64,000 nucleotides of DNA, taken from the IMG/VR virus record IMGVR_UViG_3300034198_015460, positions 17,136 through 81,135 of that record; one strand, written 5' to 3'. Shown piece after piece: positions 1 through 64,000 of this stretch. A program made the position numbers and the translations under genes. Every line of letters begins with the position of its first letter. Position 1 is the stretch's first letter. The DNA is from a virus. The notes beneath the pieces were generated by a model that was not told the origin of the DNA, did no database searches, and worked only from the letters and a program-made list of their open reading frames with translations.

Positions 1-900
1 TTTTCTCTCATGATCTGGATATTTTAAAACAATCGCTTTGATTTTAAAGTCTGCTAGATGTTTTTTCTCAATTAGTTCTGCCGTTGAGATTATTTTTCTA
101 ACAGGACCAAAAAGTCCTTCTAGAACCAATTTATGTGTTTGACTGCCATCTAAAGTTCCTGTGAAACCGAATCTATATTGACAATCTTCTAGTTTTGTTA
201 GAATATTTGTTAGAGATTTAGCTTTGAATAAATGAGCTTCGTCGCCAATTACTACATTAAACTGTTTGAAAAATTCTTTAGGCATTTTGTAAATTGACTG
301 CCACGTAGAAATGGTAATTGGTTTAGTAGATAACTTGTCTTGTCCAGAATATATCCTATGCACCAAAGCATCAGAATTAAAACCATAATCAGCAAAATCG
401 GAAGCCAACTGAGACACAAGAGAAGTAGTAGGAACAATAATGAGAGTACGTTCAGCATAATACCTCACGAGTAAATAGATAATGAATGATTTGCCAGAAG
501 CGGTGGGTGAAAGTAATAAAGATCTTTTGTTTCTGACAGCGTGAATAAATGCGTCCATCTGATAGTCTCTTGGTTGCATTTTTGGATTTAGTGCCTTGAT
601 GAAATCTTCAGCTTCTTTTATTGAAAACTCTTCATCAGGAAATTCTGTCAAATATTCTACAACATAATCTCTTTTTTTAGCAAATTCTTCAATATAACGA
701 TTTAAACCTGCATACAGTAAACAATTAAGGGGGCTTAAAAGTCTTAACTTACCATCCCAAAATTTGTTTCTATATGCAGGCATAAATTTTGCACCGGGAA
801 CGTCAAATGTAAAATATTCGCTAAGTTCCATTACAATTGAAGGTTCTGCAATGATTTTATTATATACTTCGTTTATTTTTTGTATTTGTATTATATCCAT
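1..900 (-). CDS. uvsW: UvsW-like RNA-DNA/DNA helicase (3' part cut off by window edge)
   Basis: The first 300 residues are visible and the reading frame runs off the left edge. The protein has an N-terminal substrate-recognition region followed by a superfamily 2 helicase core. Motif I is SPTASGKS near residue 130, motif II is the DEAH box in VIGDEAH near residue 219, and motif III is GFTGTLDG near residue 243. UvsW in T4 unwinds R-loops and branched recombination intermediates, and it switches replication from origin-dependent to recombination-dependent. The ATG overlaps the last base of the uvsY stop codon (TAATG), so the two genes are probably translationally coupled. The gene has no promoter of its own. 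The C-terminal helicase half is outside the window, so integrity cannot be judged. Confidence 0.93.
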   Translation of the reverse strand, partial: MDIIQIQKINEVYNKIIAEPSIVMELSEYFTFDVPGAKFMPAYRNKFWDGKLRLLSPLNCLLYAGLNRYIEEFAKKRDYVVEYLTEFPDEEFSIKEAEDFIKALNPKMQPRDYQMDAFIHAVRNKRSLLLSPTASGKSFIIYLLVRYYAERTLIIVPTTSLVSQLASDFADYGFNSDALVHRIYSGQDKLSTKPITISTWQSIYKMPKEFFKQFNVVIGDEAHLFKAKSLTNILTKLEDCQYRFGFTGTLDGSQTHKLVLEGLFGPVRKIISTAELIEKKHLADFKIKAIVLKYPDHERK

Positions 901-1334
901 TATCCACCATTAGTAAATTTTATGAAATCTATCGCTGCTCTGATATTATAACCTCTGTTATTCAATGTTTTAATTATAGATTCTAATAATTCAATTTTTT
1001 CTTGTTGTATTCCTATTTTCAAAGATAATTCTATTATTTCTTTATCAGCTTCCATATACATGGGGATATCTGCTTTTAATATCATCCCTTTGGCTGGCAT
1101 TCTCCAACCCTTTGTTTTAGTTTCTTCGTTTGGTCCTTGTGTATAAAACTCGTATTTATCTAGTTTAAGAGATTTCATTTCGTTTTCTAGATTGCGTAAT
1201 CTTACTCTTTCACCTACCAAAATTTGATAATATTTATGATGTAGTTTTGGAATTTTTAAAGATTCATCAGCTAGTTCTGTTTTATCGATAAAGGAGTCTT
1301 TTTCCCATATTTGAAATATTTCTTCTGTTTTCAT
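900..1334 (-). CDS. uvsY: UvsY-like recombination mediator
   Basis: A 144-residue protein close to T4 UvsY in length (137). The N-terminal DSFIDKTEL segment and the C-terminal NNRGYNIRAAIDFIKF segment correspond to the conserved ends of UvsY. The middle is charged and helical. UvsY loads the UvsX recombinase onto gp32-covered single-stranded DNA. GTG and ATG lie side by side; the ATG is chosen because GGGGAC lies 6 nt upstream of it. A sigma70-like promoter at 1364-1392 precedes the gene. uvsW follows with a 1-nt overlap, so this is a recombination operon. Confidence 0.88.
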   Translation of the reverse strand: MKTEEIFQIWEKDSFIDKTELADESLKIPKLHHKYYQILVGERVRLRNLENEMKSLKLDKYEFYTQGPNEETKTKGWRMPAKGMILKADIPMYMEADKEIIELSLKIGIQQEKIELLESIIKTLNNRGYNIRAAIDFIKFTNGG

Positions 1335-1363
1335 CACAACGTCCCCGATACATAATAATTGGA

Positions 1364-1392
1364 ATTATACTATATTTTAAGTATAAAGTAAA
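1364..1392 (-). promoter_or_regulatory. Sigma70-like promoter for uvsY-uvsW
   Basis: On the minus strand TTTACT (1387-1392) and TATAAT (1364-1369) are separated by exactly 17 bp. The start codon of uvsY lies about 30 nt downstream. The same layout recurs upstream of other early or middle genes in this window. Confidence 0.65.
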
Positions 1393-1393
1393 A

Positions 1394-1915
1394 TTAAATT
1401 TTGGTAATATCAAACAATGTATACTTAAATGTTGCTGACGCTTCTATGTAGTTTACAGACGAATCAGTAGTCAGAAATGTTAGCGCCGAAAGTGATATTG
1501 GAAAAGCGTCACGGTAAGTAATGTCGTAATTTGGTGTTTTGGTACTTGATAAAATCAATAATGAAATATCTGAATATATTCCATCTCCAGTATATGGTTT
1601 TACATCTTGAATTGTCTTATATTCTTCGTATTTTTCTGGGAATCCTAGTGCTCTGATCCAGTTGTGTATTTCTAGATAATTTGTTAAATCTTCATCTACT
1701 TTGAATGTTATATCTAAAGAGCCATATGTTATATGATCGCCTGGGTATGGTAAATTAACAAAGGGATTTGGTGTATCAACGTTTCTTAATTGAATTGATG
1801 GTATATTTACTTTTTGTATGAAAAAGTTGACATGAGGAGCTTTCTTAATTTGGAAACGAAAATTAAGCGGACTAAGAAAGTTTTTGTTTGATGGCGTATT
1901 GTCAATCGCAGACAT
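1394..1915 (-). CDS. gp3-position tail tube-like completion protein
   Basis: A 173-residue virion-type protein. The start is the ATG at 1915 (MSAIDNT), 6 nt after a GGAGG ribosome binding site; a longer frame would need a TTG. The N-terminal part (PLNFRFQIKKAP, then VNIPSI) and the alternating strands resemble the tail-tube/gp19 fold shared by tube, cap and terminator proteins. In T4-like environmental phages the slot between gp23 and uvsY is, to my recollection, often occupied by gp3, the tail completion protein that ends tube polymerisation and is close to this size in T4. That identity is inferred from position and fold impression, not from a firm motif. It has its own late promoter at 1935-1942. 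Confidence 0.55.
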   Translation of the reverse strand: MSAIDNTPSNKNFLSPLNFRFQIKKAPHVNFFIQKVNIPSIQLRNVDTPNPFVNLPYPGDHITYGSLDITFKVDEDLTNYLEIHNWIRALGFPEKYEEYKTIQDVKPYTGDGIYSDISLLILSSTKTPNYDITYRDAFPISLSALTFLTTDSSVNYIEASATFKYTLFDITKI

Positions 1916-1934
1916 AGAGTTCCTCCATTTCAAC

Positions 1935-1942
1935 TATTTATA
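1935..1942 (-). promoter_or_regulatory. T4-type late promoter TATAAATA
   Basis: An exact TATAAATA on the minus strand, 20 bp upstream of the start of the gp3-position gene and directly after a terminator. It should be read by host RNA polymerase carrying gp55 with the gp33 co-activator. Confidence 0.7.
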
Positions 1943-1943
1943 T

Positions 1944-1972
1944 AAAAAAAGAGGGATCCGAAGACCCCTCTT
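1944..1972 (-). terminator. Rho-independent terminator after endonuclease gene
   Basis: On the minus strand AAGAGGG and CCCTCTT form a 7-bp stem around a 10-nt loop, followed by an uninterrupted T7 run. It closes the gp23-endonuclease transcription unit. The next late promoter begins within a few bases. Confidence 0.85.
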
Positions 1973-2010
1973 AAAGTTTGCGGCTTGAAACCGTCTTATG
2001 TACTTTGCCT

Positions 2011-2622
2011 TCATTGCACAAGTTCAATAGTATTTAGTTCTTTTTGTTTTCTAAACTCTTCCCATCTTTTTTTAGATGCAGCAGAAACAGCCAATTTTCT
2101 TTTGTTATTGGGATCCGACCATTGTTCTTTCATACGTTTAGAATTTTCTTGTTTCCATTCAGCTGTATGTGGAGCCTTTTTAATTCCTGTAAGAGCAGCT
2201 TTATGTTCTTCGGTTAGAGCTTTACCTTTTTTAGCAGCAGAAATCGCTGATCCTCGGCTTGGTGGTGCTGGAACGCTTTTACCTTTTTTAGAGAATGATA
2301 TTTTTTGACCAATAGTTTTTACGGATTCTGGGTAAGCATGCCAAGCTGTTGTATTTGATTTATTTAAGTTATAATAACGTAATTTTATTTCTTCTGGCTT
2401 TATCATGTCTAAATAACGCTGTTCTTCTTCGTACATATTAATTCTAGATAAATTTGTTTTTAATATACGTCTTTTAAAATCTTCTGACCTAATTCTCCAC
2501 GCTTGTTTCATCCAAGAAGAACTACATATATATCCATCTTCAACAGTTCCCCAATGACAACCGATATAATATCTTTTATGTTTACGATCAAACCAAAGAT
2601 AAACAAATCCGTATTTTTCCAT
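2011..2622 (-). CDS. Free-standing GIY-YIG homing endonuclease
   Basis: A 203-residue protein with a GIY-YIG nuclease domain at the N-terminus (YGFVYLW then RYYIG) and the conserved DGYICSSSWM segment after it. A NUMOD3-like DNA-binding stretch (ISAAKKGKALTEEHK) and a basic C-terminus follow. It is a selfish endonuclease that should cut related phage genomes lacking the insertion and spread by repair. The ATG at 2622 is preceded by GGAGG. The gene sits between gp23 and the gp3-position gene and is bracketed by two terminators, so it lies outside the normal structural operon. Its N-terminal 70 residues are closely similar to those of the endonuclease at 17418-18161. Confidence 0.88.
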   Translation of the reverse strand: MEKYGFVYLWFDRKHKRYYIGCHWGTVEDGYICSSSWMKQAWRIRSEDFKRRILKTNLSRINMYEEEQRYLDMIKPEEIKLRYYNLNKSNTTAWHAYPESVKTIGQKISFSKKGKSVPAPPSRGSAISAAKKGKALTEEHKAALTGIKKAPHTAEWKQENSKRMKEQWSDPNNKRKLAVSAASKKRWEEFRKQKELNTIELVQ

Positions 2623-2634
2623 ATTAACCTCCAA

Positions 2635-2661
2635 AGAAAAAGCCAGGAGTTTCCCCCTGAC
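2635..2661 (-). terminator. Terminator downstream of gp23
   Basis: On the minus strand GTCAGGGG and CTCCTGGC pair over 8 bp (two wobbles) around a GAAA tetraloop, followed by CTTTTTC. It lies between the major capsid gene and the endonuclease, so it should limit endonuclease expression to read-through transcripts. Confidence 0.75.
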
Positions 2662-2672
2662 TTTATTTAGTA

Positions 2673-2691
2673 AAGTTATTATGAATAACTT
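2673..2691. repeat. Perfect 8-bp inverted repeat between gp23 and terminator
   Basis: AAGTTATT and AATAACTT are separated by 3 nt. It has no adjacent T run, so it is unlikely to be a second terminator. It may protect the 3' end of the abundant gp23 mRNA or act as a protein site; neither role is shown by the sequence. Confidence 0.4.
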
Positions 2692-2706
2692 AATAAAATA
2701 TATATT

Positions 2707-4065
2707 TTACATCAAATTATTAACAATTACGCGACGGTAATAAACGTTTGTTGATGTTGTCAACGCACCTTGTGTGGTAGCAGCAGAACCATCGGCGAAT
2801 GGATTTGATACCATACCATAACGTGTCTTGAAGCCAATTTTTGGTTGGAAGCTAGACTGATCAACGGCGCGCACCATTTGTAGTGGTACATATGGGCAGT
2901 AGAACAAACCAGCATCAAAAGAAGAAGAGCCTTTGTAACCAACTGTTAGATAGTTACCACCGATAGCATATGGATCGATGTAAACTTTTAGACGACCATT
3001 TAGAACACCAGCAAATGTATTACCAGTATCGTCAACTTCAAGTTTGTTGCTGTTTAGAGCAGGAGCGTAGTCAAGAACACCAGCCATTTGAAGAGCAGAA
3101 GCTACGTCAGAAGAGCAGATAACAATGTTACCCTTACCTCTACGAGTTTCACGAGCAATTTTATTAGCTTCACGTTCTAGTTGGAACATAAGACCTTTGA
3201 ATTTTTCAACTGACCAACGACCATTGGAGTCAGTGTCAAGGTCGAATACGCCAGCAGTTGTTGTATTATCTTGAGCACCGGCTTTAGCTGTGATGTTGAT
3301 TGTACGAACCACTTCACGATTGATTTCAGATAGAATTTCAGCAGAAAGAATGTTAGCTAGTTCGGTTTCAGCATCTAGACCATGAATTGCTTTTAGGTCT
3401 TGTGCTAGTTCCATGGTGTATTCGGCTTTTAGAGCACGAGATTGAGCAGTTACTGTAACTTTCTCAATTGAGAATGCCATCTGTGCGAAAGCTGAGTTTG
3501 AATCTGTGCCAAGGGCTTCAGCTTGTGCTGTTGACATACCAAAAGCAGTGTTATAGTTGGCTGTATTAACAAGTGGTGTTGTATTTGTTTGACCAGGGAT
3601 ACCGGCACCTGCTGTAAAGCTTTCACCAAAAGTAGAGTTACCAGCTCTAACAGAGGAGAATGCTGTATTAACTTCGTCGTAAAATGTTTCTGATCCGGAG
3701 TTGTTACCATAGCGTGAACGCATGGCAAAGATCAATCCTGTTGGACCGGTCATTGGTTGAACGCCACAAATATCATAGGCAATCAAGTTTGGCATTGCGC
3801 GACGAACCAATGAAATCAACACTGGATCGAATGTGTCAATGTTTGAAGAACCACCAGAAGCTTGAATAGCGTTAACTGGAATTACAGAAGAAGTTTCTGT
3901 AATTGTTTGATATTGGCCATGAGAAGCAGCTTCGGTCAAAGCTTTTTCTGTGTTTTCGAGAACAATCGCTGTAACAGAACGGCGATGTTGATCTTTAATT
4001 GATCCTAGGGCATCATGATCAAGAATTGGTGCCCACTTTTTTTGAATTTCCTCAGCTAGATACAT
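2707..4065 (-). CDS. 23: Major capsid protein gp23
   Basis: A 452-residue protein with the HK97-type T4 gp23 layout. It has an N-terminal prohead-targeting region (AEEIQKKWAPILDH), the conserved DPVLISLVRRAMPNLIAYDI segment, PMTGPTGLIFAMRSRYG, and a C-terminal TRYGMVSNPF region. In T4 the N-terminal part is cleaved by gp21 during maturation. The start is supported by AAGGGAAATTAAATG. A TATAAATA late promoter lies at 4102-4109, and a terminator follows at 2635-2661, so the gene can be a strong transcription unit of its own. No separate vertex protein gene (gp24) is seen in the window. Confidence 0.97.
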   Translation of the reverse strand: MYLAEEIQKKWAPILDHDALGSIKDQHRRSVTAIVLENTEKALTEAASHGQYQTITETSSVIPVNAIQASGGSSNIDTFDPVLISLVRRAMPNLIAYDICGVQPMTGPTGLIFAMRSRYGNNSGSETFYDEVNTAFSSVRAGNSTFGESFTAGAGIPGQTNTTPLVNTANYNTAFGMSTAQAEALGTDSNSAFAQMAFSIEKVTVTAQSRALKAEYTMELAQDLKAIHGLDAETELANILSAEILSEINREVVRTINITAKAGAQDNTTTAGVFDLDTDSNGRWSVEKFKGLMFQLEREANKIARETRRGKGNIVICSSDVASALQMAGVLDYAPALNSNKLEVDDTGNTFAGVLNGRLKVYIDPYAIGGNYLTVGYKGSSSFDAGLFYCPYVPLQMVRAVDQSSFQPKIGFKTRYGMVSNPFADGSAATTQGALTTSTNVYYRRVIVNNLM

Positions 4066-4101
4066 TTAATTTCCCTTTCTAATTTTCTTTGGGTTTAGGT
4101 A

Positions 4102-4109
4102 TATTTATA
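4102..4109 (-). promoter_or_regulatory. T4-type late promoter TATAAATA for gp23
   Basis: An exact TATAAATA on the minus strand 37 bp upstream of the gp23 start codon, in the 49-bp gap after the scaffold gene. Confidence 0.8.
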
Positions 4110-4114
4110 AAAAA

Positions 4115-5365
4115 CTAAACTTTAACGGTTCTTGAAATTGCTTGTAGATAACGATTTACTTGTGGATCGACATTCTCAACATTATTGTTGATTTGGCCTT
4201 CAAAAGTTTCTTCGTTAATATTTGAAGAGCGTGTTGTTGATTCGCCCTTGAAATAATTTTCTTTTACAATTTTCAATTTTTTCTCGTATGTTTCAAGATT
4301 GCCATCAAAATCAATGCCTTCAACAAGAGCTAAAAACTTCTCTTTTTGTGTTAGTGCAAGATCAGCTGACACGGACTCAAATACATCTCGCATTTGAGCT
4401 TCGTATACAACAGATTTTAGCTCATTATTTTCAGTAATTGATTCGTCAAGTTTTTGTTCTAATTCTTCAACTTTTGAAGCCATGGCTTCTAGAACATCAA
4501 CTTTTGTTTGTGGAACATTGATATAATGTTCTGTAAACAAACCTTTTAGGCCATCAATAAACTCTTCCATGAGTTCGTTACGTAGAGTAGATTCGATGGC
4601 GACTTCGTTTTCTTTCATCCAGTTTTCAACAACATAGTCTAGATAAGCATCTAGTTTTGTTGTCAATTGTTCTGTTAGATCGGAAACTTGTTCTTGCAAT
4701 TCTTGTTCAAATTGTTCTTGAAGAGAAGCAACTTCTAAAGTTATACGAGCATTTACTGCTGCTTCAAAAATTGTTGAAGCTTTTTCTTTGAAGTCTTCAG
4801 AAAGTTCTTGGCCGTTGAACATTTCTTCAACATCTTCTTTGACATTAATTTTTGGCATTGGCATTTTTGTTTTTGGACCTTTAGAAGCAACAGCAGCAGA
4901 AGCATTCATATCAATTGAAGAAGCGTTTTGTGCTGATTTATCAGTAGCTCCTGGCATTTTATTGGGGCCAAATTGAGCAATAGTTGCACGGAAATGATTG
5001 AGGTCAGTTGTATTCATTGAAGCCATCATATTAACAACATTTTTCATCGTTGAAGCACGAGATTCAGCAGGAATTTTTACATCAGCAGTTTTGTGTGCTT
5101 TGATGCTGGAGGCAGCAATGGTTTCTTCTTCCATTTTCTTTTTCTTCATGGAACTTTTACCACCTTCTTCCTCTTCTTCCTCTTCACCTTTTCCTTTTCT
5201 ATCATCGTCTTCAGTATCGCCATCATCGTCATCATCTTCTTTTCCGTCATCGTCATCGTCTTTCTTTGAAGATTCTTCCTCTTCTTCTTCACGGCGACGA
5301 CGAGCTTCTTGTAGAGAAATCTTGAAAATATCTTCAAGTTCTGATTGTTCTTTTCTTTCAGTCAT
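4115..5365 (-). CDS. 22: Prohead core scaffold protein gp22
   Basis: A 416-residue, highly charged protein between gp21 and gp23, as in T4. Residues of about 20-85 form a low-complexity tract of Glu, Asp and Lys runs. A long helical, coiled-coil-prone region with few aromatics follows. The C-terminal third contains LALTQKEKFLALVEGI, typical of T4-like scaffold proteins. The scaffold assembles inside the prohead and is degraded by gp21. It is longer than T4 gp22 (269), mainly through the acidic insert. The start follows AAGGGAAACCCTACA and a late promoter at 5397-5404. Confidence 0.9.
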   Translation of the reverse strand: MTERKEQSELEDIFKISLQEARRRREEEEEESSKKDDDDDGKEDDDDDGDTEDDDRKGKGEEEEEEEGGKSSMKKKKMEEETIAASSIKAHKTADVKIPAESRASTMKNVVNMMASMNTTDLNHFRATIAQFGPNKMPGATDKSAQNASSIDMNASAAVASKGPKTKMPMPKINVKEDVEEMFNGQELSEDFKEKASTIFEAAVNARITLEVASLQEQFEQELQEQVSDLTEQLTTKLDAYLDYVVENWMKENEVAIESTLRNELMEEFIDGLKGLFTEHYINVPQTKVDVLEAMASKVEELEQKLDESITENNELKSVVYEAQMRDVFESVSADLALTQKEKFLALVEGIDFDGNLETYEKKLKIVKENYFKGESTTRSSNINEETFEGQINNNVENVDPQVNRYLQAISRTVKV

Positions 5366-5396
5366 TGTAGGGTTTCCCTTTGTTAGATTTTAAAAA

Positions 5397-5404
5397 TATT
5401 TATA
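5397..5404 (-). promoter_or_regulatory. T4-type late promoter TATAAATA for gp22
   Basis: An exact TATAAATA on the minus strand, 32 bp upstream of the gp22 ATG in the short gap after gp21. Confidence 0.78.
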
Positions 5405-5408
5405 TCAA

Positions 5409-6074
5409 TTAAAATTTTACTGTAAGAGAAGCAATATAATTCTCAAACAACGCAAGACTGTTTTCCTCTAATTGACGAGTACTCATTTTTCTCATGCCTT
5501 TTTTCATATTATCAAGTTTCTCTTCATGCCATGTATGTTTGACTGGATCATAAATCCACTCTACGTTTTCCATAATTCCTTGAACAAAAGCTCCTGGAGC
5601 GGATGGATCAGCAACAATATCAGCAGCAGTTGCTAAACGAAAATCGTCTTTGACCATCATTCCTCTTGCAGTTTCTTGTAATGTTCCAAGACCTCTTGAA
5701 GAAACACCTAAATTTGCACCAGATTCTAGAAGACCTCTAGCAATATTGCCCATTGGTGTTTCTGTAATTACTGCTTTACCAACAAAAACATTTCCATCTC
5801 TTTTTAATTCTTTGATGATATGTGAAACACGATCAAGATTAATTTGTGGACCTGATGGATGGCCCAATTCACCATAAGCTCTGTTTTCTTTGATAACTTC
5901 TTTTACATATCTATTAACTTCTGATTCCAAAACAGAAATGGGATAAACTCTACCATTTTTGTTTTTTTGTTCAGCAACAAGAAATGTTCCTTGAATATAA
6001 TGTTTTTTATTACCGTTTTCTGTTGCTTCGGTAATATACTCTACTGATTCTATTTCTTCTCTAATAAGTTTCAT
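5409..6074 (-). CDS. 21: Prohead core protease gp21
   Basis: A 221-residue serine protease of the herpesvirus-assemblin/T4 gp21 fold. The His of the YGELGHP motif is at residue 72 and the nucleophile lies in the GVSSRGLG motif (Ser125/126). An N-terminal GTFLVAEQKNKNGRVYP segment is typical of the family. It matures the head by cleaving gp23, the scaffold and core proteins. It begins 1 nt after the upstream small gene ends and precedes gp22, the order seen in T4. Confidence 0.95.
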   Translation of the reverse strand: MKLIREEIESVEYITEATENGNKKHYIQGTFLVAEQKNKNGRVYPISVLESEVNRYVKEVIKENRAYGELGHPSGPQINLDRVSHIIKELKRDGNVFVGKAVITETPMGNIARGLLESGANLGVSSRGLGTLQETARGMMVKDDFRLATAADIVADPSAPGAFVQGIMENVEWIYDPVKHTWHEEKLDNMKKGMRKMSTRQLEENSLALFENYIASLTVKF

Positions 6075-6075
6075 A

Positions 6076-6318
6076 TTAGTGCCTATAAGCTACAGGAGCA
6101 GCTTTCATATTTGCTCCGGTTAAAAGATCGGTTGTGGTTTTTTGTAAAATCACACTTTCTGTGTTTGAAATAGAAACATTTGCATAAACAGTGCCATTTG
6201 AATAAGCAATATTTGCTGTAGCAAGAGCACCAGTATTGATTATTCTTACCAAACCAGAATTAGCAACATTATTAGCGGTGGCGATTGATACTTCTGCACC
6301 AAGAACTTTAATTATCAT
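6076..6318 (-). CDS. Small structural-type protein between core genes and gp21
   Basis: An 80-residue protein rich in Ala, Asn, Ser, Val and Thr, without charged clusters. It looks like a small beta protein (MIIKVLGAEVSIATANNV), similar in style to small virion proteins seen beside gp21 in T4-like environmental phages. GAGGAG lies 7 nt upstream of the ATG. The start overlaps the stop of the 20-codon frame at 6315-6377 (ATGA). Its function is not recognised. Confidence 0.75.
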   Translation of the reverse strand: MIIKVLGAEVSIATANNVANSGLVRIINTGALATANIAYSNGTVYANVSISNTESVILQKTTTDLLTGANMKAAPVAYRH

Positions 6319-6377
6319 AGTATTGCTCCTCTACTTGGCATATCACCTATATTTCCACTGGGATAACTTAGATTCAT
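6315..6377 (-). CDS. Possible 20-residue micropeptide cistron
   Basis: A frame of 20 codons, MNLSYPSGNIGDMPSRGAIL. Its ATG overlaps the TGA of the upstream gene (AATGA), and its TGA overlaps the ATG of the downstream gene (CTATGA). Such a double overlap is the normal layout of real coupled genes here and fills the gap exactly. Its ribosome binding site is weak and nothing is known of its function. It could instead be a coupling leader that carries ribosomes to the 6076-6318 gene. Confidence 0.4.
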   Translation of the reverse strand: MNLSYPSGNIGDMPSRGAIL

Positions 6378-7015
6378 TGGGCTGTCTGGTCCTGATTCTT
6401 TTTCAGATCTTTTTTTTTATTCTTCTTGCCATCTTCAAGCATCGGCATGGCCAAATCTTCTTCCATTTTTTTAGATTTTTCAGGATGCATGCCATAATAT
6501 GCACCAAGAGCCATGCGTTTACGTTCTTCTTTAGATTTACCAGCAAACTTTGGGTCTTTTGAATGAATGAAATCAGAAATGACTTCTCCAGCAGATGTTT
6601 TTTTGGTTAATACTTCTTGAAGTTTTTTCTTTCCACCAAAAAGCATGCCCTTTTTTCCGGGCTTTGCTTCTTTGGCGCTACAAACACAAAGAGATTCACC
6701 ACATGTTTCACACTTCATTTGCTTGGCTTCATAGACATTTTTAGATTGTCTAGGATATTTTGCTACTTTTGTGCCGCCCTTATAAGGAAATTCTGTGTTT
6801 CCGGCGCGGTCAGCAAATTCTGCTGTTTTATGTATTTTAACAAAATCTTGTTCATCTTTTGACTTGGGCATGTAATCAACATAGGGATCAGAGCCTGTTG
6901 AACCGGGTCTAACAGTTGATTTATTTGAACCTTCTAGTTCCTTTTTATACATAACAAATTTATTGTCTGTTTGACCGGGTGTGGCTTTTACAATATCCCT
7001 TAGAGATTTTGACAT
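6374..7015 (-). CDS. gp68-position prohead core-like protein with Cys cluster
   Basis: A 213-residue very basic protein in the place of T4 gene 68, a prohead core component. It carries a zinc-ribbon-like cluster CETCGESLCVC near the middle. Around residues 145-180 is a segment (VISDFIHSKDPKFAGKSKE then RKRMALGAYYG) found in many phage and virion-linked small proteins. The tail is Lys-rich. AGAGGAA precedes the ATG. The gp68 role is inferred from position only, because T4 gp68 lacks such a cluster as far as I recall. Confidence 0.65.
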   Translation of the reverse strand: MSKSLRDIVKATPGQTDNKFVMYKKELEGSNKSTVRPGSTGSDPYVDYMPKSKDEQDFVKIHKTAEFADRAGNTEFPYKGGTKVAKYPRQSKNVYEAKQMKCETCGESLCVCSAKEAKPGKKGMLFGGKKKLQEVLTKKTSAGEVISDFIHSKDPKFAGKSKEERKRMALGAYYGMHPEKSKKMEEDLAMPMLEDGKKNKKKDLKKNQDQTAQ

Positions 7016-7019
7016 TTGT

Positions 7020-7196
7020 TTATTCCTCTGATGAATCTTCTAGACCATTAAACATCGATTTTGCGATTTCAATTTTTTTATTTTCAACTGCTGAAGATAA
7101 TCTATCAATAATCAAATCGTTGAAAATATGAGAAAAATCGCTTGGTTTTTGTTCTAATGTTGCGGAAATTAATCCTTCAATATCATATTTATCCAT
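7020..7196 (-). CDS. gp67-like prohead core protein (short)
   Basis: A 58-residue protein beginning MDKYDIEGL and ending in the acidic NGLEDSSEE. It lies immediately after the portal gene, the position of T4 gene 67. The pattern of a short helical protein with IFNDLIIDRLSSAVENKK and an acidic end resembles small core proteins of T4-like phages. AAGAGGTAAAA lies just before the ATG at 7196, and 4 nt separate its stop codon from the next start. The family assignment is by position and general character. Confidence 0.65.
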   Translation of the reverse strand: MDKYDIEGLISATLEQKPSDFSHIFNDLIIDRLSSAVENKKIEIAKSMFNGLEDSSEE

Positions 7197-7205
7197 TTTT
7201 ACCTC

Positions 7206-9023
7206 TTATTGTGTCATGCCTAATTGAGCCGCCAAATCTCTATTTTTTGCTAGAATTTGCACTGCTGCTTTATATTTTGATTGATCTTGAATTGAACGAC
7301 CAGCTGGAGTTGTGCCTTTCAGCTTGTCAACAATCATTTTTGCGTTTCTAATTTCTTGCATTTTTTGTTGCATTTGTGGATCTTGTGTTGCTCCAACATT
7401 AGGATCAATAGGAGCGCCGCCTTGTTGCTGTGGCTGTGCATTTTGCTGCGCCATTTGTTGATTTTGTTGGACCATAGATTGAGTCTGCAATTCCATTTGC
7501 AAATTTTGATCTATTGCTGGATTAATCCATCTAGGATCATCAGAACTCTTTTCTTTTTGAATTTGAGAATCCATGGTCTTCATATCATCGTCAGTTTGAC
7601 GAAGGATATTTCTTCTGACCCATTCGTGTGAATAATATTTACCAGTAAAGTTTTGATAAGAACCTGCCAAAGAAAGTCTATTGTTATATATTTCGGCATT
7701 TTTCAGTTCTGTGAAATAATTATCTCTAGCATAATCAAACTTTATATCTTGTCTGATTTGTTCCCAATCTTCTAATGTCATAATTCCTTTTAGAACAAGC
7801 TGTTTTTCTAACATTTTAATGAAAAGATCGGAAAATTTTGTTCTAAGACGAATAATGAAACGAGCAAATTTTAGTTCGTCTCTAGTAATTTCTGTTGCTC
7901 TACCAATAGAAAATACTGCATCACTATTTAAACGACTAACAGGAACATTTAGTGTTTGAAGAAATTTCTTTTGAAAATATAAAACGTCGTCCATTTGACC
8001 AAGAGTTTGACCACCAGGTAGTGTTGTTACTTCTGTACCACGACCACCTTCTCTTCTTGGAAGCCAATAATCTTCCAACATAGTCATAAATTTACGATCG
8101 TCTCTGATCTCACCACTTTGTGCATCATAGATTAAACGGTTTTTGTGTTTGACCATAATATCACGAACGTATTGTTCAGCTTTCATTTTTGGGAGATTAC
8201 CAACATCAATATACCAAATTCTACGTTCTGGCGCTCTTGCTAAACGATAGATAACCAATGAGTCTTCAAGAGTTCTTAATTGATTTAGTGCTTTAATTGC
8301 TTTGTGAAGATAAGAAAGAACCATAGTTCCTTGATTATCTGTCAATCCAGAAGTAACGTGGACAATAGAATCTTTTGCAATTTTCAATCCAGCAGTTGTT
8401 GGCCCAGTAACTTTATTACCGTAATTAAATCCTTTATCATTAAAAATAAAATATTCATTTACAGTTTTAGTAGTAACTGCATCCATGGGATTTCCGTGTT
8501 GAATACGTTTCCTAGTTATTTCTCTTACTTTACGAATTTTTCTAGGATCAATATATCTAACGTCTTTAATGCCTTCTTTGGGAGAATTTTCATCTATAAC
8601 TGCATGATAATAAAGTCTTCCGTCTACATACCAACGTCTATAGATATCGTAAGCGTGTCTTTTAAAATCTAATAATTGTAAACAAGTTTGAAATTCTGTT
8701 TTAATTGCGTTCTTTATATTTTCCGAAACTTTTAAATCTTCTAAATTTATGTTAATTACATCTTCTTCATCAATAGAAATTGATTCGTTTACTATTTCTT
8801 CAACAGCAGAATCACATTCTGGATGAAGAGACATTTCTCTATATTTTGTGACTAATTCTGCTTCAGTTCTTACAGTGCCGTCTAAATCAACATATGTTCC
8901 AAAGGAACCACCAGCAGCAATAACAACTGCGCCATCATCAGTTTCCTTTTGAGAAAAAGAAGGAAGCTGTGATGTATCTTCTTTAGATTTTCTTTTAAAC
9001 TCAAAACCAAAAAGTTCTGCCAT
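7206..9023 (-). CDS. 20: Portal vertex protein gp20
   Basis: A 605-residue protein with the conserved T4 gp20 core. Recognisable stretches are DSAVEEIVNE, YIDPRKIRKVREI, LEDSLVIYRLARAPERRIWYIDVGNLP and PRREGGRGTEVTTLPGGQ. The dodecameric portal initiates head assembly and passes DNA during packaging by gp16/gp17. The C-terminal 100 residues are Gln-rich (MVQQNQQMAQQNAQPQQQ) and variable, as in many relatives. GGAGATCTAA precedes the start codon. It lies between the tube gene and the core genes in the standard T4 order. Confidence 0.97.
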   Translation of the reverse strand: MAELFGFEFKRKSKEDTSQLPSFSQKETDDGAVVIAAGGSFGTYVDLDGTVRTEAELVTKYREMSLHPECDSAVEEIVNESISIDEEDVININLEDLKVSENIKNAIKTEFQTCLQLLDFKRHAYDIYRRWYVDGRLYYHAVIDENSPKEGIKDVRYIDPRKIRKVREITRKRIQHGNPMDAVTTKTVNEYFIFNDKGFNYGNKVTGPTTAGLKIAKDSIVHVTSGLTDNQGTMVLSYLHKAIKALNQLRTLEDSLVIYRLARAPERRIWYIDVGNLPKMKAEQYVRDIMVKHKNRLIYDAQSGEIRDDRKFMTMLEDYWLPRREGGRGTEVTTLPGGQTLGQMDDVLYFQKKFLQTLNVPVSRLNSDAVFSIGRATEITRDELKFARFIIRLRTKFSDLFIKMLEKQLVLKGIMTLEDWEQIRQDIKFDYARDNYFTELKNAEIYNNRLSLAGSYQNFTGKYYSHEWVRRNILRQTDDDMKTMDSQIQKEKSSDDPRWINPAIDQNLQMELQTQSMVQQNQQMAQQNAQPQQQGGAPIDPNVGATQDPQMQQKMQEIRNAKMIVDKLKGTTPAGRSIQDQSKYKAAVQILAKNRDLAAQLGMTQ

Positions 9024-9075
9024 TTAGATCTCCAAAATTGGGGAGAAAATCTCCCCAAATTCATCAAATATTATA

Positions 9076-9687
9076 TTAAGGACCTTGTGGGCCATCGATA
9101 AGTGCTGCTGCGCCATAAACATTAGTACCACCAGCTAGTTTATCTGAAGTTTCTACTGTTGGAATCCAGTAATCATATGAGAAATTGACAGGGAACATTT
9201 CAATAGAATTTTGAGAACCCCAGTCTAAAGCAATTGCACCAACTTCTGTTGGGAAAGCCCCAACAATTTGATATGCTCTTAAGATAGATCCATCTTTTGA
9301 ATATTGGATTACATCTAGATCTGTTTTATATTGTTCTGCTGAGATGTTTGGATCACGAACGTTTGAGACTAGACGATTTAAAGCATTTGACCAAGATTCA
9401 AACATTGATCTGACAGAAAAATCTTCGTCGTTCATAACGCTTACGTTCCAATCAGCAAATGTTCTATCGCCAGCAAGCTTTATTTGTCTTCCAAAATAAG
9501 GCACGGCAAAGTTTCCAACTGAAGAAGCTGGTAAAGCTGCTGATTGGCAAACAAAACTGAATTTACTGACTGATGTTGTTGAGATACCAATATTCTGTGG
9601 AACAGATAGAACAACATTAAATAGTGATGGTCTAGCGCCACCATAAACAAGAGCGTTTTGTTTAAAACTATTAATATTAAAAGGCAT
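9076..9687 (-). CDS. 19: Tail tube protein gp19
   Basis: A 203-residue protein of the T4 gp19 tail tube family, which stacks in hexamers inside the sheath. The motif GDRTFADWNVSVMNDEDF and the C-terminal WGSQNSIEMFPVNFSYDYW are typical. It begins MPFNINSFK, the same nine residues as the baseplate-side paralogue at 51219-51905. That likeness supports a common origin of tube and tube-initiator. The start follows AGGAGTAAAAA. It lies directly downstream of the sheath gene. Confidence 0.95.
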   Translation of the reverse strand: MPFNINSFKQNALVYGGARPSLFNVVLSVPQNIGISTTSVSKFSFVCQSAALPASSVGNFAVPYFGRQIKLAGDRTFADWNVSVMNDEDFSVRSMFESWSNALNRLVSNVRDPNISAEQYKTDLDVIQYSKDGSILRAYQIVGAFPTEVGAIALDWGSQNSIEMFPVNFSYDYWIPTVETSDKLAGGTNVYGAAALIDGPQGP

Positions 9688-9727
9688 TTTTTACTCCTAT
9701 GAGTTTTATATTATTTAGTGTTCTTTT

Positions 9728-9764
9728 CAAACTCTCTCTTTGATATTATCTCGGAGAGAGTTTG
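9728..9764. other. 11-bp perfect inverted repeat between sheath and tube genes
   Basis: CAAACTCTCTC and GAGAGAGTTTG form an 11-bp stem with a 15-nt loop in the 91-bp gap between gp18 and gp19. No T run follows on either strand, so a classical terminator is unlikely. It may cap or partly stop the gp18 message, or be an RNA processing site. Confidence 0.5.
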
Positions 9765-9778
9765 ACAGAGTAAATAAA

Positions 9779-12049
9779 TTAGAATTTACCTACAACCTCA
9801 CTAAATTGTACCCCAGTTCCAACAGCTACGAAGTTCAACTGAATGAAATTGATGCTTCTTGCTGGTTTAATGTATATATCGCCAACAAATTGATTTGTAT
9901 CGATGATTTGTGCAGTATTATTGGTATCATCACACACAACCAAGAAATCAGTAATACCACGACGCCCTTGAATTTGACGAAGATAAGGTGTTACTAGATT
10001 TTTAAATTGTGCTCTTGTGAACGCATCATTGAACTCAAACAGAGAGTATTTTGCAGCAGTGGAAATTGCTTTTTCAAGAACAATGAATAGACGACGAACA
10101 TTAATTCTATCGAATGCAGATGGTTTTGCTTGTAGAGTTTTATCGCCATAAAGAATAGTGCCTTGACCTGGGAAGGACACAACAGGATTTACACCATTTT
10201 TATATAGAATATCTCTATCTGCTTGTGTTGGATTAAAGGCAAGTTTAACAAGATTTTTAATCTGGCCACGATTGAAACCAGCGGGAGACCACCATGCATC
10301 GTTTGTATTATCTGTTCTTACACAAAGACCAGCAACGTCGCCATTCATTGGAATCCAGCGGTATAGATCATTGTAGCGGTCGTATTGATATTTGTAACCA
10401 CTGTCCATCACAGCATAAGAAGAACTGTGAAGAACATTTCTCCAAGCTACTGTATTTGTTGCTTGTGTACCAAAAGCGTTTAGAGTCAAGCTTTTTTCAG
10501 GAGAAATTAGAGCAATACAATCTTTTCTTTTTTCACAAATATTATCAATGATGTAATTAGCAAGTTGATATCCTGTAACAGTTACACCACCAGAGCTTGT
10601 TGATCCACCAAGCGGTTTACCTTGAAGAACAAGAGAAATATCAACTTGTTCAGCAGAAGCAAAAAGATCATATGCAGCAGCAATAACAGAGAACGCGCTT
10701 GTATTTGATTCATTATAACCATCGGCGCCTAGTGAGAAAGTAATATTTTTTGGCGCTGTTGCAGTAGAAGATGCCAAAGAAGCAGCAGTTTTATTAACTG
10801 AAATTGTGGTTGGATCGTTTGTCCACCACATATATGGTGAATTGTCATTGATAACATTTTTATAATAGTTTGTCGAACCATCAAGATTTTGAGAATCTGT
10901 TGCCGCAGATAAACCTTTGTAAACTTCAAGAACAGTTCCTGGCGTACCAGTGAATTTACCGCCATTATCAACTACAACAATGTGCAATTCATCGTTTGCT
11001 GATGTATTACCGTTGTTTAATTGATATGATGATTGGCCAGGAGCAACATCGACTACATTGAAGAATTCCCAATTTCTTTGAATAGTATTTGATGAGAATG
11101 CAGTATGGAGTCTATATGTCTCAGTTAAAGAAAAAGTCAATAGAGTATTGCTGTTATAGCTATTATTAACAGAAATAGCAGCAATTTTTAAATATTGATT
11201 ACCAATAGAAGAATTACCTGCCAAAATTTGATCACCAACAGAGAAACTAGCTGCTGCGGTTGTAGCAGAAGCATTAGAGAGACCAGAATATTCTGCTGTG
11301 GCTGTGTTGCTTCCAATTGTAAAATTGATATTTGGAGTTATAGAAACGTTTGATTGAAAAGATGATGAAGTTTCACACATGGAAACTCTTAGAGAATTAC
11401 CAATTTCACCTGGATATTTGGCTGCAAAAATAACATCGGTATCAAAATTACCATCTTTTGAAGTATAATCATCTTGATTTTTTATAATTTGATTTACAAG
11501 ATTTCCCACAAATGCACCAGAAGGAAATGCAAGAGCATTATATGCAGTTTGTGGATTAGCTAGATACAATGTAGCAGTATTACCAGCAACAGCATTTGAG
11601 CTTAATTGAATCGCTGTTGTATTAGTAATTGCTGTAATTGTAAGTGTGTTGGCTGGAGCAAAAACTGATGTGTTAGAAGATTGATATACATACATACCTG
11701 CTGTAAGCCCAGATGTATTTCCTGAAGTCAAAACAACTACGTTGCTGGAAGTATTTCCAGTTAATGCAACTGATGGTGTTGATCCACCAGTATTTGCAGC
11801 TCTGGACACATATAAGCGATTACCATAATTCAAAAAGTTTGCGGCAGTAAAAAATGTTTCTGGGTTTAAATTTGTTGGTTTTCCAAATTGGCTGACCAAT
11901 TTATTTTCACTATCAACTAAAACTCTTTCACCAACAGGTCCCCAGCGGAAAATTCCTGCAAAAGCGCCATCTGATGAGGCTACTGCTGGTACAACTGTTG
12001 TTAAATCTACTTCTGTGACATTTACGCCTGGACTTAATTGAAAAGCCAT
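9779..12049 (-). CDS. 18: Contractile tail sheath protein gp18
   Basis: A 756-residue sheath protein. The N-terminal LSPGVNVTEVDLTTVVPAV and GIFRWGPVGERVLV segments and the C-terminal RRGITDFLVVCDDTNNT and GDIYIKPARSINFIQLNFVA segments are the sheath-family hallmarks. The sheath surrounds the tube and contracts on infection. The start is the ATG at 12049 after GGGAGATTAAAA; a longer frame would start upstream without a ribosome site. Length fits T4 gp18 (659) plus extra Ser/Thr/Asn-rich outer domains. A late-promoter variant AATAAATA lies at 12089-12096. Confidence 0.96.
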   Translation of the reverse strand: MAFQLSPGVNVTEVDLTTVVPAVASSDGAFAGIFRWGPVGERVLVDSENKLVSQFGKPTNLNPETFFTAANFLNYGNRLYVSRAANTGGSTPSVALTGNTSSNVVVLTSGNTSGLTAGMYVYQSSNTSVFAPANTLTITAITNTTAIQLSSNAVAGNTATLYLANPQTAYNALAFPSGAFVGNLVNQIIKNQDDYTSKDGNFDTDVIFAAKYPGEIGNSLRVSMCETSSSFQSNVSITPNINFTIGSNTATAEYSGLSNASATTAAASFSVGDQILAGNSSIGNQYLKIAAISVNNSYNSNTLLTFSLTETYRLHTAFSSNTIQRNWEFFNVVDVAPGQSSYQLNNGNTSANDELHIVVVDNGGKFTGTPGTVLEVYKGLSAATDSQNLDGSTNYYKNVINDNSPYMWWTNDPTTISVNKTAASLASSTATAPKNITFSLGADGYNESNTSAFSVIAAAYDLFASAEQVDISLVLQGKPLGGSTSSGGVTVTGYQLANYIIDNICEKRKDCIALISPEKSLTLNAFGTQATNTVAWRNVLHSSSYAVMDSGYKYQYDRYNDLYRWIPMNGDVAGLCVRTDNTNDAWWSPAGFNRGQIKNLVKLAFNPTQADRDILYKNGVNPVVSFPGQGTILYGDKTLQAKPSAFDRINVRRLFIVLEKAISTAAKYSLFEFNDAFTRAQFKNLVTPYLRQIQGRRGITDFLVVCDDTNNTAQIIDTNQFVGDIYIKPARSINFIQLNFVAVGTGVQFSEVVGKF

Positions 12050-12088
12050 TTTTAATCTCCCTAAAAATGAAAACAAATTATTTTTTGA

Positions 12089-12096
12089 TATTTATT
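12089..12096 (-). promoter_or_regulatory. Late-promoter-like AATAAATA before gp18
   Basis: The minus strand reads TTTTAATAAATATC 40 bp upstream of the sheath start. It differs from the consensus by one base, and the same variant occurs upstream of the plus-strand block at 50169-50176. It overlaps the last codon of the terminase C-half. Confidence 0.45.
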
Positions 12097-13276
12097 AAAA
12101 GGACTCTCTTACGGAAAACATCCAATTATCAGGCACAAATTTTTCATATTCATCGTCAAAATCTTCCCTTCCATCAAAAACAAATCCAAATGGAGCGAGA
12201 TCTTGCTCTATATCTTCTTCAGTCTTGTCTCTCAGAGACATCAAAGTATTAATGTTTGTATAATCTTTAAAGTATTGTTGGTCTGAAAGCCAAGCAAACA
12301 AAACCAAACACATCACTAGGTCATCGTGTTTTTGTGGTTCCGCTTCGTATGAATTTCCTTTTTTAGAAAACGTTGAAAATTCGTTAATTGTATTAAAATC
12401 GTTAATAACTAATTGATTTTGTTCAATTAATAATTTAAGAATAGAACAACCAATTGTTTTGACAACCTTAGTTGTTCTAATACCTTTATCAATTTGTGTC
12501 GAGCTTACTCCAAAACCACTAGTAATTCTTTTACCACTTCTGCCGGCATTTTCAGTAAAGAGCACATTTTCATAGCCAAAATCGTAGTGAAGGCTATGAG
12601 ATACTTGTTCGCCTATGTCGTTTACCTCAACTAGAACAGAAGCATTGTTGTAGCTTTTGGCGGTTCTATGAATAATACTTGCATAATCAATTGGTGATAC
12701 TGAGTTATTACGGAATACACATACCTGCTGATATGGCATAGAAGTAACATCTAAAAGCTGAAAAGCCGAATAATCAAGTCCTTTACCTCTTGATACGTCA
12801 CAAACCATCATGTATACTCTGTCTTTGACGGGTGGAAAATATTGAATCATGCCATCTTTTTCCATAATAGGATTTTGATGGACCATTTCTTTCAATTTCC
12901 AGCCAGCAATAAGAGTACCAGAACTACCAAGAAATTCACAATTGTGGTTAACAATATCATTACCATAATAACAATATTCTTTTTTGACTTCCAGAGGATC
13001 GTAAAAAAATTGTTTTTCGTTGACAAATTCAAAACTTAAAATTTCACGATTGCCTTGTTTGGTAACAATGAAATCAGATGAATTGATTTCAGCCGCTGTT
13101 TTGAATCCGTTTATTGTTAATAATAAATGCTCGGGTGTACAAATTATTTCTTTGAAATCTTCGAGTATAATACGAACATTTTCTTGTCTTTTAATCTTTC
13201 GTATGCCATCAAAATCACTCCATCCGTGAGGAGTTAAGATTTCATATTGACTATTTTTTCGAACAGTGATTTCCAT
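12095..13276 (-). CDS. 17: Terminase large subunit gp17, C-half: C-intein plus nuclease domain
   Basis: A 393-residue polypeptide. The first 112 residues are a C-terminal intein fragment. They contain a block-B-like TPEH followed by LLLT near residues 47-54, a block-F-like FFYDPLEVKKEY, and the end VNHN followed by Cys, the classical Asn/Cys splice junction. The remaining 281 residues begin CEFLGSSGTLIAGWKLKEM, the native gp17 sequence, and form the RNase H-like nuclease (VCDVSRGKGLDYSAF holds a catalytic Asp). After trans-splicing with the product of 13924-14835 this gives a terminase of about 549 residues (T4: 610). The start overlaps the end of the GIY-YIG gene by 43 nt; its ribosome site is weak. 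Confidence 0.93.
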   Translation of the reverse strand: MEITVRKNSQYEILTPHGWSDFDGIRKIKRQENVRIILEDFKEIICTPEHLLLTINGFKTAAEINSSDFIVTKQGNREILSFEFVNEKQFFYDPLEVKKEYCYYGNDIVNHNCEFLGSSGTLIAGWKLKEMVHQNPIMEKDGMIQYFPPVKDRVYMMVCDVSRGKGLDYSAFQLLDVTSMPYQQVCVFRNNSVSPIDYASIIHRTAKSYNNASVLVEVNDIGEQVSHSLHYDFGYENVLFTENAGRSGKRITSGFGVSSTQIDKGIRTTKVVKTIGCSILKLLIEQNQLVINDFNTINEFSTFSKKGNSYEAEPQKHDDLVMCLVLFAWLSDQQYFKDYTNINTLMSLRDKTEEDIEQDLAPFGFVFDGREDFDDEYEKFVPDNWMFSVRESF

Positions 13277-13887
13277 ACTATGTTATTGCCCTTGATTATT
13301 TTTTTTAAATTTGGTATAGACATATTAAATTTTTCTGCATATTGTATACAGAAAGCCGAATCATAATCTATAGTTTTCCCGTTTTTTCTTTTGAAATCTA
13401 AATTTAAAATTGGTTTGGAAACATACAAATTTAATATATTTTCTATACACTGTTCGTTAAATTTTTTACTATGAACCTTTCCTTTTCTTTTTTGTGACCA
13501 CATGATTTTTGTTTCTTGGCTATGATGTTTATTTAACATGGGGGGAATATAATTTTCTTTTTTAGAATAGTGATTTAATCTCATTTTTTGCTTAGATTCG
13601 TCCGAAAATTTAAATCCATGTGTTGTGAATTTTTCCGTATAATTGTTGCCAGAACCATCGGGTGTTTCGTTCAATCCGTTGTTGTAAGTATCATACAGTG
13701 ATATAAAAAATTTTTCAGCACAACTGATCATTTCGTGATCTTCGGAATAAAATAGAACTTCGTATGAAAAATTATAGTCAAGAAACCTTTTAGTTTTTTT
13801 ATGACTAGACATTCTGTTTTTTATATTTTTGGCTTTACCAATATATTTTTTTCCGTCTTCTCTGGTTATACAGTAAACACAATACAT
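13234..13887 (-). CDS. GIY-YIG homing endonuclease inserted between the terminase halves
   Basis: A 217-residue GIY-YIG protein. YCVYCI and KKYIGKAKN are the GIY and YIG elements, EKFFISLYDTYNNGLNETPDG includes the catalytic Glu and Asn region, and KQKMRLNH/KHHSQETKIMWSQKRKGK are NUMOD-like DNA-binding modules. The C-terminus has a helix-turn-helix-like segment (YAEKFNMSIPNLKKIIKG). It is only distantly similar to the two other endonucleases in this window. It has an AGGAAAATAAA ribosome site and a TATAAATA promoter placed immediately after the stop codon of the N-half. The expected role is homing into intact or unsplit terL genes of related phages. Confidence 0.9.
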   Translation of the reverse strand: MYCVYCITREDGKKYIGKAKNIKNRMSSHKKTKRFLDYNFSYEVLFYSEDHEMISCAEKFFISLYDTYNNGLNETPDGSGNNYTEKFTTHGFKFSDESKQKMRLNHYSKKENYIPPMLNKHHSQETKIMWSQKRKGKVHSKKFNEQCIENILNLYVSKPILNLDFKRKNGKTIDYDSAFCIQYAEKFNMSIPNLKKIIKGNNIVWKSLFEKIVNMKS

Positions 13888-13896
13888 TTTATTTTC

Positions 13897-13932
13897 CTAG
13901 AAATTTACATTTATTTATATATTCTAGAAATT
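13897..13932. repeat. Short direct repeat CTAGAAATT flanking the endonuclease promoter
   Basis: CTAGAAATT occurs at 13897-13905 and 13924-13932. The second copy covers the stop codon of the terminase N-half. The pair flanks the late promoter. It may be a footprint of the insertion event, but a 9-bp AT-rich repeat can also occur by chance. Confidence 0.35.
13912..13919 (-). promoter_or_regulatory. T4-type late promoter TATAAATA for the endonuclease
   Basis: An exact TATAAATA on the minus strand 25 bp upstream of the endonuclease start. It could also drive the downstream terminase C-half, giving that half an independent late transcript. Confidence 0.75.
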
Positions 13933-14835
13933 CTCATTATTCATAAGATCATATGCTTCTTCTATGGATAAATTCAATATTTCACCCGTATTTTTGTTTC
14001 TTAGGGTTATTTTTGCATTTCCATAAACACAATTATATTCCTGTTCAAACTTCTCAAGGTCAAAATTCATTGCAGCAAGAGTGTTCTGTTTCCAGTTATC
14101 ATCTCTGCCAGGAACATCTTGCCATCTAACCATAATATTGTTATATCCATTTCTATTTTCTTTGGAATTTACCCAAATACTATAGAAGTGGTTTAGACCA
14201 TTAGGAGTTGATACAAGAATAATTTTAGTTTCCGAACCAGAAGAAATGGTAGGATACACTGATGTGAAAAAATCGTCCCAGTTTTCAATAAATGCAGCTT
14301 CGTCAATGAATAGAAGGTTAACAGAGAAACCACGAATGTTATTTGAAGAAGTCGCCGTAGCAATAACACGAGATTGGTTTTCTAGAACGAATGAACCTTT
14401 GTTCCATTCAACAACACCTTGCTGAAGCCATTTTGGAAGATGCTGGTATGCTAACTGAATACGACTTAGAATTTCTCTAGCGGTGTCTCCTTTATTGGCC
14501 AAAAGAGCCACTGTTTTTTCTGGATGAAATATGATATACCATAAAATAAAAGCACAAGTTGTTGTTGATTTGCCTGCCTGACGAGCAGTTGTGATAATAT
14601 TAAATCTACCATTAGCAAAAGCTCGTAACATATCTTTTTGATATGGATATAGTTCGAAATTAACTAGACCTTTATCAATATTGATGATTTTCATATAAGT
14701 TTCAGTAAAATAAATTACATCCTGCGAACACTTAATATATTCTTGAACAAGATCAGGGGTCCAATCTATAGATTGATTGGCTCTTTTTAGATTTATATTA
14801 CCGTTATAACCACCAAGATTATTGAATTGATCCAT
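13924..14835 (-). CDS. 17: Terminase large subunit gp17, N-half: ATPase domain plus N-intein
   Basis: A 303-residue polypeptide. Residues 1-268 are the packaging ATPase, with a Walker A (TTARQAGKSTT, near residue 85), a Walker B and catalytic Glu (LLFIDEAAF, near 175) and a coupling motif (LVSTPNG). The extein ends FEQEYN. The last 35 residues begin with Cys (CVYGNAKITLRNKNTGE) and are an N-intein fragment with block A only; the frame stops after MNNENF. The ATG at 14835 is preferred to an adjacent GTG. The gene overlaps the 3' end of gp16. The AceL-TerL intein is known to have a similarly short N fragment and the same CVYG start, so trans-splicing with 12095-13276 is the expected route to active gp17. 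Confidence 0.94.
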   Translation of the reverse strand: MDQFNNLGGYNGNINLKRANQSIDWTPDLVQEYIKCSQDVIYFTETYMKIINIDKGLVNFELYPYQKDMLRAFANGRFNIITTARQAGKSTTTCAFILWYIIFHPEKTVALLANKGDTAREILSRIQLAYQHLPKWLQQGVVEWNKGSFVLENQSRVIATATSSNNIRGFSVNLLFIDEAAFIENWDDFFTSVYPTISSGSETKIILVSTPNGLNHFYSIWVNSKENRNGYNNIMVRWQDVPGRDDNWKQNTLAAMNFDLEKFEQEYNCVYGNAKITLRNKNTGEILNLSIEEAYDLMNNENF

Positions 14836-15232
14836 CACCTTCTCTAATATTCTTTATCATTTTTTGCAATTCTGCTGTAGAACCAACAAAAAGATTGTTG
14901 TTGATAGTTCTTGCGCCATTTATTGGTTGATCAATAGCCTTAATTTCTCTGACCTTACTTTGTAAATCCATCAAATCTCTATTGGCCTGGAGCATAGTTT
15001 CCATCAATTTTGACAATACTTCGTATGCTCTCGGATGTTGAGAACTATCGGCAATCAACGCTAATTTATCCATAGCATCTTTGCCATTTTCAATTAAATC
15101 ATGAATATTGGCTCGTGCCTGTTCAAAATCTTTTTTTGCACTATCGTCCAAAGCGGTTTCAATAATACCATTGACTGTTTTAGTGATATTACTTAATTCT
15201 GGAAGATTTGGTTCGTCTTCTTCTTCATTCAT
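14819..15232 (-). CDS. 16: Small terminase subunit gp16
   Basis: A 137-residue acidic helical protein directly upstream of gp17, as in T4. The central segment (PRAYEVLSKLMETMLQANRD) forms the coiled-coil oligomerisation core of the family, and the C-terminus has FVGSTAELQKMIKN. gp16 forms rings that recognise the concatemer and regulate the gp17 ATPase and nuclease. The gene begins with its ATG overlapping the end of gp15 and ends inside the start of gp17, so the three are translationally linked. Confidence 0.9.
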   Translation of the reverse strand: MNEEEDEPNLPELSNITKTVNGIIETALDDSAKKDFEQARANIHDLIENGKDAMDKLALIADSSQHPRAYEVLSKLMETMLQANRDLMDLQSKVREIKAIDQPINGARTINNNLFVGSTAELQKMIKNIREGDGSIQ

Positions 15233-16107
15233 TAGATCAATTGCTCTTCGTCATAAATTTGTGTTAAATAACCAAAGTCATCATTTATATCAATTTCTGT
15301 ATAAGCTACAGACTGTGCTGCTAAAGTGGTATTTGCTGCACCATAATAATTTAAAGGTGAATTGTTTGCAGAGTATATTCCTGGCTGTATTGTTACTCTA
15401 CTTATAGCTTCTGTATTACCAACAGCAGATTGTAATTCACCATCAGCAACGTTTGGAGTATAAAAATTAGTATCAACGAATTTGATAATTCCTGACTTCT
15501 TAACTGGACCATAGAAATAACCTTTTAATACCAAATCAAGAGTCCAAATTATAGCTCTTCTTTTAGTAAAATCACCTTGATCGTAGTTATCCTCATATCT
15601 AATATCATTTAATATTATAGGAATATCCATAATGATATTCATTTCTGGTATTAAATTGACTGTGGTTGTCCAATCGGGTGTAAAATATGGCAAAACTTGC
15701 TCAAGTATTTTGGTTCCATCTTCTACATTTTTAGCATAGATATAAAGTTTAAAATCAATATTATATGGTACAGGATTATATTGATATGCAAATTTGCTTG
15801 TATTTGCTGAATCTCTTACAACACTTCTATTAATTGTTGGTAGTTTTCTTGAACCATCATATTTCATTTGACCCATTTCGAAGGAAATAAGTGGAAGCGG
15901 TGCAGTCGCTGTAGGTCGGTCAATATTGGGGTCTTGTGTAACACGAGCCAACATCTTATCTTTTGGAGCATATGTAATAGGAACCTTTAAACGAGCAACT
16001 GTATTGTTTGCAGAATTTGTTCTGGTTATATGAATGTCGTTAAATAATGTTCCGACCAATACAACATATTTTCTTATTGTTCTGAAATAAAACGTTGAAC
16101 CAAACAT
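15232..16107 (-). CDS. 15: Tail terminator / sheath completion protein gp15
   Basis: A 291-residue protein matching the T4 gp15 family (272 in T4). The N-terminal FYFRTIRKYVVLVGTLFNDI and the middle YNPVPYNIDFKLYIYAKN and WTLDLVLKGYFYGP segments are characteristic. It forms a hexamer at the head-proximal end of the tail, stabilises the sheath and tube, and joins them to the neck. The start codon follows the TAA of gp14 directly (TAAATG). The C-terminal 80 residues are less conserved and rich in Asn, Thr and Ala. Confidence 0.92.
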   Translation of the reverse strand: MFGSTFYFRTIRKYVVLVGTLFNDIHITRTNSANNTVARLKVPITYAPKDKMLARVTQDPNIDRPTATAPLPLISFEMGQMKYDGSRKLPTINRSVVRDSANTSKFAYQYNPVPYNIDFKLYIYAKNVEDGTKILEQVLPYFTPDWTTTVNLIPEMNIIMDIPIILNDIRYEDNYDQGDFTKRRAIIWTLDLVLKGYFYGPVKKSGIIKFVDTNFYTPNVADGELQSAVGNTEAISRVTIQPGIYSANNSPLNYYGAANTTLAAQSVAYTEIDINDDFGYLTQIYDEEQLI

Positions 16108-16830
16108 TTAAATGTTCCCTTCTGAGAAAGGATCACGAACTGTAAAGTCAACGAACTGATCTGATTCAACTTGGAATTCATCGCTATCATCCATAGCAAC
16201 CAAATCACCAACACCTTTTCCTTCAAGAATTAAATAATTTCCATCTTCGTCTGTCAAATAATCACCGTTTTCATCTTTAATTCCCCAAGTAAGTATGTTT
16301 GTATCAAATTTCTTTTGAATAGAATCAATTTCTGGTATGCCAGTATTAAATGTTTCATTAGAATATTCAAACAATTCTGTTGTCATTTCCCAGGTCTGAA
16401 GAGCGCCTAGTTGATAGAACATCTCATATTTGTTCACAAATTTAATTTGAAAACATTTTTTATTTAAAGGAAAATATATTAAATCGCCTTCGTTTGGTCT
16501 TACTTGTGTTGTAAAGTTTCCAACCTCTTCATTGAATATTCTTTGAGCAACAGACCAAATAACTTGATCTCTGATTTCAAGACCAAACTTAGACATGAAA
16601 TTACCATCACCCTGAAACCCATCAAAGCTTTTGATATACATTTCAATAGGATAGGCGTTTTCATATGACGATTGATCATCGGCTCCATAGATATCATCGT
16701 AATTGTTTAGTTTACGAGGAATATAGAAAACGTCATGACCGTAAATACGTATTGCCTCGATAACTAGGTTTTCGAGGAGAAGCTGTTCCTGTGACGATTG
16801 AAAATTATTGAAGAAAAAATTTGTGGCGAT
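16108..16830 (-). CDS. 14: Neck protein gp14, apparent ATC start codon
   Basis: A neck protein of 240 residues. The frame is open from 16830, and its first codons read I/M-ATNFFFNNFQSSQEQLL, followed by YGHDVFYIPRKLNNYDDIYG, the conserved N-terminus of gp14. The first in-frame ATG is at codon 64 (16641), far inside the conserved domain and without a ribosome site. An in-frame TAG lies 5 codons upstream of codon 1, and the codons between are GAG GAT AAC ATC. ATC is placed 5 nt after a perfect AGGAGG and 1 nt after the TAA of the upstream gene. The C-terminus is acidic (VGDLVAMDDSDEFQVESDQF). gp14 with gp13 forms the neck that seals the packaged head and receives the tail. Confidence 0.88.
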   Translation of the reverse strand: MATNFFFNNFQSSQEQLLLENLVIEAIRIYGHDVFYIPRKLNNYDDIYGADDQSSYENAYPIEMYIKSFDGFQGDGNFMSKFGLEIRDQVIWSVAQRIFNEEVGNFTTQVRPNEGDLIYFPLNKKCFQIKFVNKYEMFYQLGALQTWEMTTELFEYSNETFNTGIPEIDSIQKKFDTNILTWGIKDENGDYLTDEDGNYLILEGKGVGDLVAMDDSDEFQVESDQFVDFTVRDPFSEGNI

Positions 16831-16831
16831 G

Positions 16832-17431
16832 TTATCCTCCTATATCTTTTTGAGGAGGATTATATCCGGTCACTATTTTCATTCTTCCTATTTTTTGCTG
16901 TTCTGGATCTTTTGAGCCATACGGTATATGAGTAATCATATCAGAAGTTAATGGTTGAGCGAAACCATTAGAGTGTAAACCATGCACTCTCATTTCTGGA
17001 TCACTCATCATTCTATTTAAAGATTTTTGCATGCCTTCGGAATTTTTAGTCCATTCTATAGACGCATTATGAGTTCTTGAAATAGATTTAATAACATCAT
17101 TCATTCTAACAGGAGAACTTTTTCTGCCCTGCGTGGTTGGAAATTGATATGTTATTGATTTATCAGGATTATTTATTTGACCAGCAAATCTAACAGTATG
17201 ATGTATTTTCTTATCTTCTGGATTATATGTGAAATAAGAAGCTCCGCTTCCTGGGGAAGAAGAATGGTATAAATGTAAACCGCCTACTTCTCCAATTTTG
17301 TTAGCGTTTTTATCAAATTTATTTGGATCGTCATAAGTTATAGGTTTTGTGTCGCTGACAATTGGATCTCTTTTTGTTTGAGATATATCGGCGGACCAAG
17401 CTTCTTTTATGTATTTTTTAAATGTCAGCAT
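16832..17431 (-). CDS. Unrecognised protein between endonuclease and gp14
   Basis: A 199-residue hydrophilic protein beginning MLTFKKYIKEAW, a short N-terminal amphipathic segment that recurs at the start of several head-associated proteins in T4-like phages. The central region contains GGLHLYHSSSPGSGASYFTY and later RMMSDPEMRVHG. No catalytic motif is clear. The last codons (GGA GGA) encode the ribosome binding site used by gp14. The first 14 nt overlap the end of the endonuclease gene. It could be a minor head protein or a phage-specific accessory gene brought in near the endonuclease. Confidence 0.75.
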   Translation of the reverse strand: MLTFKKYIKEAWSADISQTKRDPIVSDTKPITYDDPNKFDKNANKIGEVGGLHLYHSSSPGSGASYFTYNPEDKKIHHTVRFAGQINNPDKSITYQFPTTQGRKSSPVRMNDVIKSISRTHNASIEWTKNSEGMQKSLNRMMSDPEMRVHGLHSNGFAQPLTSDMITHIPYGSKDPEQQKIGRMKIVTGYNPPQKDIGG

Positions 17432-18161
17432 TTTTTAATCTACATTTCTCGTTGTGGTATCTATAAACATTGCCTTTATTTCCCCAAAAATCACAATAAA
17501 CACATTTTATTTTAGTATTATTTATAAGAGAAAATGCTCCAGCGTTTTTGATTTTTTGTTTGTGTTCTTCTGTTAATGGTGCTCGTTTTATACCTTTAGA
17601 CGCTGCAATTAATTCACCCGAAATCCATTTTGGATCATCATGCGTTGTATGAAAAATATTGCCATCAGAATCTTTAACTGTAATTTTACCTTTATTTCTA
17701 TTATTTTCTAACATAGTATTTCTACGTTTAATTTTAGTTTCAATATTAGACGACTTTGTATCTCTTGTTTTTAATCCTTCAATATATTTTTCACGAATTT
17801 CTGGTCGCTGCATTGCTTCTTTAGTACGAATAGAGATTTTTTCTTTTCTAGATAATAAGTTACTTTCATCTAGCCATGTATCATTTACATTTTTTGAAAG
17901 ATTATAATAACGAATTTTAAGTTCTTCATCTTTCACTAAAGAAAGCCAATATTTTTCACGTTCATATAATTCTTTACGGTTGATATAAACACGTTCTAAA
18001 ATTCTACGTTTAAAATCTTTAGGGCGGTGCTTATGTGCTTGTCGCATCCACGGAGATGAACAAATATACCCATCATTTTCTGTTCCCCAGTGCATACCAA
18101 TATAATATCTTTTTTGTTTACGATCTAACCAGATATAAACAAAACCATATTTTTCTTGCAT
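17418..18161 (-). CDS. Free-standing GIY-YIG homing endonuclease with C-terminal zinc-finger-like tail
   Basis: A 247-residue GIY-YIG endonuclease. YGFVYIW and RYYIG give the nuclease core, with DGYICSSPWMRQA and the catalytic-region REKYWLSLV after it. A NUMOD3-like SKGIKRAPLTEEHKQKI follows. The C-terminus KIKCVYCDFWGNKGNVYRYH with a later Cys looks like a C2HC or C2H2 zinc finger that could bind DNA. It is inserted between gp13 and the gp14 group, has AAGGAG before the ATG, and carries its own TATAAATA promoter. It is a paralogue of the endonuclease at 2011-2622. Confidence 0.9.
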   Translation of the reverse strand: MQEKYGFVYIWLDRKQKRYYIGMHWGTENDGYICSSPWMRQAHKHRPKDFKRRILERVYINRKELYEREKYWLSLVKDEELKIRYYNLSKNVNDTWLDESNLLSRKEKISIRTKEAMQRPEIREKYIEGLKTRDTKSSNIETKIKRRNTMLENNRNKGKITVKDSDGNIFHTTHDDPKWISGELIAASKGIKRAPLTEEHKQKIKNAGAFSLINNTKIKCVYCDFWGNKGNVYRYHNEKCRLKNADI

Positions 18162-18191
18162 TTAAATACTCCTTTGAAGTTATCTCTAGAG

Positions 18192-18199
18192 TATTTATA
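18192..18199 (-). promoter_or_regulatory. T4-type late promoter TATAAATA for the endonuclease
   Basis: An exact TATAAATA on the minus strand 31 bp upstream of the endonuclease start and 14 bp beyond the end of gp13. It may also serve gp14, gp15 and gp16. Confidence 0.75.
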
Positions 18200-18212
18200 T
18201 AAAGTATATATT

Positions 18213-18953
18213 TCAGCCGATCATATCGCTGACGGGCAACGAATAAGACGTAATCATATCTCTTTCTAATTCTGCACGTTCTTGATTGGCGTCAGCTAAA
18301 ATTTGCAAACCATTAAACTCGATACCACCAGGAAGTTTCATACCACGAAACTTTGAAAGATTAGCTCCCCATTGTTGCTTAATTAAACACGTAGCATATC
18401 TAAGCAACCAACGATCTCCCCATGCTTTTGTATAAACTTCTGGGTCGACTACTTGATATACTTCTGCTATTAAATAATTACCAGCGTCAAATTTATTCCA
18501 ATCCATATCAAGATAAAGTTTATTGATGTGGCGATTGTATCTAAGTGGTTGTTTACCAACCAACATCATTTCAAGAAACTGAATATGTTGTAGAGCCATA
18601 TAATATGGCACCATAGAAACAGAGGTAAGAGTGTATAAATCATTCAAAGCAATTTGATAACGAATATTGAATAGATTGTTTGTATTCAAAGCCTGACCGA
18701 CCTCAAATACATTAACAGCGCCGATCACGTTATCTGGAAGAGTAATGTATTTGTTTGTTATATCGGTTTGAGTGACCTGATGCTTATAGTATATTTTCTC
18801 AGCGCCCTCAAAATGATAATCCCAAAAATAACGAAGAGCTTCGTCGACGCGATCATCAACTTGATCATCATCGACGTTAATTTCAATTACAGGTTTGCCT
18901 AAACGACGTAGGCAGTACTCTTTGAATTCGCTCTTTGTGGTAGGTATTGCCAA
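18213..18953 (-). CDS. 13: Neck protein gp13, TTG start
   Basis: A 246-residue neck protein. The N-terminal EYCLRRLGKPVIEINVDDDQ and the DEALRYFWDYHF segment are strongly conserved in T4-like gp13 proteins. It forms the upper neck ring together with gp14. The initiation codon is TTG (18951-18953), 8 nt after AAAGG. There is no in-frame ATG near it, and translation from TTG retains the conserved start MAIPTTKSEFKEY. T4 gp13 is 309 residues, so this is a short form. It is separated from gp14 by an endonuclease and an unknown gene. Confidence 0.88.
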   Translation of the reverse strand: MAIPTTKSEFKEYCLRRLGKPVIEINVDDDQVDDRVDEALRYFWDYHFEGAEKIYYKHQVTQTDITNKYITLPDNVIGAVNVFEVGQALNTNNLFNIRYQIALNDLYTLTSVSMVPYYMALQHIQFLEMMLVGKQPLRYNRHINKLYLDMDWNKFDAGNYLIAEVYQVVDPEVYTKAWGDRWLLRYATCLIKQQWGANLSKFRGMKLPGGIEFNGLQILADANQERAELERDMITSYSLPVSDMIG

Positions 18954-18954
18954 T

Positions 18955-19071
18955 TTAGTTACCTTTGAATTTTGCTATTACTTTATCAACATTATCTTTA
19001 ACAAATTGTGGTTGAGGAAGAAAATTCCAACCGACAATAAGACCAATAACAAAAGAAATAAGTGTTAGCAT
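18955..19071 (-). CDS. Small single-span membrane protein (38 residues)
   Basis: A short gene encoding MLTLISFVIGLIVGWNFLPQ and ending in a charged tail DKVIAKFKGN. The first 17 residues form one transmembrane helix. AAAGGAGAG lies 5 nt before the ATG. It lies just downstream of the holin and directly upstream of gp13. It might be a lysis accessory (a short holin-like or spanin-type peptide), but that is inference from its place and topology. Confidence 0.65.
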   Translation of the reverse strand: MLTLISFVIGLIVGWNFLPQPQFVKDNVDKVIAKFKGN

Positions 19072-19092
19072 TTTTCTCTCCTTTTATTCTAT

Positions 19093-19545
19093 TTATTGAA
19101 ATGGACCACCTTTTCTTGGTGGATCAGGTTCGTCATCAACAGTTACAGTTTGTGTTGTTGATGGTCTATTATAACTGGGTGTATACTGAGAAGAAGATGG
19201 CGAATAAGATGATCCAGAAGATTGACCATATGACATTGAAGAAGATGATCCGTATGGAGATTGAGTTGTTGTAGTAGATACTGAAATTTTCTCTTGACCT
19301 CTGGACCAAGCAGAAACACCAATAATTGCACCCATGGCAATATGATATAATCCAGCGCCCTTTAGTGTCATTGGGTCCCACTGCTGAAATTTAGTTGCAT
19401 TGAATAGTGCAAAGAAAACAGCATTTAGAATGGGTGCAATTAGAAAATCAAATAAACAGATAATAAAATAAGACCAACCCATTGCTGGTCGCCAATACGA
19501 TTTAAGCCAATGTTCTTCTTCTTTTTTTTCTGTATTATCTGACAT
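19093..19545 (-). CDS. Holin-like membrane protein
   Basis: A 150-residue protein starting at MSDNTEKKEEEHW. The motif WLKSYWRPAMGWSYFIIC is typical of the 3-TM phage holins (GTA-holin type). Three hydrophobic segments follow (YFIICLFDFLIAPILNAVFF, GAGLYHIAMGAIIGVSAW). The C-terminal 60 residues are Ser/Tyr-rich and disordered. It should pore the inner membrane to release the endolysin encoded just upstream, with which it overlaps by 11 nt. The upstream-extended frame inside the endolysin gene is not considered coding. Confidence 0.82.
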   Translation of the reverse strand: MSDNTEKKEEEHWLKSYWRPAMGWSYFIICLFDFLIAPILNAVFFALFNATKFQQWDPMTLKGAGLYHIAMGAIIGVSAWSRGQEKISVSTTTTQSPYGSSSSMSYGQSSGSSYSPSSSQYTPSYNRPSTTQTVTVDDEPDPPRKGGPFQ

Positions 19546-20167
19546 TGAATTGCTCTTGAACTTGTGGATACAATAGGTGGAAATGGTGTTTTCTATCATC
19601 AAGGCCGATGGTGCCACCATTAATTTTCTTTGTTATCATAACAATATCGTCGTGATCAGCATCTGGATTAATGTTTCTTGATTTCCAGTATTCACAGGCT
19701 ACTTGAAGAGAAACAACAGGATCATATGCTGCTTCTGGATCGTTGATAAGATCAATACCAATAGCATTTCCATAACGATTGTAATTATCTTTACCAGTTA
19801 ACTGGAATATGCCTCTGCCACGATATCTCCAACCATCACCAGATTCTTCTGATCCATTTCCCATACGATTAGAATAAACTCTATTGGCAATCATTTCTGG
19901 TTTACGAGCGTATTGTTCTGCCAATTGCATTGACGGAAAATATCTTGGAAATACTCTAGTAAGACCTTGTGCAGAATAATTAAGATTTTCTACATTGATA
20001 GAAAACTCTCCTGATTCGTGCATGGCCTGTGCAAGAAAATGCGCGATTCTTAATGGAGTATTGATTTCATAAATCTCAAATATTTGATTCATATTATCGA
20101 CCATGCCTTGTTGAAATTCTGGCTTGGCTCTTCTTGTAATACGTCTAATAAATTCTTCTGAGAGCAT
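19535..20167 (-). CDS. GH19-type endolysin (chitinase-like muramidase)
   Basis: A 210-residue glycoside hydrolase family 19 protein. The catalytic Glu lies in AQAMHESGEF (residue 51, with a second Glu at 54). The substrate-binding YRGRGIFQLTGKDNYNRYG and the C-terminal KINGGTIGLDDR segments are family hallmarks. GH19 proteins in phages degrade the peptidoglycan glycan backbone. There is no signal peptide, so export depends on the adjacent holin. TAGGAAAAC precedes the start codon. It is the main lysis enzyme of this window; the 667-residue tail protein is a separate entry enzyme. Confidence 0.93.
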   Translation of the reverse strand: MLSEEFIRRITRRAKPEFQQGMVDNMNQIFEIYEINTPLRIAHFLAQAMHESGEFSINVENLNYSAQGLTRVFPRYFPSMQLAEQYARKPEMIANRVYSNRMGNGSEESGDGWRYRGRGIFQLTGKDNYNRYGNAIGIDLINDPEAAYDPVVSLQVACEYWKSRNINPDADHDDIVMITKKINGGTIGLDDRKHHFHLLYPQVQEQFNVR

Positions 20168-20177
20168 GTGTGTTTTC

Positions 20178-20765
20178 CTAATATTGATAGTTTATATGTA
20201 GAATGACAGAATCTACATCTAAAGATGGTGGAAGAGATTTTTGATCTGAACCATCGTGGATACCTGGAATCATATCTCCGCTATAATATGGTAATCTTTT
20301 ATTTATTAAATTATTTTGTATGATACCATTAGCTGGTATTTTTTCTACAATAGATATTACATTGTCTTCTACAAATTTCTGAGTTTGTCTGGAAATCCAT
20401 TCATTATAAAATGTTTCTGAAGTGTATACGTAAGCTACTTTAAATTCTCTAATGATCATATCATTTATTGTATAGATTATTAAATCATCATATTCATTTT
20501 TATAACTATCATTATGAATGGGAGGAAAATGATCTATGTGGTATGCAAAATTATTGATTTCACTGATACTAGTGACTGCTTGTAAAGAGTTGTCTATATA
20601 CAGCCCATAAGCTTGTTTGTTGATTTCAGGTTTGCCGATTTCTTTTTTTATCCGCATTTTTAAAATATTTGCAGAATTTTTAAAATTAATTTTAGTATTT
20701 TCAATGAAATTCAAATATTCTTTTGAATCAAATACATCTATATTAAGATTTTTAATTTCTATCAT
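20178..20765 (-). CDS. Unrecognised 195-residue protein between oxygenase and endolysin
   Basis: The start is the ATG at 20765 (MIEIKNLNID), because GGAG lies 8 nt before it inside the end of the oxygenase gene. The protein is acidic, without membrane segments. Features are NFAYHIDHFPPIHNDSYKNE and GDMIPGIHDGSDQKSLPPSL, with several His and Asp residues that might bind metal. I do not recognise the family. The close coupling to the 2OG-Fe(II) oxygenase suggests a joint role. Confidence 0.72.
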   Translation of the reverse strand: MIEIKNLNIDVFDSKEYLNFIENTKINFKNSANILKMRIKKEIGKPEINKQAYGLYIDNSLQAVTSISEINNFAYHIDHFPPIHNDSYKNEYDDLIIYTINDMIIREFKVAYVYTSETFYNEWISRQTQKFVEDNVISIVEKIPANGIIQNNLINKRLPYYSGDMIPGIHDGSDQKSLPPSLDVDSVILHINYQY

Positions 20766-20769
20766 ATTT

Positions 20770-21489
20770 TTATCTCCATCTAGGACCGCTAAACCAAGCC
20801 ACAAGAGAATTTCTCTTTCCTGATGTTACCGGATTTACTTTATGAAGAGCAAATGATGGGAATATTATCGCTTCACCTTTATCCATTTTAAAACTACATA
20901 TAGGATAATTATCTGGTGCTGTAGAAAAATCATAAAAAAGAAATTCACCACCTTCATATTCTTCGTGTGAGCTTAACATTAATACAGTTGTTAATTTTCT
21001 AAATTTAGTCGATTCTGTTATGGAAGAATTGTCTGGAATGTCATACCCAAAATGTTCGTCCATGTGCCAGTCGATGTGATTTTTATCTTGACCGGTATAT
21101 CTAAGAAGATTAAATCTAAATAAGCTATCAAGATCTAAATTAAAATATTTTTGATTTATATTCAAAGATTTCTCAATTATTTCATCAGCAAAGTATATAT
21201 CATCTTTTTTATCGAATCTACTTATAGTAAAATGAATGCGGTCTATATTATTATAATTTTCACCAATTAAAGAGCCTTTCTTTTTATCCAAAGTGGGTTC
21301 TAATGTAAACAATTTATAATTAATCTCATCAACTTTTTCTTTTGAAAGAAAATTTTCATCGTAATAATGAGTAACTCCTTTTGTATTATATCCATTTTTA
21401 GATAATTTTTCTTGGTGTATAGGCATTACATCAGTATTTTTTTCTGATCCCAAACCATATTTTATATCAATCATTTCAAACCCCTTCAC
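20770..21489 (-). CDS. 2-oxoglutarate/Fe(II)-dependent oxygenase
   Basis: A protein of about 239 residues with the prolyl-4-hydroxylase/PKHD-type double-stranded beta helix. The Fe-binding HxD is in HIDWHMDEHFG, the middle has EYEGGEFLFYD, and the distal His and 2OG-binding Arg are in SFALHKVNPVTSGKRNS. The GTG at 21489 is 6 nt after AGGAGG; the ATG at 21474 is an alternative. Such enzymes are frequent in T4-like environmental phages. Substrates are unknown; hydroxylation of a fibre protein or of a host target is possible. The gene lies between tail-fibre and lysis genes and is linked to the unknown gene at 20178. Confidence 0.87.
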   Translation of the reverse strand: MKGFEMIDIKYGLGSEKNTDVMPIHQEKLSKNGYNTKGVTHYYDENFLSKEKVDEINYKLFTLEPTLDKKKGSLIGENYNNIDRIHFTISRFDKKDDIYFADEIIEKSLNINQKYFNLDLDSLFRFNLLRYTGQDKNHIDWHMDEHFGYDIPDNSSITESTKFRKLTTVLMLSSHEEYEGGEFLFYDFSTAPDNYPICSFKMDKGEAIIFPSFALHKVNPVTSGKRNSLVAWFSGPRWR

Positions 21490-21491
21490 AT

Positions 21492-21743
21492 TTATCCTCC
21501 TATAGAGCAAACACCAACACCAACTGGCGCTGTATAACTATACAAAACAGTCGAAGCATTTGCTGAAATACTTCCAGTGCTGCTTGACATATTAAGTCTT
21601 TTAAATCTTAAATAAGAGGTATTTGCTCCGTCTGCAATTGCACCATTTCCAGAGGCTAAATTGGTAACATTAGCAATAGCTACAGTATTTTGAGATGTAG
21701 AATCATTAAAAATAATAGCTGTTGCATTAATAGAAACGGTCAT
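21492..21743 (-). CDS. Small fibre-tip-like protein, paralogue 1 of the IIF series
   Basis: An 83-residue protein starting MTVSINATAIIFNDSTSQNT. The same N-terminal block begins the next two upstream genes. It is rich in Asn, Ser, Ala and Thr, with no charged clusters, as in trimeric fibre and tip proteins. AAAGGGAAATCA is its ribosome site. The last codons hold the AGGAGG used by the oxygenase gene. I infer a small virion appendage protein. Confidence 0.7.
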   Translation of the reverse strand: MTVSINATAIIFNDSTSQNTVAIANVTNLASGNGAIADGANTSYLRFKRLNMSSSTGSISANASTVLYSYTAPVGVGVCSIGG

Positions 21744-21753
21744 TGATTTCCCT

Positions 21754-21963
21754 TTAAATTGTAAAAGTTATAACATTAGCATTTTGAGTTATAGAACCAG
21801 TAGTCGTTTCAAATAATATTCTACATTCAGCATTAGAACCAGATTTAGAATAATAAACTGTGTTTCCAGAACCTAAATTTGTTATTGTCGTTATCCCCGC
21901 TGAATTTTGAGATGTAGAATCATTATTAAAAATGATAGCGGTTGAATTTATAGAAACAGTCAT
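21754..21963 (-). CDS. Small fibre-tip-like protein, paralogue 2 of the IIF series
   Basis: A 69-residue protein starting MTVSINSTAIIFNNDSTSQN, nearly the same as its neighbours over the first 20 residues and different after that. It looks like a product of tandem duplication with replacement of the C-terminal part. The TTTGSITQNANVITFTI end is beta-rich. Confidence 0.7.
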   Translation of the reverse strand: MTVSINSTAIIFNNDSTSQNSAGITTITNLGSGNTVYYSKSGSNAECRILFETTTGSITQNANVITFTI

Positions 21964-21969
21964 TTTTAT

Positions 21970-23001
21970 TTATCCGATGGTTATATGAGTAGAATTACCA
22001 GAAATAGTCAAATCTCCAGAAACTGCTATACTTCTCAAAGACGGAGTATTTTCCAAAGTAAATTGTTGTATTCTTGAATCATTAATATCACTTAAATACA
22101 TTTTATGACCATTAGAAGAATATGCTATTCCAGAAACATTTCCTAGACCAGCAGTTCTTCCTGCACTAGTGGAAATGCTTATATTTGCCACTAATGTAGC
22201 CGTATTAACTTGCCATGGGGTTGATAAATTATATTCATATATAATATCACTTGTATAGTCACCAATATACATTTTTGAACCAGTATTATTAAATTCTAAT
22301 GCATTTGGTGATGTATTAGAAACAGAAACGTTTCCAACCAAAGTCGCTGTCGATAAAGTCCAGGCAGAAGACAAGTCGTATTCATGTACTTTATCTAAAG
22401 TTAAACCAAGTACATACATCTTGGTACCATCTGATTTAAATTTCAAACTTGTTGGATTGGTTTCGCCTGGAGTAACACCAATTACTAAATTACTTGTCAT
22501 TGAGACAGTTGCTGTATTTACTTCCCATGCACTAGAAACAGCATATTGAACTATTTTTGAACTTGATCCTGCTTGATTTGTTAAAAATAATTTACTTCCA
22601 TCAGAACTAAAATCCATTCCATATGAATTTGTCATTGCTCCCAAACTAGAACCAGTAAAATCCGCTATACCTGAAGTATATACTTGAGTTGCAGTATCTA
22701 TTTGCCAAGCAGTTGACAAATTAAATTGTAACACTTGATCTGGACTGGAATCAAGTATATACATTTTTGTACCATCTGTTTTAAATCTTATTTCTTCTAA
22801 AGTTGTTCCATTACCACTTTTTTGTGTTTGTAGATATATTGTATTGGTTTGATATGCTACACCGTCTCCCGGAATAGAAATAATAGATACACCAGCAGTG
22901 CATGCAGTATTAGAATCAGCTAAGAAACGTTGTGTTACCGCAGTATTTTGATAAGTTCCATCACTAAAAATTAACGCAGTAGAATTAATGGATACTGCCA
23001 T
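21970..23001 (-). CDS. Beta-propeller fibre-associated protein, paralogue 3 of the IIF series
   Basis: A 343-residue protein. It opens with MAVSINSTALIFSDGTYQNT, the shared IIF block. Residues of about 70-320 contain repeats of the form LKFKSDGTKMYVLG then YDLSSAW then ATLV, five or more copies of about 45 residues, like YncE/NHL-type seven-bladed propellers. Propellers on a phage tail tip could bind a host receptor or glycan. It overlaps the S74-fibre gene by 17 nt. The exact blade count needs structure prediction. Confidence 0.75.
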   Translation of the reverse strand: MAVSINSTALIFSDGTYQNTAVTQRFLADSNTACTAGVSIISIPGDGVAYQTNTIYLQTQKSGNGTTLEEIRFKTDGTKMYILDSSPDQVLQFNLSTAWQIDTATQVYTSGIADFTGSSLGAMTNSYGMDFSSDGSKLFLTNQAGSSSKIVQYAVSSAWEVNTATVSMTSNLVIGVTPGETNPTSLKFKSDGTKMYVLGLTLDKVHEYDLSSAWTLSTATLVGNVSVSNTSPNALEFNNTGSKMYIGDYTSDIIYEYNLSTPWQVNTATLVANISISTSAGRTAGLGNVSGIAYSSNGHKMYLSDINDSRIQQFTLENTPSLRSIAVSGDLTISGNSTHITIG

Positions 23002-23791
23002 TCTTTATTTCCTCAATTTCTTTTCTTAATTCTTTAATGGATTCGACTAATAATCCAACAATATTTCCATAAGCAACAAATTTCATACCATTTTCATTTA
23101 TACTGACCGCTTCTGGTAATACTTTTTCTACTTCTTGAGCTATCAATCCTGTACTGATAACATCAGTATTGATGAATTTAAATGTTATACCATTTATAGC
23201 ATTTATTTTTTCTAATGGATTTTCAATGATTTTTATGTCAGACTTTAATCTTTCATCTGAAGATGAAGAAATAACACCAAGAGAAGTCACATTTCCGTTA
23301 AAATAACCAGTACCATTGACTGACAATTTATCGGCAGGCGCATTATTAGAAATACCAAAATTACCATTAGATACAAAATATGCTGCTGTGCCAATGGTTG
23401 CTGTGTTTGTTTGTAGAGTTAAAGCATATGCGTTCACAAGAGAAGAATTTGCAGTGAACAGAGTTCCTGTTGAAACCGTTGTCGCATTAACAGTGCCAGT
23501 TGTATAAACGCCAGAAGTATTGGCTATTACTGATGTCCCAACAGTATGCGAAGCGGCGTTGATAGTTCCAGTATGATATGCTCCAGTTGTATTAGCTATG
23601 AATGATGTGCTAATATTATAAGCAACTGCATTAACAACACTAGAATTGGCGGTAAAAGAAGTACCAACAGTATGTGATGCAGCATTAATCACTCCTGTTG
23701 TGTTCGCTATATACAACCCAGAACTGTTGGCTACTATATTAGAAGAAGCTACTTGAAGTCCGTTTTTGACTAAAAAATCTCTATCTGCCAT
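22985..23791 (-). CDS. Tail fibre protein with S74 intramolecular chaperone domain
   Basis: A 268-residue protein. Residues 10-130 have repeats of the type ANSSGLYIANTTG and ASHTVGTSFTANSS, typical of trimeric fibres. The C-terminal 100 residues begin with SSSDERLKSDIKI and continue TGLIAQEVEKVLPEAV and VGLLVESIKELRKEI, the peptidase S74 / endosialidase chaperone module, which trimerises the fibre and then cleaves itself off. A TATAAATA promoter precedes the gene at 23827-23834. It is a candidate receptor-binding fibre. Confidence 0.88.
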   Translation of the reverse strand: MADRDFLVKNGLQVASSNIVANSSGLYIANTTGVINAASHTVGTSFTANSSVVNAVAYNISTSFIANTTGAYHTGTINAASHTVGTSVIANTSGVYTTGTVNATTVSTGTLFTANSSLVNAYALTLQTNTATIGTAAYFVSNGNFGISNNAPADKLSVNGTGYFNGNVTSLGVISSSSDERLKSDIKIIENPLEKINAINGITFKFINTDVISTGLIAQEVEKVLPEAVSINENGMKFVAYGNIVGLLVESIKELRKEIEEIKNGSIH

Positions 23792-23826
23792 CTGGTTCCC
23801 TTTCCCACAGAGGTTTTATTTTATTT

Positions 23827-23834
23827 TATTTATA
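23827..23834 (-). promoter_or_regulatory. T4-type late promoter TATAAATA for the S74 fibre
   Basis: An exact TATAAATA on the minus strand 36 bp upstream of the S74 fibre start, in the gap after the last glycine-rich gene. Confidence 0.72.
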
Positions 23835-23840
23835 TAATTC

Positions 23841-24734
23841 TTACCACCAAGAAACTATAATAACTCCTGGACCACCATCACCACCCCTACCACCTCCTAA
23901 TGAACCTCCAGCACCTCCGCCACCACCCCCAGAACCAAAAGCACCAGCGCCGCCAGCACCCCCAACAAATATTGTGCTTGCACCCGCACCACCTCCGCCT
24001 GAACCTCCACAAGACATGAATGGTTTTGTGAACATTACACCAGCATTACCATTTGTTTGAGAAGCACCACCAGGAATAGTAGGTATAAATCCTGCACCTG
24101 TTATAGCACCACCAGCACCTGTGCTAGCACCACCTGTTCCACCTGCGCCACCTGATACTATAATATTAGCTATAGCACCCCAAGTAACCGCTGAAGGGCT
24201 AACGGCTGAGCTTTCATTCTGCGCACCTCCAGCGGTACCTACTTGACCAATAGAAGTAGTGTATAGACCATAGTTATTCCATCTATCAGAAGTAGAGGCT
24301 GAACCAGCAGTGCCAGCAGCACCTAATGCAATAGAACTTCCACCACCTCCTGCACCACCACCACTTGCACTTAAAACATAATCTCCTGTTGGACCTATGA
24401 GAGCAACATAGCTTACAGTTCCTGCTGTTCCGCCAGTAGAAGCAGCACCACCCGGACCTCCAGGTCCTGGTGAGACGTAAAGGGTATCTGGAATATAACT
24501 AGCAGGTAACATAAGAGTCGTTATTGCACCAGAACCTCCGCCACCACCGCCGCCTCTAGCAGTAGTAGATGAGTTAGTATGACCACCTCCACCTCCACCA
24601 CCACCTCCAACAAGATAGAAATTGAAGTAACTTACACCTCTTGGTTTTATGAAAGTATAGACGTTTGTTGCTTCAGCAAAATAGATCGCATAGTTACCAT
24701 CCATTGATCTCGGTAGATGTGAAAAATCACTCAT
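23841..24734 (-). CDS. Glycine-rich tail fibre adhesin, copy 3
   Basis: A 297-residue protein with an N-terminal attachment part (MSDFSHLPRSMDGNY, then IKPRGVSYFNFYLVG) and a body dominated by Gly runs. The Gly-rich arms, such as GGGGGGSGAI and GGAGGAGAFGSGG, resemble the polyglycine-II sandwich of T2/S16-type gp38 adhesins and of fibre-tip proteins. Local GC is far above the window mean because of Gly codons. It is the third of three tandem paralogues sharing the DFSH start and a KPRG block. Confidence 0.78.
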   Translation of the reverse strand: MSDFSHLPRSMDGNYAIYFAEATNVYTFIKPRGVSYFNFYLVGGGGGGGGGHTNSSTTARGGGGGGGSGAITTLMLPASYIPDTLYVSPGPGGPGGAASTGGTAGTVSYVALIGPTGDYVLSASGGGAGGGGSSIALGAAGTAGSASTSDRWNNYGLYTTSIGQVGTAGGAQNESSAVSPSAVTWGAIANIIVSGGAGGTGGASTGAGGAITGAGFIPTIPGGASQTNGNAGVMFTKPFMSCGGSGGGGAGASTIFVGGAGGAGAFGSGGGGGGAGGSLGGGRGGDGGPGVIIVSWW

Positions 24735-24735
24735 G

Positions 24736-25644
24736 TTAAAACCCCCAGATCATTACTAAACCAGAACCACCTCGTCCTCCTAAAGAAGAATTTCCAGAGT
24801 TGTTGATATAAGTACCGCCACCGCCGCCGCCAGAACCAATACCCGCATCACCTCCAGTTCCGCCATTACCAGTAGCGGCTCTACAACCTCCACCACCGGA
24901 ACCTCCACAAGACATAAAAGGCTGCATATAAGTAAGCCCAGATTGACCATTAGTTGCAGTTGAACTTGTGCTTCCAGCACCCCCACTGATTGTCGGCATA
25001 AAACCAGCACCAGTTATAGAACCTCCTGTACGCGCTGTTGGCGTTGTAGTACTACCACCACCGCTAGCACCACCGGATAAAATTATAGAACCCCATGTAA
25101 TACCCGCAGATGGCTCTGATGTAGTTCCTGTAGCGCCCGCTTGCCCCGCAAATAAAGAATAACTTCCATAAGACCCAAGAATCATATTTGTAGCAGTTGC
25201 AGCAGCTCCCGCCGAACCACCGGCTGCGCTTCCGGCGCCACCGCCACTTGCATAACATATTACATACGCGGCAGTAGTATTTGGTTGTACAGAAATATAA
25301 GACGCGCCTCCGCTACCACCGGATGTACCATGCGATCCATCGATCGTGCCAGTGTTAATTCCTGCTGATCCTCCAGCGCCTGAATTGACATATAGAATAT
25401 CAGGAATTAGACTAGCATGGATTAACATAGTAGTAATTCCTCCTGAACCACCGCCTCCACCGCCAAAACCATTACTAGCTGAAGCTACTGAGCGTCCAGC
25501 ACCGCCGCCTCCACCGCCACCTATACATACAATATAGATGCTTGTTATTCCTCTAGGCTTATTCCAGACTTGCCATTGAGAAATACTATAATATACTGAA
25601 AAGTTTGATCTGAGATTTTGTGAAATATGTGAGAAGTCTAACAT
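24736..25644 (-). CDS. Glycine-rich tail fibre adhesin, copy 2
   Basis: A 302-residue paralogue of the genes on either side. It opens MLDFSHISQNL and has WQVWNKPRGITSIYIVCIG before the Gly-rich body. The conserved core element PFMSCGGSGGGG is shared with copy 3. The loops between glycine arms differ between copies, which suggests that receptor specificity lies there. The gap to the neighbouring copies is 1-4 nt, so they are co-translated. Confidence 0.78.
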   Translation of the reverse strand: MLDFSHISQNLRSNFSVYYSISQWQVWNKPRGITSIYIVCIGGGGGGGAGRSVASASNGFGGGGGGSGGITTMLIHASLIPDILYVNSGAGGSAGINTGTIDGSHGTSGGSGGASYISVQPNTTAAYVICYASGGGAGSAAGGSAGAAATATNMILGSYGSYSLFAGQAGATGTTSEPSAGITWGSIILSGGASGGGSTTTPTARTGGSITGAGFMPTISGGAGSTSSTATNGQSGLTYMQPFMSCGGSGGGGCRAATGNGGTGGDAGIGSGGGGGGTYINNSGNSSLGGRGGSGLVMIWGF

Positions 25645-25648
25645 GTTA

Positions 25649-26569
25649 CTACCATGATGTTATTATTACCAAGCCAGGACCGCCGTTACCGCCAGCACCA
25701 CCGCCACTTGTACCTCCAGCACCGCCACCACCGCCGCCGCATCCATATGTTGCATTACCACCTCTAGCACCTGCTGTTGTCGTTGAGTTAGATGAACCCC
25801 CACCTGACCCTCCAAGAAAAACTAAAGGGACTAAAAAACCAGATCCGGCTACTCCAGCACCCGGAGAAGCGCCACCAGAACCACCAGAAATTATGGTACT
25901 TTGAAAAACTGAAGGTAGTGGTGCACCACCAGTTCCCAAGTTACCTCCCGCAACACCAGAACCGCCTCCACCACCAGCACCGCCAATAGTTATGTCACCT
26001 CCCATGGTTGTGGAACCCGCAGCAGTACCGCTTACAGCACCACCAGCTCCACCAGTATTTCCCGCAACAGCGGTAAATATTGCAAAATTTGAAAAAGTAG
26101 CAGAAGTTGAAACCATAGCAACAGCAGCAGCACCACCAGCAGCATTGAGGGTAGTTGGACCTGCTGCACCCCCACCACCACCATTAGCATAAGCAAGTAA
26201 ATATGCTGCTGTGGTGCTTGGATATAAACTTACATAACTAGCCCCGCCGTCAGAACCATTAACTCCTGAGCCAGTTGAACCAGCACCTCCTCGACCAACT
26301 TGAATGTATAATAAATCAGGTAATAAAAAAGCAGGCACTAATAATCTTGTTGTTGTTCCTTGCGCACCACCCCCGCCACCACCTCTAGAACCGGTAACTG
26401 AATTAGATCGACCGCCACCGCCGCCACCGCCGCCACTAAGACAGAAGATATTGATCATAGAACAGTTGCGAGGTTTATTCCAAACTTGCCATTCTGTAGC
26501 TGCGTTCAATGCATAGAAGTAGTCTATCTTTGCTGTCTGAGAATCAGAAACGTGAGAAAAATCAAGCAT
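25649..26569 (-). CDS. Glycine-rich tail fibre adhesin, copy 1
   Basis: A 306-residue protein, the promoter-proximal copy of the triplet. It starts MLDFSHVSDSQ, has WQVWNKPRNCSMINIFCLSG, then a Gly-rich body with repeated GGAGG-type arms and an end FLGGSGGGSSNSTTTA... GGGGGAGG. The PFMSCGG element of copies 2 and 3 is replaced by a different segment. It begins next to the stop of the small gene at 26570. Confidence 0.78.
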   Translation of the reverse strand: MLDFSHVSDSQTAKIDYFYALNAATEWQVWNKPRNCSMINIFCLSGGGGGGGGRSNSVTGSRGGGGGGAQGTTTRLLVPAFLLPDLLYIQVGRGGAGSTGSGVNGSDGGASYVSLYPSTTAAYLLAYANGGGGGAAGPTTLNAAGGAAAVAMVSTSATFSNFAIFTAVAGNTGGAGGAVSGTAAGSTTMGGDITIGGAGGGGGSGVAGGNLGTGGAPLPSVFQSTIISGGSGGASPGAGVAGSGFLVPLVFLGGSGGGSSNSTTTAGARGGNATYGCGGGGGGAGGTSGGGAGGNGGPGLVIITSW

Positions 26570-26740
26570 TTATTGTTCTATTGTTGTTTTGTAAGACATC
26601 CCAGTATTAGTGACATCTTCTCCATCATCCTTTACTATTCTGACCACCGTAAAATTTGTCTGTTCAACTTCCATCCAGCCTAAACCTTCATGACCACTTA
26701 GGAACTCAATTCTATATCTTATTACGTTGGATTCGCTCAT
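26570..26740 (-). CDS. Small unrecognised protein before the glycine-rich adhesins
   Basis: A 56-residue protein starting MSESNVIRYRIEF. It is acidic with a WMEVEQTNFTVVRIV beta-like stretch. The ATG is 1 nt after the upstream stop (TAATATG), which indicates translational coupling. It could be a fibre assembly factor or connector; no family is recognised. Confidence 0.65.
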   Translation of the reverse strand: MSESNVIRYRIEFLSGHEGLGWMEVEQTNFTVVRIVKDDGEDVTNTGMSYKTTIEQ

Positions 26741-26741
26741 A

Positions 26742-27188
26742 TTAATAGTTACCTGCAATTACAATTGCCGCCCAGTATGTGTTCGTTGCTGGGGCTGAGT
26801 GGTTTGTCACCAATATAGCATAACTTGGAGGAAGTGCAACGTTCATCGGAACGTCGATAGGATATGTAGCAACTGTTGCATTAGCAGCAGAAACTGAAGG
26901 TAAAGCAACTTCTTGAAATAAAGTACATGTAGTATTATTAGCTGTAGTGTTAGATGAACTTATATAAATTCTTCCAACCGTAGCTGTAGTTGAAAGAGCA
27001 GCAGAGTTGGCTACGGGCGACCATCTAACACGCTGTACAAAACTTCCATTTGTTGCATCAGCAGTAAAAGCAAGAAACGTATCAGTACCTACTGTTCCTG
27101 TTCCATCACTTCTTGTTAAACCTGCTGTAACACGTGTTTGACCATAAGCCCCTACTCTACTATAAATTGGTATTTGATTACCAGCCAT
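26742..27188 (-). CDS. Fibre/knob-type virion protein, 148 residues
   Basis: A beta-rich protein starting MAGNQIPIYSRVGAYGQ. The middle (GSFVQRVRWSPVANSA and VGRIYISSSNTT) and the end (LPPSYAILVTNHSA then TYWAAIVIAGNY) resemble C-terminal knob proteins found in fibre clusters of T4-like environmental phages. It has few charged residues. A role in host attachment or fibre capping is inferred from neighbours. Confidence 0.72.
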   Translation of the reverse strand: MAGNQIPIYSRVGAYGQTRVTAGLTRSDGTGTVGTDTFLAFTADATNGSFVQRVRWSPVANSAALSTTATVGRIYISSSNTTANNTTCTLFQEVALPSVSAANATVATYPIDVPMNVALPPSYAILVTNHSAPATNTYWAAIVIAGNY

Positions 27189-27204
27189 CTAGTTTATCTC
27201 CTGT

Positions 27205-27966
27205 TTAAGCCATTGCTAAATTGTTATAAAGAGCCACTATTTGACCCATAGTGTTTAAAATTGAACCATCATTAAAAATTATACCAGATGCAATTATATC
27301 TGTATTAACTGTGCTATTTCCAATAGAAATTGTGTTTGAAATAGTTAAAATTGCTGTAGTTTTATCAAAAGTTAAATTGGCATCACCGCCAAAAGAACCA
27401 GAGTTATTAAATTGTATTTGTGTATTTGAACCTCCAGGAGTCCCAGACCCACCACCTGATACTGTTGACCAATAAGCTGAACTACCATTAGTTGTTAATA
27501 CTTGACCGGCAGTACCTGTGCTACCATTCGCTGATACTGCAACACCACCAAGAGTAATGTTACCGTTAAATGTGGTCGGAACAGAAAGACTAAAAGCACT
27601 TGTAATACTATTAGCAAAAATTGACCATATAGCCCTTTGCCCGTATGCCGTGTTTGTGCTATAGAAAACAAAGTTATCGTCAGTTTGTTGACGCATCGCA
27701 ACAAAAGCTGATGTATTTACTGTTTGAAAATATATATTTTTATCATTATTAAGTGTTAAAGAATTTGTGATACGCTGACTGGTTATATTAGCACCAACTG
27801 TAATTAAATTTGTTCCATCTGATGTATAGAGAATACCATCAGACATATTAAGAGCAAATTCGCCAGCAGCGATATATTGTGAATTTGTCGCATAAGATGC
27901 AGTTGTATTAGGAGTTCTTCCTGAAACAGAAGTTCTCCTTACTTGAAACTTTGTATTAGCAGCCAT
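27205..27966 (-). CDS. Tail fibre protein, 253 residues
   Basis: It begins MAANTKFQVRRTSVSGRTPN and has AAGEFALNMSDGILYTSDGT, the phage hyaluronate-lyase/fibre N-terminal signature (product with GELALN-like and DG-LY motifs) common on fibre subunits. Later repeats include NGSTGTAGQVLTTNGSSAYW. The C-terminus has a SNTISIGNSTVN repeat and ends VALYNNLAMA. It is probably a trimeric fibre segment. Confidence 0.8.
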   Translation of the reverse strand: MAANTKFQVRRTSVSGRTPNTTASYATNSQYIAAGEFALNMSDGILYTSDGTNLITVGANITSQRITNSLTLNNDKNIYFQTVNTSAFVAMRQQTDDNFVFYSTNTAYGQRAIWSIFANSITSAFSLSVPTTFNGNITLGGVAVSANGSTGTAGQVLTTNGSSAYWSTVSGGGSGTPGGSNTQIQFNNSGSFGGDANLTFDKTTAILTISNTISIGNSTVNTDIIASGIIFNDGSILNTMGQIVALYNNLAMA

Positions 27967-27996
27967 GTGGCTTCCTCTTTAATGGCATGTGCCGAG

Positions 27997-28221
27997 TTAT
28001 TGTTCAAAACCGTCTGTATCAGAAGTATTTACTTCTTTTTTATTTATTCTCTTTTCTTTTTTCTCTAATTGTTTTTCTAATTCAACAATTCTTTGATTTA
28101 AAGAAATATTTGTAGCTTCAGAAAACTTCAATTGTGCTTTCATAAAAACATTATTTTTCATCAATTCTTCAATTTCTTTAAATAAAGTTTCAATATAAAC
28201 ATTGACAAACTCAGGTGACAT
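27997..28221 (-). CDS. Small coiled-coil protein in the fibre cluster
   Basis: A 74-residue protein starting MSPEFVNVYIETLFKEI. Residues 25-65 form a heptad-rich helix (LNQRIVELEKQLEKKEKRI). It resembles small chaperone-like or connector proteins seen next to fibre genes in this phage group. Its role in fibre trimerisation is inference. Confidence 0.7.
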   Translation of the reverse strand: MSPEFVNVYIETLFKEIEELMKNNVFMKAQLKFSEATNISLNQRIVELEKQLEKKEKRINKKEVNTSDTDGFEQ

Positions 28222-28251
28222 GGGTATATTCCATTATTAAATTAATTATTT

Positions 28252-30057
28252 TTAAAAAGTTCCGCCATCAAGTATTCCCCAAGTCACAAGAGAATTGTTG
28301 ACTTGGAGAACATAACCTTCAGTTCCTAATGAAAGTTTTGAAAGACCATTACTTGTATTACCAACAAGTAAATCTTGTGAAGTAAATGTATTCCATCCTG
28401 TACCACCAGAAGTTCCAACAAGAGCAGTTGTAAGAGTCAAAGAATTGGCAGCTAATGCGGCAGTAACAGATGAATTAGCATTGATTTGAATAGCAGTAGA
28501 ATTCACAACAAATACGGAACTGTTATTGCCATATGGCATTAAGTATGCTTGTAGAGTAGCAGTTCCCGAATTTGCGCTAGTATCAATTGTGGACGATGTA
28601 TTTGGATTTGTATTTGATCCAAATAACCAGAAGAATGGAGCAGAATTAGTTGATTTTGCTGCAATTCTTGCAAGACCAGCATACCAAATAGCAGAAGAAT
28701 TACCGGCAGGAGAATACCAACCAGCATCAACAACATCAGTTGTTGTATTATTAGAGGCTAATTCTATGACATTATCTTTGATAATTAATGAAGTAACATT
28801 GACAGAAGTAAAAGTACCAGAAACAATTAAGTTTCCTGAAAGCGTTAGGTCTGTTAATGAAAGAACAGAATTTACAAACGCACCAGATGTGTTTACTACA
28901 AGAGTATTATCACCATTTTTTACAGATATACCAGAAGAATTAGAAACTATACCGTTATTAGCTAGAACATTGATGCCAGAAGAATCAACTGAAATACCAT
29001 TTGCTTGTTTAGCCCATATCCCAGTAGAATTTGCTACGATGCCGTTATTGGCAATTGCATAAAGAGTTCCAGTGCTAGTAATTGTACCACCACCAATACC
29101 ATTTGATGTAGCAACGGAAGTTACTGTACCAGTGGAATCATTTTTCCAATATGGTGATCCAGTTGCACCATTTGAAGCTAGTATTTGACCGGCAGAACCA
29201 ACTCCACCATTTGCTGATAACTGAATATTTGAAAGAGTTAATTGAGTAGAATTGGCAATAAAGTTTGTGCCAACTGTAATCGATGCAGCGTTAACTGTTC
29301 CTGTTGTATTAGCAACAAATATACCAGATGTATTGGCTATTACAGATGCACCAACAGTAATTAGTGCGGAATTAACTGATGATGAAAGATTCGCGGTAGA
29401 GCCAATTATATTTGCATATAACGTAGTAGTAGAAATTGTACCAGCATTAACTGTTGAAACACCAGCTGTGTTTTGAACAACAACCTGACCAGTTGTTTGT
29501 GTAGTTGAACTATTACCAACACTAATAGCACCTGTATTCGCAATAGTCACTGTTGGAGAAGTAGTTGTATTTCCAACCCAATAATATGCAGTGCTATTAA
29601 TTACAGCGTTTGCAGCAATATTAATTGTTGAGGAAAATGTTATGGTATTTTGAAAGGTTTGTGTATTAGTCCATGTGTACTGCGCCGCAGTATTTACACC
29701 AACAGAAGCAGATGAAACCCAATAAAGATTTGAAGAAGCACCACCAGAAGCTAGAAAATAACCAGCAGTGCCGGTACTACCATTAGCAGAAATTGTTTGC
29801 GTTGTTCCAACAAAGGCCAAATTCCCAATTTGAATTTGATTTATACCAGATGTTGAGTTGGCAACAAGAGCCTGATTAGCAGTAAGAGTTCCTGGGCTTC
29901 TTACCCCACCAATTGGAACCACTGTTCCGCCATCTGTAGAACCAATAAAGAGAACACCAGAACCACCTGTAGCATTAGAATATGCTAATTCCCCTGGATT
30001 AAGAGAAGCAGGTGATGCTGTAGCAGCGCTTCTTTTGATTTGAATTCTATTAGCCAT
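28252..30057 (-). CDS. Large tail fibre protein, 601 residues
   Basis: It begins MANRIQIKRSAATASPASLN with PGELAYSNATGGSGVLFIG, the usual fibre attachment start. The body has many imperfect repeats, including NGSTGTAGYFLASGG / NGGVGSAGQILASNG and VANSTGIWAKQANGI / VSNSSGISVKNGDN, typical for trimeric shafts. The end (LSLGTEGYVLQVNNSLVTWG) carries the short LDGGTF terminus, which is close to the IDGGTF end of the gene at 30091. The preceding 33-bp gap holds the late-promoter-like CTAAATAAA. It is the longest fibre of the cluster apart from the DUF4815-type protein. Confidence 0.85.
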   Translation of the reverse strand: MANRIQIKRSAATASPASLNPGELAYSNATGGSGVLFIGSTDGGTVVPIGGVRSPGTLTANQALVANSTSGINQIQIGNLAFVGTTQTISANGSTGTAGYFLASGGASSNLYWVSSASVGVNTAAQYTWTNTQTFQNTITFSSTINIAANAVINSTAYYWVGNTTTSPTVTIANTGAISVGNSSTTQTTGQVVVQNTAGVSTVNAGTISTTTLYANIIGSTANLSSSVNSALITVGASVIANTSGIFVANTTGTVNAASITVGTNFIANSTQLTLSNIQLSANGGVGSAGQILASNGATGSPYWKNDSTGTVTSVATSNGIGGGTITSTGTLYAIANNGIVANSTGIWAKQANGISVDSSGINVLANNGIVSNSSGISVKNGDNTLVVNTSGAFVNSVLSLTDLTLSGNLIVSGTFTSVNVTSLIIKDNVIELASNNTTTDVVDAGWYSPAGNSSAIWYAGLARIAAKSTNSAPFFWLFGSNTNPNTSSTIDTSANSGTATLQAYLMPYGNNSSVFVVNSTAIQINANSSVTAALAANSLTLTTALVGTSGGTGWNTFTSQDLLVGNTSNGLSKLSLGTEGYVLQVNNSLVTWGILDGGTF

Positions 30058-30090
30058 TTAACTATATTGCCTTTTGTTTTTTTTATTTAG

Positions 30091-30363
30091 TTAAAAAGTT
30101 CCGCCATCAATATCACCATCAATATTAGAAAAATTCATTTTTTGAACAACATAGGTATCAGAAGAACTGTCGTAAATTAGAGTAGCACCATTTGCTTCTG
30201 TAGTAGCATTAACATCTTGTAAACGATCTAGTCTTGTAGCACCACCAACAGTTAATGCAGGAGTTGGTTTGAGTGTTACTGGAGTTGTTGTGTCAATAAA
30301 ACCAGCAGTAGCGTTAGTCGCTATATGTATTGTTCTTCTTCTTGCAACAACTACATTAGTCAT
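30091..30363 (-). CDS. Small fibre-associated protein, 90 residues
   Basis: It starts MTNVVVARRRTIHIATNAT. RLDRLQDVNATTEANGATL is a segment found in small proteins of marine T4-like fibre clusters. Its end NIDGDIDGGTF matches the end of the 601-residue fibre, suggesting a shared docking peptide. No enzymatic motif is visible. Confidence 0.72.
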   Translation of the reverse strand: MTNVVVARRRTIHIATNATAGFIDTTTPVTLKPTPALTVGGATRLDRLQDVNATTEANGATLIYDSSSDTYVVQKMNFSNIDGDIDGGTF

Positions 30364-30365
30364 TT

Positions 30366-30692
30366 TTATCTCGTGACTTGTGGGGTGACTGTTACAATAC
30401 CTTCAACAATTCTAGAAGTAGTTGTACCATCATTTATCTCTACATCATATACATATCTACCTGAAGTTAAAGAGCCAGTTTGGTTGGCGCTTAAAGATAA
30501 AGTAACGGTTCCAGTGCTTACATTAATAGATGTAGTAAAATCTGTTGCATTAGAAGATGTATACCATTTTCTAATTTGAGAATTAGCGGTATACCCACTT
30601 AAATTTAAAGAATCGCCGTTCTCATCAGTTAAAGATAAGTCAGTAGAAAATGTTGCACCTTGATCTATAACTAAATTAGCTTTAGTTGCCAT
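30366..30692 (-). CDS. Small Ig-like beta protein of the fibre cluster
   Basis: A 108-residue protein beginning MATKANLVIDQGATFSTDLS. The pattern DENGDSLNLSGYTANSQIRK then GTVTLSLSANQT and YVYDVEIND is that of the BppU-type N-terminal/Ig-like phage appendage domain. It probably bridges fibre parts to the baseplate. Its ATG overlaps the stop of the upstream fibre gene. Confidence 0.75.
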   Translation of the reverse strand: MATKANLVIDQGATFSTDLSLTDENGDSLNLSGYTANSQIRKWYTSSNATDFTTSINVSTGTVTLSLSANQTGSLTSGRYVYDVEINDGTTTSRIVEGIVTVTPQVTR

Positions 30693-31495
30693 TATACTAT
30701 GACCCTAGCATATCTTAATGTGGTTGATGAAACAGAAGCAGGAGTGAATTGAACTGCGACGTTACCAGAAGCAATTGTTGCTGAAAATGTACCAACAGAA
30801 GAAGATGGAATTATTGAACCATATTCTGTAACATATGCAGTTGATCCATCATGAACAACTAGAAGTTTTGTCAAATGATATGCAGAACTTGTATTTGCTT
30901 GGACCAAATACTCTGCACCAAGATATGTTGAAGTTGAAAAAGAATCTATATTTACTGTTGATGTAGAAGAAGTTGTGATAGTTCCATTTGATGCTGGATT
31001 ATAAACAGTTGCAATTGTCGCCCAAGAACCATTAGCGTTTAAATAGTAATTTCCACCAGTCCATTGAGCTGATGTAGGTACAGTAAATGATATATTAGAT
31101 GTGGAGTTACTAATAACTACACTAGAAGAATTTATAATAGCATTAGCAGTCGAACTGCCTATCTTTAGAGATGTATTAGTTATTAGCGTATTATTAATTT
31201 GTACAGAAGATGCATTAACAGTGACATTTCCAGACGAATTGCCAACTTTAATGTTTGTTAAATCGATAGAAGTAGAACTTATTGTATTAGAAACAGTAAC
31301 AGCCGTTGGAGAAACGGTTGAGTTGGCAGTCGAATTTCCAGAAGTAAAGGTACCCGATATGCCAGCATTACCAGTTGCTATATTGGAATTAACCGTAACA
31401 GCCTGAGTTGTCATTGCATATGCAAGTTCGTTTGTTCTAGTACGCCAATAATCAAATGTATTTGTATTAGCGGTATTTGCTACTGTTACAGTCAT
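30692..31495 (-). CDS. Tail fibre protein with Asn/Ser repeats, 267 residues
   Basis: The N-terminus (TANTNTFDYWRTRTNELAYA) is the form common at the start of fibre subunits in marine T4-like phages. Residues 45-135 carry repeats such as NSTVSPTAVTVSNTI and GNSSGNVTVNASSVQI. The C-terminal half (HLTKLLVVHDGSTAYVTEYG) is a distinct beta domain. It overlaps the next upstream small gene by 4 nt. Confidence 0.8.
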   Translation of the reverse strand: MTVTVANTANTNTFDYWRTRTNELAYAMTTQAVTVNSNIATGNAGISGTFTSGNSTANSTVSPTAVTVSNTISSTSIDLTNIKVGNSSGNVTVNASSVQINNTLITNTSLKIGSSTANAIINSSSVVISNSTSNISFTVPTSAQWTGGNYYLNANGSWATIATVYNPASNGTITTSSTSTVNIDSFSTSTYLGAEYLVQANTSSAYHLTKLLVVHDGSTAYVTEYGSIIPSSSVGTFSATIASGNVAVQFTPASVSSTTLRYARVIV

Positions 31496-31674
31496 TTAAG
31501 TCTCTCTAAAATTAGGTGAAGCATTGATTTAATTTCCGAAACTTCTTCTTTTAAATTATCAAACTCTTTTTGTTTATTTTTTTGTAATTTATAAGCCTTC
31601 AAAGAAGCATTATCTGTGTTCAATACTGCACCTGGATTGTTTGAATCTCTCATAAAACCGTCATTACTTTTCAT
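31492..31674 (-). CDS. Small coiled-coil protein, 60 residues
   Basis: It starts MKSNDGFMRDSNNPGAVLNT followed by DNASLKAYKLQKNKQKEF and a C-terminal helix EVSEIKSMLHLILERLK. Proteins with this DNPGAxxNTDNxxLKAYK pattern occur beside the giant structural protein in many T4-like environmental phages. A role in fibre attachment is likely but not shown. Confidence 0.72.
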   Translation of the reverse strand: MKSNDGFMRDSNNPGAVLNTDNASLKAYKLQKNKQKEFDNLKEEVSEIKSMLHLILERLK

Positions 31675-31686
31675 ATATTTATTCCA

Positions 31687-34600
31687 TTAAATCTGCAAAC
31701 AAATTGCTCTCACATCATTTAGTCTTGGAACTTTAGCGGCATTAGATGAAAGAAGAACAATCTTCAGAGCAACTTCTTTATAACCAATAAATCTAGAATT
31801 GGCACTGTTTCTATATTCAACAATACCGTCATTCCCCGGAGATGAAAACACATAGTAAATAGCGGCTGAATTTGAAGCAGTTAAGTCGCTCATACCTTTA
31901 TCAACAGTCAAAGAAGTATCACTTGCAATATTTGTTATTGTTCTTATTGCTGTATAGTTAGAAGAAACTATTTTAATAGTGTCTCCGACAACAAAATTAG
32001 TTTTGAATGCTGTTCCAGTTCCAGTAATAGTTTGAGATGTATTGGCAATACTAATTGTTCCTGCCAAAGCATTATATGTGTCAACACCTGTATTTGCAAA
32101 AGCTCCCTGTGCAACAGAATTGCTTGAAGGCATATTAAATTCATATTCAATAAAATCATTCACATCAGTTGGTGAGCTATATTTTGTATCACTATCGTTA
32201 CTGTATTCCAGAACAGACCATACTTTATCATCAAATGATTCGGCGTCTTCTTCGTTTCTAAATTTAGCATAAACCTTAATATCAGTGTCGCCGGGTCTAT
32301 ATGCTGTCATATAAACTTTTAAGTCTTCTGCTTCTTGACCGTCAGCTAAAACCACTCTTTTACTAATATATTTTGAATATGAATTACCATATTTTGTATG
32401 TTCATTTGTAACACTGTTATTAATAATATTTTGAATATACAAAGAAGCTTTTCTTGTCAAAGACACAACAGGAGATACATAATCAGATTCAGTTGAAAGA
32501 GTAATCTGATATCTTGATGATTTTCCTGTTTGATTTGATTTACTAAGAACTCTTCTTTCTTTGTCTAAGAATTCATATTCATAACCATTAGTGACAGTAA
32601 TATAACTGGCGTCGTCAATTAATGTTGCTGATGTTGAGGTTCCTTTATAACCAAAGGAAAGAGATGTTCTTGCTGGTTGAAGAGAACCAAAATTTGGAGC
32701 AACAGCATGATATGTCAGATTATCAACTGTTTGAATTGTGCCATATGCAATCTTATTTGCATCAGTTAGCAATCCTGTATTAGTTGGATCAGAAACTCTG
32801 AATATAGCGAAATATGGATTAATTGCAGTTCCTGCTGTATTAGAAAAACCACCAGTAGAAGAATCTAGGTAAATTTTACCATTTACTTCATCAAAGAATT
32901 GAACTCTACCATAATAACTTGTATTTGCTGAATTTAGTGTTCCATTCGCATAAACATTTGCGCTATAAAGCATATCACCAACTTCAATAGTAACTGAGCT
33001 ATTTGCTTTATTGAGAGATGTTACACTTAGATAATCATCATTTTCATTTTCAAAAATAGCTGTTCCTGATGTTGATGAGAATTTAGCTCTATAGATATTG
33101 AATTTCAAATCTTCTTTTTGTATAGCTGTCCAAGTTTTTCTATTCGCTGAAATGAATAAAACACCAGAATAAGGATTTGAAAACACTTGTTCATTTGTAA
33201 CAACATCAAATCCACCAGTTTCTCCAACCCAAACATTGTAATTAGGAGAATTGCCATCTGGTTGAATAACAACAGCATAATCTGTGCTAGTTAACAAATA
33301 TACAGGATAATCTAGTGTGAATACAGTCTCAGTAGCAGCAGTCGCGCTTGTATTAATAGAAGATGCTGCTAGATATGATTTACCAATTATTTTTGATGCA
33401 TCAGGGAAACCATTATTCATTTCAACAATGAAAACAGAGCAACCAAGAGAACTGTCTTTTGATTGGAAATAAACACCAATTTGTTTGATGAATACACCAG
33501 AAATATCAGAAGGAAGATTTTCAATTCTAAATGATTGAGAAATTGGATCGTCAGGATTCCAAGCTGGTGCTGGTGGTGGAATTGTTCTGGTTTCTACGTA
33601 ACTTTCATGTTTCACTGTTGGATTAGTGACATTTATAGATGTAGAGCCTTTAGTTACAGAAATATTAGAAGCACTGTAAATAGCCAAGGCTTTTGTAGTT
33701 ACTGCTGAAACACCAGTAGTTAAATTATCAACATTCACAAGTTGAAAATTTCTATCGCCAACTCTGAAAGAAGAAGCGGGAATTTTGAATACACCGCAAA
33801 TAAATCCATTTGAATCAGAAACTAGTGCATCACCAAAGTTTCCTTTTTGTGTTACAATTGAATCTTCTTTACCAAATTCTGGATTTGTTGTTCCTGAAAG
33901 AATGCCAGGAGCACAATAAGCATCTACATTAGTATCGTCAAAGAAAGCATGAAGTGTAGTGTTTGGTTTTAAATTATATGCGACAAATGAAACCAATCTA
34001 GAACGCATATATGGTTGAACAGAAATATCTTGTACGTAACTACCTGTATCTATTTTTTGAGATAGCGTATCAAGAGAAATAGTTGTTACTGTTCTTTCTT
34101 GTGTAGATGAACTTGTTGTTGTTCTATTGCGATTTCTAATACTTGTTCCAGAGAATGGTTCAATATTTCCATTTCTATCAACGTGTTGTGTTGTTGAACT
34201 TGGGCCAACTGTTCTCCATTCACCATAATTAGTGCCCCATGTAATATTTGAGAAGTCTTCCCATGGTGCAGACAAATCTAGATTTACGTTAATATTAGGA
34301 GTAACAGTTTCATCTTTAAAATAATCTTCTCTTGGATAAAGGTCAATTAGACCATTCCATTGCCAGACAGACTCGCATGCATTTCTGTATTTTGTTGCAA
34401 ATCTTTGAGAAATGTATAATTCAGAACTATTGTTTAACATGACAACAGAACCATAATTATTAACACCAGAAGATGTTGTATTAGAGAAAGTCAGATCAAC
34501 ATTGTGTTTTTTGAAATATGATCTTGCAACTGTTGCTATTGGATCAATGGCAATTTTATACTCAAAATCGGTAACATCACCCAAGTTATGAGAATTAAAT

Positions 34601-37600
34601 GGATCAGCGAAAATGCCATTTTTAAATCTATTCAAACCATTGGCATCAGGAATTGTTAAATCTCTTGCTTGTTGTTCAAGAGTGTTTAACACTGTATAAT
34701 ATTCAACTCTCTTAATACGTTCTTCGAGAGCACCAATATCTTTCATAGTATAACGACGATTGGTTTTTAGATTAATTTTTGAAGAAATATCACGACGATT
34801 ATATGCTTCTGCTTCTCTTTGTGTTATTGAAGGATAAGGAGGAACATAAATTTGTGCTATTGTGCTTTGGTCATTTTCAACAAAAGGAACTCTTGGATTT
34901 TGTGAAGGTTCACCTTTTTGAACGACAAAATTTCCTATAGAGCTTAGTGTTAATAGATCATATCTTGGAAGATAATATTCAAAATCAGCAGTGAAATTGC
35001 TATCTGGAGCAAACAAATGTTGACCATTAACATCAACAGTAAATGTATTTGTTGAGACTGGATTTACTGTTGCGCTGGCAAATGTTGTTGTGCTAATAGC
35101 AGTATTTGATTTGATAAATCTTAAATCAATCGCATCTCTTAAATCGATACTGTTATAAGATGGTATTTGAACAGTTTGAATGGCGGTTGTATTTGCTGTA
35201 TTTGCATCATCGATTGGATATGAATTGACATTGAAATATCCTAGACCAGATGTTGTATTAGCTACAAAATGATCTAATTCTACTAGAATATAAGAAGAAG
35301 AATTAATTTGAGAAGAATAATCTGGTTTTATATAAAGTTTTGCATGATCATAGTATTCATCTCTTTGGCCATTATCAAAAGTAAACCAATATGAACGCTC
35401 TGGATTTGATGTATTAGCAGCTGTACCGATATAAACATTTCTTATTTGAGCAACATCAGATAAACCCAAATCCCAAGGACCAACACTTGTTGCTGAATTA
35501 TTAGAGCAATAGATTGTAACAAAACGATTTTTTCTAATTTCTTTTTGTATTGGTGAAGTCACTGTTCTGTAAACTGGATAAGATGCATTCACAGTATTTG
35601 AAGCATCAAAAGTGTACCCAGTATTGAAAACAAATGAAGATGTAGTTGATATTTGAACATTTGATATCGGTAGTGAAGAACCTCCAGTAAAATATCTTTT
35701 AAAATTAGAAGATGTGTTTGTAGACCCAGGAACGGTATCAACAATCATTTGTGTATTTGTAGAAATATTTGTAACACCAACGACCCAAGTATTTCCACCA
35801 CCCATATCAATTCTTACAAGAGAACCAACGGCTAATTGTGTTTGGAATAATGTACTGGTGCCGATAATTGTTGTATTACCAGAATTTACAGCAACAGTTC
35901 CAGTTAAATTTGCAGTGTATGTATTAGAAGCAACAAATACACTAAATCCATCTGTAGAAGAACCAGTTAAGGTTGATCCAGCAGAGTATGGTAATTGATT
36001 TGTGCCGCCTGTAGATGCATCAATTGTAATTGACACTGCACCAGCAGTTGTTAAAGAACCGCTTTTTATTTGATTGAAAGTAAAATTTGAATCAGAAATT
36101 GTTTCAATAGCAGTTATACCGGTGTCAAAAACAAGGGTTTTTGATGAATCTTTAAGAACTGCTTTATCGTTTTCAAGAACAATATCTGCTCTAGCAGTGT
36201 CAGCAACAACTATACTTTTCACATTATCAGAAAAACTGTATCCTGAATTCATTCTGATATTGAACAAATAAATTGCATATTGTGCTGTTGAAACACCCTT
36301 TGTTCCGCTGTAGAATTTTACAGCTTTTACATTTGCATAACCAATGGTTGTTCCCGCACCAGAACCAGTAATACCTTCTTTTTCTGAAAATGAATTTTGT
36401 GCAGTATCTTTTAATAATACTTCGGCCAAAGATTCATAATCAAAAGAACCTAAGAATTCGTCGCAAATTACATAATTGCCATAATTAGCAGAAACAATTT
36501 GATTTTGGGCGTTTGATGTGGTAATAGCTCTTGAGGTTTCTACTTTAGACGTGCCAATTTTCTCAATACGATTTCCTCTGACATATGCAATGCCAGGAGA
36601 AACTTCATAATAAAATGCTTGAGTGTTTGATTCGTGGGCAATTGTTTCAATTTGAAAAGGACGAATAACATAATCGCCTGATTCTTCATATGTTCTGTTT
36701 GAAATTTGTTGATTTAATGCATTATATGCTGGATCATTTTGTTGTTGTGTTGGTTGATTATTATCAAATTCAACAATAGAAAAGAAATTTATATTATTAG
36801 CAGCATCTGTTCTTGTTTTTGATACAAGAGTTGGAGTAAGTTTTAATCTATCGGCGCCTGGAGCATTCTCATTTGGATAACCAAGAGCATTATCGTTTAG
36901 AGATGAATCGATATTTTCGTTGACAATACTTTCCGTTGTATCAAATCCAACAACATAACCAGCAACATTTGTGCTGAAATCTCTAACAGCAATTATTTGT
37001 GGTTCTACTTTTGTGAAGAATCCTTTTTGGTAAATAATACCATCAGAAACTCCTATGCAATAAGCATATCCATTAGAAGTAAATGTTCCATTTGATGCAA
37101 GAGTTGATATAGAATCGGACAAATATGCAGAATTTAAAGAACCAAATTTATCTTGTGATGAATTATAGAAATAAAGAGTGTCGCCAGGAGAGAATTCACT
37201 AATATCTGTATTTGATACAGAATTTGTACCAGTGGCAATATAATCAAAATAAATTCTGTTTGTGCTTGGAGCGTTTAATGCATTGCCGTCTTTTGCTATT
37301 TTAATAACCGCTCTTACAGCATTGTTGCTGTCTGTTGAATTGGTTATTAGGTAAGTGTTATCAAAATCAGAGACAAAGGCATTTGTGTTTGTGTTGAAAG
37401 AATCTGCCAAACTGATATAGTGTGTATTTGGATAATATGTAATAGCCACACCATCAACAATCGACCCATCTTTAAATATATGATCACCAAATCTCTGAAT
37501 TTGGTTTTGAAGGATGGTTTGAGATTGTGTTAATTCTCTGGCTTGAACAGCTCTAGAAGGACGAAATAAGACTCTATGAAATCTTTTTTCTTCGTCAAAA

Positions 37601-37647
37601 TCATCGAAATATGGTGCAGTATTGAAATCTGTATTAAGAGAGGACAT
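31687..37647 (-). CDS. Giant DUF4815-type tail/baseplate protein, 1986 residues
   Basis: The largest gene of the window. The N-terminal segment YFDDFDEEKRFHRVLFRPS then AVQARELTQSQTILQNQI is the DUF4815 signature seen in large appendage proteins of T4-like environmental phages. The middle has YKIAIDPIATVARSYFKKH and a Thr/Ser-rich linker (NRNRTTTSSSTQERT). The C-terminal third has lectin-like and Ig-like beta repeats (SQSFRIENLPSDISGVFIKQ, TEYHA-like strands). It probably forms the proximal long fibre or a baseplate-peripheral hub for the fibres encoded downstream, replacing T4 gp9-gp12. No intervening stop or frameshift was found. Confidence 0.85.
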   Translation of the reverse strand: MSSLNTDFNTAPYFDDFDEEKRFHRVLFRPSRAVQARELTQSQTILQNQIQRFGDHIFKDGSIVDGVAITYYPNTHYISLADSFNTNTNAFVSDFDNTYLITNSTDSNNAVRAVIKIAKDGNALNAPSTNRIYFDYIATGTNSVSNTDISEFSPGDTLYFYNSSQDKFGSLNSAYLSDSISTLASNGTFTSNGYAYCIGVSDGIIYQKGFFTKVEPQIIAVRDFSTNVAGYVVGFDTTESIVNENIDSSLNDNALGYPNENAPGADRLKLTPTLVSKTRTDAANNINFFSIVEFDNNQPTQQQNDPAYNALNQQISNRTYEESGDYVIRPFQIETIAHESNTQAFYYEVSPGIAYVRGNRIEKIGTSKVETSRAITTSNAQNQIVSANYGNYVICDEFLGSFDYESLAEVLLKDTAQNSFSEKEGITGSGAGTTIGYANVKAVKFYSGTKGVSTAQYAIYLFNIRMNSGYSFSDNVKSIVVADTARADIVLENDKAVLKDSSKTLVFDTGITAIETISDSNFTFNQIKSGSLTTAGAVSITIDASTGGTNQLPYSAGSTLTGSSTDGFSVFVASNTYTANLTGTVAVNSGNTTIIGTSTLFQTQLAVGSLVRIDMGGGNTWVVGVTNISTNTQMIVDTVPGSTNTSSNFKRYFTGGSSLPISNVQISTTSSFVFNTGYTFDASNTVNASYPVYRTVTSPIQKEIRKNRFVTIYCSNNSATSVGPWDLGLSDVAQIRNVYIGTAANTSNPERSYWFTFDNGQRDEYYDHAKLYIKPDYSSQINSSSYILVELDHFVANTTSGLGYFNVNSYPIDDANTANTTAIQTVQIPSYNSIDLRDAIDLRFIKSNTAISTTTFASATVNPVSTNTFTVDVNGQHLFAPDSNFTADFEYYLPRYDLLTLSSIGNFVVQKGEPSQNPRVPFVENDQSTIAQIYVPPYPSITQREAEAYNRRDISSKINLKTNRRYTMKDIGALEERIKRVEYYTVLNTLEQQARDLTIPDANGLNRFKNGIFADPFNSHNLGDVTDFEYKIAIDPIATVARSYFKKHNVDLTFSNTTSSGVNNYGSVVMLNNSSELYISQRFATKYRNACESVWQWNGLIDLYPREDYFKDETVTPNINVNLDLSAPWEDFSNITWGTNYGEWRTVGPSSTTQHVDRNGNIEPFSGTSIRNRNRTTTSSSTQERTVTTISLDTLSQKIDTGSYVQDISVQPYMRSRLVSFVAYNLKPNTTLHAFFDDTNVDAYCAPGILSGTTNPEFGKEDSIVTQKGNFGDALVSDSNGFICGVFKIPASSFRVGDRNFQLVNVDNLTTGVSAVTTKALAIYSASNISVTKGSTSINVTNPTVKHESYVETRTIPPPAPAWNPDDPISQSFRIENLPSDISGVFIKQIGVYFQSKDSSLGCSVFIVEMNNGFPDASKIIGKSYLAASSINTSATAATETVFTLDYPVYLLTSTDYAVVIQPDGNSPNYNVWVGETGGFDVVTNEQVFSNPYSGVLFISANRKTWTAIQKEDLKFNIYRAKFSSTSGTAIFENENDDYLSVTSLNKANSSVTIEVGDMLYSANVYANGTLNSANTSYYGRVQFFDEVNGKIYLDSSTGGFSNTAGTAINPYFAIFRVSDPTNTGLLTDANKIAYGTIQTVDNLTYHAVAPNFGSLQPARTSLSFGYKGTSTSATLIDDASYITVTNGYEYEFLDKERRVLSKSNQTGKSSRYQITLSTESDYVSPVVSLTRKASLYIQNIINNSVTNEHTKYGNSYSKYISKRVVLADGQEAEDLKVYMTAYRPGDTDIKVYAKFRNEEDAESFDDKVWSVLEYSNDSDTKYSSPTDVNDFIEYEFNMPSSNSVAQGAFANTGVDTYNALAGTISIANTSQTITGTGTAFKTNFVVGDTIKIVSSNYTAIRTITNIASDTSLTVDKGMSDLTASNSAAIYYVFSSPGNDGIVEYRNSANSRFIGYKEVALKIVLLSSNAAKVPRLNDVRAICLQI

Positions 37648-37659
37648 GTAGTTTCCCTA

Positions 37660-39207
37660 TTAAACCTGAATAATAATTTTAAAAGACTCAGTTTGGGTGT
37701 TTGATCTTGTTACATTATTTATATTCTCATAATAAAGAGGAATAACATCTTTGGCATAAATGTTTCCAAGGCTGTTAATATTTATGGTTCCTATGGAAGA
37801 ACCAGAGCTATTTGCAATATATTCACCATTACTGAAATTTTTATCTCCTGTTATTCGAAGAATTGTGCTATTAGAGAATACAACTGTTCCTTTTGCTCCA
37901 CTGGTAACACCACTTAAACTCTCACCAACGCTGAAAACATAACCAGAAGATAGATTTGCTTCCAAGACTTGTTTAAATGTGTTTGAAGAATATCTAGAAC
38001 CTTTTGTATTATTAGCGTTTAAAACATAAGGATTTTTAATTAGTCCTATTTTATTATAAACGGTGTTGGATGGTATGGTATTGCTTTCATCTTTACTAAA
38101 ATAGAAACCTATTCCTAGACCCTTAATATTCAATTCAGAGACAGGTGAAGAACCATGACCACCTGGAGGTGGAACAATTGCATATAAATTTGCACCAGAA
38201 CCATAACTTAAAGTAGCAATAGAAACATTTGCTCTGGAAATATTGGAACCAGAATCTAGAATAGTAATGCTTGAAATAGTATTTGTTGATGTGTTAACTA
38301 CACTATATGCTATTGGAGAAGTGCCATCAGTATTAAAAACTACTCTTGGTGAAATTAAATACTGTGTGACGTTAACTGTAATATTGTCAGTATTGGCCGC
38401 CGAATCTAATGTCACCCATCTACCAGAAGAATTTGACGTATAAGAAGAAATATTTTTTAATTGAGATGTACTTGGAGAACCAGTATTATAAATGTATATA
38501 GAATTATTATTATAGTAACCAAGAGTTTGTGGTTCTGATGAATCTATTTGTAACAATGTTGTATTTGATTTACTTTGTATTTTCAGACCAGATTGACTAT
38601 ATGTTTGGTATCCAGAACCACCATTAGCGACCACTACAACATCAATACCACTATAAGTTTTTGCAGTTGAAACAATTGTAGCATCAGGAAATACAGGGAC
38701 ATAATCATTTGTTGCAAATTTTGTATAAGTTGCAGCAGAAATTGATGTAATATATCTCCATTTGTAACTATCAGCAGTCTGAAATGTTATAGCAGATGAT
38801 CCACCGGTTGCTGGATTTGTTGTCGAATTTGCGCCGTTGTTATTGTCTATACATTTATAGATATAATGTTTTCCATCTGTGGGAGATGGTTCACATACAA
38901 CGTAGAAATTATTGTTTGAATATAAAGTATTTGATGTATCAATGTAACGATCATATACGGTCCCAGAAGTCCAGACATTGTTTTCAATCATATATGCAAA
39001 ATCACCGGGTTTTAATTTTTTACCAAAAATCATTTGCCAATCATTGGTGAAATTTGCACTATAATCGTCATCAGTTGTTGTTGGAGGAGAACCAACATAA
39101 GCTATTGGATTTGAAGCAAAAGCATAATATTGAGAAGTATTTGCTGTTACTGCATCAATAATTTCATCAATTAATACTTTTTTATAATTAGGTAAAACTT
39201 TTCCCAT
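37660..39207 (-). CDS. 8: Baseplate wedge protein gp8
   Basis: A 515-residue protein with the gp8 N-terminus (YAFASNPIAYVG, WQMIFGKKLKPGDFAYMIEN, VYDRYIDTSN) and DGKHYIYKCIDNNNGANS followed by YKWRYITSIS. These are strong family marks. T4 gp8 is 334 residues, so this one has extra beta domains in the C-terminal half. gp8 dimers sit in each wedge with gp6, gp7 and gp53. It follows the gp7-position and fibre genes with a 1-nt gap. Confidence 0.9.
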   Translation of the reverse strand: MGKVLPNYKKVLIDEIIDAVTANTSQYYAFASNPIAYVGSPPTTTDDDYSANFTNDWQMIFGKKLKPGDFAYMIENNVWTSGTVYDRYIDTSNTLYSNNNFYVVCEPSPTDGKHYIYKCIDNNNGANSTTNPATGGSSAITFQTADSYKWRYITSISAATYTKFATNDYVPVFPDATIVSTAKTYSGIDVVVVANGGSGYQTYSQSGLKIQSKSNTTLLQIDSSEPQTLGYYNNNSIYIYNTGSPSTSQLKNISSYTSNSSGRWVTLDSAANTDNITVNVTQYLISPRVVFNTDGTSPIAYSVVNTSTNTISSITILDSGSNISRANVSIATLSYGSGANLYAIVPPPGGHGSSPVSELNIKGLGIGFYFSKDESNTIPSNTVYNKIGLIKNPYVLNANNTKGSRYSSNTFKQVLEANLSSGYVFSVGESLSGVTSGAKGTVVFSNSTILRITGDKNFSNGEYIANSSGSSIGTININSLGNIYAKDVIPLYYENINNVTRSNTQTESFKIIIQV

Positions 39208-39208
39208 T

Positions 39209-40189
39209 TTATACGCCTATTGCCATCCAGTATACATTTGTTGAAGTTGTATTGGAAGTTCTTATTATTGCATGTGTAGTATTTGGAGCATATCCAGAAG
39301 CAATATATGTTCCAGTTGCATTACTTGTTGTTTGAACATTGTATACAGTGGTAAATGCAGATGTGAATTGTGCATTTCCGTCTGAACTATTAGCAGAAAT
39401 CCAACCCCAATTCATTTTTATACCATTTGGAAGATATGTGTATCCATTAGCAGCTTTAGTTGATGATCCGAGCGTGAAAGTATTAGTAGATACAGTTAAA
39501 TTTGCTCCAATAGTCATATTACCAGAAATATTTGCTGTACCTGTTACTGCTAATTTTGCATCTGGAGCGGTATTTGATATCCCCACATTTCCACCAGCAA
39601 CAACATAAATTGTTGTACCAATATTAGCTGTGTTGGTTGTTGTTGTTAAATTTGCAGAAGTTAAAGAACCACCGATAATAACATTACCAGAAACATTGGC
39701 TGTTCCAGATACTTGCAATTTAGCATTTGGCGCGGTATTAGATATTCCTACGTTACCCCCAGATACGACATACAATGTTGTCCCTATGGTAGTTGTATTA
39801 GTGGTTAATGTTAAATTCGCAGATGTTAAAACTCCACCAATGACAACATTACCAGAAATATTTGCTGTACCTGTTACTGCTAATTTCGCGTTTGGTGATG
39901 TATTAGCAATACCAACGTTACCAGAAGCATCAATTATAAAAGGCGTACTATCAGGATTTGCACTGTCTTCTACAACAAAAGAATTTCCCGCTCCTGTCTG
40001 TGTTATACGAAATGCATCACTTGAAGAACTGACATTGACAATTACAGGAGCATTTATCGTATTACCAGAAATACCAATTGCATTATTAATGGTTAAGAAA
40101 TTACCATTGATCGTGGTAAATGCAGCTCTGATTGTGTCTCCTGTGCCGCTATCGGCTGAAGTCCCAATGTTTACGTTAGTAAAAGCCAT
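39209..40189 (-). CDS. Fibre-like protein with three repeats, inside the baseplate operon
   Basis: A 326-residue protein. MAFTNVNIGTSADSGTGDTIR AAFTTINGNF-type start (split here for length) is common to fibre proteins. Three repeats of about 50 residues follow, each with AKLAVTGTANISGN then TSANLT then GTTIYVVAGGNVGIS. The end (SGYAPNTTHAIIRTSNTTST, YWMAIGV) resembles the 148-residue knob protein. Its site between the gp7-position gene and gp8 suggests a wedge-attached short fibre. Confidence 0.8.
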   Translation of the reverse strand: MAFTNVNIGTSADSGTGDTIRAAFTTINGNFLTINNAIGISGNTINAPVIVNVSSSSDAFRITQTGAGNSFVVEDSANPDSTPFIIDASGNVGIANTSPNAKLAVTGTANISGNVVIGGVLTSANLTLTTNTTTIGTTLYVVSGGNVGISNTAPNAKLQVSGTANVSGNVIIGGSLTSANLTTTTNTANIGTTIYVVAGGNVGISNTAPDAKLAVTGTANISGNMTIGANLTVSTNTFTLGSSTKAANGYTYLPNGIKMNWGWISANSSDGNAQFTSAFTTVYNVQTTSNATGTYIASGYAPNTTHAIIRTSNTTSTNVYWMAIGV

Positions 40190-40200
40190 TAATATTTTCC

Positions 40201-42444
40201 TTAAAAGCTAATTGATGTTCTGTCTACTGTTATAGTTGTAACGTCTGCGGTTTTTACTGTCATATCAGAGGTTAAATACAAATTTGCAGTAGTGTCAGCA
40301 GTAGTAGTGTTATATAATACGTCTATAGTAGAATTTCCTGCGCTAATAGAATAGAATTGACCAAATAATTCAGTTCCCGCTGTATGAAATGTCTCGTATA
40401 AAATATCTCTATAGGTATCTAAAGCTCTAGCAACTTTTATTTCATACGAATAATCTTGATAATAATAACTGTCTTGAATGTATTTATCAGAATTCAAGAA
40501 ACTTCTTGTTGTTGACCAATAACCTCTACCTTTACCTACACCAGATTTTACAACCTTTCCAATGATTTCTGCGGCTGTATCCAATTCTTGTATTGATGCA
40601 GAAAATACTGCTCCTGATCCAGTATTTGATTGTATTTTAATTGTAGGAACATCTAGATAACCTGAACCTGGATTTATCAAATTAATACTCGTAACTGATC
40701 CAGAACCATTGACAGTTAAATTGGCAGTAGCGAATGTTGATGGCTCTCCACCAGATATTATAACTTTATCATTTGCAGTATAACCAGAACCTGCACTAAT
40801 GATAGTTATATTATTAGAAATTGTTCCAAATAGATATGCATAAACAGTTTCGTTTTCTACATACCCTTTACCAGAATTAATTACACTTGTTGTGCTAACT
40901 ACACTATTACCTACCGATGGCAATCCGTAAATAATTTCGTTATTACCAGTTCCTTGACCATCAACTCGGTTTAATACGCCTTCATAGGTAGCAAAATTTG
41001 ATTGTAAAATTATAGGTGCTGCTCTATGAACAGCAGAAGCAGTGGAATTTATAGTTGGTGGACCATAAAGAATTATTTGTGTAGAATTAGTTACAGTTCT
41101 AATAACAGCCAATTCTTTTGTTGCTGAATTAGAAGTATTAGCTTGTAGAGCAATAACATCACCATTTGCAAAATATGAATCGAATATAGTGGAAGTACCA
41201 GTAATCGTATTTGATGTTGTATTATAACTTATTGTTCCCGGTAAAGTATTTGATGCAACAGTTACAGATCTTACAAATATTGTTGCTGGATTTGTATAAC
41301 CGTTACCTGTTCTTATATTTGAAAGAGAACCTATAGAACCAAAAATACTATTTGTAAAAGACAATGTTGGACTTATAGTCGATCCTAAATTGGCTGATGT
41401 ATTCCCTGGAAATCCGAAAGTTGTTGAATTTAACGTTAAATTAGCGTAATCACAGATCAAATCTGTATTATAAGAAATATATTGAGAAGATAGTCCAGAA
41501 GAAACTTCGCCAGTTAAAGAACCAACAGTGAAAGATGCTCCACTTCCTGTTGTATCATTTCTGTAAATAAAAACATTAGCATTAGCTAGATAACCAAATC
41601 CACCATTAATAATATTAAAATTTAAAGAACCATAACCTCTTGAGAGAGAAGTAATTTTCAAAATACCATCAACACCATAAGAAATAGTATTACCAGTTGT
41701 TGGACTTGTGTGAGCAACCTTTATAAGATCACCCACAGCAAAATTCTGTCCACCATTAATAATATTCAAAGTATCCAAAGAACCAATAACTATTGGCGCT
41801 GTACTGAGAATTGTAGAATTGCTTTGATCACCATCTACGACTATTTTCTCATTTATTTCAAAATAAGAACCTTTGGGTGAAATATTTGAAATGTTTACAA
41901 TATTATATTTTGAATATCCAAAAGATTGATTGATTACACTTTCAATAACAGCTTGTGTGCCAGAAACCAAACCAATAATAGTTTTTCCAGCTTTTGATGG
42001 CAAATAATCATTTTCAGAAACTTCCAAATATGTAGGTTCTTCCCATGTACCATCAGAAACTCTCAATACATCAACGCCAGGAAGATATACTTCTACGTCT
42101 TCATTATAGATCAATTTAAAAAGAAGTCTATAACACTGAATTGTTCCTTTAGAACGATATACATCCAAAATATGTTTTAAAAGAAATCTTTTGTTTGCAA
42201 TTACATTAAAAGGTATTCCATATAGATATTTTTTCTGGAAATATTCCAAGAATGTTTCTAATGTGTTGTCAATATCTCTATAATCTAGAAGCCGTCTAGT
42301 TTCATATATAATTTGATTTTCTGTTTCCATCCATTCATAGTATGCTTTAACAAACAAAATAAAGTTTTCGCCTTCCTCAGCATAAAATCTGGGAAATTGA
42401 TTTTGGATGAAATTTGATATATATTTTTCTGTTTGAAAAGCCAT
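40201..42444 (-). CDS. Baseplate wedge protein in gp7 position, 747 residues
   Basis: The N-terminal 150 residues (YISNFIQNQFPRFYAEEGEN, FVKAYYEWMETENQ, RYKGTIQCYRLLFKLIYNED-like, KYLYGIPFNVIANKRFLL) are highly conserved in wedge proteins of T4-like environmental phages. The central and C-terminal parts are repetitive beta modules such as NIINGGQNFAVGDLIKV and ISAGSGYTANDKVIISGG. The end has YSYEIKVARALDTYRDILYE and FHTAGTELFGQF, which also occur in gp7-like proteins. In T4 gp7 is 1032 residues. The stop overlaps nothing; its ATG shares one base with the end of gp6. Confidence 0.75.
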   Translation of the reverse strand: MAFQTEKYISNFIQNQFPRFYAEEGENFILFVKAYYEWMETENQIIYETRRLLDYRDIDNTLETFLEYFQKKYLYGIPFNVIANKRFLLKHILDVYRSKGTIQCYRLLFKLIYNEDVEVYLPGVDVLRVSDGTWEEPTYLEVSENDYLPSKAGKTIIGLVSGTQAVIESVINQSFGYSKYNIVNISNISPKGSYFEINEKIVVDGDQSNSTILSTAPIVIGSLDTLNIINGGQNFAVGDLIKVAHTSPTTGNTISYGVDGILKITSLSRGYGSLNFNIINGGFGYLANANVFIYRNDTTGSGASFTVGSLTGEVSSGLSSQYISYNTDLICDYANLTLNSTTFGFPGNTSANLGSTISPTLSFTNSIFGSIGSLSNIRTGNGYTNPATIFVRSVTVASNTLPGTISYNTTSNTITGTSTIFDSYFANGDVIALQANTSNSATKELAVIRTVTNSTQIILYGPPTINSTASAVHRAAPIILQSNFATYEGVLNRVDGQGTGNNEIIYGLPSVGNSVVSTTSVINSGKGYVENETVYAYLFGTISNNITIISAGSGYTANDKVIISGGEPSTFATANLTVNGSGSVTSINLINPGSGYLDVPTIKIQSNTGSGAVFSASIQELDTAAEIIGKVVKSGVGKGRGYWSTTRSFLNSDKYIQDSYYYQDYSYEIKVARALDTYRDILYETFHTAGTELFGQFYSISAGNSTIDVLYNTTTADTTANLYLTSDMTVKTADVTTITVDRTSISF

Positions 42445-44261
42445 TAGTTTACAGTTTCTATTAGAGAAATTGATATATCATTGGAATCAAATAATAAAAT
42501 TTTGTTTTGAGAAGCTATGATGTCTTTATTCTTTGGAACCATATACAAACTAATATAAGAGCTGTATTCAGAAACTTTTAATGAATTTATTATGACCTGT
42601 CCAGTAACATAGTCTATGCTTCCGATATTTGAATTTATCACAGTATCAATATCATTTATTGTTGTGTATACTTCAAGAACACCATCGTCGTTATCTCTTA
42701 TATATGAAAGTGGATATTCTGTGGAAGAGGAGTCAACATATGTGAAACTAGAAGAAGAAATGATAGATGTTGTATCGCTTGTTTGACCAGCTACTTTATG
42801 TCTATGAGCGCCACTTTCATTGCCATAATTTATTTCATAGCTTGTTGGATAATATAATTCTGGTGTAATTCTTTTTATCATATAAACTTCTGTATCATTA
42901 CTTGTGATACTTGCTTCTGTATTATCAATATGTGAAACAAATTTACTATATCTAAAATCACTACCAAACATACCTAGATGGTCATCACCAAATTGTAAAA
43001 TTTGTTCTGAGAGCAAATTTTCTAACTCTGATTTACTTTTTGTTGTTAATGTCGCATCATATTGCACAATTGTGTTAATTTTACAATAAAAGTAATCTGG
43101 ATCACTTGTTATTACTCTATTTGGTAGAACAATATAATTTTGAAGATAATTTACTATATCATTTTTTAGGTTATCAGAAGCCACTGTTGAACCAGCCGGT
43201 TTTATACAAACTACAACTCTGCCATATAATTTTTCTGGCAATTGTTCACCACCGTAAATAATAACGTCGTCAATTTCACCACCAAATTGACTTAATATTA
43301 AAGAAGAATAGTCGTCAGAAGAAACTGCTCTTTGTTGAGTGGCAAAATATCTTGGCGCTCTTGTTCTTATAGATTCGATAGATTCTTTGATTGCACCACC
43401 AGAAGAATTAGAGGATACTGTTATGATACCAATTGTTGCTGTTCCACCATTAGGCAGTCCCAAATCATCAGAACAAACAAAACTAGAAACTCCATCAGCG
43501 TTTGGACCAGCAGCTACTCTATATTCTATTGTTATGGTTGAAAGATTTAGTGGTTTTCTGCCAAATAAATCGTCGCCAAATATAATTTCATATTGATTGT
43601 TCTGAGAAGCTTGAAGAAAATATACTTCTGATGAAGAATTTAATCCAAAAAGAGTTTCAGCTTTGGAGAATGTAGTATTAGTTCCATTTTCGGTAACAGT
43701 GACTTTTATAGAACGATCATCCACATTATCATTAGTAATTAAAAATCTTTGTGTTTCCGCCAAATCATAATTCATTACATATGCATCTGTAAAATATACA
43801 CCTTCGTAGACATTTAAACTAGAGACATTGAATGTTGAATTTGGTGAATTATAATAATATGTTTCACTTGTTGTGAATGTATAAGAACCGTTTGAATTAG
43901 TTCCAGAAAATTTAGTTCCCTTTGGAACAGTGAATGGTGAAGATATTCCACTGGTATCCACAGAAAAACTTATTGTTGCAATTGATGATTTATAGGATTG
44001 TGGATTATAATTCAATTCTTTTGCGTGGGACACTACAGAATCGTATTTTTGCGCCGAATCCAAAAACATCTCAGATGCAATCATATTTAAATAAAATGCA
44101 TTGAGATATGAATTATAAGACATAACGTCGAGTAGGACGTTAATGTTCGATCCATTAAAATCATAGTCTTTAAAAACAGACTGAGAAGTTAAGTAGTTTT
44201 TAAAATTTTGTTTTAGTGTATCAAAATCTAATGATGAAAGGACTAAAGAGCTATTTGCCAT
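42444..44261 (-). CDS. 6: Baseplate wedge protein gp6
   Basis: A 605-residue protein typical of gp6 (660 in T4). The N-terminus DFDTLKQNFKNYLTSQSVFK then DYDFNGSNINVLLDVMSYNS and NAFYLNMIASEMFLDSAQ is a very strong family match. Further on are RAPRYFATQQRAVSSDDYSS and GGEQLPEKLYGRVVVCIKP, shared with the gpJ/gp6 family. gp6 forms the inner iris ring of the baseplate. It lies directly after gp25 without a gap. Confidence 0.95.
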   Translation of the reverse strand: MANSSLVLSSLDFDTLKQNFKNYLTSQSVFKDYDFNGSNINVLLDVMSYNSYLNAFYLNMIASEMFLDSAQKYDSVVSHAKELNYNPQSYKSSIATISFSVDTSGISSPFTVPKGTKFSGTNSNGSYTFTTSETYYYNSPNSTFNVSSLNVYEGVYFTDAYVMNYDLAETQRFLITNDNVDDRSIKVTVTENGTNTTFSKAETLFGLNSSSEVYFLQASQNNQYEIIFGDDLFGRKPLNLSTITIEYRVAAGPNADGVSSFVCSDDLGLPNGGTATIGIITVSSNSSGGAIKESIESIRTRAPRYFATQQRAVSSDDYSSLILSQFGGEIDDVIIYGGEQLPEKLYGRVVVCIKPAGSTVASDNLKNDIVNYLQNYIVLPNRVITSDPDYFYCKINTIVQYDATLTTKSKSELENLLSEQILQFGDDHLGMFGSDFRYSKFVSHIDNTEASITSNDTEVYMIKRITPELYYPTSYEINYGNESGAHRHKVAGQTSDTTSIISSSSFTYVDSSSTEYPLSYIRDNDDGVLEVYTTINDIDTVINSNIGSIDYVTGQVIINSLKVSEYSSYISLYMVPKNKDIIASQNKILLFDSNDISISLIETVN

Positions 44262-44687
44262 CTATCGAACTCTTTTTAAAATTAAATTGACAGAAATTGG
44301 AGTCGGATTATTTATTAAACTGTATATTATATTTATTTGTATTTCATTTGGGTCGTAGGTGTCGAAGACAGAAACTTCTATGACGTAAGCTCTTGGCTCA
44401 TTAATTTCTAAAGTTTTTTGTATATGATAACGAATATCTTCCAAGATAGCATGATTATTATTCTCGAAAAGAAGATCGTTTACATGACAACCAATATATG
44501 GCTGGAAAGGTCTTTCACCAAAACTTGTTAATACCAAATTTTTTATAGATTGTGTTACTGCTTTTTCATTAGTAACTCTACCCAATTGATTACCAATAGG
44601 CGTTACAGCAAAACTGTCCAAAAAATCCGAAAATTCTTCTATTTTTTGTCTGTTTCCAGAAATTGCTTCTGCTCTTGTTACAGCCAT
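44262..44687 (-). CDS. 25: Baseplate wedge protein gp25
   Basis: A 141-residue protein of the gp25/lysozyme-like baseplate family (132 in T4). The central NLVLTSFGERPFQPYIGCHV and the ILEDIRYHIQKTLEINEPR with the EPR motif are characteristic. It initiates sheath assembly around the tube together with gp53. The catalytic name is historical; no lysozyme active site is visible. Confidence 0.93.
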   Translation of the reverse strand: MAVTRAEAISGNRQKIEEFSDFLDSFAVTPIGNQLGRVTNEKAVTQSIKNLVLTSFGERPFQPYIGCHVNDLLFENNNHAILEDIRYHIQKTLEINEPRAYVIEVSVFDTYDPNEIQINIIYSLINNPTPISVNLILKRVR

Positions 44688-44695
44688 TTTTATTC

Positions 44696-45499
44696 CTATC
44701 TAAATGTAGTTGGAGGAGCAATACGACCACCACCTTGAATTTTTGTTGTCGTGCCTTGTGTTTTGATATCACCATCTGCATTAAGATTTACATAACCAGT
44801 GGAATCAATTTGAACGCCATTTTGATCAATAGTTATTTTATTATTACCAACACTTAAAACTATTTTCATTGCACTTATAATTGTCAACTCATCACCAGAA
44901 TATATTTTTATTTTTTGTGCAATATTATAATCAAGATTACCACCTTGAACGTGATTTCCATAATCACCTTCAGTAATCATCATTCTATTACCAGTAACAT
45001 GCATAACAGTATCACCTTCATTACTTACATGAAGACTGCCTTGATTTACTGTTACTATATCTGATTTTGTTGAAGTATATACTTTACCATCAGTTTGATT
45101 TTGAAAACTTCCTTTTCCAGAACCTTCTATTGATTGACCAGCAACTCCTTGATATGCATTTCCCCCAGAAGAAAGACCTACGTCTTGTTTGAAAGCAGTA
45201 TTTTTATTACTCTGACCATATTCGGCAGAATTTCCGTCTGTGTTTCTACTTCCACCACCAGAAATATATGATCTTGATGAATTTTCCAAAGTATTTGTAA
45301 GACCACCAGCCTCAACAATACTAAACGAACCATCGTGATTTACTGTCTCAACATAAGATTTATCTGGTTTTGATGGGTCTGCATATGTAATATTTCTATT
45401 ACCATTTCTTCCATTACTACCAGAATACCAAGGATATTCAGGAGAAGCCCTGTTATCATCATATGGAGCTTTGGGAGAAAGTTGATTTATTTCTGTCAT
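44696..45499 (-). CDS. gp5 C-terminal-type membrane-puncturing spike (beta-helix needle)
   Basis: A 267-residue protein. The first 130 residues are polar and unstructured with Gly/Ser/Asn. Residues 140-250 have the regular 8-residue beta-helix pattern (KSDIVTVNQGSLHVSN, GDTVMHVTGNRMMI, KIKIYSGDELTIISA, KITIDQNGVQIDSTG, YVNLNADGDIKT) typical of gp5/VgrG needles. It should form the trimeric spike that pierces the outer membrane. In T4 this is the C-terminal domain of gp5; here it is a separate gene with no lysozyme domain. Confidence 0.83.
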   Translation of the reverse strand: MTEINQLSPKAPYDDNRASPEYPWYSGSNGRNGNRNITYADPSKPDKSYVETVNHDGSFSIVEAGGLTNTLENSSRSYISGGGSRNTDGNSAEYGQSNKNTAFKQDVGLSSGGNAYQGVAGQSIEGSGKGSFQNQTDGKVYTSTKSDIVTVNQGSLHVSNEGDTVMHVTGNRMMITEGDYGNHVQGGNLDYNIAQKIKIYSGDELTIISAMKIVLSVGNNKITIDQNGVQIDSTGYVNLNADGDIKTQGTTTKIQGGGRIAPPTTFR

Positions 45500-46851
45500 T
45501 AACTAATTCCTATAATTCTTAGAGTATTATAAGAAGAAGCTATGGCAGAAGCACTGTTTAATCCAGAAGCTTGCATTATTGTTGAGACAGCAGTTGCAGT
45601 TGTCATAGTTGAAATTGATGATACCAATCCTGAAATATTTGAAAAATTTGCTATATTTCCTATGTTTACTATACTAGAAATACTCAGACCAGATATTAAA
45701 TTATTTAAATTTGTTAATGATGAAGGTAAAGCAAACGCGGTATTTGTTGCTTGTTGCATTTTTTTAGCAAAGGCAATATTTTTATTAAATTTATCTAAAG
45801 TTTGTTGCACAGATGATTGTGAAAGAACAGATTGTGGTAGAAATTGATTTTTTGTCAAATTAGTTGCAACACCAACAACGCCCATGATATTATTTATCAA
45901 GGACAAATTGATTGATGCATTTTTTCCAAGAGATTTTTCCATACCTTGATTTTGTATGACTGTGTTTTGCTCTGATAAAGCATTGTTTATTATAGTCGTT
46001 GTCAATGTATTAGATATTACATATGGCTCAAATGTTCTTGCAATTGCTTGCTCTGAATTTGACACAATTTCATCATCAGAAGTCTCAAATGGATTTTGAT
46101 AACTATATCTTTTACTGTAAACAAATACAGTTGAATCATCTGGATTTTGCCACTGAATATAGCCAGGATATGGGTCTGATTCTTGGTCATAATATTGTTG
46201 TATGTACAAATCAGGAACATTTTCGTATGTATAAAGAGGAGATGGTACTATATCACCATAAGTTATTGGAGGAATAGTTCTTGATTGTATTCCTGTATCT
46301 CCACTGATCATTGCTTCTTGAATTATAGTAGCAAGAGAATTTTTTACCATATCTTGATATTCAGAGTTTATTTGATTTATTTTTCCAAAAGCAAGACATG
46401 TTTCAAATGCTAGTATTACTACTTCAAAACCATATTTTTCACATAGAATTCTCAATGCGCCAGTCAAAGCATCGTTTGTTTTTTCGTTATGAGAAGCAGT
46501 ATCATTTGAACTCATAACACCTCTTGCCATTTTCATTGCTTTGAACATTCCAGCAAGAATTTGAGATTTTCCAAGAGGATCGGCTTTTAACACTGCTTCT
46601 GGTAATTTTAATTTTGGATCAACAGATGCAGTTGTTGGATTATCAGCATTAGGTGCTTTTATGCTTCTAATTGTTGCAAGTAGTTTTTGACCTTCATCTA
46701 AAATTGATTGAGGTTGTGTATATTTGTCATTTAATGATAGAAACGGTTTACCACTAGCCACGGCATTAAAAGGATTTTTATCAAATCCTGGTGTATCAAC
46801 ACCCTCTGTTCCAGGTTTATTTCTTTGCGTGTCTGGTTTATTTTCAGGCAC
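45499..46851 (-). CDS. Hub-associated structural protein between OB-fold and spike genes
   Basis: A protein of 450 residues from the GTG at 46851, 9 nt after GAGGAG and overlapping the OB-fold gene; a TTG-started longer frame from 46881 is less likely. The N-terminal 60 residues are polar (PENKPDTQRNKPGTEGVDTP). The middle has a helical region with GALRILCEKYGFEVVILAFE. The C-terminal 150 residues are repetitive Ser/Asn/Ala/Ile helices (SSIVNIGNIANFSNISGLVS). No enzyme motif. It probably decorates or links the hub and spike. The family is not named. Confidence 0.72.
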   Translation of the reverse strand: MPENKPDTQRNKPGTEGVDTPGFDKNPFNAVASGKPFLSLNDKYTQPQSILDEGQKLLATIRSIKAPNADNPTTASVDPKLKLPEAVLKADPLGKSQILAGMFKAMKMARGVMSSNDTASHNEKTNDALTGALRILCEKYGFEVVILAFETCLAFGKINQINSEYQDMVKNSLATIIQEAMISGDTGIQSRTIPPITYGDIVPSPLYTYENVPDLYIQQYYDQESDPYPGYIQWQNPDDSTVFVYSKRYSYQNPFETSDDEIVSNSEQAIARTFEPYVISNTLTTTIINNALSEQNTVIQNQGMEKSLGKNASINLSLINNIMGVVGVATNLTKNQFLPQSVLSQSSVQQTLDKFNKNIAFAKKMQQATNTAFALPSSLTNLNNLISGLSISSIVNIGNIANFSNISGLVSSISTMTTATAVSTIMQASGLNSASAIASSYNTLRIIGIS

Positions 46852-47134
46852 TTGGTAATGCTCCTCTTGAGAACGAACCAAATATTATAGGATATTGTTG
46901 TAAACTATCATCCATATGATATCCTACAATCACTCTCGACCCAACTTCTAGTCCAACAGGGACTATACCAACCCTTCCAGTCGCGGCAGATGTTACTGGT
47001 TGTAAAGGTATTGCCCAAGGCAAATGATCGTCTTTAATATATTGTTCATCGTCTTGATAGTTATAAACTCTTACTTTTACTCTGCCTGATTTTAATGGGT
47101 CTTTTATGTCTCTTACTTCTGCAATGTAAAACAT
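46844..47134 (-). CDS. gp5 N-terminal OB-fold baseplate hub protein
   Basis: A 96-residue protein that corresponds to the OB-fold domain of gp5 alone: MFYIAEVRDIKDPLKSGRVK, then HLPWAIPLQPVTSA, then VPVGLEVGSRVIVGYHMDDS and PIIFGSF. The OB-fold links the gp27 hub to the spike. The lysozyme and needle domains are missing from this frame and the frame ends at a clean TGA. Together with 44696-45499 it makes up a dismantled gp5. It starts at the end of the gp27-like gene (TAATG). Confidence 0.85.
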   Translation of the reverse strand: MFYIAEVRDIKDPLKSGRVKVRVYNYQDDEQYIKDDHLPWAIPLQPVTSAATGRVGIVPVGLEVGSRVIVGYHMDDSLQQYPIIFGSFSRGALPSA

Positions 47135-48360
47135 TAAAATTCGCCTTCTTTATTAGAAGCTTTTACAACTTTTAAAACCATTGTATATCTAGGATTTTGA
47201 CCCAGAGGCTTCACTATATGTGTTATTCTTGTTACTAACGCCTTTCCATTAAATTGCGTTTCGTTTTTACCAGAAACACTCGGATCAGCCTTTTTTGGTA
47301 TATTCAACTCAATCATCGAACCAAGTTTTATTTTAGGATTTCCATATACTTCTAAATCTCCGCTATTTTGTGTCAGAAGAGCTATAAATGCTGCTCTATT
47401 CTGCCTCGCTTCTGGAACTCTATTTGGGTTTCTATTGTTGGCATTATCGTTGATAGTTGTTATTTGAACTTCATGAGTTGTACTCGGAGCTTCTAATGAT
47501 CTATTACCATCAGCTGTGTAAAATTGTGGTTTTCTTGAATCTACCTTAGTAATATAATTAGTTGTCATATTAATTGATGCTTGTGCGCTTTTAGACAAAG
47601 GTCTAGAAGGTGTAAAAAAAGAATCATTGACATTGAACCAAATTATTGAATTTTGTCTATCTAAATCAGTAGAACCAGAACCAGAAAGAGTTGTGGTCTG
47701 TGATAATTTTACAACAGGTGATTGTTTGAACAATTCTTCATATGTGGCAAATATAAATTTTCCTTTAGATTCATCGGTCTGAAAAAATGTAACAAAACAC
47801 GATGATTTATCTTTTGATGAAACGTGATCCATATTCAATTTTTTAAAAACTTGTAGGAAAGGTTCGTTCGAAAAAATCAATCTTCTCTGACCATCTGTAG
47901 GAGATTTTATCTCAAAAGTTTTGTCTGTTTTAAGATATTTTTGATAAATCTGTTTAGTCATCTCAGATGTTTGTGTTTCAAAACTTTCTTGAATATAGTT
48001 TCCCTGAGAAGCCAAAATTTCTTGTAGACCTGCTCTTAAATCGTATTCTTTGGTATGCATAGCTTTATTCTCAAGAGAACCCTCTGTCAAATTCTTGTTT
48101 TGAAGAAGTTTCAAATCAAAATTTAATTTATCTTGTACAAACCCATCTATACCAAAAGTTAATTTCACATCTTCTTTGCCCGTTATTTTATATTTTCCTA
48201 ATGCATCACTATAGTCGTTCAATCTTACTTCAAGAATTGGACCAAGGGGGTTTAATATATCCTCATCTATTTTGAATCCAACAATACTCACCTGTGATGA
48301 ATCTAAAGCATCCATACTTCCTATAGTAAATTTAGAAAATTTTATATCACCAACTGCCAT
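47134..48360 (-). CDS. Baseplate hub protein, gp27-like
   Basis: A 408-residue protein (T4 gp27: 391). It opens with SKFTIGSMDALDSSQVSIVG and has LGPILEVRLNDYSDALGK and later DGQRRLIFSNEPFLQVFKKL and ELNIPKKADPSVSGK near the end (GKALVTRITHI). This is the usual arrangement of the gp27-type hub with two tube-like domains. It lies between gp53 and the OB-fold gene, in keeping with a hub complex of gp27, gp5-OB and spike. Confidence 0.82.
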   Translation of the reverse strand: MAVGDIKFSKFTIGSMDALDSSQVSIVGFKIDEDILNPLGPILEVRLNDYSDALGKYKITGKEDVKLTFGIDGFVQDKLNFDLKLLQNKNLTEGSLENKAMHTKEYDLRAGLQEILASQGNYIQESFETQTSEMTKQIYQKYLKTDKTFEIKSPTDGQRRLIFSNEPFLQVFKKLNMDHVSSKDKSSCFVTFFQTDESKGKFIFATYEELFKQSPVVKLSQTTTLSGSGSTDLDRQNSIIWFNVNDSFFTPSRPLSKSAQASINMTTNYITKVDSRKPQFYTADGNRSLEAPSTTHEVQITTINDNANNRNPNRVPEARQNRAAFIALLTQNSGDLEVYGNPKIKLGSMIELNIPKKADPSVSGKNETQFNGKALVTRITHIVKPLGQNPRYTMVLKVVKASNKEGEF

Positions 48361-48361
48361 T

Positions 48362-49225
48362 TTACTCTGCCATCAACGTTCTTAGATTTTCATATGTAAT
48401 ATCAGAATATGCTTTATCTAGAATAGTTAAAGATTTGAAGTATTCATTTCTTTCTGTCTCATAAGTAAAATAAGACACTTCTTTCCAATATACTTGTTCT
48501 TCTGCTGGTATATTAGTTGATACAACATTTATTGTTGAAGTTATACTTGTATTTACACCGCTCTCTAGACCATAAACATAACTGCCGCTCACATATGGTC
48601 CATCATAATTACCAATAACATGTTGTAAATATAAAGTTCCGTTATTAGCAGCTACTACTTGACCAGCCGCTGTATTCGAACCAAAAACAACATGACAAAG
48701 CTCATCATTAATAAATGATGTATTACTCACTTGATATGAAACAATTCTATTTGTATTTCTTTTCCAGTCTATTTTTTTTCTTGTATAAGAAGATATGGAA
48801 CCACTTACAGAGTACAATGGCTCCCAATAATTCTGTTGAGATGCAGTTAAAGCATCATAAGCACTAACACTTATATCTTCTGATGAAACCCAATCATTAG
48901 CATAGTAAGAAATTTTGTTTATTGCATTATCCATTGAACCATATTTTGTTTTTACAAATTCTTCAAATTCATTATACTGAAGATACCACTCATAATATGG
49001 ATCTGTTATTTTGTTTGACAGATAAATTATCCAGCTTTTATATGGATCTTCATAATAAGAGTTACTGAGTTGATCTGCTCTTTCATTGTCAGTTATCTCA
49101 TAAGGATAATAAACATATGGATTTTTTATAACTTTTTCCTGGACAACAACCCTTTTTGTTATGTCAACAACTTGATTATTGGAATAATTGATTATTGGAA
49201 ATGTCTGAAAATATTTACTTGTCAT
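48362..49225 (-). CDS. 53: Baseplate wedge protein gp53
   Basis: A 287-residue protein. The N-terminus YFQTFPIINYSNNQVVDIT and YYEDPYKSWIIYLSNKITDP followed by YYEWYLQYNEFEEFV match the gp53 family, which has the same Y-x-D-PY-x-W block. gp53 locks the wedges around the hub and so completes the baseplate. It is longer than T4 gp53 (196) with a C-terminal extension around YKEVSYFTYETERNEYFKSL-like residues. It is directly followed by the hub gene. Confidence 0.9.
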   Translation of the reverse strand: MTSKYFQTFPIINYSNNQVVDITKRVVVQEKVIKNPYVYYPYEITDNERADQLSNSYYEDPYKSWIIYLSNKITDPYYEWYLQYNEFEEFVKTKYGSMDNAINKISYYANDWVSSEDISVSAYDALTASQQNYWEPLYSVSGSISSYTRKKIDWKRNTNRIVSYQVSNTSFINDELCHVVFGSNTAAGQVVAANNGTLYLQHVIGNYDGPYVSGSYVYGLESGVNTSITSTINVVSTNIPAEEQVYWKEVSYFTYETERNEYFKSLTILDKAYSDITYENLRTLMAE

Positions 49226-49226
49226 T

Positions 49227-50153
49227 TTATTGTCCAGTTAATGGGTTTCTGGTCAAATTTGATATATTATTTAACCTTTGTGTTTCACTGGGAGAAAAGT
49301 AATAACCAGCAGCCGCTCCAACAGCTCCTCCAATAACGGTTCCAATAGCTGCACCATATTTTCCTGGGAAAAATCCACCAGCGAAATTTCCAATAGCCGC
49401 TCCAGCTATTGCGCCGACCAAAGTTGCTGCGCTTCCTGTTGATTCTTCGTTAAACCAAACTTCAATTTCTTTTATTTGCATTGTTAGATTTATTACAGTT
49501 GGCATCCCATCTTCGAAAAAAGATGGAGCTCCTGATCCTGTATAATCAATATTAATTGAAGAAATCACAGCTGGTTTAAATTTCATAATATTTGGGAAAT
49601 ATCCACCAGATACAGAAATCATCACTTTATTTGGATATAACAAAAGAAGTCCAGAGCTTCTTGCTGGAAGCATATTTTTCTTAATAGTATCTAGTATCTG
49701 CAAAAGCTGACCAGCTTCTTTTTGATTTTTGGGTGTGAAAGACCAACTAAAAGAAAATTCTTTAAATGTTGGTTGTTTAAAAAGCATAATCAAATGAGGA
49801 TTAAGAGCAATACCTGCAAAACTACCTGCTATAGCTGCGTTTGTACCTTGCAAACCCGCAGCAATGGCCGCTGCCTTTTCTCCACCTCCAGAAACCAAAG
49901 AAAGACCAGCTGATGTACCAGAAACTGGTTCGTATATGACAGATTGTACGTCGTTTATCTTCTTAGGAAGCGGTAGTCTTAAACCACCATTAAACAGAGA
50001 AGTTGCTAAGTTAGATAATGTTGAACCTGTAACTCCCATTCCCGTATTTTTCTCAAATCTTAAAGTCATAAAGTATTCACCAAGATCTTCTGGAAAAGAA
50101 GTGGTTTGTGTTGGTCTTTTTCTATTTTGTGGAAAATTTGGTGGAAGAGCCAT
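49227..50153 (-). CDS. Baseplate tail-tube cap, gp48-like, with glycine-zipper tail
   Basis: A 308-residue protein. It opens MALPPNFPQNRKRPTQTT, continues DLGEYFMTLRFEKN, and has PHLIMLFKQPTFKEFSFSWS and SSINIDYTGSGAPSFFEDG, typical of tube-fold cap proteins (gp48 is 364 in T4). The C-terminal 70 residues contain a glycine-zipper run (LVGAIAGAAIGNFAGGFFPG then AAIGTVIGGAVGAAAGYYF) that could insert into a membrane. A late promoter lies at 50188-50195. The gp48 label rests on operon position and fold. Confidence 0.75.
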   Translation of the reverse strand: MALPPNFPQNRKRPTQTTSFPEDLGEYFMTLRFEKNTGMGVTGSTLSNLATSLFNGGLRLPLPKKINDVQSVIYEPVSGTSAGLSLVSGGGEKAAAIAAGLQGTNAAIAGSFAGIALNPHLIMLFKQPTFKEFSFSWSFTPKNQKEAGQLLQILDTIKKNMLPARSSGLLLLYPNKVMISVSGGYFPNIMKFKPAVISSINIDYTGSGAPSFFEDGMPTVINLTMQIKEIEVWFNEESTGSAATLVGAIAGAAIGNFAGGFFPGKYGAAIGTVIGGAVGAAAGYYFSPSETQRLNNISNLTRNPLTGQ

Positions 50154-50168
50154 TTCCTGTCCTATTTT

Positions 50169-50176
50169 AATAAATA
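50169..50176 (+). promoter_or_regulatory. Late-promoter-like AATAAATA for the plus-strand block
   Basis: TTTTAATAAATATAAC on the plus strand, 32 bp upstream of the gp4 start. It differs by one base from TATAAATA. It lies back to back with the minus-strand promoter at 50188-50195 in the divergent gap. Confidence 0.5.
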
Positions 50177-50187
50177 TAACTTTGTAT

Positions 50188-50195
50188 TATTTATA
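50188..50195 (-). promoter_or_regulatory. T4-type late promoter TATAAATA for the baseplate operon
   Basis: An exact TATAAATA on the minus strand, 35 bp upstream of the gp48-like start. It should drive the long run of baseplate genes to about 37.6 kb. Confidence 0.75.
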
Positions 50196-50207
50196 TCGAG
50201 AGAAGAA

Positions 50208-50651
50208 ATGGTGAAATATCAAGGATACTTTAAACCTCAAAACCCTAAAAAATACAAAGGTGATCCCACAAATATAGTTTATCGTTCTGGGTGGGAGTTA
50301 AAGCTTATGTTAGAATTAGATAAAGACAAATCTGTAGTCAGCTGGGGATCTGAAGAAATAATAATTCCATATCGTTCCCCGATTGACAACAGAATACACA
50401 GATATTTTGTAGATTTCATTGTAACGAAAATAAATAGTGAAGGTAAAAAAGAAACTTCTTTGATAGAGATAAAACCGTTGAAAGAAACTGTTCCTCCACA
50501 ATTAAAAGACAAGAAAAACAAGAGATATCTAACAGAAGTTACTAGATGGGGAATTAATGATGCAAAATGGAAAGCAGCTAAAGAATATTGTAAAGATAAA
50601 GGATGGCAGTTTCACATTTTTACAGAAAAAGAATTAAATATAAGGTGGTAA
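50208..50651 (+). CDS. 4: Head completion nuclease-like protein gp4
   Basis: A 147-residue protein (T4 gp4/50: 150). The start at 50208 (MVKYQGYFKPQNPKKY) follows AGAGAAG. IVYRSGWELKLMLELDKDKS, then WGSEEIIIPYRSP and RYFVDFIVTKI with the later SLIEIKPLKE carry the Glu, Asp and ExK pattern of a PD-(D/E)XK-like nuclease. gp4 finishes packaged heads. It is the first gene of the plus-strand block. Confidence 0.92.
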   Translation: MVKYQGYFKPQNPKKYKGDPTNIVYRSGWELKLMLELDKDKSVVSWGSEEIIIPYRSPIDNRIHRYFVDFIVTKINSEGKKETSLIEIKPLKETVPPQLKDKKNKRYLTEVTRWGINDAKWKAAKEYCKDKGWQFHIFTEKELNIRW

Positions 50652-51209
50652 ATGGCTATCCAAACTCCAAATTTTAGAACCGCTAAAGAAGCAGCAGACT
50701 GGTACACATCTCAAATCCAAAATATCGGATCTCAAGGATTTTCGTTTTCCGAAGAAACTCAAAAAAATAAAAATTTCACCACAATAACGATCGGAAAAAT
50801 GTTCTTGTTTGCTTATGACGCAAAATATAAAGACACTTTACCATTTTTTGATCAATTTCCTCTAGTAATACCCTTTGAATTTGTAAATCAAGGTTTTATG
50901 GGATTAAATTTACACTATTTGCCTCCTGGAGCCAGAGGGTCTCTTTTAGATGCTTTGGCCTCTACTATGAATAATGATAAATATAATGACACAACTATAC
51001 TTCAAATAAATTATCAGTTATTGAAGCAGTCTGCTAATGCGTTCTCAGGTTATGAAAACTGTGTAAAAAAATATCTTTTTGGTCATGTAAAAAGCCAATT
51101 AAAATATATTGATCCAAAAGATTGGGATAAAGTAGTTATGTTACCAATTCATAAATGGTATATAAATCCAAATTCGAAATATTCTTCAAAAGCCTCTCCT
51201 CCCTACTAG
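50652..51209 (+). CDS. Conserved structural/assembly protein of T4-like environmental phages, 185 residues
   Basis: It starts MAIQTPNFRTAKEAADWYTS. Central elements are GKMFLFAYDAKYKDTLPFFD, PLVIPFEF and GLNLHYLPPGARGSLLDAL, then CVKKYLFGHVKSQLKYIDPK. Proteins of this shape occur near gp4 and gp26 in relatives. The T4 counterpart is not certain; a head-completion or DNA-end role is possible but I cannot support it from motifs. The ATG follows the gp4 stop directly. Confidence 0.72.
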   Translation: MAIQTPNFRTAKEAADWYTSQIQNIGSQGFSFSEETQKNKNFTTITIGKMFLFAYDAKYKDTLPFFDQFPLVIPFEFVNQGFMGLNLHYLPPGARGSLLDALASTMNNDKYNDTTILQINYQLLKQSANAFSGYENCVKKYLFGHVKSQLKYIDPKDWDKVVMLPIHKWYINPNSKYSSKASPPY

Positions 51210-51218
51210 GAAATACAA

Positions 51219-51905
51219 ATGCCTTTTAATATAAACAGCTTTAAAACAAATATTGTTGATTATGGTTATCTTCCAACAAACAAATTTGAATTGTTTTTGT
51301 CACCCCCCGCTATATTGAGAAATTCAAACATCAATACGCTTGGCACTGATGCTCCTGTTGAAAGAATAATCAAAAATCATCAATTCAGAATAAATCAAAT
51401 AAGAGCTCCTGGAGTAAATCTTTCTGTTGTTGATAACGCTGTATATGGTATAGGCACAAATCAAAAATTCCCAGTCAATGCACAATTTAATGATATGTCT
51501 TTTGAAATTTTTTCCGATGGATATGGAGAAATTTGGCAATTTTGGCATAATTGGATAAACACAATTTTTGGATTTACCAGCACAACCAATGCTGCTACTG
51601 GTCAAGCAAATAAATTTGCCTCGTATACTGCAAAGTATAAGGACGAATATTCTACAACTATCCAATTGAGAATATATGACAATTTTGGAAATGATATACA
51701 AAATTTCAATTTTTTTGAGGCTTTTCCTATATCGTTAAGGGAAGTACCGTTATCATGGGGCGCGAGTAATGATATGATCAAATTAACTGTTGGTTTGACA
51801 TATAAAGAACATACAATAGATGGTTCTTCAGTGACTAAAAATTTAAACACATTGAACAGTGGAGTTTCTTCAACTGGATTTACTTCAGAAATGGGCTATT
51901 TGTAA
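51219..51905 (+). CDS. Baseplate tail tube initiator, gp54-like (gp19 fold)
   Basis: A 228-residue protein. It begins MPFNINSFKTNIVDYGYLPT; the first nine residues are identical to the tail tube protein at 9076-9687. QINQIRAPGVNLSVVDN-type, FNDMSFEIFSDGYGEIWQFW and FFEAFPISLREVPLSWGASN (ending in WGAS as in the tube) show the tube fold. gp54 in T4 (320) seeds tube assembly on the baseplate. CTAGGAAATACAA is the ribosome site. Confidence 0.82.
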   Translation: MPFNINSFKTNIVDYGYLPTNKFELFLSPPAILRNSNINTLGTDAPVERIIKNHQFRINQIRAPGVNLSVVDNAVYGIGTNQKFPVNAQFNDMSFEIFSDGYGEIWQFWHNWINTIFGFTSTTNAATGQANKFASYTAKYKDEYSTTIQLRIYDNFGNDIQNFNFFEAFPISLREVPLSWGASNDMIKLTVGLTYKEHTIDGSSVTKNLNTLNSGVSSTGFTSEMGYL

Positions 51906-51926
51906 TATATTATTGGAGATTAAATA

Positions 51927-52637
51927 ATGTCTTTGCCGAAAATAAACTATCCTATCTATAATATCAAAATACCTTCTTTAAAGAAATCTTTTAAATTTAG
52001 ACCTTTCCTAGTAAAAGAAGAAAAACTGTTGTTAATGGCTAAAGAATCTCAAAATTCTTCAGATATTTTGACAACAGTGAAACAAATTGTGAATAATTGT
52101 TGTCTAGACAAAATTTTTAATGTTGATAAATTAGCTTTATTTGATCTAGAATACATTTTCTTGAAATTAAGAGCTTTTTCTGTGAATAATATTGTAAATG
52201 TTTCTTATAAAGACGAAGAAGACGAGACATTTCACGATTTTGAAGTAAATTTAGAAAAAGTTGAAGTGGTTTTTCCGGAAAAAATTGAAAATAACATAAA
52301 AATAACAAAAAATTCTGGTATTTTGATGAAATATCCACCAGCTTCGTTGTATGACGATAAAGAATTTTTATCTCTTGATAAAGATTTTCTTTTTGAGCTG
52401 ATGATAAGGTGTATTGATAAAATTTACGAGAATGATACAATTTATGAGAGTAAAGATTACAAAAAAGAAGAGCTCGGAGAGTTTTTAGAGAGTCTAGATT
52501 TGAAAGTTTTTGAACAAATACAATTATTTTTAATAAATATCCCAAAATTAAACTATGAATTAGAATATGTTAATAAAAAAGGAAATCCTAGAAAAATTGT
52601 GTTGAGCTCACTAAACGATTTTTTTACATGGCGCTGA
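51927..52637 (+). CDS. 26: Baseplate hub subunit gp26
   Basis: A 236-residue protein (T4: 208) of the T4 baseplate hub gp26 family. FKFRPFLVKEEKLLLMAKES is the clear family element; CCLDKIFNVDKLALFDLEYI, FLKLRAFSVNN and the C-terminal LNDFFTW follow. TTGGAGATTAAATA precedes the ATG. Its last 10 nt overlap the gp51-like gene, a common layout in this group. Confidence 0.9.
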   Translation: MSLPKINYPIYNIKIPSLKKSFKFRPFLVKEEKLLLMAKESQNSSDILTTVKQIVNNCCLDKIFNVDKLALFDLEYIFLKLRAFSVNNIVNVSYKDEEDETFHDFEVNLEKVEVVFPEKIENNIKITKNSGILMKYPPASLYDDKEFLSLDKDFLFELMIRCIDKIYENDTIYESKDYKKEELGEFLESLDLKVFEQIQLFLINIPKLNYELEYVNKKGNPRKIVLSSLNDFFTWR

Positions 52638-52807
52638 GTCATAACAATCTAGAAAATTATTATAAAACAACATTTTCTATGGCTCAGCATCATAAATATT
52701 CTATTAGTGAAATAGAAAATCTTATTCCATTTGAAAGAGATTTGTATGTTGATATGTTACTAGATTATCTCAAAAAATTAGAAGAAGAAAAACAGAAGAT
52801 CCAATAA
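52628..52807 (+). CDS. Small gp51-like hub assembly protein, 59 residues
   Basis: A short gene with ATG at 52628 inside the end of gp26 and TAA sharing an A with the next ATG (TAATG). The protein MALSHNNLENYYKTTFSMAQ continues HHKYSISEIENLIPFERDLY and ends in a Glu/Lys-rich helix. The ISEIENLIPFERDLYVDML segment is a known small domain in T4 gp51-type hub assembly proteins and in proteins that follow gp26 elsewhere. It is much shorter than T4 gp51 (249). Confidence 0.8.
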   Translation: MALSHNNLENYYKTTFSMAQHHKYSISEIENLIPFERDLYVDMLLDYLKKLEEEKQKIQ

Positions 52808-54810
52808 TGGCTGTACAACCAAATTTTTTAGATATTTTAAAAAGTAAAATAGATCCTGTTCGAGAACAGGGAACTAAAATATATTCTGAATTTAGAGAAG
52901 CAGCAAGAAAAAACGATAGCACAGTAGCTAATATTCTAAGAGACTTTCATACATTCGTTTCATCTTCAAAAAAACAAGATTCAGATACAAACGATAATGT
53001 TACACAATTAGAAAATAAAATTTCAAATTTATCAAAGAATCAAGATAATATTTCTACACAATTAGAAAATTTGATAAAACAGCAACAAGAACTTAGCTTT
53101 AAACTACAAAAAATAATTAAAATTCTTGATATTGATCCATCAGAAGAAACAGTTGGAAAGAAATTTTTATCTCATCTAAAAACTCTTTTTGAAGACAAAA
53201 GAGAAGGAAATTCAAATCTAATAGCTGCTGGACTTGGGGTAGCTTTGATTGGCGCCCAAGCAATGAGAGGAGGTGGTGGAGGAGGCGGAAGTGGCCCTAA
53301 CACCCAACCGCCAGGAACACCAAAAGCAGAATCTGGCTCTGCAACAGAAGCATTACAATTCTTCATATCCAAAGGTTGGTCAAAAGAACAAGCAGCAGGG
53401 ATAGTGGGTAATCTGCAGGCTGAATCTAATTTCAAAACTGACGCAGTTGGAGATAATGGGAAAGCATACGGTATTGCTCAATGGCATCCAGATAGACAAC
53501 AAATATTTGAGCGCCAATATGGTAAATCTATTAAAGAAGCTTCGTTTAAAGAGCAATTGGAATTCGTTGATTGGGAGCTCAATAACAATGAGAAAAAAGC
53601 TGGAAATGCGATAAGAAACGCCAAAACCGCTGAAGAAGCAGCTTCTTTAACCGATCAACTATATGAAAGATCAAGCGGAGAACATAGACAAAAAAGAATT
53701 GATTTTGCCAAATCGTTAGTGGGAGATAATAATAATCAACAACAGTCCTCCCAAACTCAAGCTCCCGGACCCGGACCTACTGGTCAACAAGGTGCTACGT
53801 CACCAGAAGGAAAACAATCATCTGTTCCTTCTTTTGGCGCATCAACTCCCGGCGTTAATCCACAATCAAATATCACACCTTCTGTAGATTTAACTTCTGT
53901 AAGATCGAAAAGTGGGAAATCCGCTCAAGTAGATGCTAAATCTGCACCACAATTCCAAGGATTCATAAACGATTTAGAAAATACTGGATATAAAATAGAA
54001 ACTCTTGGTGGATATGCCAATAGACAAAATGTCAATGATCCAACCAAGAAAAGTGTTCATGCTTATGGTATGGCTATTGATATCAATTCTGAAAACAATC
54101 CTAACAGAAGCACTAAAACAGATTTACCACCAGAAACAAACCAATTGGCTCAAAAATGGGGTCTTGGTTGGGGTATGAATTGGTCTTCCGTAAAAGACCC
54201 CATGCATTTCTCTACTGATAAAGACGAGGGCGGTACTATGGGGAAAACTGCAACAGAAAATACCCGACCATCGCAGCAATCACAACAACAGGCTTCCGCC
54301 CCCGCGCCAATGCCAGCTATGTCGCCTTCAGAAGCTTTAAGAGAAGCAGGAATGGAAGGAGGGACTTTACAAAATGCTATGAGTCAAGCCTTTGGCCCCA
54401 CCCAACAACAATCCCCTACACCTTTCAGCCAACAACAACCATTTCAACAAAATATGATGATGAGAGGAGCGACTACAAATTTAATTGCTACCATTCTTAA
54501 CAGTGTTATCGGAAACAGATTACCAGGAAATATGTTAAGAGATACTAGACCAACACAAATAGAAAATGCTGCTATAAGCTCGTTAATTCAGCCAGCAAAT
54601 AGAAACGAATTTGTCAGAAATTTACAACAACAACCAAATTTAGACCCTAACGACCAACGAAGTAATGCATTCATAAATGAAGGTCAAAGTGGGATGGATA
54701 GCAGATTGTCTAAGTTTTTACAAGTAAATAATACAAATTGGACTTCAAGCCTTGCCTCGTATTATGGTTTACAGCAAGAAACCGGAGTAGCTTATAACGC
54801 TACTGGGTAA
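52807..54810 (+). CDS. Tail-associated dual peptidoglycan hydrolase (lysozyme plus M15 peptidase)
   Basis: A 667-residue modular protein. Residues 55-105 are coiled coil (LENKISNLSKNQDNISTQLE). Residues 137-157 are hydrophobic (LIAAGLGVALIGAQAM) before a Gly run. Residues 180-306 match the phage tail lysozyme domain (GWSKEQAAGIVGNLQAESNF with catalytic Glu near 206; KAYGIAQWHPDRQQ). Residues 350-475 are an M15-type D-Ala/L-Ala-D-Glu peptidase (HAYGMAIDIN with zinc His 418 and Asp; DPMHF, His 467). A Gln/Pro-rich C-terminus follows. It replaces the missing gp5 lysozyme as the entry enzyme. Its length and coiled coil also make a tape-measure role possible. Confidence 0.85.
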   Translation: MAVQPNFLDILKSKIDPVREQGTKIYSEFREAARKNDSTVANILRDFHTFVSSSKKQDSDTNDNVTQLENKISNLSKNQDNISTQLENLIKQQQELSFKLQKIIKILDIDPSEETVGKKFLSHLKTLFEDKREGNSNLIAAGLGVALIGAQAMRGGGGGGGSGPNTQPPGTPKAESGSATEALQFFISKGWSKEQAAGIVGNLQAESNFKTDAVGDNGKAYGIAQWHPDRQQIFERQYGKSIKEASFKEQLEFVDWELNNNEKKAGNAIRNAKTAEEAASLTDQLYERSSGEHRQKRIDFAKSLVGDNNNQQQSSQTQAPGPGPTGQQGATSPEGKQSSVPSFGASTPGVNPQSNITPSVDLTSVRSKSGKSAQVDAKSAPQFQGFINDLENTGYKIETLGGYANRQNVNDPTKKSVHAYGMAIDINSENNPNRSTKTDLPPETNQLAQKWGLGWGMNWSSVKDPMHFSTDKDEGGTMGKTATENTRPSQQSQQQASAPAPMPAMSPSEALREAGMEGGTLQNAMSQAFGPTQQQSPTPFSQQQPFQQNMMMRGATTNLIATILNSVIGNRLPGNMLRDTRPTQIENAAISSLIQPANRNEFVRNLQQQPNLDPNDQRSNAFINEGQSGMDSRLSKFLQVNNTNWTSSLASYYGLQQETGVAYNATG

Positions 54811-54815
54811 AAATT

Positions 54816-54840
54816 AAGGGAGCCGAAGCTCCCTTTTTTT
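54816..54840. terminator. Bidirectional terminator between plus block and gp32
   Basis: AAGGGAGC and GCTCCCTT form an 8-bp stem with a CGAA/TTCG tetraloop. On the plus strand a T run follows; on the minus strand TTAATTTTT follows. It separates the convergent 667-residue gene and gp32. Confidence 0.9.
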
Positions 54841-55747
54841 ATTCTCTTGCTAGTTTCTTAAAATAGTCAAGAGTATCATCTTCTTCATCATCTCCACCAG
54901 CCATGGCTAGTTTTGGAGCAGGTTCGGAATTTAGACGAGGTTCTGGGGTCCATGGTAGCTCTTCTTCTTCAGCCCTACGAGAAGCTGAATTACGAGAAGC
55001 TGGACCATCTTCTGCAAGAACTTTAGCGAGACGAGCTTTTAGCTCTTCGTAGCTCTTGAAGTTTGAAACGTCCAAAAACGCTTTCAGTGAATGTTCTTTT
55101 TTCCAGACTTCTTCCATCTTAGAATCATCTGCGAACAAACGACCAATTTTATCAAACTCTGAACGATCGTAATTGCGATATCCTTCGACATTACGAATCT
55201 TTAGTTTGAAATTTGCACCAGTCCAGAAATCAAATGGATTTACTGCTTCTTCGTCAGCAAATTGAGGATTCATGGCTTCGCTTAGTTTATCAAAGATTTT
55301 CTTTCCATATTTGAATAGAAAAACCTTACCTTCGTTGTCTGGATTAGCAGGGTCGCTAACAACATAGATGTTAGACACATAATGCAGACGACGTTTTTGC
55401 TTACGTGCAACTTCTTTGTCGGCTTCTGTTCCACTATTCCATAGCTTACCATTTAGCTCTGAGACTGGGTCTGGTTTGCCGATTGATGTTAGAGAATTCT
55501 CAATATACCAACCACCTGGCCCTTGGAAACCATGATCCCAATAACGAATAAAGGGTAGGTCTTCTTCACCTGGAGGCGGAAGAAAGCGAATTACAGCAAA
55601 ACCGTTACCGACTTTATCTACCGTTGGCGACCAAAAACGATCATCGCCCTTGCTTTCTTGATTTGTAGAAATCTTTGAAACTTCTGCATTGAGAACGTCT
55701 AGAGACTTTTTACCAGACATCTGTTTTAGTTTTGAAAAATCAACCAT
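54839..55747 (-). CDS. 32: Single-stranded DNA-binding protein gp32
   Basis: A 302-residue protein (T4: 301). The N-terminal basic LAST-type region (KLKQMSGKKSLDVLN), the OB core (GNGFAVIRFLPPPGEEDLPF, YWDHGFQGPGGWYIENSLTS, KVFLFKYGKKIFDKL) and the acidic C-terminus (GGDDEEDDTLDYFKKLARE) are all present. The T4 zinc ligands are absent: the equivalent region reads KRRLHYVSNIYVV with no Cys. gp32 covers ssDNA in replication and recombination and interacts with gp59 and UvsY, both encoded in this window. A sigma70 promoter and a hairpin-bearing leader lie upstream. Confidence 0.96.
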   Translation of the reverse strand: MVDFSKLKQMSGKKSLDVLNAEVSKISTNQESKGDDRFWSPTVDKVGNGFAVIRFLPPPGEEDLPFIRYWDHGFQGPGGWYIENSLTSIGKPDPVSELNGKLWNSGTEADKEVARKQKRRLHYVSNIYVVSDPANPDNEGKVFLFKYGKKIFDKLSEAMNPQFADEEAVNPFDFWTGANFKLKIRNVEGYRNYDRSEFDKIGRLFADDSKMEEVWKKEHSLKAFLDVSNFKSYEELKARLAKVLAEDGPASRNSASRRAEEEELPWTPEPRLNSEPAPKLAMAGGDDEEDDTLDYFKKLARE

Positions 55748-55760
55748 ATGTATTCTCCGT

Positions 55761-55821
55761 ATGTTTGTGTATGTTTGTGAATATGTTTATATAACTGTAT
55801 GTTGGGAAACAATCCCAACAT
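55761..55821 (-). promoter_or_regulatory. gp32 mRNA leader: hairpin and unstructured repeats
   Basis: The leader has a perfect 9-bp hairpin (55799-55821, loop 5 nt) followed by two 10-nt repeats of ACAAACATAC type and a third partial copy (55761-55789), then CGGAGAATACAT before the ATG. T4 gp32 represses its own translation by nucleating at a folded RNA element and spreading over unstructured leader RNA that includes the ribosome site. The layout here is the same in outline; the regulation is inferred. Confidence 0.55.
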
Positions 55822-55826
55822 TATTT

Positions 55827-55855
55827 AGTATAGCTTTACTCAGTAAAATAGTCAA
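55827..55855 (-). promoter_or_regulatory. Sigma70-like promoter for gp32
   Basis: TTGACT (55850-55855) and TATACT (55827-55832) on the minus strand with a 17-bp spacer. It overlaps the last codons of gp59. Confidence 0.75.
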
Positions 55856-56414
55856 GACAAATTTTCTTCAATTTGTCCATATCTGATTTGATAAAAGGAG
55901 AATATTTTTCAACCTTTGCGCTTATTGATTGCCATATCAAATCATATTCCATCTTTTTATCCCAATGTTTTTTAGCTCCTGAAAGAGATAGCAATAAACA
56001 AAGAGTCTCAAGAGAAATTTCTTTAGCTAGATATTGTTTAAGTAGGAACGGATGTTCATTGTTTGAAACAAAAAAGTTTTCGTTAAACTTATCCATCAAT
56101 TTGTTCAAATCCTGTTTGAACATATATGTTATTGATTGTTGACGCTTCAACCAATTCGTATAAACCTTTTCCGCTTCTTCGCTATAGGCTAATTCTTTTA
56201 TCCAAGCTTTTTCGTTTTCAGAAAGATTCGCGACAAGAAAATTATGAACATCAGAATGTTTTGCAAGTTTTTGGAAAAAGAATTTATCTTTTCGTTTTTC
56301 AAATCCATCAAAAGATGCTTTTGATTTCCCATTGTATTTGAAATAATCGTAATCCGGTCTGGTAAAATGGTTTTTGAGAGATATATATTCTTTATAACAG
56401 TCAAATGGAGTCAT
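55836..56414 (-). CDS. 59: gp59-like replicative helicase loader
   Basis: A 192-residue basic helical protein (T4: 217). EKRKDKFFFQKLAKHSDVHN corresponds to the conserved RRDKYFFQKL of T4 gp59. YISLKNHFTRPDYDYFKYNG, NLSENEKAWIKEL and KEISLETLCLLLSL also agree with the family. gp59 loads gp41 helicase on gp32-coated forks. Its start overlaps the gp33 stop (ATGA), and the order 33-59-32 is as in T4. Confidence 0.9.
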   Translation of the reverse strand: MTPFDCYKEYISLKNHFTRPDYDYFKYNGKSKASFDGFEKRKDKFFFQKLAKHSDVHNFLVANLSENEKAWIKELAYSEEAEKVYTNWLKRQQSITYMFKQDLNKLMDKFNENFFVSNNEHPFLLKQYLAKEISLETLCLLLSLSGAKKHWDKKMEYDLIWQSISAKVEKYSPFIKSDMDKLKKICLDYFTE

Positions 56415-56626
56415 ATAGGCAACCTTGCTGTTTTTTTAAGAGCGTTTATGTTTTCGGCTTCCGATTCAATAATCGCTTTGATAGTTGGGTCTTTCTTAAT
56501 CCAATAAGCTGCAGTTTCAATCTCAATATTATCTTCTTGACAAATTTTCACAACTGCATCAATATACTCCATATTTTTTTCAGAGCAAAGTTTTATAACT
56601 CGTTCTACGAACTGGTTGTTATTCAT
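56411..56626 (-). CDS. 33: Late transcription co-activator gp33-like
   Basis: A 71-residue protein. KNMEYIDAVVKICQEDNIEI, then AAYWIKKDPTIKAIIESEA and the end ENINALKKTARLPI match the core of gp33 in T4-like phages (T4: 112 residues). gp33 binds the beta-flap of host RNA polymerase and links gp55 to the gp45 clamp. Its presence fits the many TATAAATA late promoters in this window. It lies directly before gp59. Confidence 0.87.
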   Translation of the reverse strand: MNNNQFVERVIKLCSEKNMEYIDAVVKICQEDNIEIETAAYWIKKDPTIKAIIESEAENINALKKTARLPI

Positions 56627-56831
56627 CAGATTTACTCATACCAAAGAAAAGATTTTTAGCTGCTCCGGCAAAAACATGAGAAGCTAAAATAGACACATAA
56701 ATCAGAAAAAAAGTCAATATGTCTGGTCTATTTGACATTTTCCAAGCAAACACAGCAGGAAAAAGACTTATTACAAATAAGAGAGTCGCTAGAGTAATAT
56801 CTCTTACTTTTTCTGGTTGTTTTTGTTCCAT
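56619..56831 (-). CDS. Small two-span membrane protein, 70 residues
   Basis: The start is at MEQKQPEKVRDITL (AAGGAAAG upstream). Two hydrophobic segments follow (ATLLFVISLFPAVFAW, ILTFFLIYVSILASHVFAGA). It overlaps the gp33 start by 8 nt. An upstream extension would read into the tRNA and is discarded. Its function is unknown. Confidence 0.7.
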   Translation of the reverse strand: MEQKQPEKVRDITLATLLFVISLFPAVFAWKMSNRPDILTFFLIYVSILASHVFAGAAKNLFFGMSKSDE

Positions 56832-56852
56832 TAATCTTTCCTTGATGAAAAT

Positions 56853-56946
56853 TGGTACCCCCACTCGGATTCGAACCAAGACCGCGCTCCAATCTAGAGC
56901 ATACCACGGTTATAAGCCGTGCGTTCTACCATTAAACTATGAGGGC
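56853..56946 (-). tRNA. tRNA with UAU anticodon and long variable arm (94 nt)
   Basis: A full cloverleaf with encoded CCA. The acceptor stem pairs GCCCTCA with TGGGGGT, the D stem GTTT with GAAC, the anticodon stem CACGG with CCGTG around CTTATAA, and the T arm CTTGG-TTCGAAT-CCGAG. The discriminator is A. The loop gives anticodon UAU, nominally Ile reading AUA. The variable region is 24 nt with its own GCTC/GAGC hairpin, which is the class II form of Leu, Ser and Tyr tRNAs. The loop differs by one base from the CTTAAAA of Leu-UAA tRNAs. Confidence 0.85.
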
Positions 56947-56951
56947 GTATT

Positions 56952-57158
56952 TTAGTATGGCTTGACGTTCTTTAGCTGTTTATAGCTTTCATATGCTGCT
57001 CCAAGCAAAAAACTCATAAGCACAATCCATGAAAAACAAAACGCATAGATAATATATTCTGCGTCTACAAACGACAGGACATATGTCATAAATGATACAA
57101 TTCCCGCGATAAGAAACAGAAATCCAAAACCCTTGAGTGTAGTCTTCACGTGTTTCAT
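56952..57158 (-). CDS. Small two-span membrane protein between tRNAs, 68 residues
   Basis: MKHVKTTLKGFGFLFLIAGI begins a first hydrophobic segment; AEYIIYAFCFSWIVLMSFLL forms the second. The ends are basic. The start lies between the two tRNA genes with AAAGGAGTTAAAAA upstream. No family is recognised. It may be related in role to the neighbouring small membrane protein. Confidence 0.68.
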   Translation of the reverse strand: MKHVKTTLKGFGFLFLIAGIVSFMTYVLSFVDAEYIIYAFCFSWIVLMSFLLGAAYESYKQLKNVKPY

Positions 57159-57171
57159 TTTTTAACTCCTT

Positions 57172-57248
57172 TGGCGATCCCTGAAGGATTCGAACCTTCA
57201 ACCTACAGCTTAGAAGGCTGTTGCTCTGTCCGATTGAGCTAAGGGACC
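57172..57248 (-). tRNA. tRNA-Arg (UCU)
   Basis: A 77-nt cloverleaf with acceptor GGTCCCT/AGGGATC, a D arm TAGCTCAATCGGACAGAGC, anticodon loop CTTCTAA (anticodon UCU, reads AGA), T arm with TTCGAAT, discriminator G and encoded CCA. AGA is common in AT-rich phage genes and often rare in hosts, so this tRNA may support phage translation. Confidence 0.95.
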
Positions 57249-57254
57249 TAATTT

Positions 57255-58373
57255 TTATACCACTTTTAGAAGAATAGTATTTTCGTTTACCCTTTTGGCA
57301 AACGGAGCTTCTCCTTTGATTTCATCCATAAGTTTGCGTAGAACTATTTTACCTCCATTTAGCACTCGGTCAAGGTAATATTCAGTCTTACGTCCAATCT
57401 TTTTTGTCGCAGAAGTTTCTTCGTTATAGTTAACAATTGAAGAACGATTGATTTGCAATCCACCACGATCAATGGCTCTAAACACTGTAAGAGTTTTATA
57501 CTTAGTATTAAACGCCCAAAGTTCTTGAGAACCAATGATTTTTTCAGGATTAACAGAAGCCAATTTGAGTTCTTTATCTTCTTTTTTAAAGACAAAATTC
57601 TTAAGCTTTTTATCAACAGAAATTGCCTTTGGTTTACGTACAGCACGAACCTTTTTCTCATTTGAACCATAGCGTTCGGCATCTTCTAGAATTTTGTTGA
57701 AGAATAAAATGCGTTCTTCTAATTGCTTTTTGGTAAGATGAGAATATCCTTCAACAAGCTGTTCATCATCGCCTTCGTAAGCTCCAACAAGATCGGCGAG
57801 CCATGGCTGATACTTTGGAATGATAAAAGAAACATAAACTGAAGGAACTTCCTTTTTCTTTAACCATTCATAAAGATCAAATTCAAGCCCGTCATCAATC
57901 ATGCCTTCGATCTCACAAAGAATATCATCAGAACGTTCGCGAATTTTCTGTTGAATATCAACACCCTTCTTAACCGGAGCTTCTTCCTCTGAGAAATCTT
58001 TAACTCTCTTAAGAGCTTCTTTGATGCTCTTTTCAAAGAAAGCGTAAGAACTGTCAGACAATTTAGCGCCACGCGAAGTCATTCGCGCAATCCAAGCTGC
58101 AATCTTTGGGTACCAAACATCAGAAACTTTGGCTAGTCTTTTTGCTTCCAAAGCACGATTGTTTTTGCGGAGATAATCTCCTAGATATTGCCTAGCTTCT
58201 TCGTCAGAAGCCATATAATTATACCAGGTCAGAGCCTTAGTATAATCCAAATCTTTTACTGGTCCATTGAAAATGGGCTCGTCACCAAGGTGCTTGCTGT
58301 TGATCAGGTAGGTTTCGCTCTTTGTTGTGCGAACCTTTCGTGTCTTTTTAGCGATAACTTGACGACGAGCCAT
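57255..58373 (-). CDS. Conserved phage protein of unknown function, 372 residues
   Basis: The start is at MARRQVIAKKTRK, with AAGGGAACTGAA before it; a longer frame needs TTG. The N-terminus is basic. WYNYMASDEEARQYLGDYLR and ISKYQPWLADLVGAYEG-type helical segments, then a C-terminal beta-rich domain (ELWAFNTKYKTLTVFRAIDR, KTEYYLDRVLNGGKIVLRKL) follow. Proteins of this kind occur in other T4-like phages, but I know no function. It has a strong sigma70-like promoter of its own. Confidence 0.8.
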   Translation of the reverse strand: MARRQVIAKKTRKVRTTKSETYLINSKHLGDEPIFNGPVKDLDYTKALTWYNYMASDEEARQYLGDYLRKNNRALEAKRLAKVSDVWYPKIAAWIARMTSRGAKLSDSSYAFFEKSIKEALKRVKDFSEEEAPVKKGVDIQQKIRERSDDILCEIEGMIDDGLEFDLYEWLKKKEVPSVYVSFIIPKYQPWLADLVGAYEGDDEQLVEGYSHLTKKQLEERILFFNKILEDAERYGSNEKKVRAVRKPKAISVDKKLKNFVFKKEDKELKLASVNPEKIIGSQELWAFNTKYKTLTVFRAIDRGGLQINRSSIVNYNEETSATKKIGRKTEYYLDRVLNGGKIVLRKLMDEIKGEAPFAKRVNENTILLKVV

Positions 58374-58399
58374 TTCAGTTCCCTTCAATTTATGGTAGT

Positions 58400-58428
58400 A
58401 TTATACTATACACCAAGCCTAAAGTCAA
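58400..58428 (-). promoter_or_regulatory. Sigma70-like promoter for the 57255-58373 gene
   Basis: TTGACT (58423-58428) and a perfect TATAAT (58400-58405), spacer 17 bp, on the minus strand. The -35 box overlaps the stop region of the DUF932 gene. Confidence 0.82.
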
Positions 58429-59384
58429 GCGGCTTCTGCCATCTCCACCGCCAATTCCAAAGCCTTAGTCTTAAGACCCTTGTTATAACCATACCAAGAA
58501 GAAGTAAGACGAGTATCAGCAGAACGCCCAGCGAGATGATCCGTAAGATACGTAACAGCGTTGAACGGTTGCCACCAGGTTCCCTGGGCGAACTCGGATC
58601 CAGGCTGGGTCTCAAGGATATCAAGAGCCATCTTTGCGTTCTTTGAGATTTCCTTGGTCTTGGTTTCATTAGCGCCAGAAACGGGGAAGATGCGCTTGAA
58701 GTAGTCAACAACATTTTCGCCAGTAGCACGCTTAGACCCAAGAAACTGAGCCATTTCCTTATACTTGGAAAGCTTGTCTGTGGCGATTCCAAGCATATCC
58801 TTAACGTTGTCGGGATTAAACTCGCGACGATGAGAAATCTTCGCCATCCGTTCAACCTTGGAATTCAAGGAAAGAGTCAGAGTATTGTTACATACCACAC
58901 GGATCGGCGTGAACCGAACGTCGGTGGAGAAGCCATACTTATGGAAGTTAGAAAAAAGCAAATAAGAGTCGATCCGATCGCCTTTGAAAAGCTCAAAGGA
59001 TTCCTTGATCTTAGCCAACCCCCAGACGATCTGGCCGTCACGAAGAGAACCAGCAGTATGCATCTCCATATCGCCAGCAGTCACATACTCATTGAAGAAA
59101 TCAAAGGCATCTGCATTCTGCACAGGATTCCAGTCGTCAGAAACGACATCAAGAATTTTGTCGTCCATAGAACGAACAAGAGCAGACTGGCCGATCCGAA
59201 CCTGCTTTCCACCGACTTCGGCGTAAGCAGGAATCTTTTCGACTTCCCAATTCAGACCAGCCGCCTCGAGCATCTGCTCGGGAGTCAGGTCGGAGGGAAC
59301 CTTCGTCCCCAGGCCATGCCAAGGAACATCGCCAGCGTAAGCCATCTGAGCCTTGCCATTGATCGTTTCAATCATATGAGCCAT
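58425..59384 (-). CDS. DUF932-family protein, 319 residues
   Basis: The start is the ATG at 59384 (MAHMIETINGKAQMAYAGDV) after AAGGATAAAAAA. PWHGLGTKV near residue 25, RTPIRVVCNNTLTLSL-like FTPIRVVCNNTLTLSL in the middle and WWQPFNAVTYLTDH near the end are hallmarks of the DUF932/phage-plasmid-like family. Members are found in plasmids and phages, some near anti-restriction functions; no reaction is known. The gene is visibly richer in GC than its neighbours, which suggests a different origin. It is led by a sigma70-like promoter. Confidence 0.9.
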   Translation of the reverse strand: MAHMIETINGKAQMAYAGDVPWHGLGTKVPSDLTPEQMLEAAGLNWEVEKIPAYAEVGGKQVRIGQSALVRSMDDKILDVVSDDWNPVQNADAFDFFNEYVTAGDMEMHTAGSLRDGQIVWGLAKIKESFELFKGDRIDSYLLFSNFHKYGFSTDVRFTPIRVVCNNTLTLSLNSKVERMAKISHRREFNPDNVKDMLGIATDKLSKYKEMAQFLGSKRATGENVVDYFKRIFPVSGANETKTKEISKNAKMALDILETQPGSEFAQGTWWQPFNAVTYLTDHLAGRSADTRLTSSWYGYNKGLKTKALELAVEMAEAA

Positions 59385-59436
59385 TTTTTTATCCTTCACA
59401 TTTGTCAGAGGACCATCCCCCAACCATCATGTAGAT

Positions 59437-59465
59437 AGTATACTTGTTTTAAACTACAAAGTCAA
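59437..59465 (-). promoter_or_regulatory. Sigma70-like promoter for the DUF932 gene
   Basis: TTGACT (59460-59465) and TATACT (59437-59442) on the minus strand, spacer 17 bp, about 50 bp upstream of the DUF932 start. Confidence 0.78.
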
Positions 59466-59484
59466 CACTTTTTTTCAAAAAAAT

Positions 59485-59640
59485 TCAAGAATTTTCTTTG
59501 ATGGCTTTTTCTGCCGCTTTTTCAAGCGTATGAAGAATACCAATCTTTGCGAAAGCGACCATTGTCTCGTTATCCATATCAATAATCATTTTCGCAGAAC
59601 CATCTTCTTGATCTACAATTTCAACGACGTCAAACTTCAT
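59485..59640 (-). CDS. Small conserved-type protein, 51 residues
   Basis: MKFDVVEIVDQEDGSAKMII then DMDNETMVAFAKIGILHTLE and a Lys-rich helix. A beta hairpin plus helix is likely. It follows the stop of the gene at 59641 directly. Small proteins of this style recur in T4-like early regions. Function unknown. Confidence 0.7.
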   Translation of the reverse strand: MKFDVVEIVDQEDGSAKMIIDMDNETMVAFAKIGILHTLEKAAEKAIKENS

Positions 59641-59832
59641 TTATTCATCTCTTTCCATAGTTGCAGCTTCTTTGACCAACTCAAGAAGATCAAGAAGATT
59701 TTCCGCCATAATTTTCGCCCTGGCCCATTCATCGTCAGATTTTTTACCAGTAATTTCCAGCATAAAACCGTTATCATAACGATAGATTGAAAAATTGTCG
59801 TCTACTTTGTTTAGCTTTTCAGAAATTTTCAT
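59641..59832 (-). CDS. Small protein, 63 residues
   Basis: The ATG at 59832 (MKISEKLNKVDDN) has AAAGG 8 nt upstream. SIYRYDNGFMLEITGKKSDD and an acidic helix LLDLLELVKEAATMERDE follow. An ATG 15 nt upstream is possible. The short gene forms a unit with the 59485 gene. Function unknown. Confidence 0.68.
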   Translation of the reverse strand: MKISEKLNKVDDNFSIYRYDNGFMLEITGKKSDDEWARAKIMAENLLDLLELVKEAATMERDE

Positions 59833-59848
59833 TCTTTTACCTTTCATA

Positions 59849-60847
59849 TTAGAAACTCGCTCTTGCAATATATTCAAACGCAGCGCCAAGAAAAGCAGCA
59901 GCAGGAATTGTGAGAATCCAAGCTACAACAATCTCTTGTGCTTTTTTCCATTTTACTTTGGGGTCTGCTTGACTTGCGCCAACGCCCAAAATAGAACCAG
60001 TAATTGTATGTGTCGTGCTCACAGGAATTCCTAATGAGGAAGCCACAAACAACATTGTACCACCACCGACCTCTGCTGTCAATCCATTTTTTGGCTCTAG
60101 ATGAGTCAATTTAAACCCAAGTGTTTGTACAATTCTCCAACCACCAGCCAGTGTACCAAGACCCATTGCAATAAAGCTAGCATAAATTGCCCAAATAGGA
60201 ATAGCCGAACTTGTTGTAAGTACATTACCAGCAATAAGAATTAACCAAATAATACCTGCTGTTTTTTGTGCATCATTAGCGCCATGACCCATAGAATAAA
60301 ATGCACACGAAACAATTTGTCCATATTTAAAATATTTTTGTTGTGTTGGAGTTTCTGTAGGAAATACATTACGCATAATTGTATTGAGACCAGCACCAAG
60401 AATAAAGCCAATACAAGGAGAGGCGACAATAAAAATTAATGTTTTTGAGAGACCTTCCCAAAGAAGAATTGACATACCTGATTTAGCAACAGCAGCACCG
60501 ACTAAACCGCCAATAAGAGCATGACTTGAGCTTGTTGGAAGACCAAAATACCATGTAATAATATTCCATGATATAGCTCCTGACAGAGCACCAAAAAGTA
60601 CATAAAGATCAACAGCAGAAGGGTTCACAATTCCTTTACCAATAGTCGCAGCAACAGTAAAGGTAATAAAAAACACCACGATAAAATTACTGGCGGCTGC
60701 TAGTGCGACCGCCTGTTTCGGAGTTAAGGTTTTTGTTGCAACAACAGTAGCAATAGAATTCGCTGCATCATGAAATCCATTTGTGAAATCAAAAATAAGT
60801 GCAAGGATAATCAATCCAATAACAGTAATAATTCCAGTTTCAATCAT
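59849..60847 (-). CDS. PiT-family inorganic phosphate transporter
   Basis: A 332-residue membrane protein with about ten hydrophobic segments. Both copies of the PiT/PHO4 signature are intact: DFTNGFHDAANSIATVVATK near residue 20 and YSMGHGANDAQKTAGIIWL near residue 190. GALSGAISWNIITWYFGLPT then SSSHALIGG is the typical mid-segment, and a second such half (LGIPVSTTHTITGSILGVG) lies near residue 285. The family imports phosphate as a metal-phosphate or with protons/Na. It is an auxiliary metabolic gene that could raise phosphate uptake in infected cells. Bacterial PitA is usually longer (around 500) through a central loop. Confidence 0.93.
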   Translation of the reverse strand: MIETGIITVIGLIILALIFDFTNGFHDAANSIATVVATKTLTPKQAVALAAASNFIVVFFITFTVAATIGKGIVNPSAVDLYVLFGALSGAISWNIITWYFGLPTSSSHALIGGLVGAAVAKSGMSILLWEGLSKTLIFIVASPCIGFILGAGLNTIMRNVFPTETPTQQKYFKYGQIVSCAFYSMGHGANDAQKTAGIIWLILIAGNVLTTSSAIPIWAIYASFIAMGLGTLAGGWRIVQTLGFKLTHLEPKNGLTAEVGGGTMLFVASSLGIPVSTTHTITGSILGVGASQADPKVKWKKAQEIVVAWILTIPAAAFLGAAFEYIARASF

Positions 60848-60853
60848 AATTTA

Positions 60854-60994
60854 TTATCTCTTTTTTACTTTAAAAGTATTTTTAAAAGTTTGAACTTTTT
60901 TCCAAGAAGAGTTTGCGGTTCGAATACAGAATGTAACTCCAGTTTTTCTTTGGATAAGCTTACCAGCTCCTGCTCTGATTTTCTTTCTGGCCAT
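60854..60994 (-). CDS. Small basic protein, 46 residues
   Basis: It reads MARKKIRAGAGKLIQRKTGV then TFCIRTANSSWKKVQTFKNT and ends KVKKR. It is strongly basic and may bind nucleic acid. The ATG shares a base with the stop of the upstream gene (TAATG). It is missed when only longer frames are considered. Confidence 0.65.
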   Translation of the reverse strand: MARKKIRAGAGKLIQRKTGVTFCIRTANSSWKKVQTFKNTFKVKKR

Positions 60995-61194
60995 TACTGG
61001 CTAGAAAATTTATCTGTAAGCGTTGAACGGAAACACTCAGCAACAAATTCTTTTGTTGAGTCTTGACTACCAAGAATTCCTGAATTTACAAGATCTTTTG
61101 ATACTTCACAATCTTTTTGATTGAGTGTTGTCAAAACAGCTTGAGGTACATAGTTATTAGGAGCAACAACTAGCCAAATAATCATATACCACAT
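60994..61194 (-). CDS. Small exported-type protein, 66 residues
   Basis: It starts MWYMIIWLVVAPNNYVPQAV, a short hydrophobic N-terminus that may be a signal or anchor, followed by a polar domain with two Cys (KDCEVSKDLVNSGI, AECFRSTLT) that could pair in the periplasm. The gene is one nucleotide from its neighbours. Function unknown. Confidence 0.68.
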   Translation of the reverse strand: MWYMIIWLVVAPNNYVPQAVLTTLNQKDCEVSKDLVNSGILGSQDSTKEFVAECFRSTLTDKFSSQ

Positions 61195-61195
61195 A

Positions 61196-61588
61196 TTACT
61201 TCCAATCTCTTACAATGTTTTTATAACCAGCGGGGTTTGGATGAACCTTATCTGGTCCAACATATGGTTTCACTTCAAGAACATTATCACCAAATGATTT
61301 TGCAACTTTCTTTGCTGCCTCATTAGCTTTTTGATTATTTGCACTTAGAAGCCAAGTTACTTTACCAGTGATACGCTTACGCATAGTTGTCATATTCTGT
61401 TCTGAATTGACATTAGCACCATCATTAGAGCCAATACTAATTAACACACGATTAGCCTTGACATCTTTTGTATAATTTTTTGCATAGGTCTGAGAAGAAA
61501 TATTACCAATTGCAATTCTCTGACATTGAGGAATATTTCGGCTTACTCCAACAGCGATACTATCGCCAACAATAGCACATTCTAGCAT
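61196..61588 (-). CDS. Small SGNH/GDSL-type hydrolase
   Basis: A 130-residue protein with the SGNH blocks: AIVGDSIAVG (nucleophile Ser10), ISIGSNDGANV (block III Asn) and PDKVHPNPAGY (block V Asp and His). It is shorter than most GDSL esterases (about 200). There is no signal peptide. The enzyme may deacylate lipids or polysaccharides. Its place in an early-type operon argues against a virion role. Confidence 0.85.
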   Translation of the reverse strand: MLECAIVGDSIAVGVSRNIPQCQRIAIGNISSQTYAKNYTKDVKANRVLISIGSNDGANVNSEQNMTTMRKRITGKVTWLLSANNQKANEAAKKVAKSFGDNVLEVKPYVGPDKVHPNPAGYKNIVRDWK

Positions 61589-62149
61589 TTATTTTTTTCC
61601 TTTTTTTGAGATAAGTTTGGATGCAACCTTTTCAATTGAAATTGAAGCAGCAGAAGAAACATTAAGAGAGCGCATAACTCCATATTGAGGAATTGAATAA
61701 ACAACAGCGTCTTTTAGATATTCGGATGGAACACCATTTGATTCATTGCCAAAAATGAGACAGGGCTTCTTACCTCTATAGGGAAGAACGCTGATTTCAT
61801 CAATTGGATAACCACCTTGTTCAATAAACACAGAATAATATCCTTGATTCCAGAGATACTCATCCAGTTCTTGTGGATTTGGTGTTCTATCAAGAAAATC
61901 AATAGGAATATAGTTCTGTGATCCAACGCATGAACGACGATCAAATCTATGTTCACCAATAACAAAAAACTTTTCGGCAGAGAAACAACAAGCAGTTCTT
62001 AGAATAACACCGGTATTGAGAGAACCTTTAACATTAAAACAAGCAACAGAGAAAGGTAGTGCTGTGTTTTTATATAGTGTAACAAGATCAGAGAAATTCC
62101 ATGTCTTGTATTCATCAATAACATTAAAAGATTCACATGTTTCCGACAT
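61589..62149 (-). CDS. SpoU/TrmH-family RNA 2'-O-methyltransferase
   Basis: A 186-residue SPOUT methyltransferase. Motif 1 is VKGSLNTGVILRTACCFSAE, motif 2 is CLIFGNESNGVPSEYL, and motif 3 is IPQYGVMRSLNVSSAASISI, including the knot residues that bind SAM. It methylates the 2'-hydroxyl of a tRNA or rRNA nucleotide. Phage copies are rare; modification of tRNA to evade host nucleases or tune translation is one idea, as the phage carries tRNAs. It abuts the SGNH hydrolase gene. Confidence 0.9.
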   Translation of the reverse strand: MSETCESFNVIDEYKTWNFSDLVTLYKNTALPFSVACFNVKGSLNTGVILRTACCFSAEKFFVIGEHRFDRRSCVGSQNYIPIDFLDRTPNPQELDEYLWNQGYYSVFIEQGGYPIDEISVLPYRGKKPCLIFGNESNGVPSEYLKDAVVYSIPQYGVMRSLNVSSAASISIEKVASKLISKKGKK

Positions 62150-62151
62150 TA

Positions 62152-62391
62152 TTAATAATCCAATTCGTAGTATGCATCAACAACCGTACGTAGACTAGTC
62201 TCGAGATTTTGATAAATCTCTTTATCCATAATCCCACAAAGAACCATATGATATTCAGCTTCGATTAGTTCTTCTTTACACATAGTAATATATTCACTTC
62301 TGTTTTCTGGTTCAATAATCATATTAGGTGATTTTAGTTCTTTCAACAATCTATTGTGTTGAAAATTGACTTCAACGACATTATCGTTCAT
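62152..62391 (-). CDS. Small protein, 79 residues
   Basis: The ATG at 62391 (MNDNVVEVNFQHNRLLKEL) follows GGAGTGATAAAT. The protein is acidic and helical (KEELIEAEYHMVLCGIMDKE, LRTVVDAYYELDY). No family is recognised. It lies 2 nt from the methyltransferase gene. Confidence 0.65.
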   Translation of the reverse strand: MNDNVVEVNFQHNRLLKELKSPNMIIEPENRSEYITMCKEELIEAEYHMVLCGIMDKEIYQNLETSLRTVVDAYYELDY

Positions 62392-62420
62392 ATTTATCAC
62401 TCCACAATATCAAAATGACC

Positions 62421-62439
62421 ATAGCGATCAAATCGCTAT
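62421..62439 (-). terminator. Hairpin overlapping the end of a small gene
   Basis: ATAGCGAT and ATCGCTAT pair perfectly over 8 bp around a 3-nt loop, and the stem covers the TAG of the 53-residue gene. No strong T run follows, so termination would be weak. It may instead reduce translation of the next gene. Confidence 0.4.
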
Positions 62440-62597
62440 TCTTCTGTCAAAGTCATATGAGGTTTTAGATCAAGGAACAAATTTCTGAGATGTTTCTCCA
62501 TTTGTTCAATTCGATCTGCGACTTCATTAAGTTTTTGTTCTGAATGTTTGTATGACATTTTTCTTAGAAAATCACATTCGCGATTAATATAACTCAT
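62436..62597 (-). CDS. Small coiled-coil protein, 53 residues
   Basis: It reads MSYINRECDFLRKMSYKHSE, then a heptad helix KLNEVADRIEQMEKHLRNLF, ending PHMTLTEE. GGAGGAATA lies immediately before the ATG. It fills the 206-bp gap between the 79-residue gene and the deaminase. Function unknown. Confidence 0.68.
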   Translation of the reverse strand: MSYINRECDFLRKMSYKHSEQKLNEVADRIEQMEKHLRNLFLDLKPHMTLTEE

Positions 62598-62605
62598 TAT
62601 TCCTC

Positions 62606-63019
62606 CTAGAGTGTATCGTATCCACCATCATCACAAGAAAATACACATTTACGAATATCAAAGGTTGCAATCGCCCTCATACATCCAACACATGGCCTAG
62701 ACAGCCCAAAGATAAAGTTTCTATTCTCCATATCATATTTGGCTCTGCAGATATAAAGCGTACACTTGCTGAGATCGTCTTTATCAAGATGCTTCAAAGC
62801 GTTCTTGATAGCATCGGTTTCTGCATGAAGAAAGATAGACTTGGAATTTTTACTGAATCGATTCTGAAATGGATGAGATTTCATCTGATTGGTACCAAAT
62901 GAAATGATCTCATTCCTATAGACAACGGCTGCAGCAATTCTCGCACTTGCAATAGGAGCAACGTCCTGTGCAAGCTTGAAGAGAATTCCAAGATACTTCT
63001 GATGTTTCACATTATTCAT
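62606..63019 (-). CDS. Cytidine/deoxycytidylate deaminase-family protein
   Basis: A 137-residue protein with the zinc-dependent deaminase signature: FLHAETDAI (zinc His65 and catalytic Glu67) and SRPCVGCMRA (zinc Cys110 and Cys113). T4 Cd (dCMP deaminase, 193 residues) makes dUMP for dTTP synthesis; this one is shorter and lacks the extra zinc region, so free-nucleoside or other deamination is possible. The ATG lies at the predicted transcription start of the adjacent promoter, so translation could be leaderless. Confidence 0.85.
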   Translation of the reverse strand: MNNVKHQKYLGILFKLAQDVAPIASARIAAAVVYRNEIISFGTNQMKSHPFQNRFSKNSKSIFLHAETDAIKNALKHLDKDDLSKCTLYICRAKYDMENRNFIFGLSRPCVGCMRAIATFDIRKCVFSCDDGGYDTL

Positions 63020-63025
63020 AGTATA

Positions 63026-63054
63026 ATTATACTACTACTTCATAGAGAAGTAAA
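63026..63054 (-). promoter_or_regulatory. Sigma70-like promoter for the deaminase operon
   Basis: TTTACT (63049-63054) and TATAAT (63026-63031), spacer 17 bp, on the minus strand. The -10 box is part of the palindrome AGTATAATTATACT, which might also be an operator. Confidence 0.7.
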
Positions 63055-63065
63055 GGGTTTTGTTG

Positions 63066-63614
63066 TTATGATCCAAAAAGCCAAATGCCCTGAGACATTA
63101 GAATAAGACCAACACCGAATACGCCAAACGATGACCAGAACAGAGCCATAGACACTGATAGTATAGAGGCAGAGAGTAGAACGATACTGAGCTGGAATGC
63201 TGTTGATGCATAGCTGATCCATGGACTACGTTGTTTGGCAATATCTCTCTCGTGTTCCAGTTTCTTCGCTGCTGCAAACAGTTCTTTCTTACCTTCGCCA
63301 GTTTCTGGTTCTGACTCATATCTCGCAATGAGAGCAGCATGCTTGATCGGATCATCTACCTGATAAATGGTTTGTTTGATGCTCTTGGCCTGATAGAAGT
63401 TCCAGATATCGTTTGCTTTGATCGTGTTGTTCAATACTGTACTGGATAATGAACCGGCAATGTATGTGTTAAATGCAAGGAATGCAGCAAAGACATTAAT
63501 GACAAGACCTGCCTTGTCTTTGATCTTAGCTTCTCGTTCACTCCTAGAACCAGTCGGTGTTCCTTTTGGTTGCTTGTATATTAACTTTAGAATATTGTCT
63601 ATTAACGATCCCAT
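63066..63614 (-). CDS. DUF4337-like membrane protein, 182 residues
   Basis: An N-terminal basic region is followed by one membrane segment (AGLVINVFAAFLAFNTYIAG), a soluble part with IWNFYQAKSIKQTIY, typical of the DUF4337 family, then a charged helix (KKELFAAAKKLEHERDIAKQ) and two C-terminal membrane segments. Such proteins occur in many bacteria and some phages; the function is unknown. The start has TAGGAGCAG 6 nt upstream. TATAAATA at 63672-63679 could add late expression, but it is 60 bp away. Confidence 0.75.
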   Translation of the reverse strand: MGSLIDNILKLIYKQPKGTPTGSRSEREAKIKDKAGLVINVFAAFLAFNTYIAGSLSSTVLNNTIKANDIWNFYQAKSIKQTIYQVDDPIKHAALIARYESEPETGEGKKELFAAAKKLEHERDIAKQRSPWISYASTAFQLSIVLLSASILSVSMALFWSSFGVFGVGLILMSQGIWLFGS

Positions 63615-63670
63615 ATTGGTCTGCTCCTATAGAATACATGACCAATAAATCCAATCTCACAAAATAAAAA

Positions 63671-63856
63671 TTATTTATATTCCTTTACCCATATATGTTC
63701 TTGTAGAAGAAAGTCGTATATGTAGATGGTGTCGTATGTATCATAATCGCTCAGAGCAGATATCTTTGCATCGTTGATGGAATTGGTGCAATCTACCATA
63801 TCAAACATACCACCTTTTGGAGAATCTCTGTTGTATGAGAAAATACCATAGCGCAT
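63671..63856 (-). CDS. Small protein, 61 residues
   Basis: The start is at MRYGIFSYNRDSPKGGMFDM, with AGGAAAAAACA upstream. YDTYDTIYIYDFLLQEHIWV follows. The longer frame upstream runs through low-complexity repeats without a ribosome site and is not taken as coding. The sequence resembles small conserved proteins of T4-like early regions. Function unknown. Confidence 0.65.
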   Translation of the reverse strand: MRYGIFSYNRDSPKGGMFDMVDCTNSINDAKISALSDYDTYDTIYIYDFLLQEHIWVKEYK

Positions 63857-63942
63857 TGTTTTTTCCTGGATGAACCTTTGGAGGCTTTTTTGCGTGCGAA
63901 AAAATTTTTGAAACACGTTTTTTGAAAACACGTTTAGAATAA

Positions 63943-64000
63943 GGGGGGGGGGTTCTTCGCACTTTTTCGCACTTTTTCGCACTTTTTCGCACTTTTTCGC
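63943..64000. repeat. G10 run and 10-bp tandem repeats at the right edge
   Basis: A run of ten G (63943-63952) is followed by TTCTTCGC and four exact copies of ACTTTTTCGC (63961-64000) that reach the edge of the window. No gene covers it. It may be a recombination or replication element, or mark a weak point of the assembly. Confidence 0.85.

Follow-up and report, generated by a model that had tools for sequence, protein, structure and literature searches.

We describe a phage tRNA with two tandem anticodon arms, found in a 64,000-nucleotide stretch of DNA (hereafter the window; positions 17,136 to 81,135 of virus record IMGVR_UViG_3300034198_015460). We put the probability at roughly 0.55 that it is an isoleucine tRNA for AUA codons in which the first arm (arm 1) decodes and the second (arm 2), a hairpin in the variable region, supplies the identity recognized by IleRS. 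The tRNA belongs to a widespread and apparently undescribed family of viral tRNAs. Its source is an 81-kb virus record with the portal, sheath and baseplate families of a T4-like myovirus, and the nearest named portals, those of Synechococcus phage S-CREM1 and Stenotrophomonas phage DLP_6, are 57% identical.

A tRNA-Ile (tat) is called by ARAGORN on the minus strand at 56853-56946, and the same stretch scores 57.6 bits (E 8e-10) against Rfam RF00005, for which the gathering score is 29, in agreement with the cloverleaf model. These two results confirm the well-folded tRNA with anticodon UAU, A73 and an encoded CCA that a first-pass annotation had reported. The features, with an ordinary neighbouring tRNA for context, are as follows.

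56853-56946, minus strand: whole tRNA gene, anticodon UAU, 94 nt including the encoded CCA (ARAGORN and Rfam)
56940-56946, minus strand: acceptor 5' strand GCCCTCA; G1 pairs with U72 and the acceptor stem has 7 bp
56923-56937, minus strand: D arm GTTT-AATGGTA-GAAC, a normal 'type B' D arm with a 4-bp D stem
56905-56921, minus strand: arm 1, the true anticodon arm, CACGG-CTTATAA-CCGTG, with U33 and A37
56912-56914, minus strand: decoding anticodon UAU, which reads AUA (ARAGORN and layout)
56885-56901, minus strand: arm 2, the second anticodon-like hairpin, TGCTC-TAGATTG-GAGCG, in the variable region
56892-56894, minus strand: GAU at arm 2 loop positions 3-5 (equivalents of 34-36), near-invariant in the two-arm family
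56881-56884, minus strand: 3' linker CGGT from arm 2 to the T stem, its last base U as in most window-type members
56853-56880, minus strand: T arm (5-bp stem), acceptor 3' strand, A73 and CCA
57172-57248, minus strand: adjacent ordinary tRNA-Arg (UCU) (ARAGORN and Rfam)

The variable region measures 24 nt (GTA-TGCTC-TAGATTG-GAGCG-CGGT), the length first reported for it; its attribution to the Leu/Ser/Tyr kind did not hold, the arm being a hairpin that resembles an anticodon arm, with 4-5 bp and a 7-nt loop, flanked by short linkers. The 3' linker counts 4 nt if the arm 2 stem is given 5 bp and 5 nt if it is given 4 bp, and D stem and arm 1 are a single nucleotide apart, as in window-type members generally. 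A fold with a short variable arm had been named beforehand as refuting this layout, and no such fold competes in the window tRNA. With RNAfold alone the cloverleaf did not emerge (z -0.73), which often happens with tRNAs; applied to the window tRNA alone, the program showed an acceptor/T stacking extendable by U8.G65. The tRNA-Ile determinants A35, U36, A37, A38 and A73 are all present (loop CUUAUAA), and C29-G41 is formed in arm 1 (CACGG/CCGTG) as well as at the corresponding position of arm 2 (TGCTC/GAGCG). An identical copy of the tRNA lies on IMG/VR contig 3300032282_005081, which matches the window with 100% identity along 9256 bp and therefore probably stems from the same phage. This copy, together with many divergent relatives of common architecture, argues that the fold is not a chance product. 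The other end of the same virus record (G000:C1:80-853) yields six more tRNA calls (Glu, Thr, Asn, Met, Arg and Glu), among which the Arg (GCG) call looks weak.

The extent of the family was gauged by two scans of IMG/VR. The first, for UAU tRNAs whose variable region is long and of unrestricted content, matched at least 119 stretches, mostly family members, and A73 is present in every member of this set among the matches listed. The second, complete scan specified a D arm like that of the window and left the variable region unspecified; it matched 77 stretches and gave 55 unique well-folded tRNAs, all but two of them with a hairpin whose 7-nt loop reads Y-N-GAU-N-N, the exceptions (L312 and L292) having GAC in place of GAU. 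The members share descent, and such counts are therefore not counts of independent events. G1.U72 is the commonest first pair, and members frequently encode CCA and are placed in tRNA arrays covering many codons. Five cultured phages possess a two-arm tRNA (Synechococcus S-SRM01 and S-SKS1, Lactobacillus LpeD, Levilactobacillus ENFP1 and Sinorhizobium Phosso), annotated, where it is annotated at all, as plain tRNA-Ile. In S-SRM01 the two-arm member, at about 32943-33032, was missed by the published tRNA table, which begins at 33489. 'Type A' members (L013, L023, L237, L249, L414 and similar) have a compact D arm with a 4-bp stem and a UGGU loop, a single nucleotide after the acceptor stem, and neither the usual U8 nor A14; this compact D arm is possibly why tRNA finders miss some members. 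Two members, L261 and L278, keep the GAU hairpin and have a further small one (AGC-GAAA-GCT) 5' of it.

Cellular genomes and plasmids contribute little. About 85,000 species genomes gave 38 pattern hits, only 22 of them true members, and a cellular origin of the family was rejected on the basis of this number and of the many members located in tRNA arrays or on small contigs of viral appearance. A PF01171 (TilS-type) gene was found in 8/8 such species genomes tested, so the two-arm tRNA need not be the sole AUA reader there. One cellular member (L224, Pseudoxanthomonas mexicana DSM 17121) lies near DNA methyltransferase-like and helicase-like ORFs, surroundings that are possibly a mobile or defence island, and a second motif match occurs in the same genome at G001:C61:1080-1125. 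The window tRNA found no match among plasmids. A direct search of annotated phages with it returned short matches only, of its 5' half to class I tRNA-Ile and of its T arm to tRNA-Leu; the idea of a chimera of these two was given up once the family emerged.

Throughout the family the variable region forms a hairpin of 4-5 bp with the 7-nt loop Y-N-GAU-N-N, preceded by mostly 2-5 nt and followed by 4-6 nt, in most cases 5-6; this second linker resembles in length the variable loop of class I tRNAs and ends in U in window-type members. In a pool of 100 unique variable regions the loop starts with a pyrimidine in 98 and has A as its second base in 92; positions 3-5 are G in 97, A in 98 and U in 96, and the sixth is unconstrained. 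The stem is maintained by compensatory change: in a set of 52 distinct hairpins, 94.7% of cells form pairs, and a covariation score of 0.914 compares with maxima of 0.212 for slid partners and 0.201 for shuffles (0/500 shuffles reached it). The least variable pair is the third one counted from the loop, the counterpart of 29-41 (C-G in 42/52, with both sides changed in 6), and the adjoining pair 30-40 has changed on both sides in 30/52.

The hairpin is tied to one anticodon. When 2475 unique tRNAs from all fetched loci were held to a strict criterion of a GAU hairpin with a 7-nt loop, 156/212 unique UAU tRNAs passed, and other anticodons supplied one chance tRNA-Ser match and two family members whose anticodon ARAGORN had misread. 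No GAU hairpin occurred in tRNA-Leu (0/68 long-arm UAA and 0/39 long-arm UAG). A motif scan for anticodons with a base other than U at position 36 picked up UAU members by pattern slippage, and the motif turned up in no further tRNA type beyond chance; a separate scan for the anticodons CAU, GAU and AAU returned 2 stretches, neither with such a tRNA. Some UAU tRNAs do without arm 2: phages also have UAU tRNAs of the short-arm form (45 unique), in some cases on a contig that carries a two-arm one as well; among the matches listed in a UAU scan for either length, the two-arm form was found on 32 contigs and the short-arm form on 26. Contigs with both forms are L084, L111, L158, L162 and L213. 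Long-variable-arm bodies with Thr (UGU), Asn (GUU) or CAU anticodons and no GAU loop (L133, L221, L256, L326, L331 and L305) are a set distinct from the UAU family. As a separate observation, in 148/281 unique tRNA-Leu genes of phages a short, class I-like variable loop takes the place of the class II arm, for instance in the phage tRNA arrays L187, L135, L414 (2161-2233) and L415 (2571-2646).

Read as an anticodon arm, arm 2 resembles that of bacterial tRNA-Ile(GAU): it has in common with this arm G34 A35 U36, the usual tRNA-Ile anticodon, together with C29-G41, Y32, often A38 and, in most cases, C31-G39. With the triplet masked, arm 2 was scored against profiles of 35 anticodon arms, and tRNA-Ile(GAU) came first with 5.11 bits, followed by CCU (5.05 bits, from only 12 sequences) and short-arm UAU (3.74 bits). 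Profiles of the stem alone placed short-arm UAU first and GAU second, both isoleucine classes, and an isoleucine class was on top in 297/300 bootstraps. The C29-G41 pair has a frequency of 0.83 in arm 2 and of 0.60 in tRNA-Ile(GAU), the highest of the 35 anticodons, as against 0.35 in short-arm UAU tRNAs, at most 0.25 for every other anticodon and 0.25 in arm 1 of the family itself. E. coli IleRS uses this pair as a minor identity element (PMC9976931). The family gave no signal for C4-G69 as an additional IleRS element. In relatives of a Pseudoxanthomonas, a Nostoc and an acidobacterial genome, chromosomal tRNA-Ile(GAU) has the arm CACCC-CUGAUAA-GGGUG or a close variant, and most arm 2 loops read CAGAUUA, which differs from CUGAUAA in having A for U33 and U for A37.

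Both changes would be expected to harm decoding. Arm 2 has no U33 and usually no purine at position 37, which is mostly U; it should therefore decode poorly, and here it departs from the bacterial arm, as it does in lying in the variable region of a tRNA whose real anticodon is UAU. These features make it hardly tenable that arm 2 is the decoding anticodon arm, its GAU reading AUC and AUU, and that arm 1 is an insertion, even though GAU is a legitimate isoleucine anticodon and a loop of class I length follows it. Arm 1 has U33 and a purine at 37, also in those members that were retrieved through BLAST and not through an anticodon pattern, and in window-type members the single nucleotide between D stem and arm 1 also speaks against such an insertion.

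The amino acid at AUA was judged from aligned relatives of the window phage's proteins, in which the ratio Ile/(Ile+Leu) is 0.745 at AUA, 0.769 at AUU/AUC and 0.148 at Leu codons; AUA likewise behaves as isoleucine in the pooled contigs carrying the family. Since AUA aligns with isoleucine as AUU and AUC do, it is not recoded to leucine, as the first-pass annotation had expected in calling full recoding unlikely; its description of an unusual Ile tRNA was apt, UAU being set on a long-variable-arm body. Low-level mischarging may occur. Its other suggestion, that the tRNA is charged with leucine through the long arm and A73 and reads AUA as leucine, now has a very slim chance. In its favour are the long variable region, A73 and the precedent of the nematode nev-tRNA-Ile(UAU), which has a tRNA-Leu-like arm and is charged with leucine in vitro (PMC4300185, whose available text describes no GAU hairpin). 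A73, however, is common to Leu and Ile and thus not decisive, the anticodon UAU is not a Leu anticodon, and the one-base likeness of the loop CTTATAA to CTTAAAA of Leu-UAA proved uninformative. Besides the alignment of AUA with isoleucine, the variable arm is unlike the arms of tRNA-Leu and is matched best by isoleucine anticodon arms, Leu anticodon-arm profiles scoring well below these. The nematode tRNA shares with the family the anticodon UAU and an added variable arm, and differs in belonging to a eukaryotic genome and in its Leu-like arm, whereas the window is a phage record with a GAU hairpin that tRNA-Leu lacks.

A two-arm isoleucine tRNA would work as follows. Arm 1, with its normal UAU loop, would decode AUA on the ribosome without lysidine; arm 2, by mimicking the tRNA-Ile(GAU) anticodon arm with G34 A35 U36 and C29-G41, would supply in cis, on flexible linkers, IleRS determinants absent from the UAU arm. 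From these likenesses we infer that IleRS may read arm 2, which would allow or improve charging. That two-arm tRNAs occur across diverse hosts speaks for a partner common to all hosts, such as IleRS, rather than for a protein specific to the phages. The tRNA-Ile2 of E. coli is not isoleucylated as long as its C34 is unmodified; it requires lysidine or a comparable base there (PMC11938285, PMC9976931), and tRNA-Ile(UAU) replaces tRNA-Ile2 only in some bacteria, e.g. Bifidobacterium, Mycoplasma and Neorickettsia (PMC8450103).

One point that counts against arm 2 as an IleRS site is that IleRS normally also wants t6A37, which cannot be placed on most arm 2 loops, their position 37 being mostly U. 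The chief alternative, conceivable but doubtful, is that this isoleucine tRNA for AUA is charged by way of its UAU arm and A73, with the GAU hairpin serving another partner, e.g. a modification enzyme or, as a decoy, a nuclease that cuts tRNA-Ile, or else having a structural role. AUA as isoleucine in the window phage would suit it, as would the lack of U33 and mostly of R37 in arm 2, and the short-arm UAU tRNAs of phages suggest that some hosts may charge UAU without arm 2. It leaves unaccounted for, however, that the stem too copies isoleucine anticodon arms, which would be superfluous for a generic binding site, and that the motif is common to phages of cyanobacteria, lactobacilli and rhizobia, which points to a universal factor that knows the isoleucine arm.

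Several known tRNAs invite comparison with the two-arm isoleucine tRNA. A set of soil allo-tRNAs with the anticodon UAU was reportedly presented by Mukai et al. in 2017. Like the family, they combine UAU with unusual extra arms and come from soil and sediment metagenomes and an acidobacterial setting, and, compared solely through their description in a review (PMC7609411), they may overlap with it. According to the available text of that review they are 8/4 tRNAs, possibly five-stemmed and unusable in E. coli, and it does not mention a GAU hairpin; allo-tRNAs there have 8/4 or 9/3 acceptor/T stems, whereas the window tRNA and nearly all members are 7/5, with a standard 49-65 pair and A73. Their failure in E. 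coli, as reported there, counts against arm 2 as an IleRS site in so far as they are possibly related. It also lends something to the view, raised for these same allo-tRNAs of soil bacteria, that the family consists of non-translational decoy or regulatory RNAs or of decaying tRNAs, and the compact D arm of type A members, without the usual U8 and A14, goes the same way. We consider the chance of this slim, as stems, anticodon loop and A73 are intact, CCA is frequently encoded and members are sited in arrays for many codons. The isoleucine tRNAs tRNA-Ile2 (CAU, with lysidine) and tRNA-Ile3 (UAU, class I) also decode AUA as isoleucine, but have a short variable loop and a single anticodon arm, and tRNA-Ile2 depends on TilS; the window tRNA, with UAU and not a TilS-modified CAU, is not a tRNA-Ile2. 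tRNA-Sec shares the long arm and, with type A members, a four-nucleotide D loop, and differs in UCA, G73 and an 8-bp acceptor stem from the UAU, A73 and 7-bp acceptor stem of the family. Literature searches among open-access journal papers found no published description of a tRNA with a GAU hairpin.

To our knowledge, wherever the anticodon of a tRNA matters for charging, the ribosome reads that same triplet. In the two-arm tRNA, charging and decoding seem to be split between separate hairpins of one molecule, and we give about even odds to such a division, in which IleRS would read the GAU hairpin and the ribosome UAU, enabling phages of hosts from many phyla to decode AUA as isoleucine without the lysidine enzyme of the host. 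Phage tRNA annotation is incomplete, as the S-SRM01 table illustrates, and the five cultured phages offer handles for experiments. If true, this division would be a natural solution to the AUA problem, UAU being native to only some bacteria and CAU needing lysidine, and would provide a new rule for tRNA identity together with a design idea for orthogonal tRNAs.
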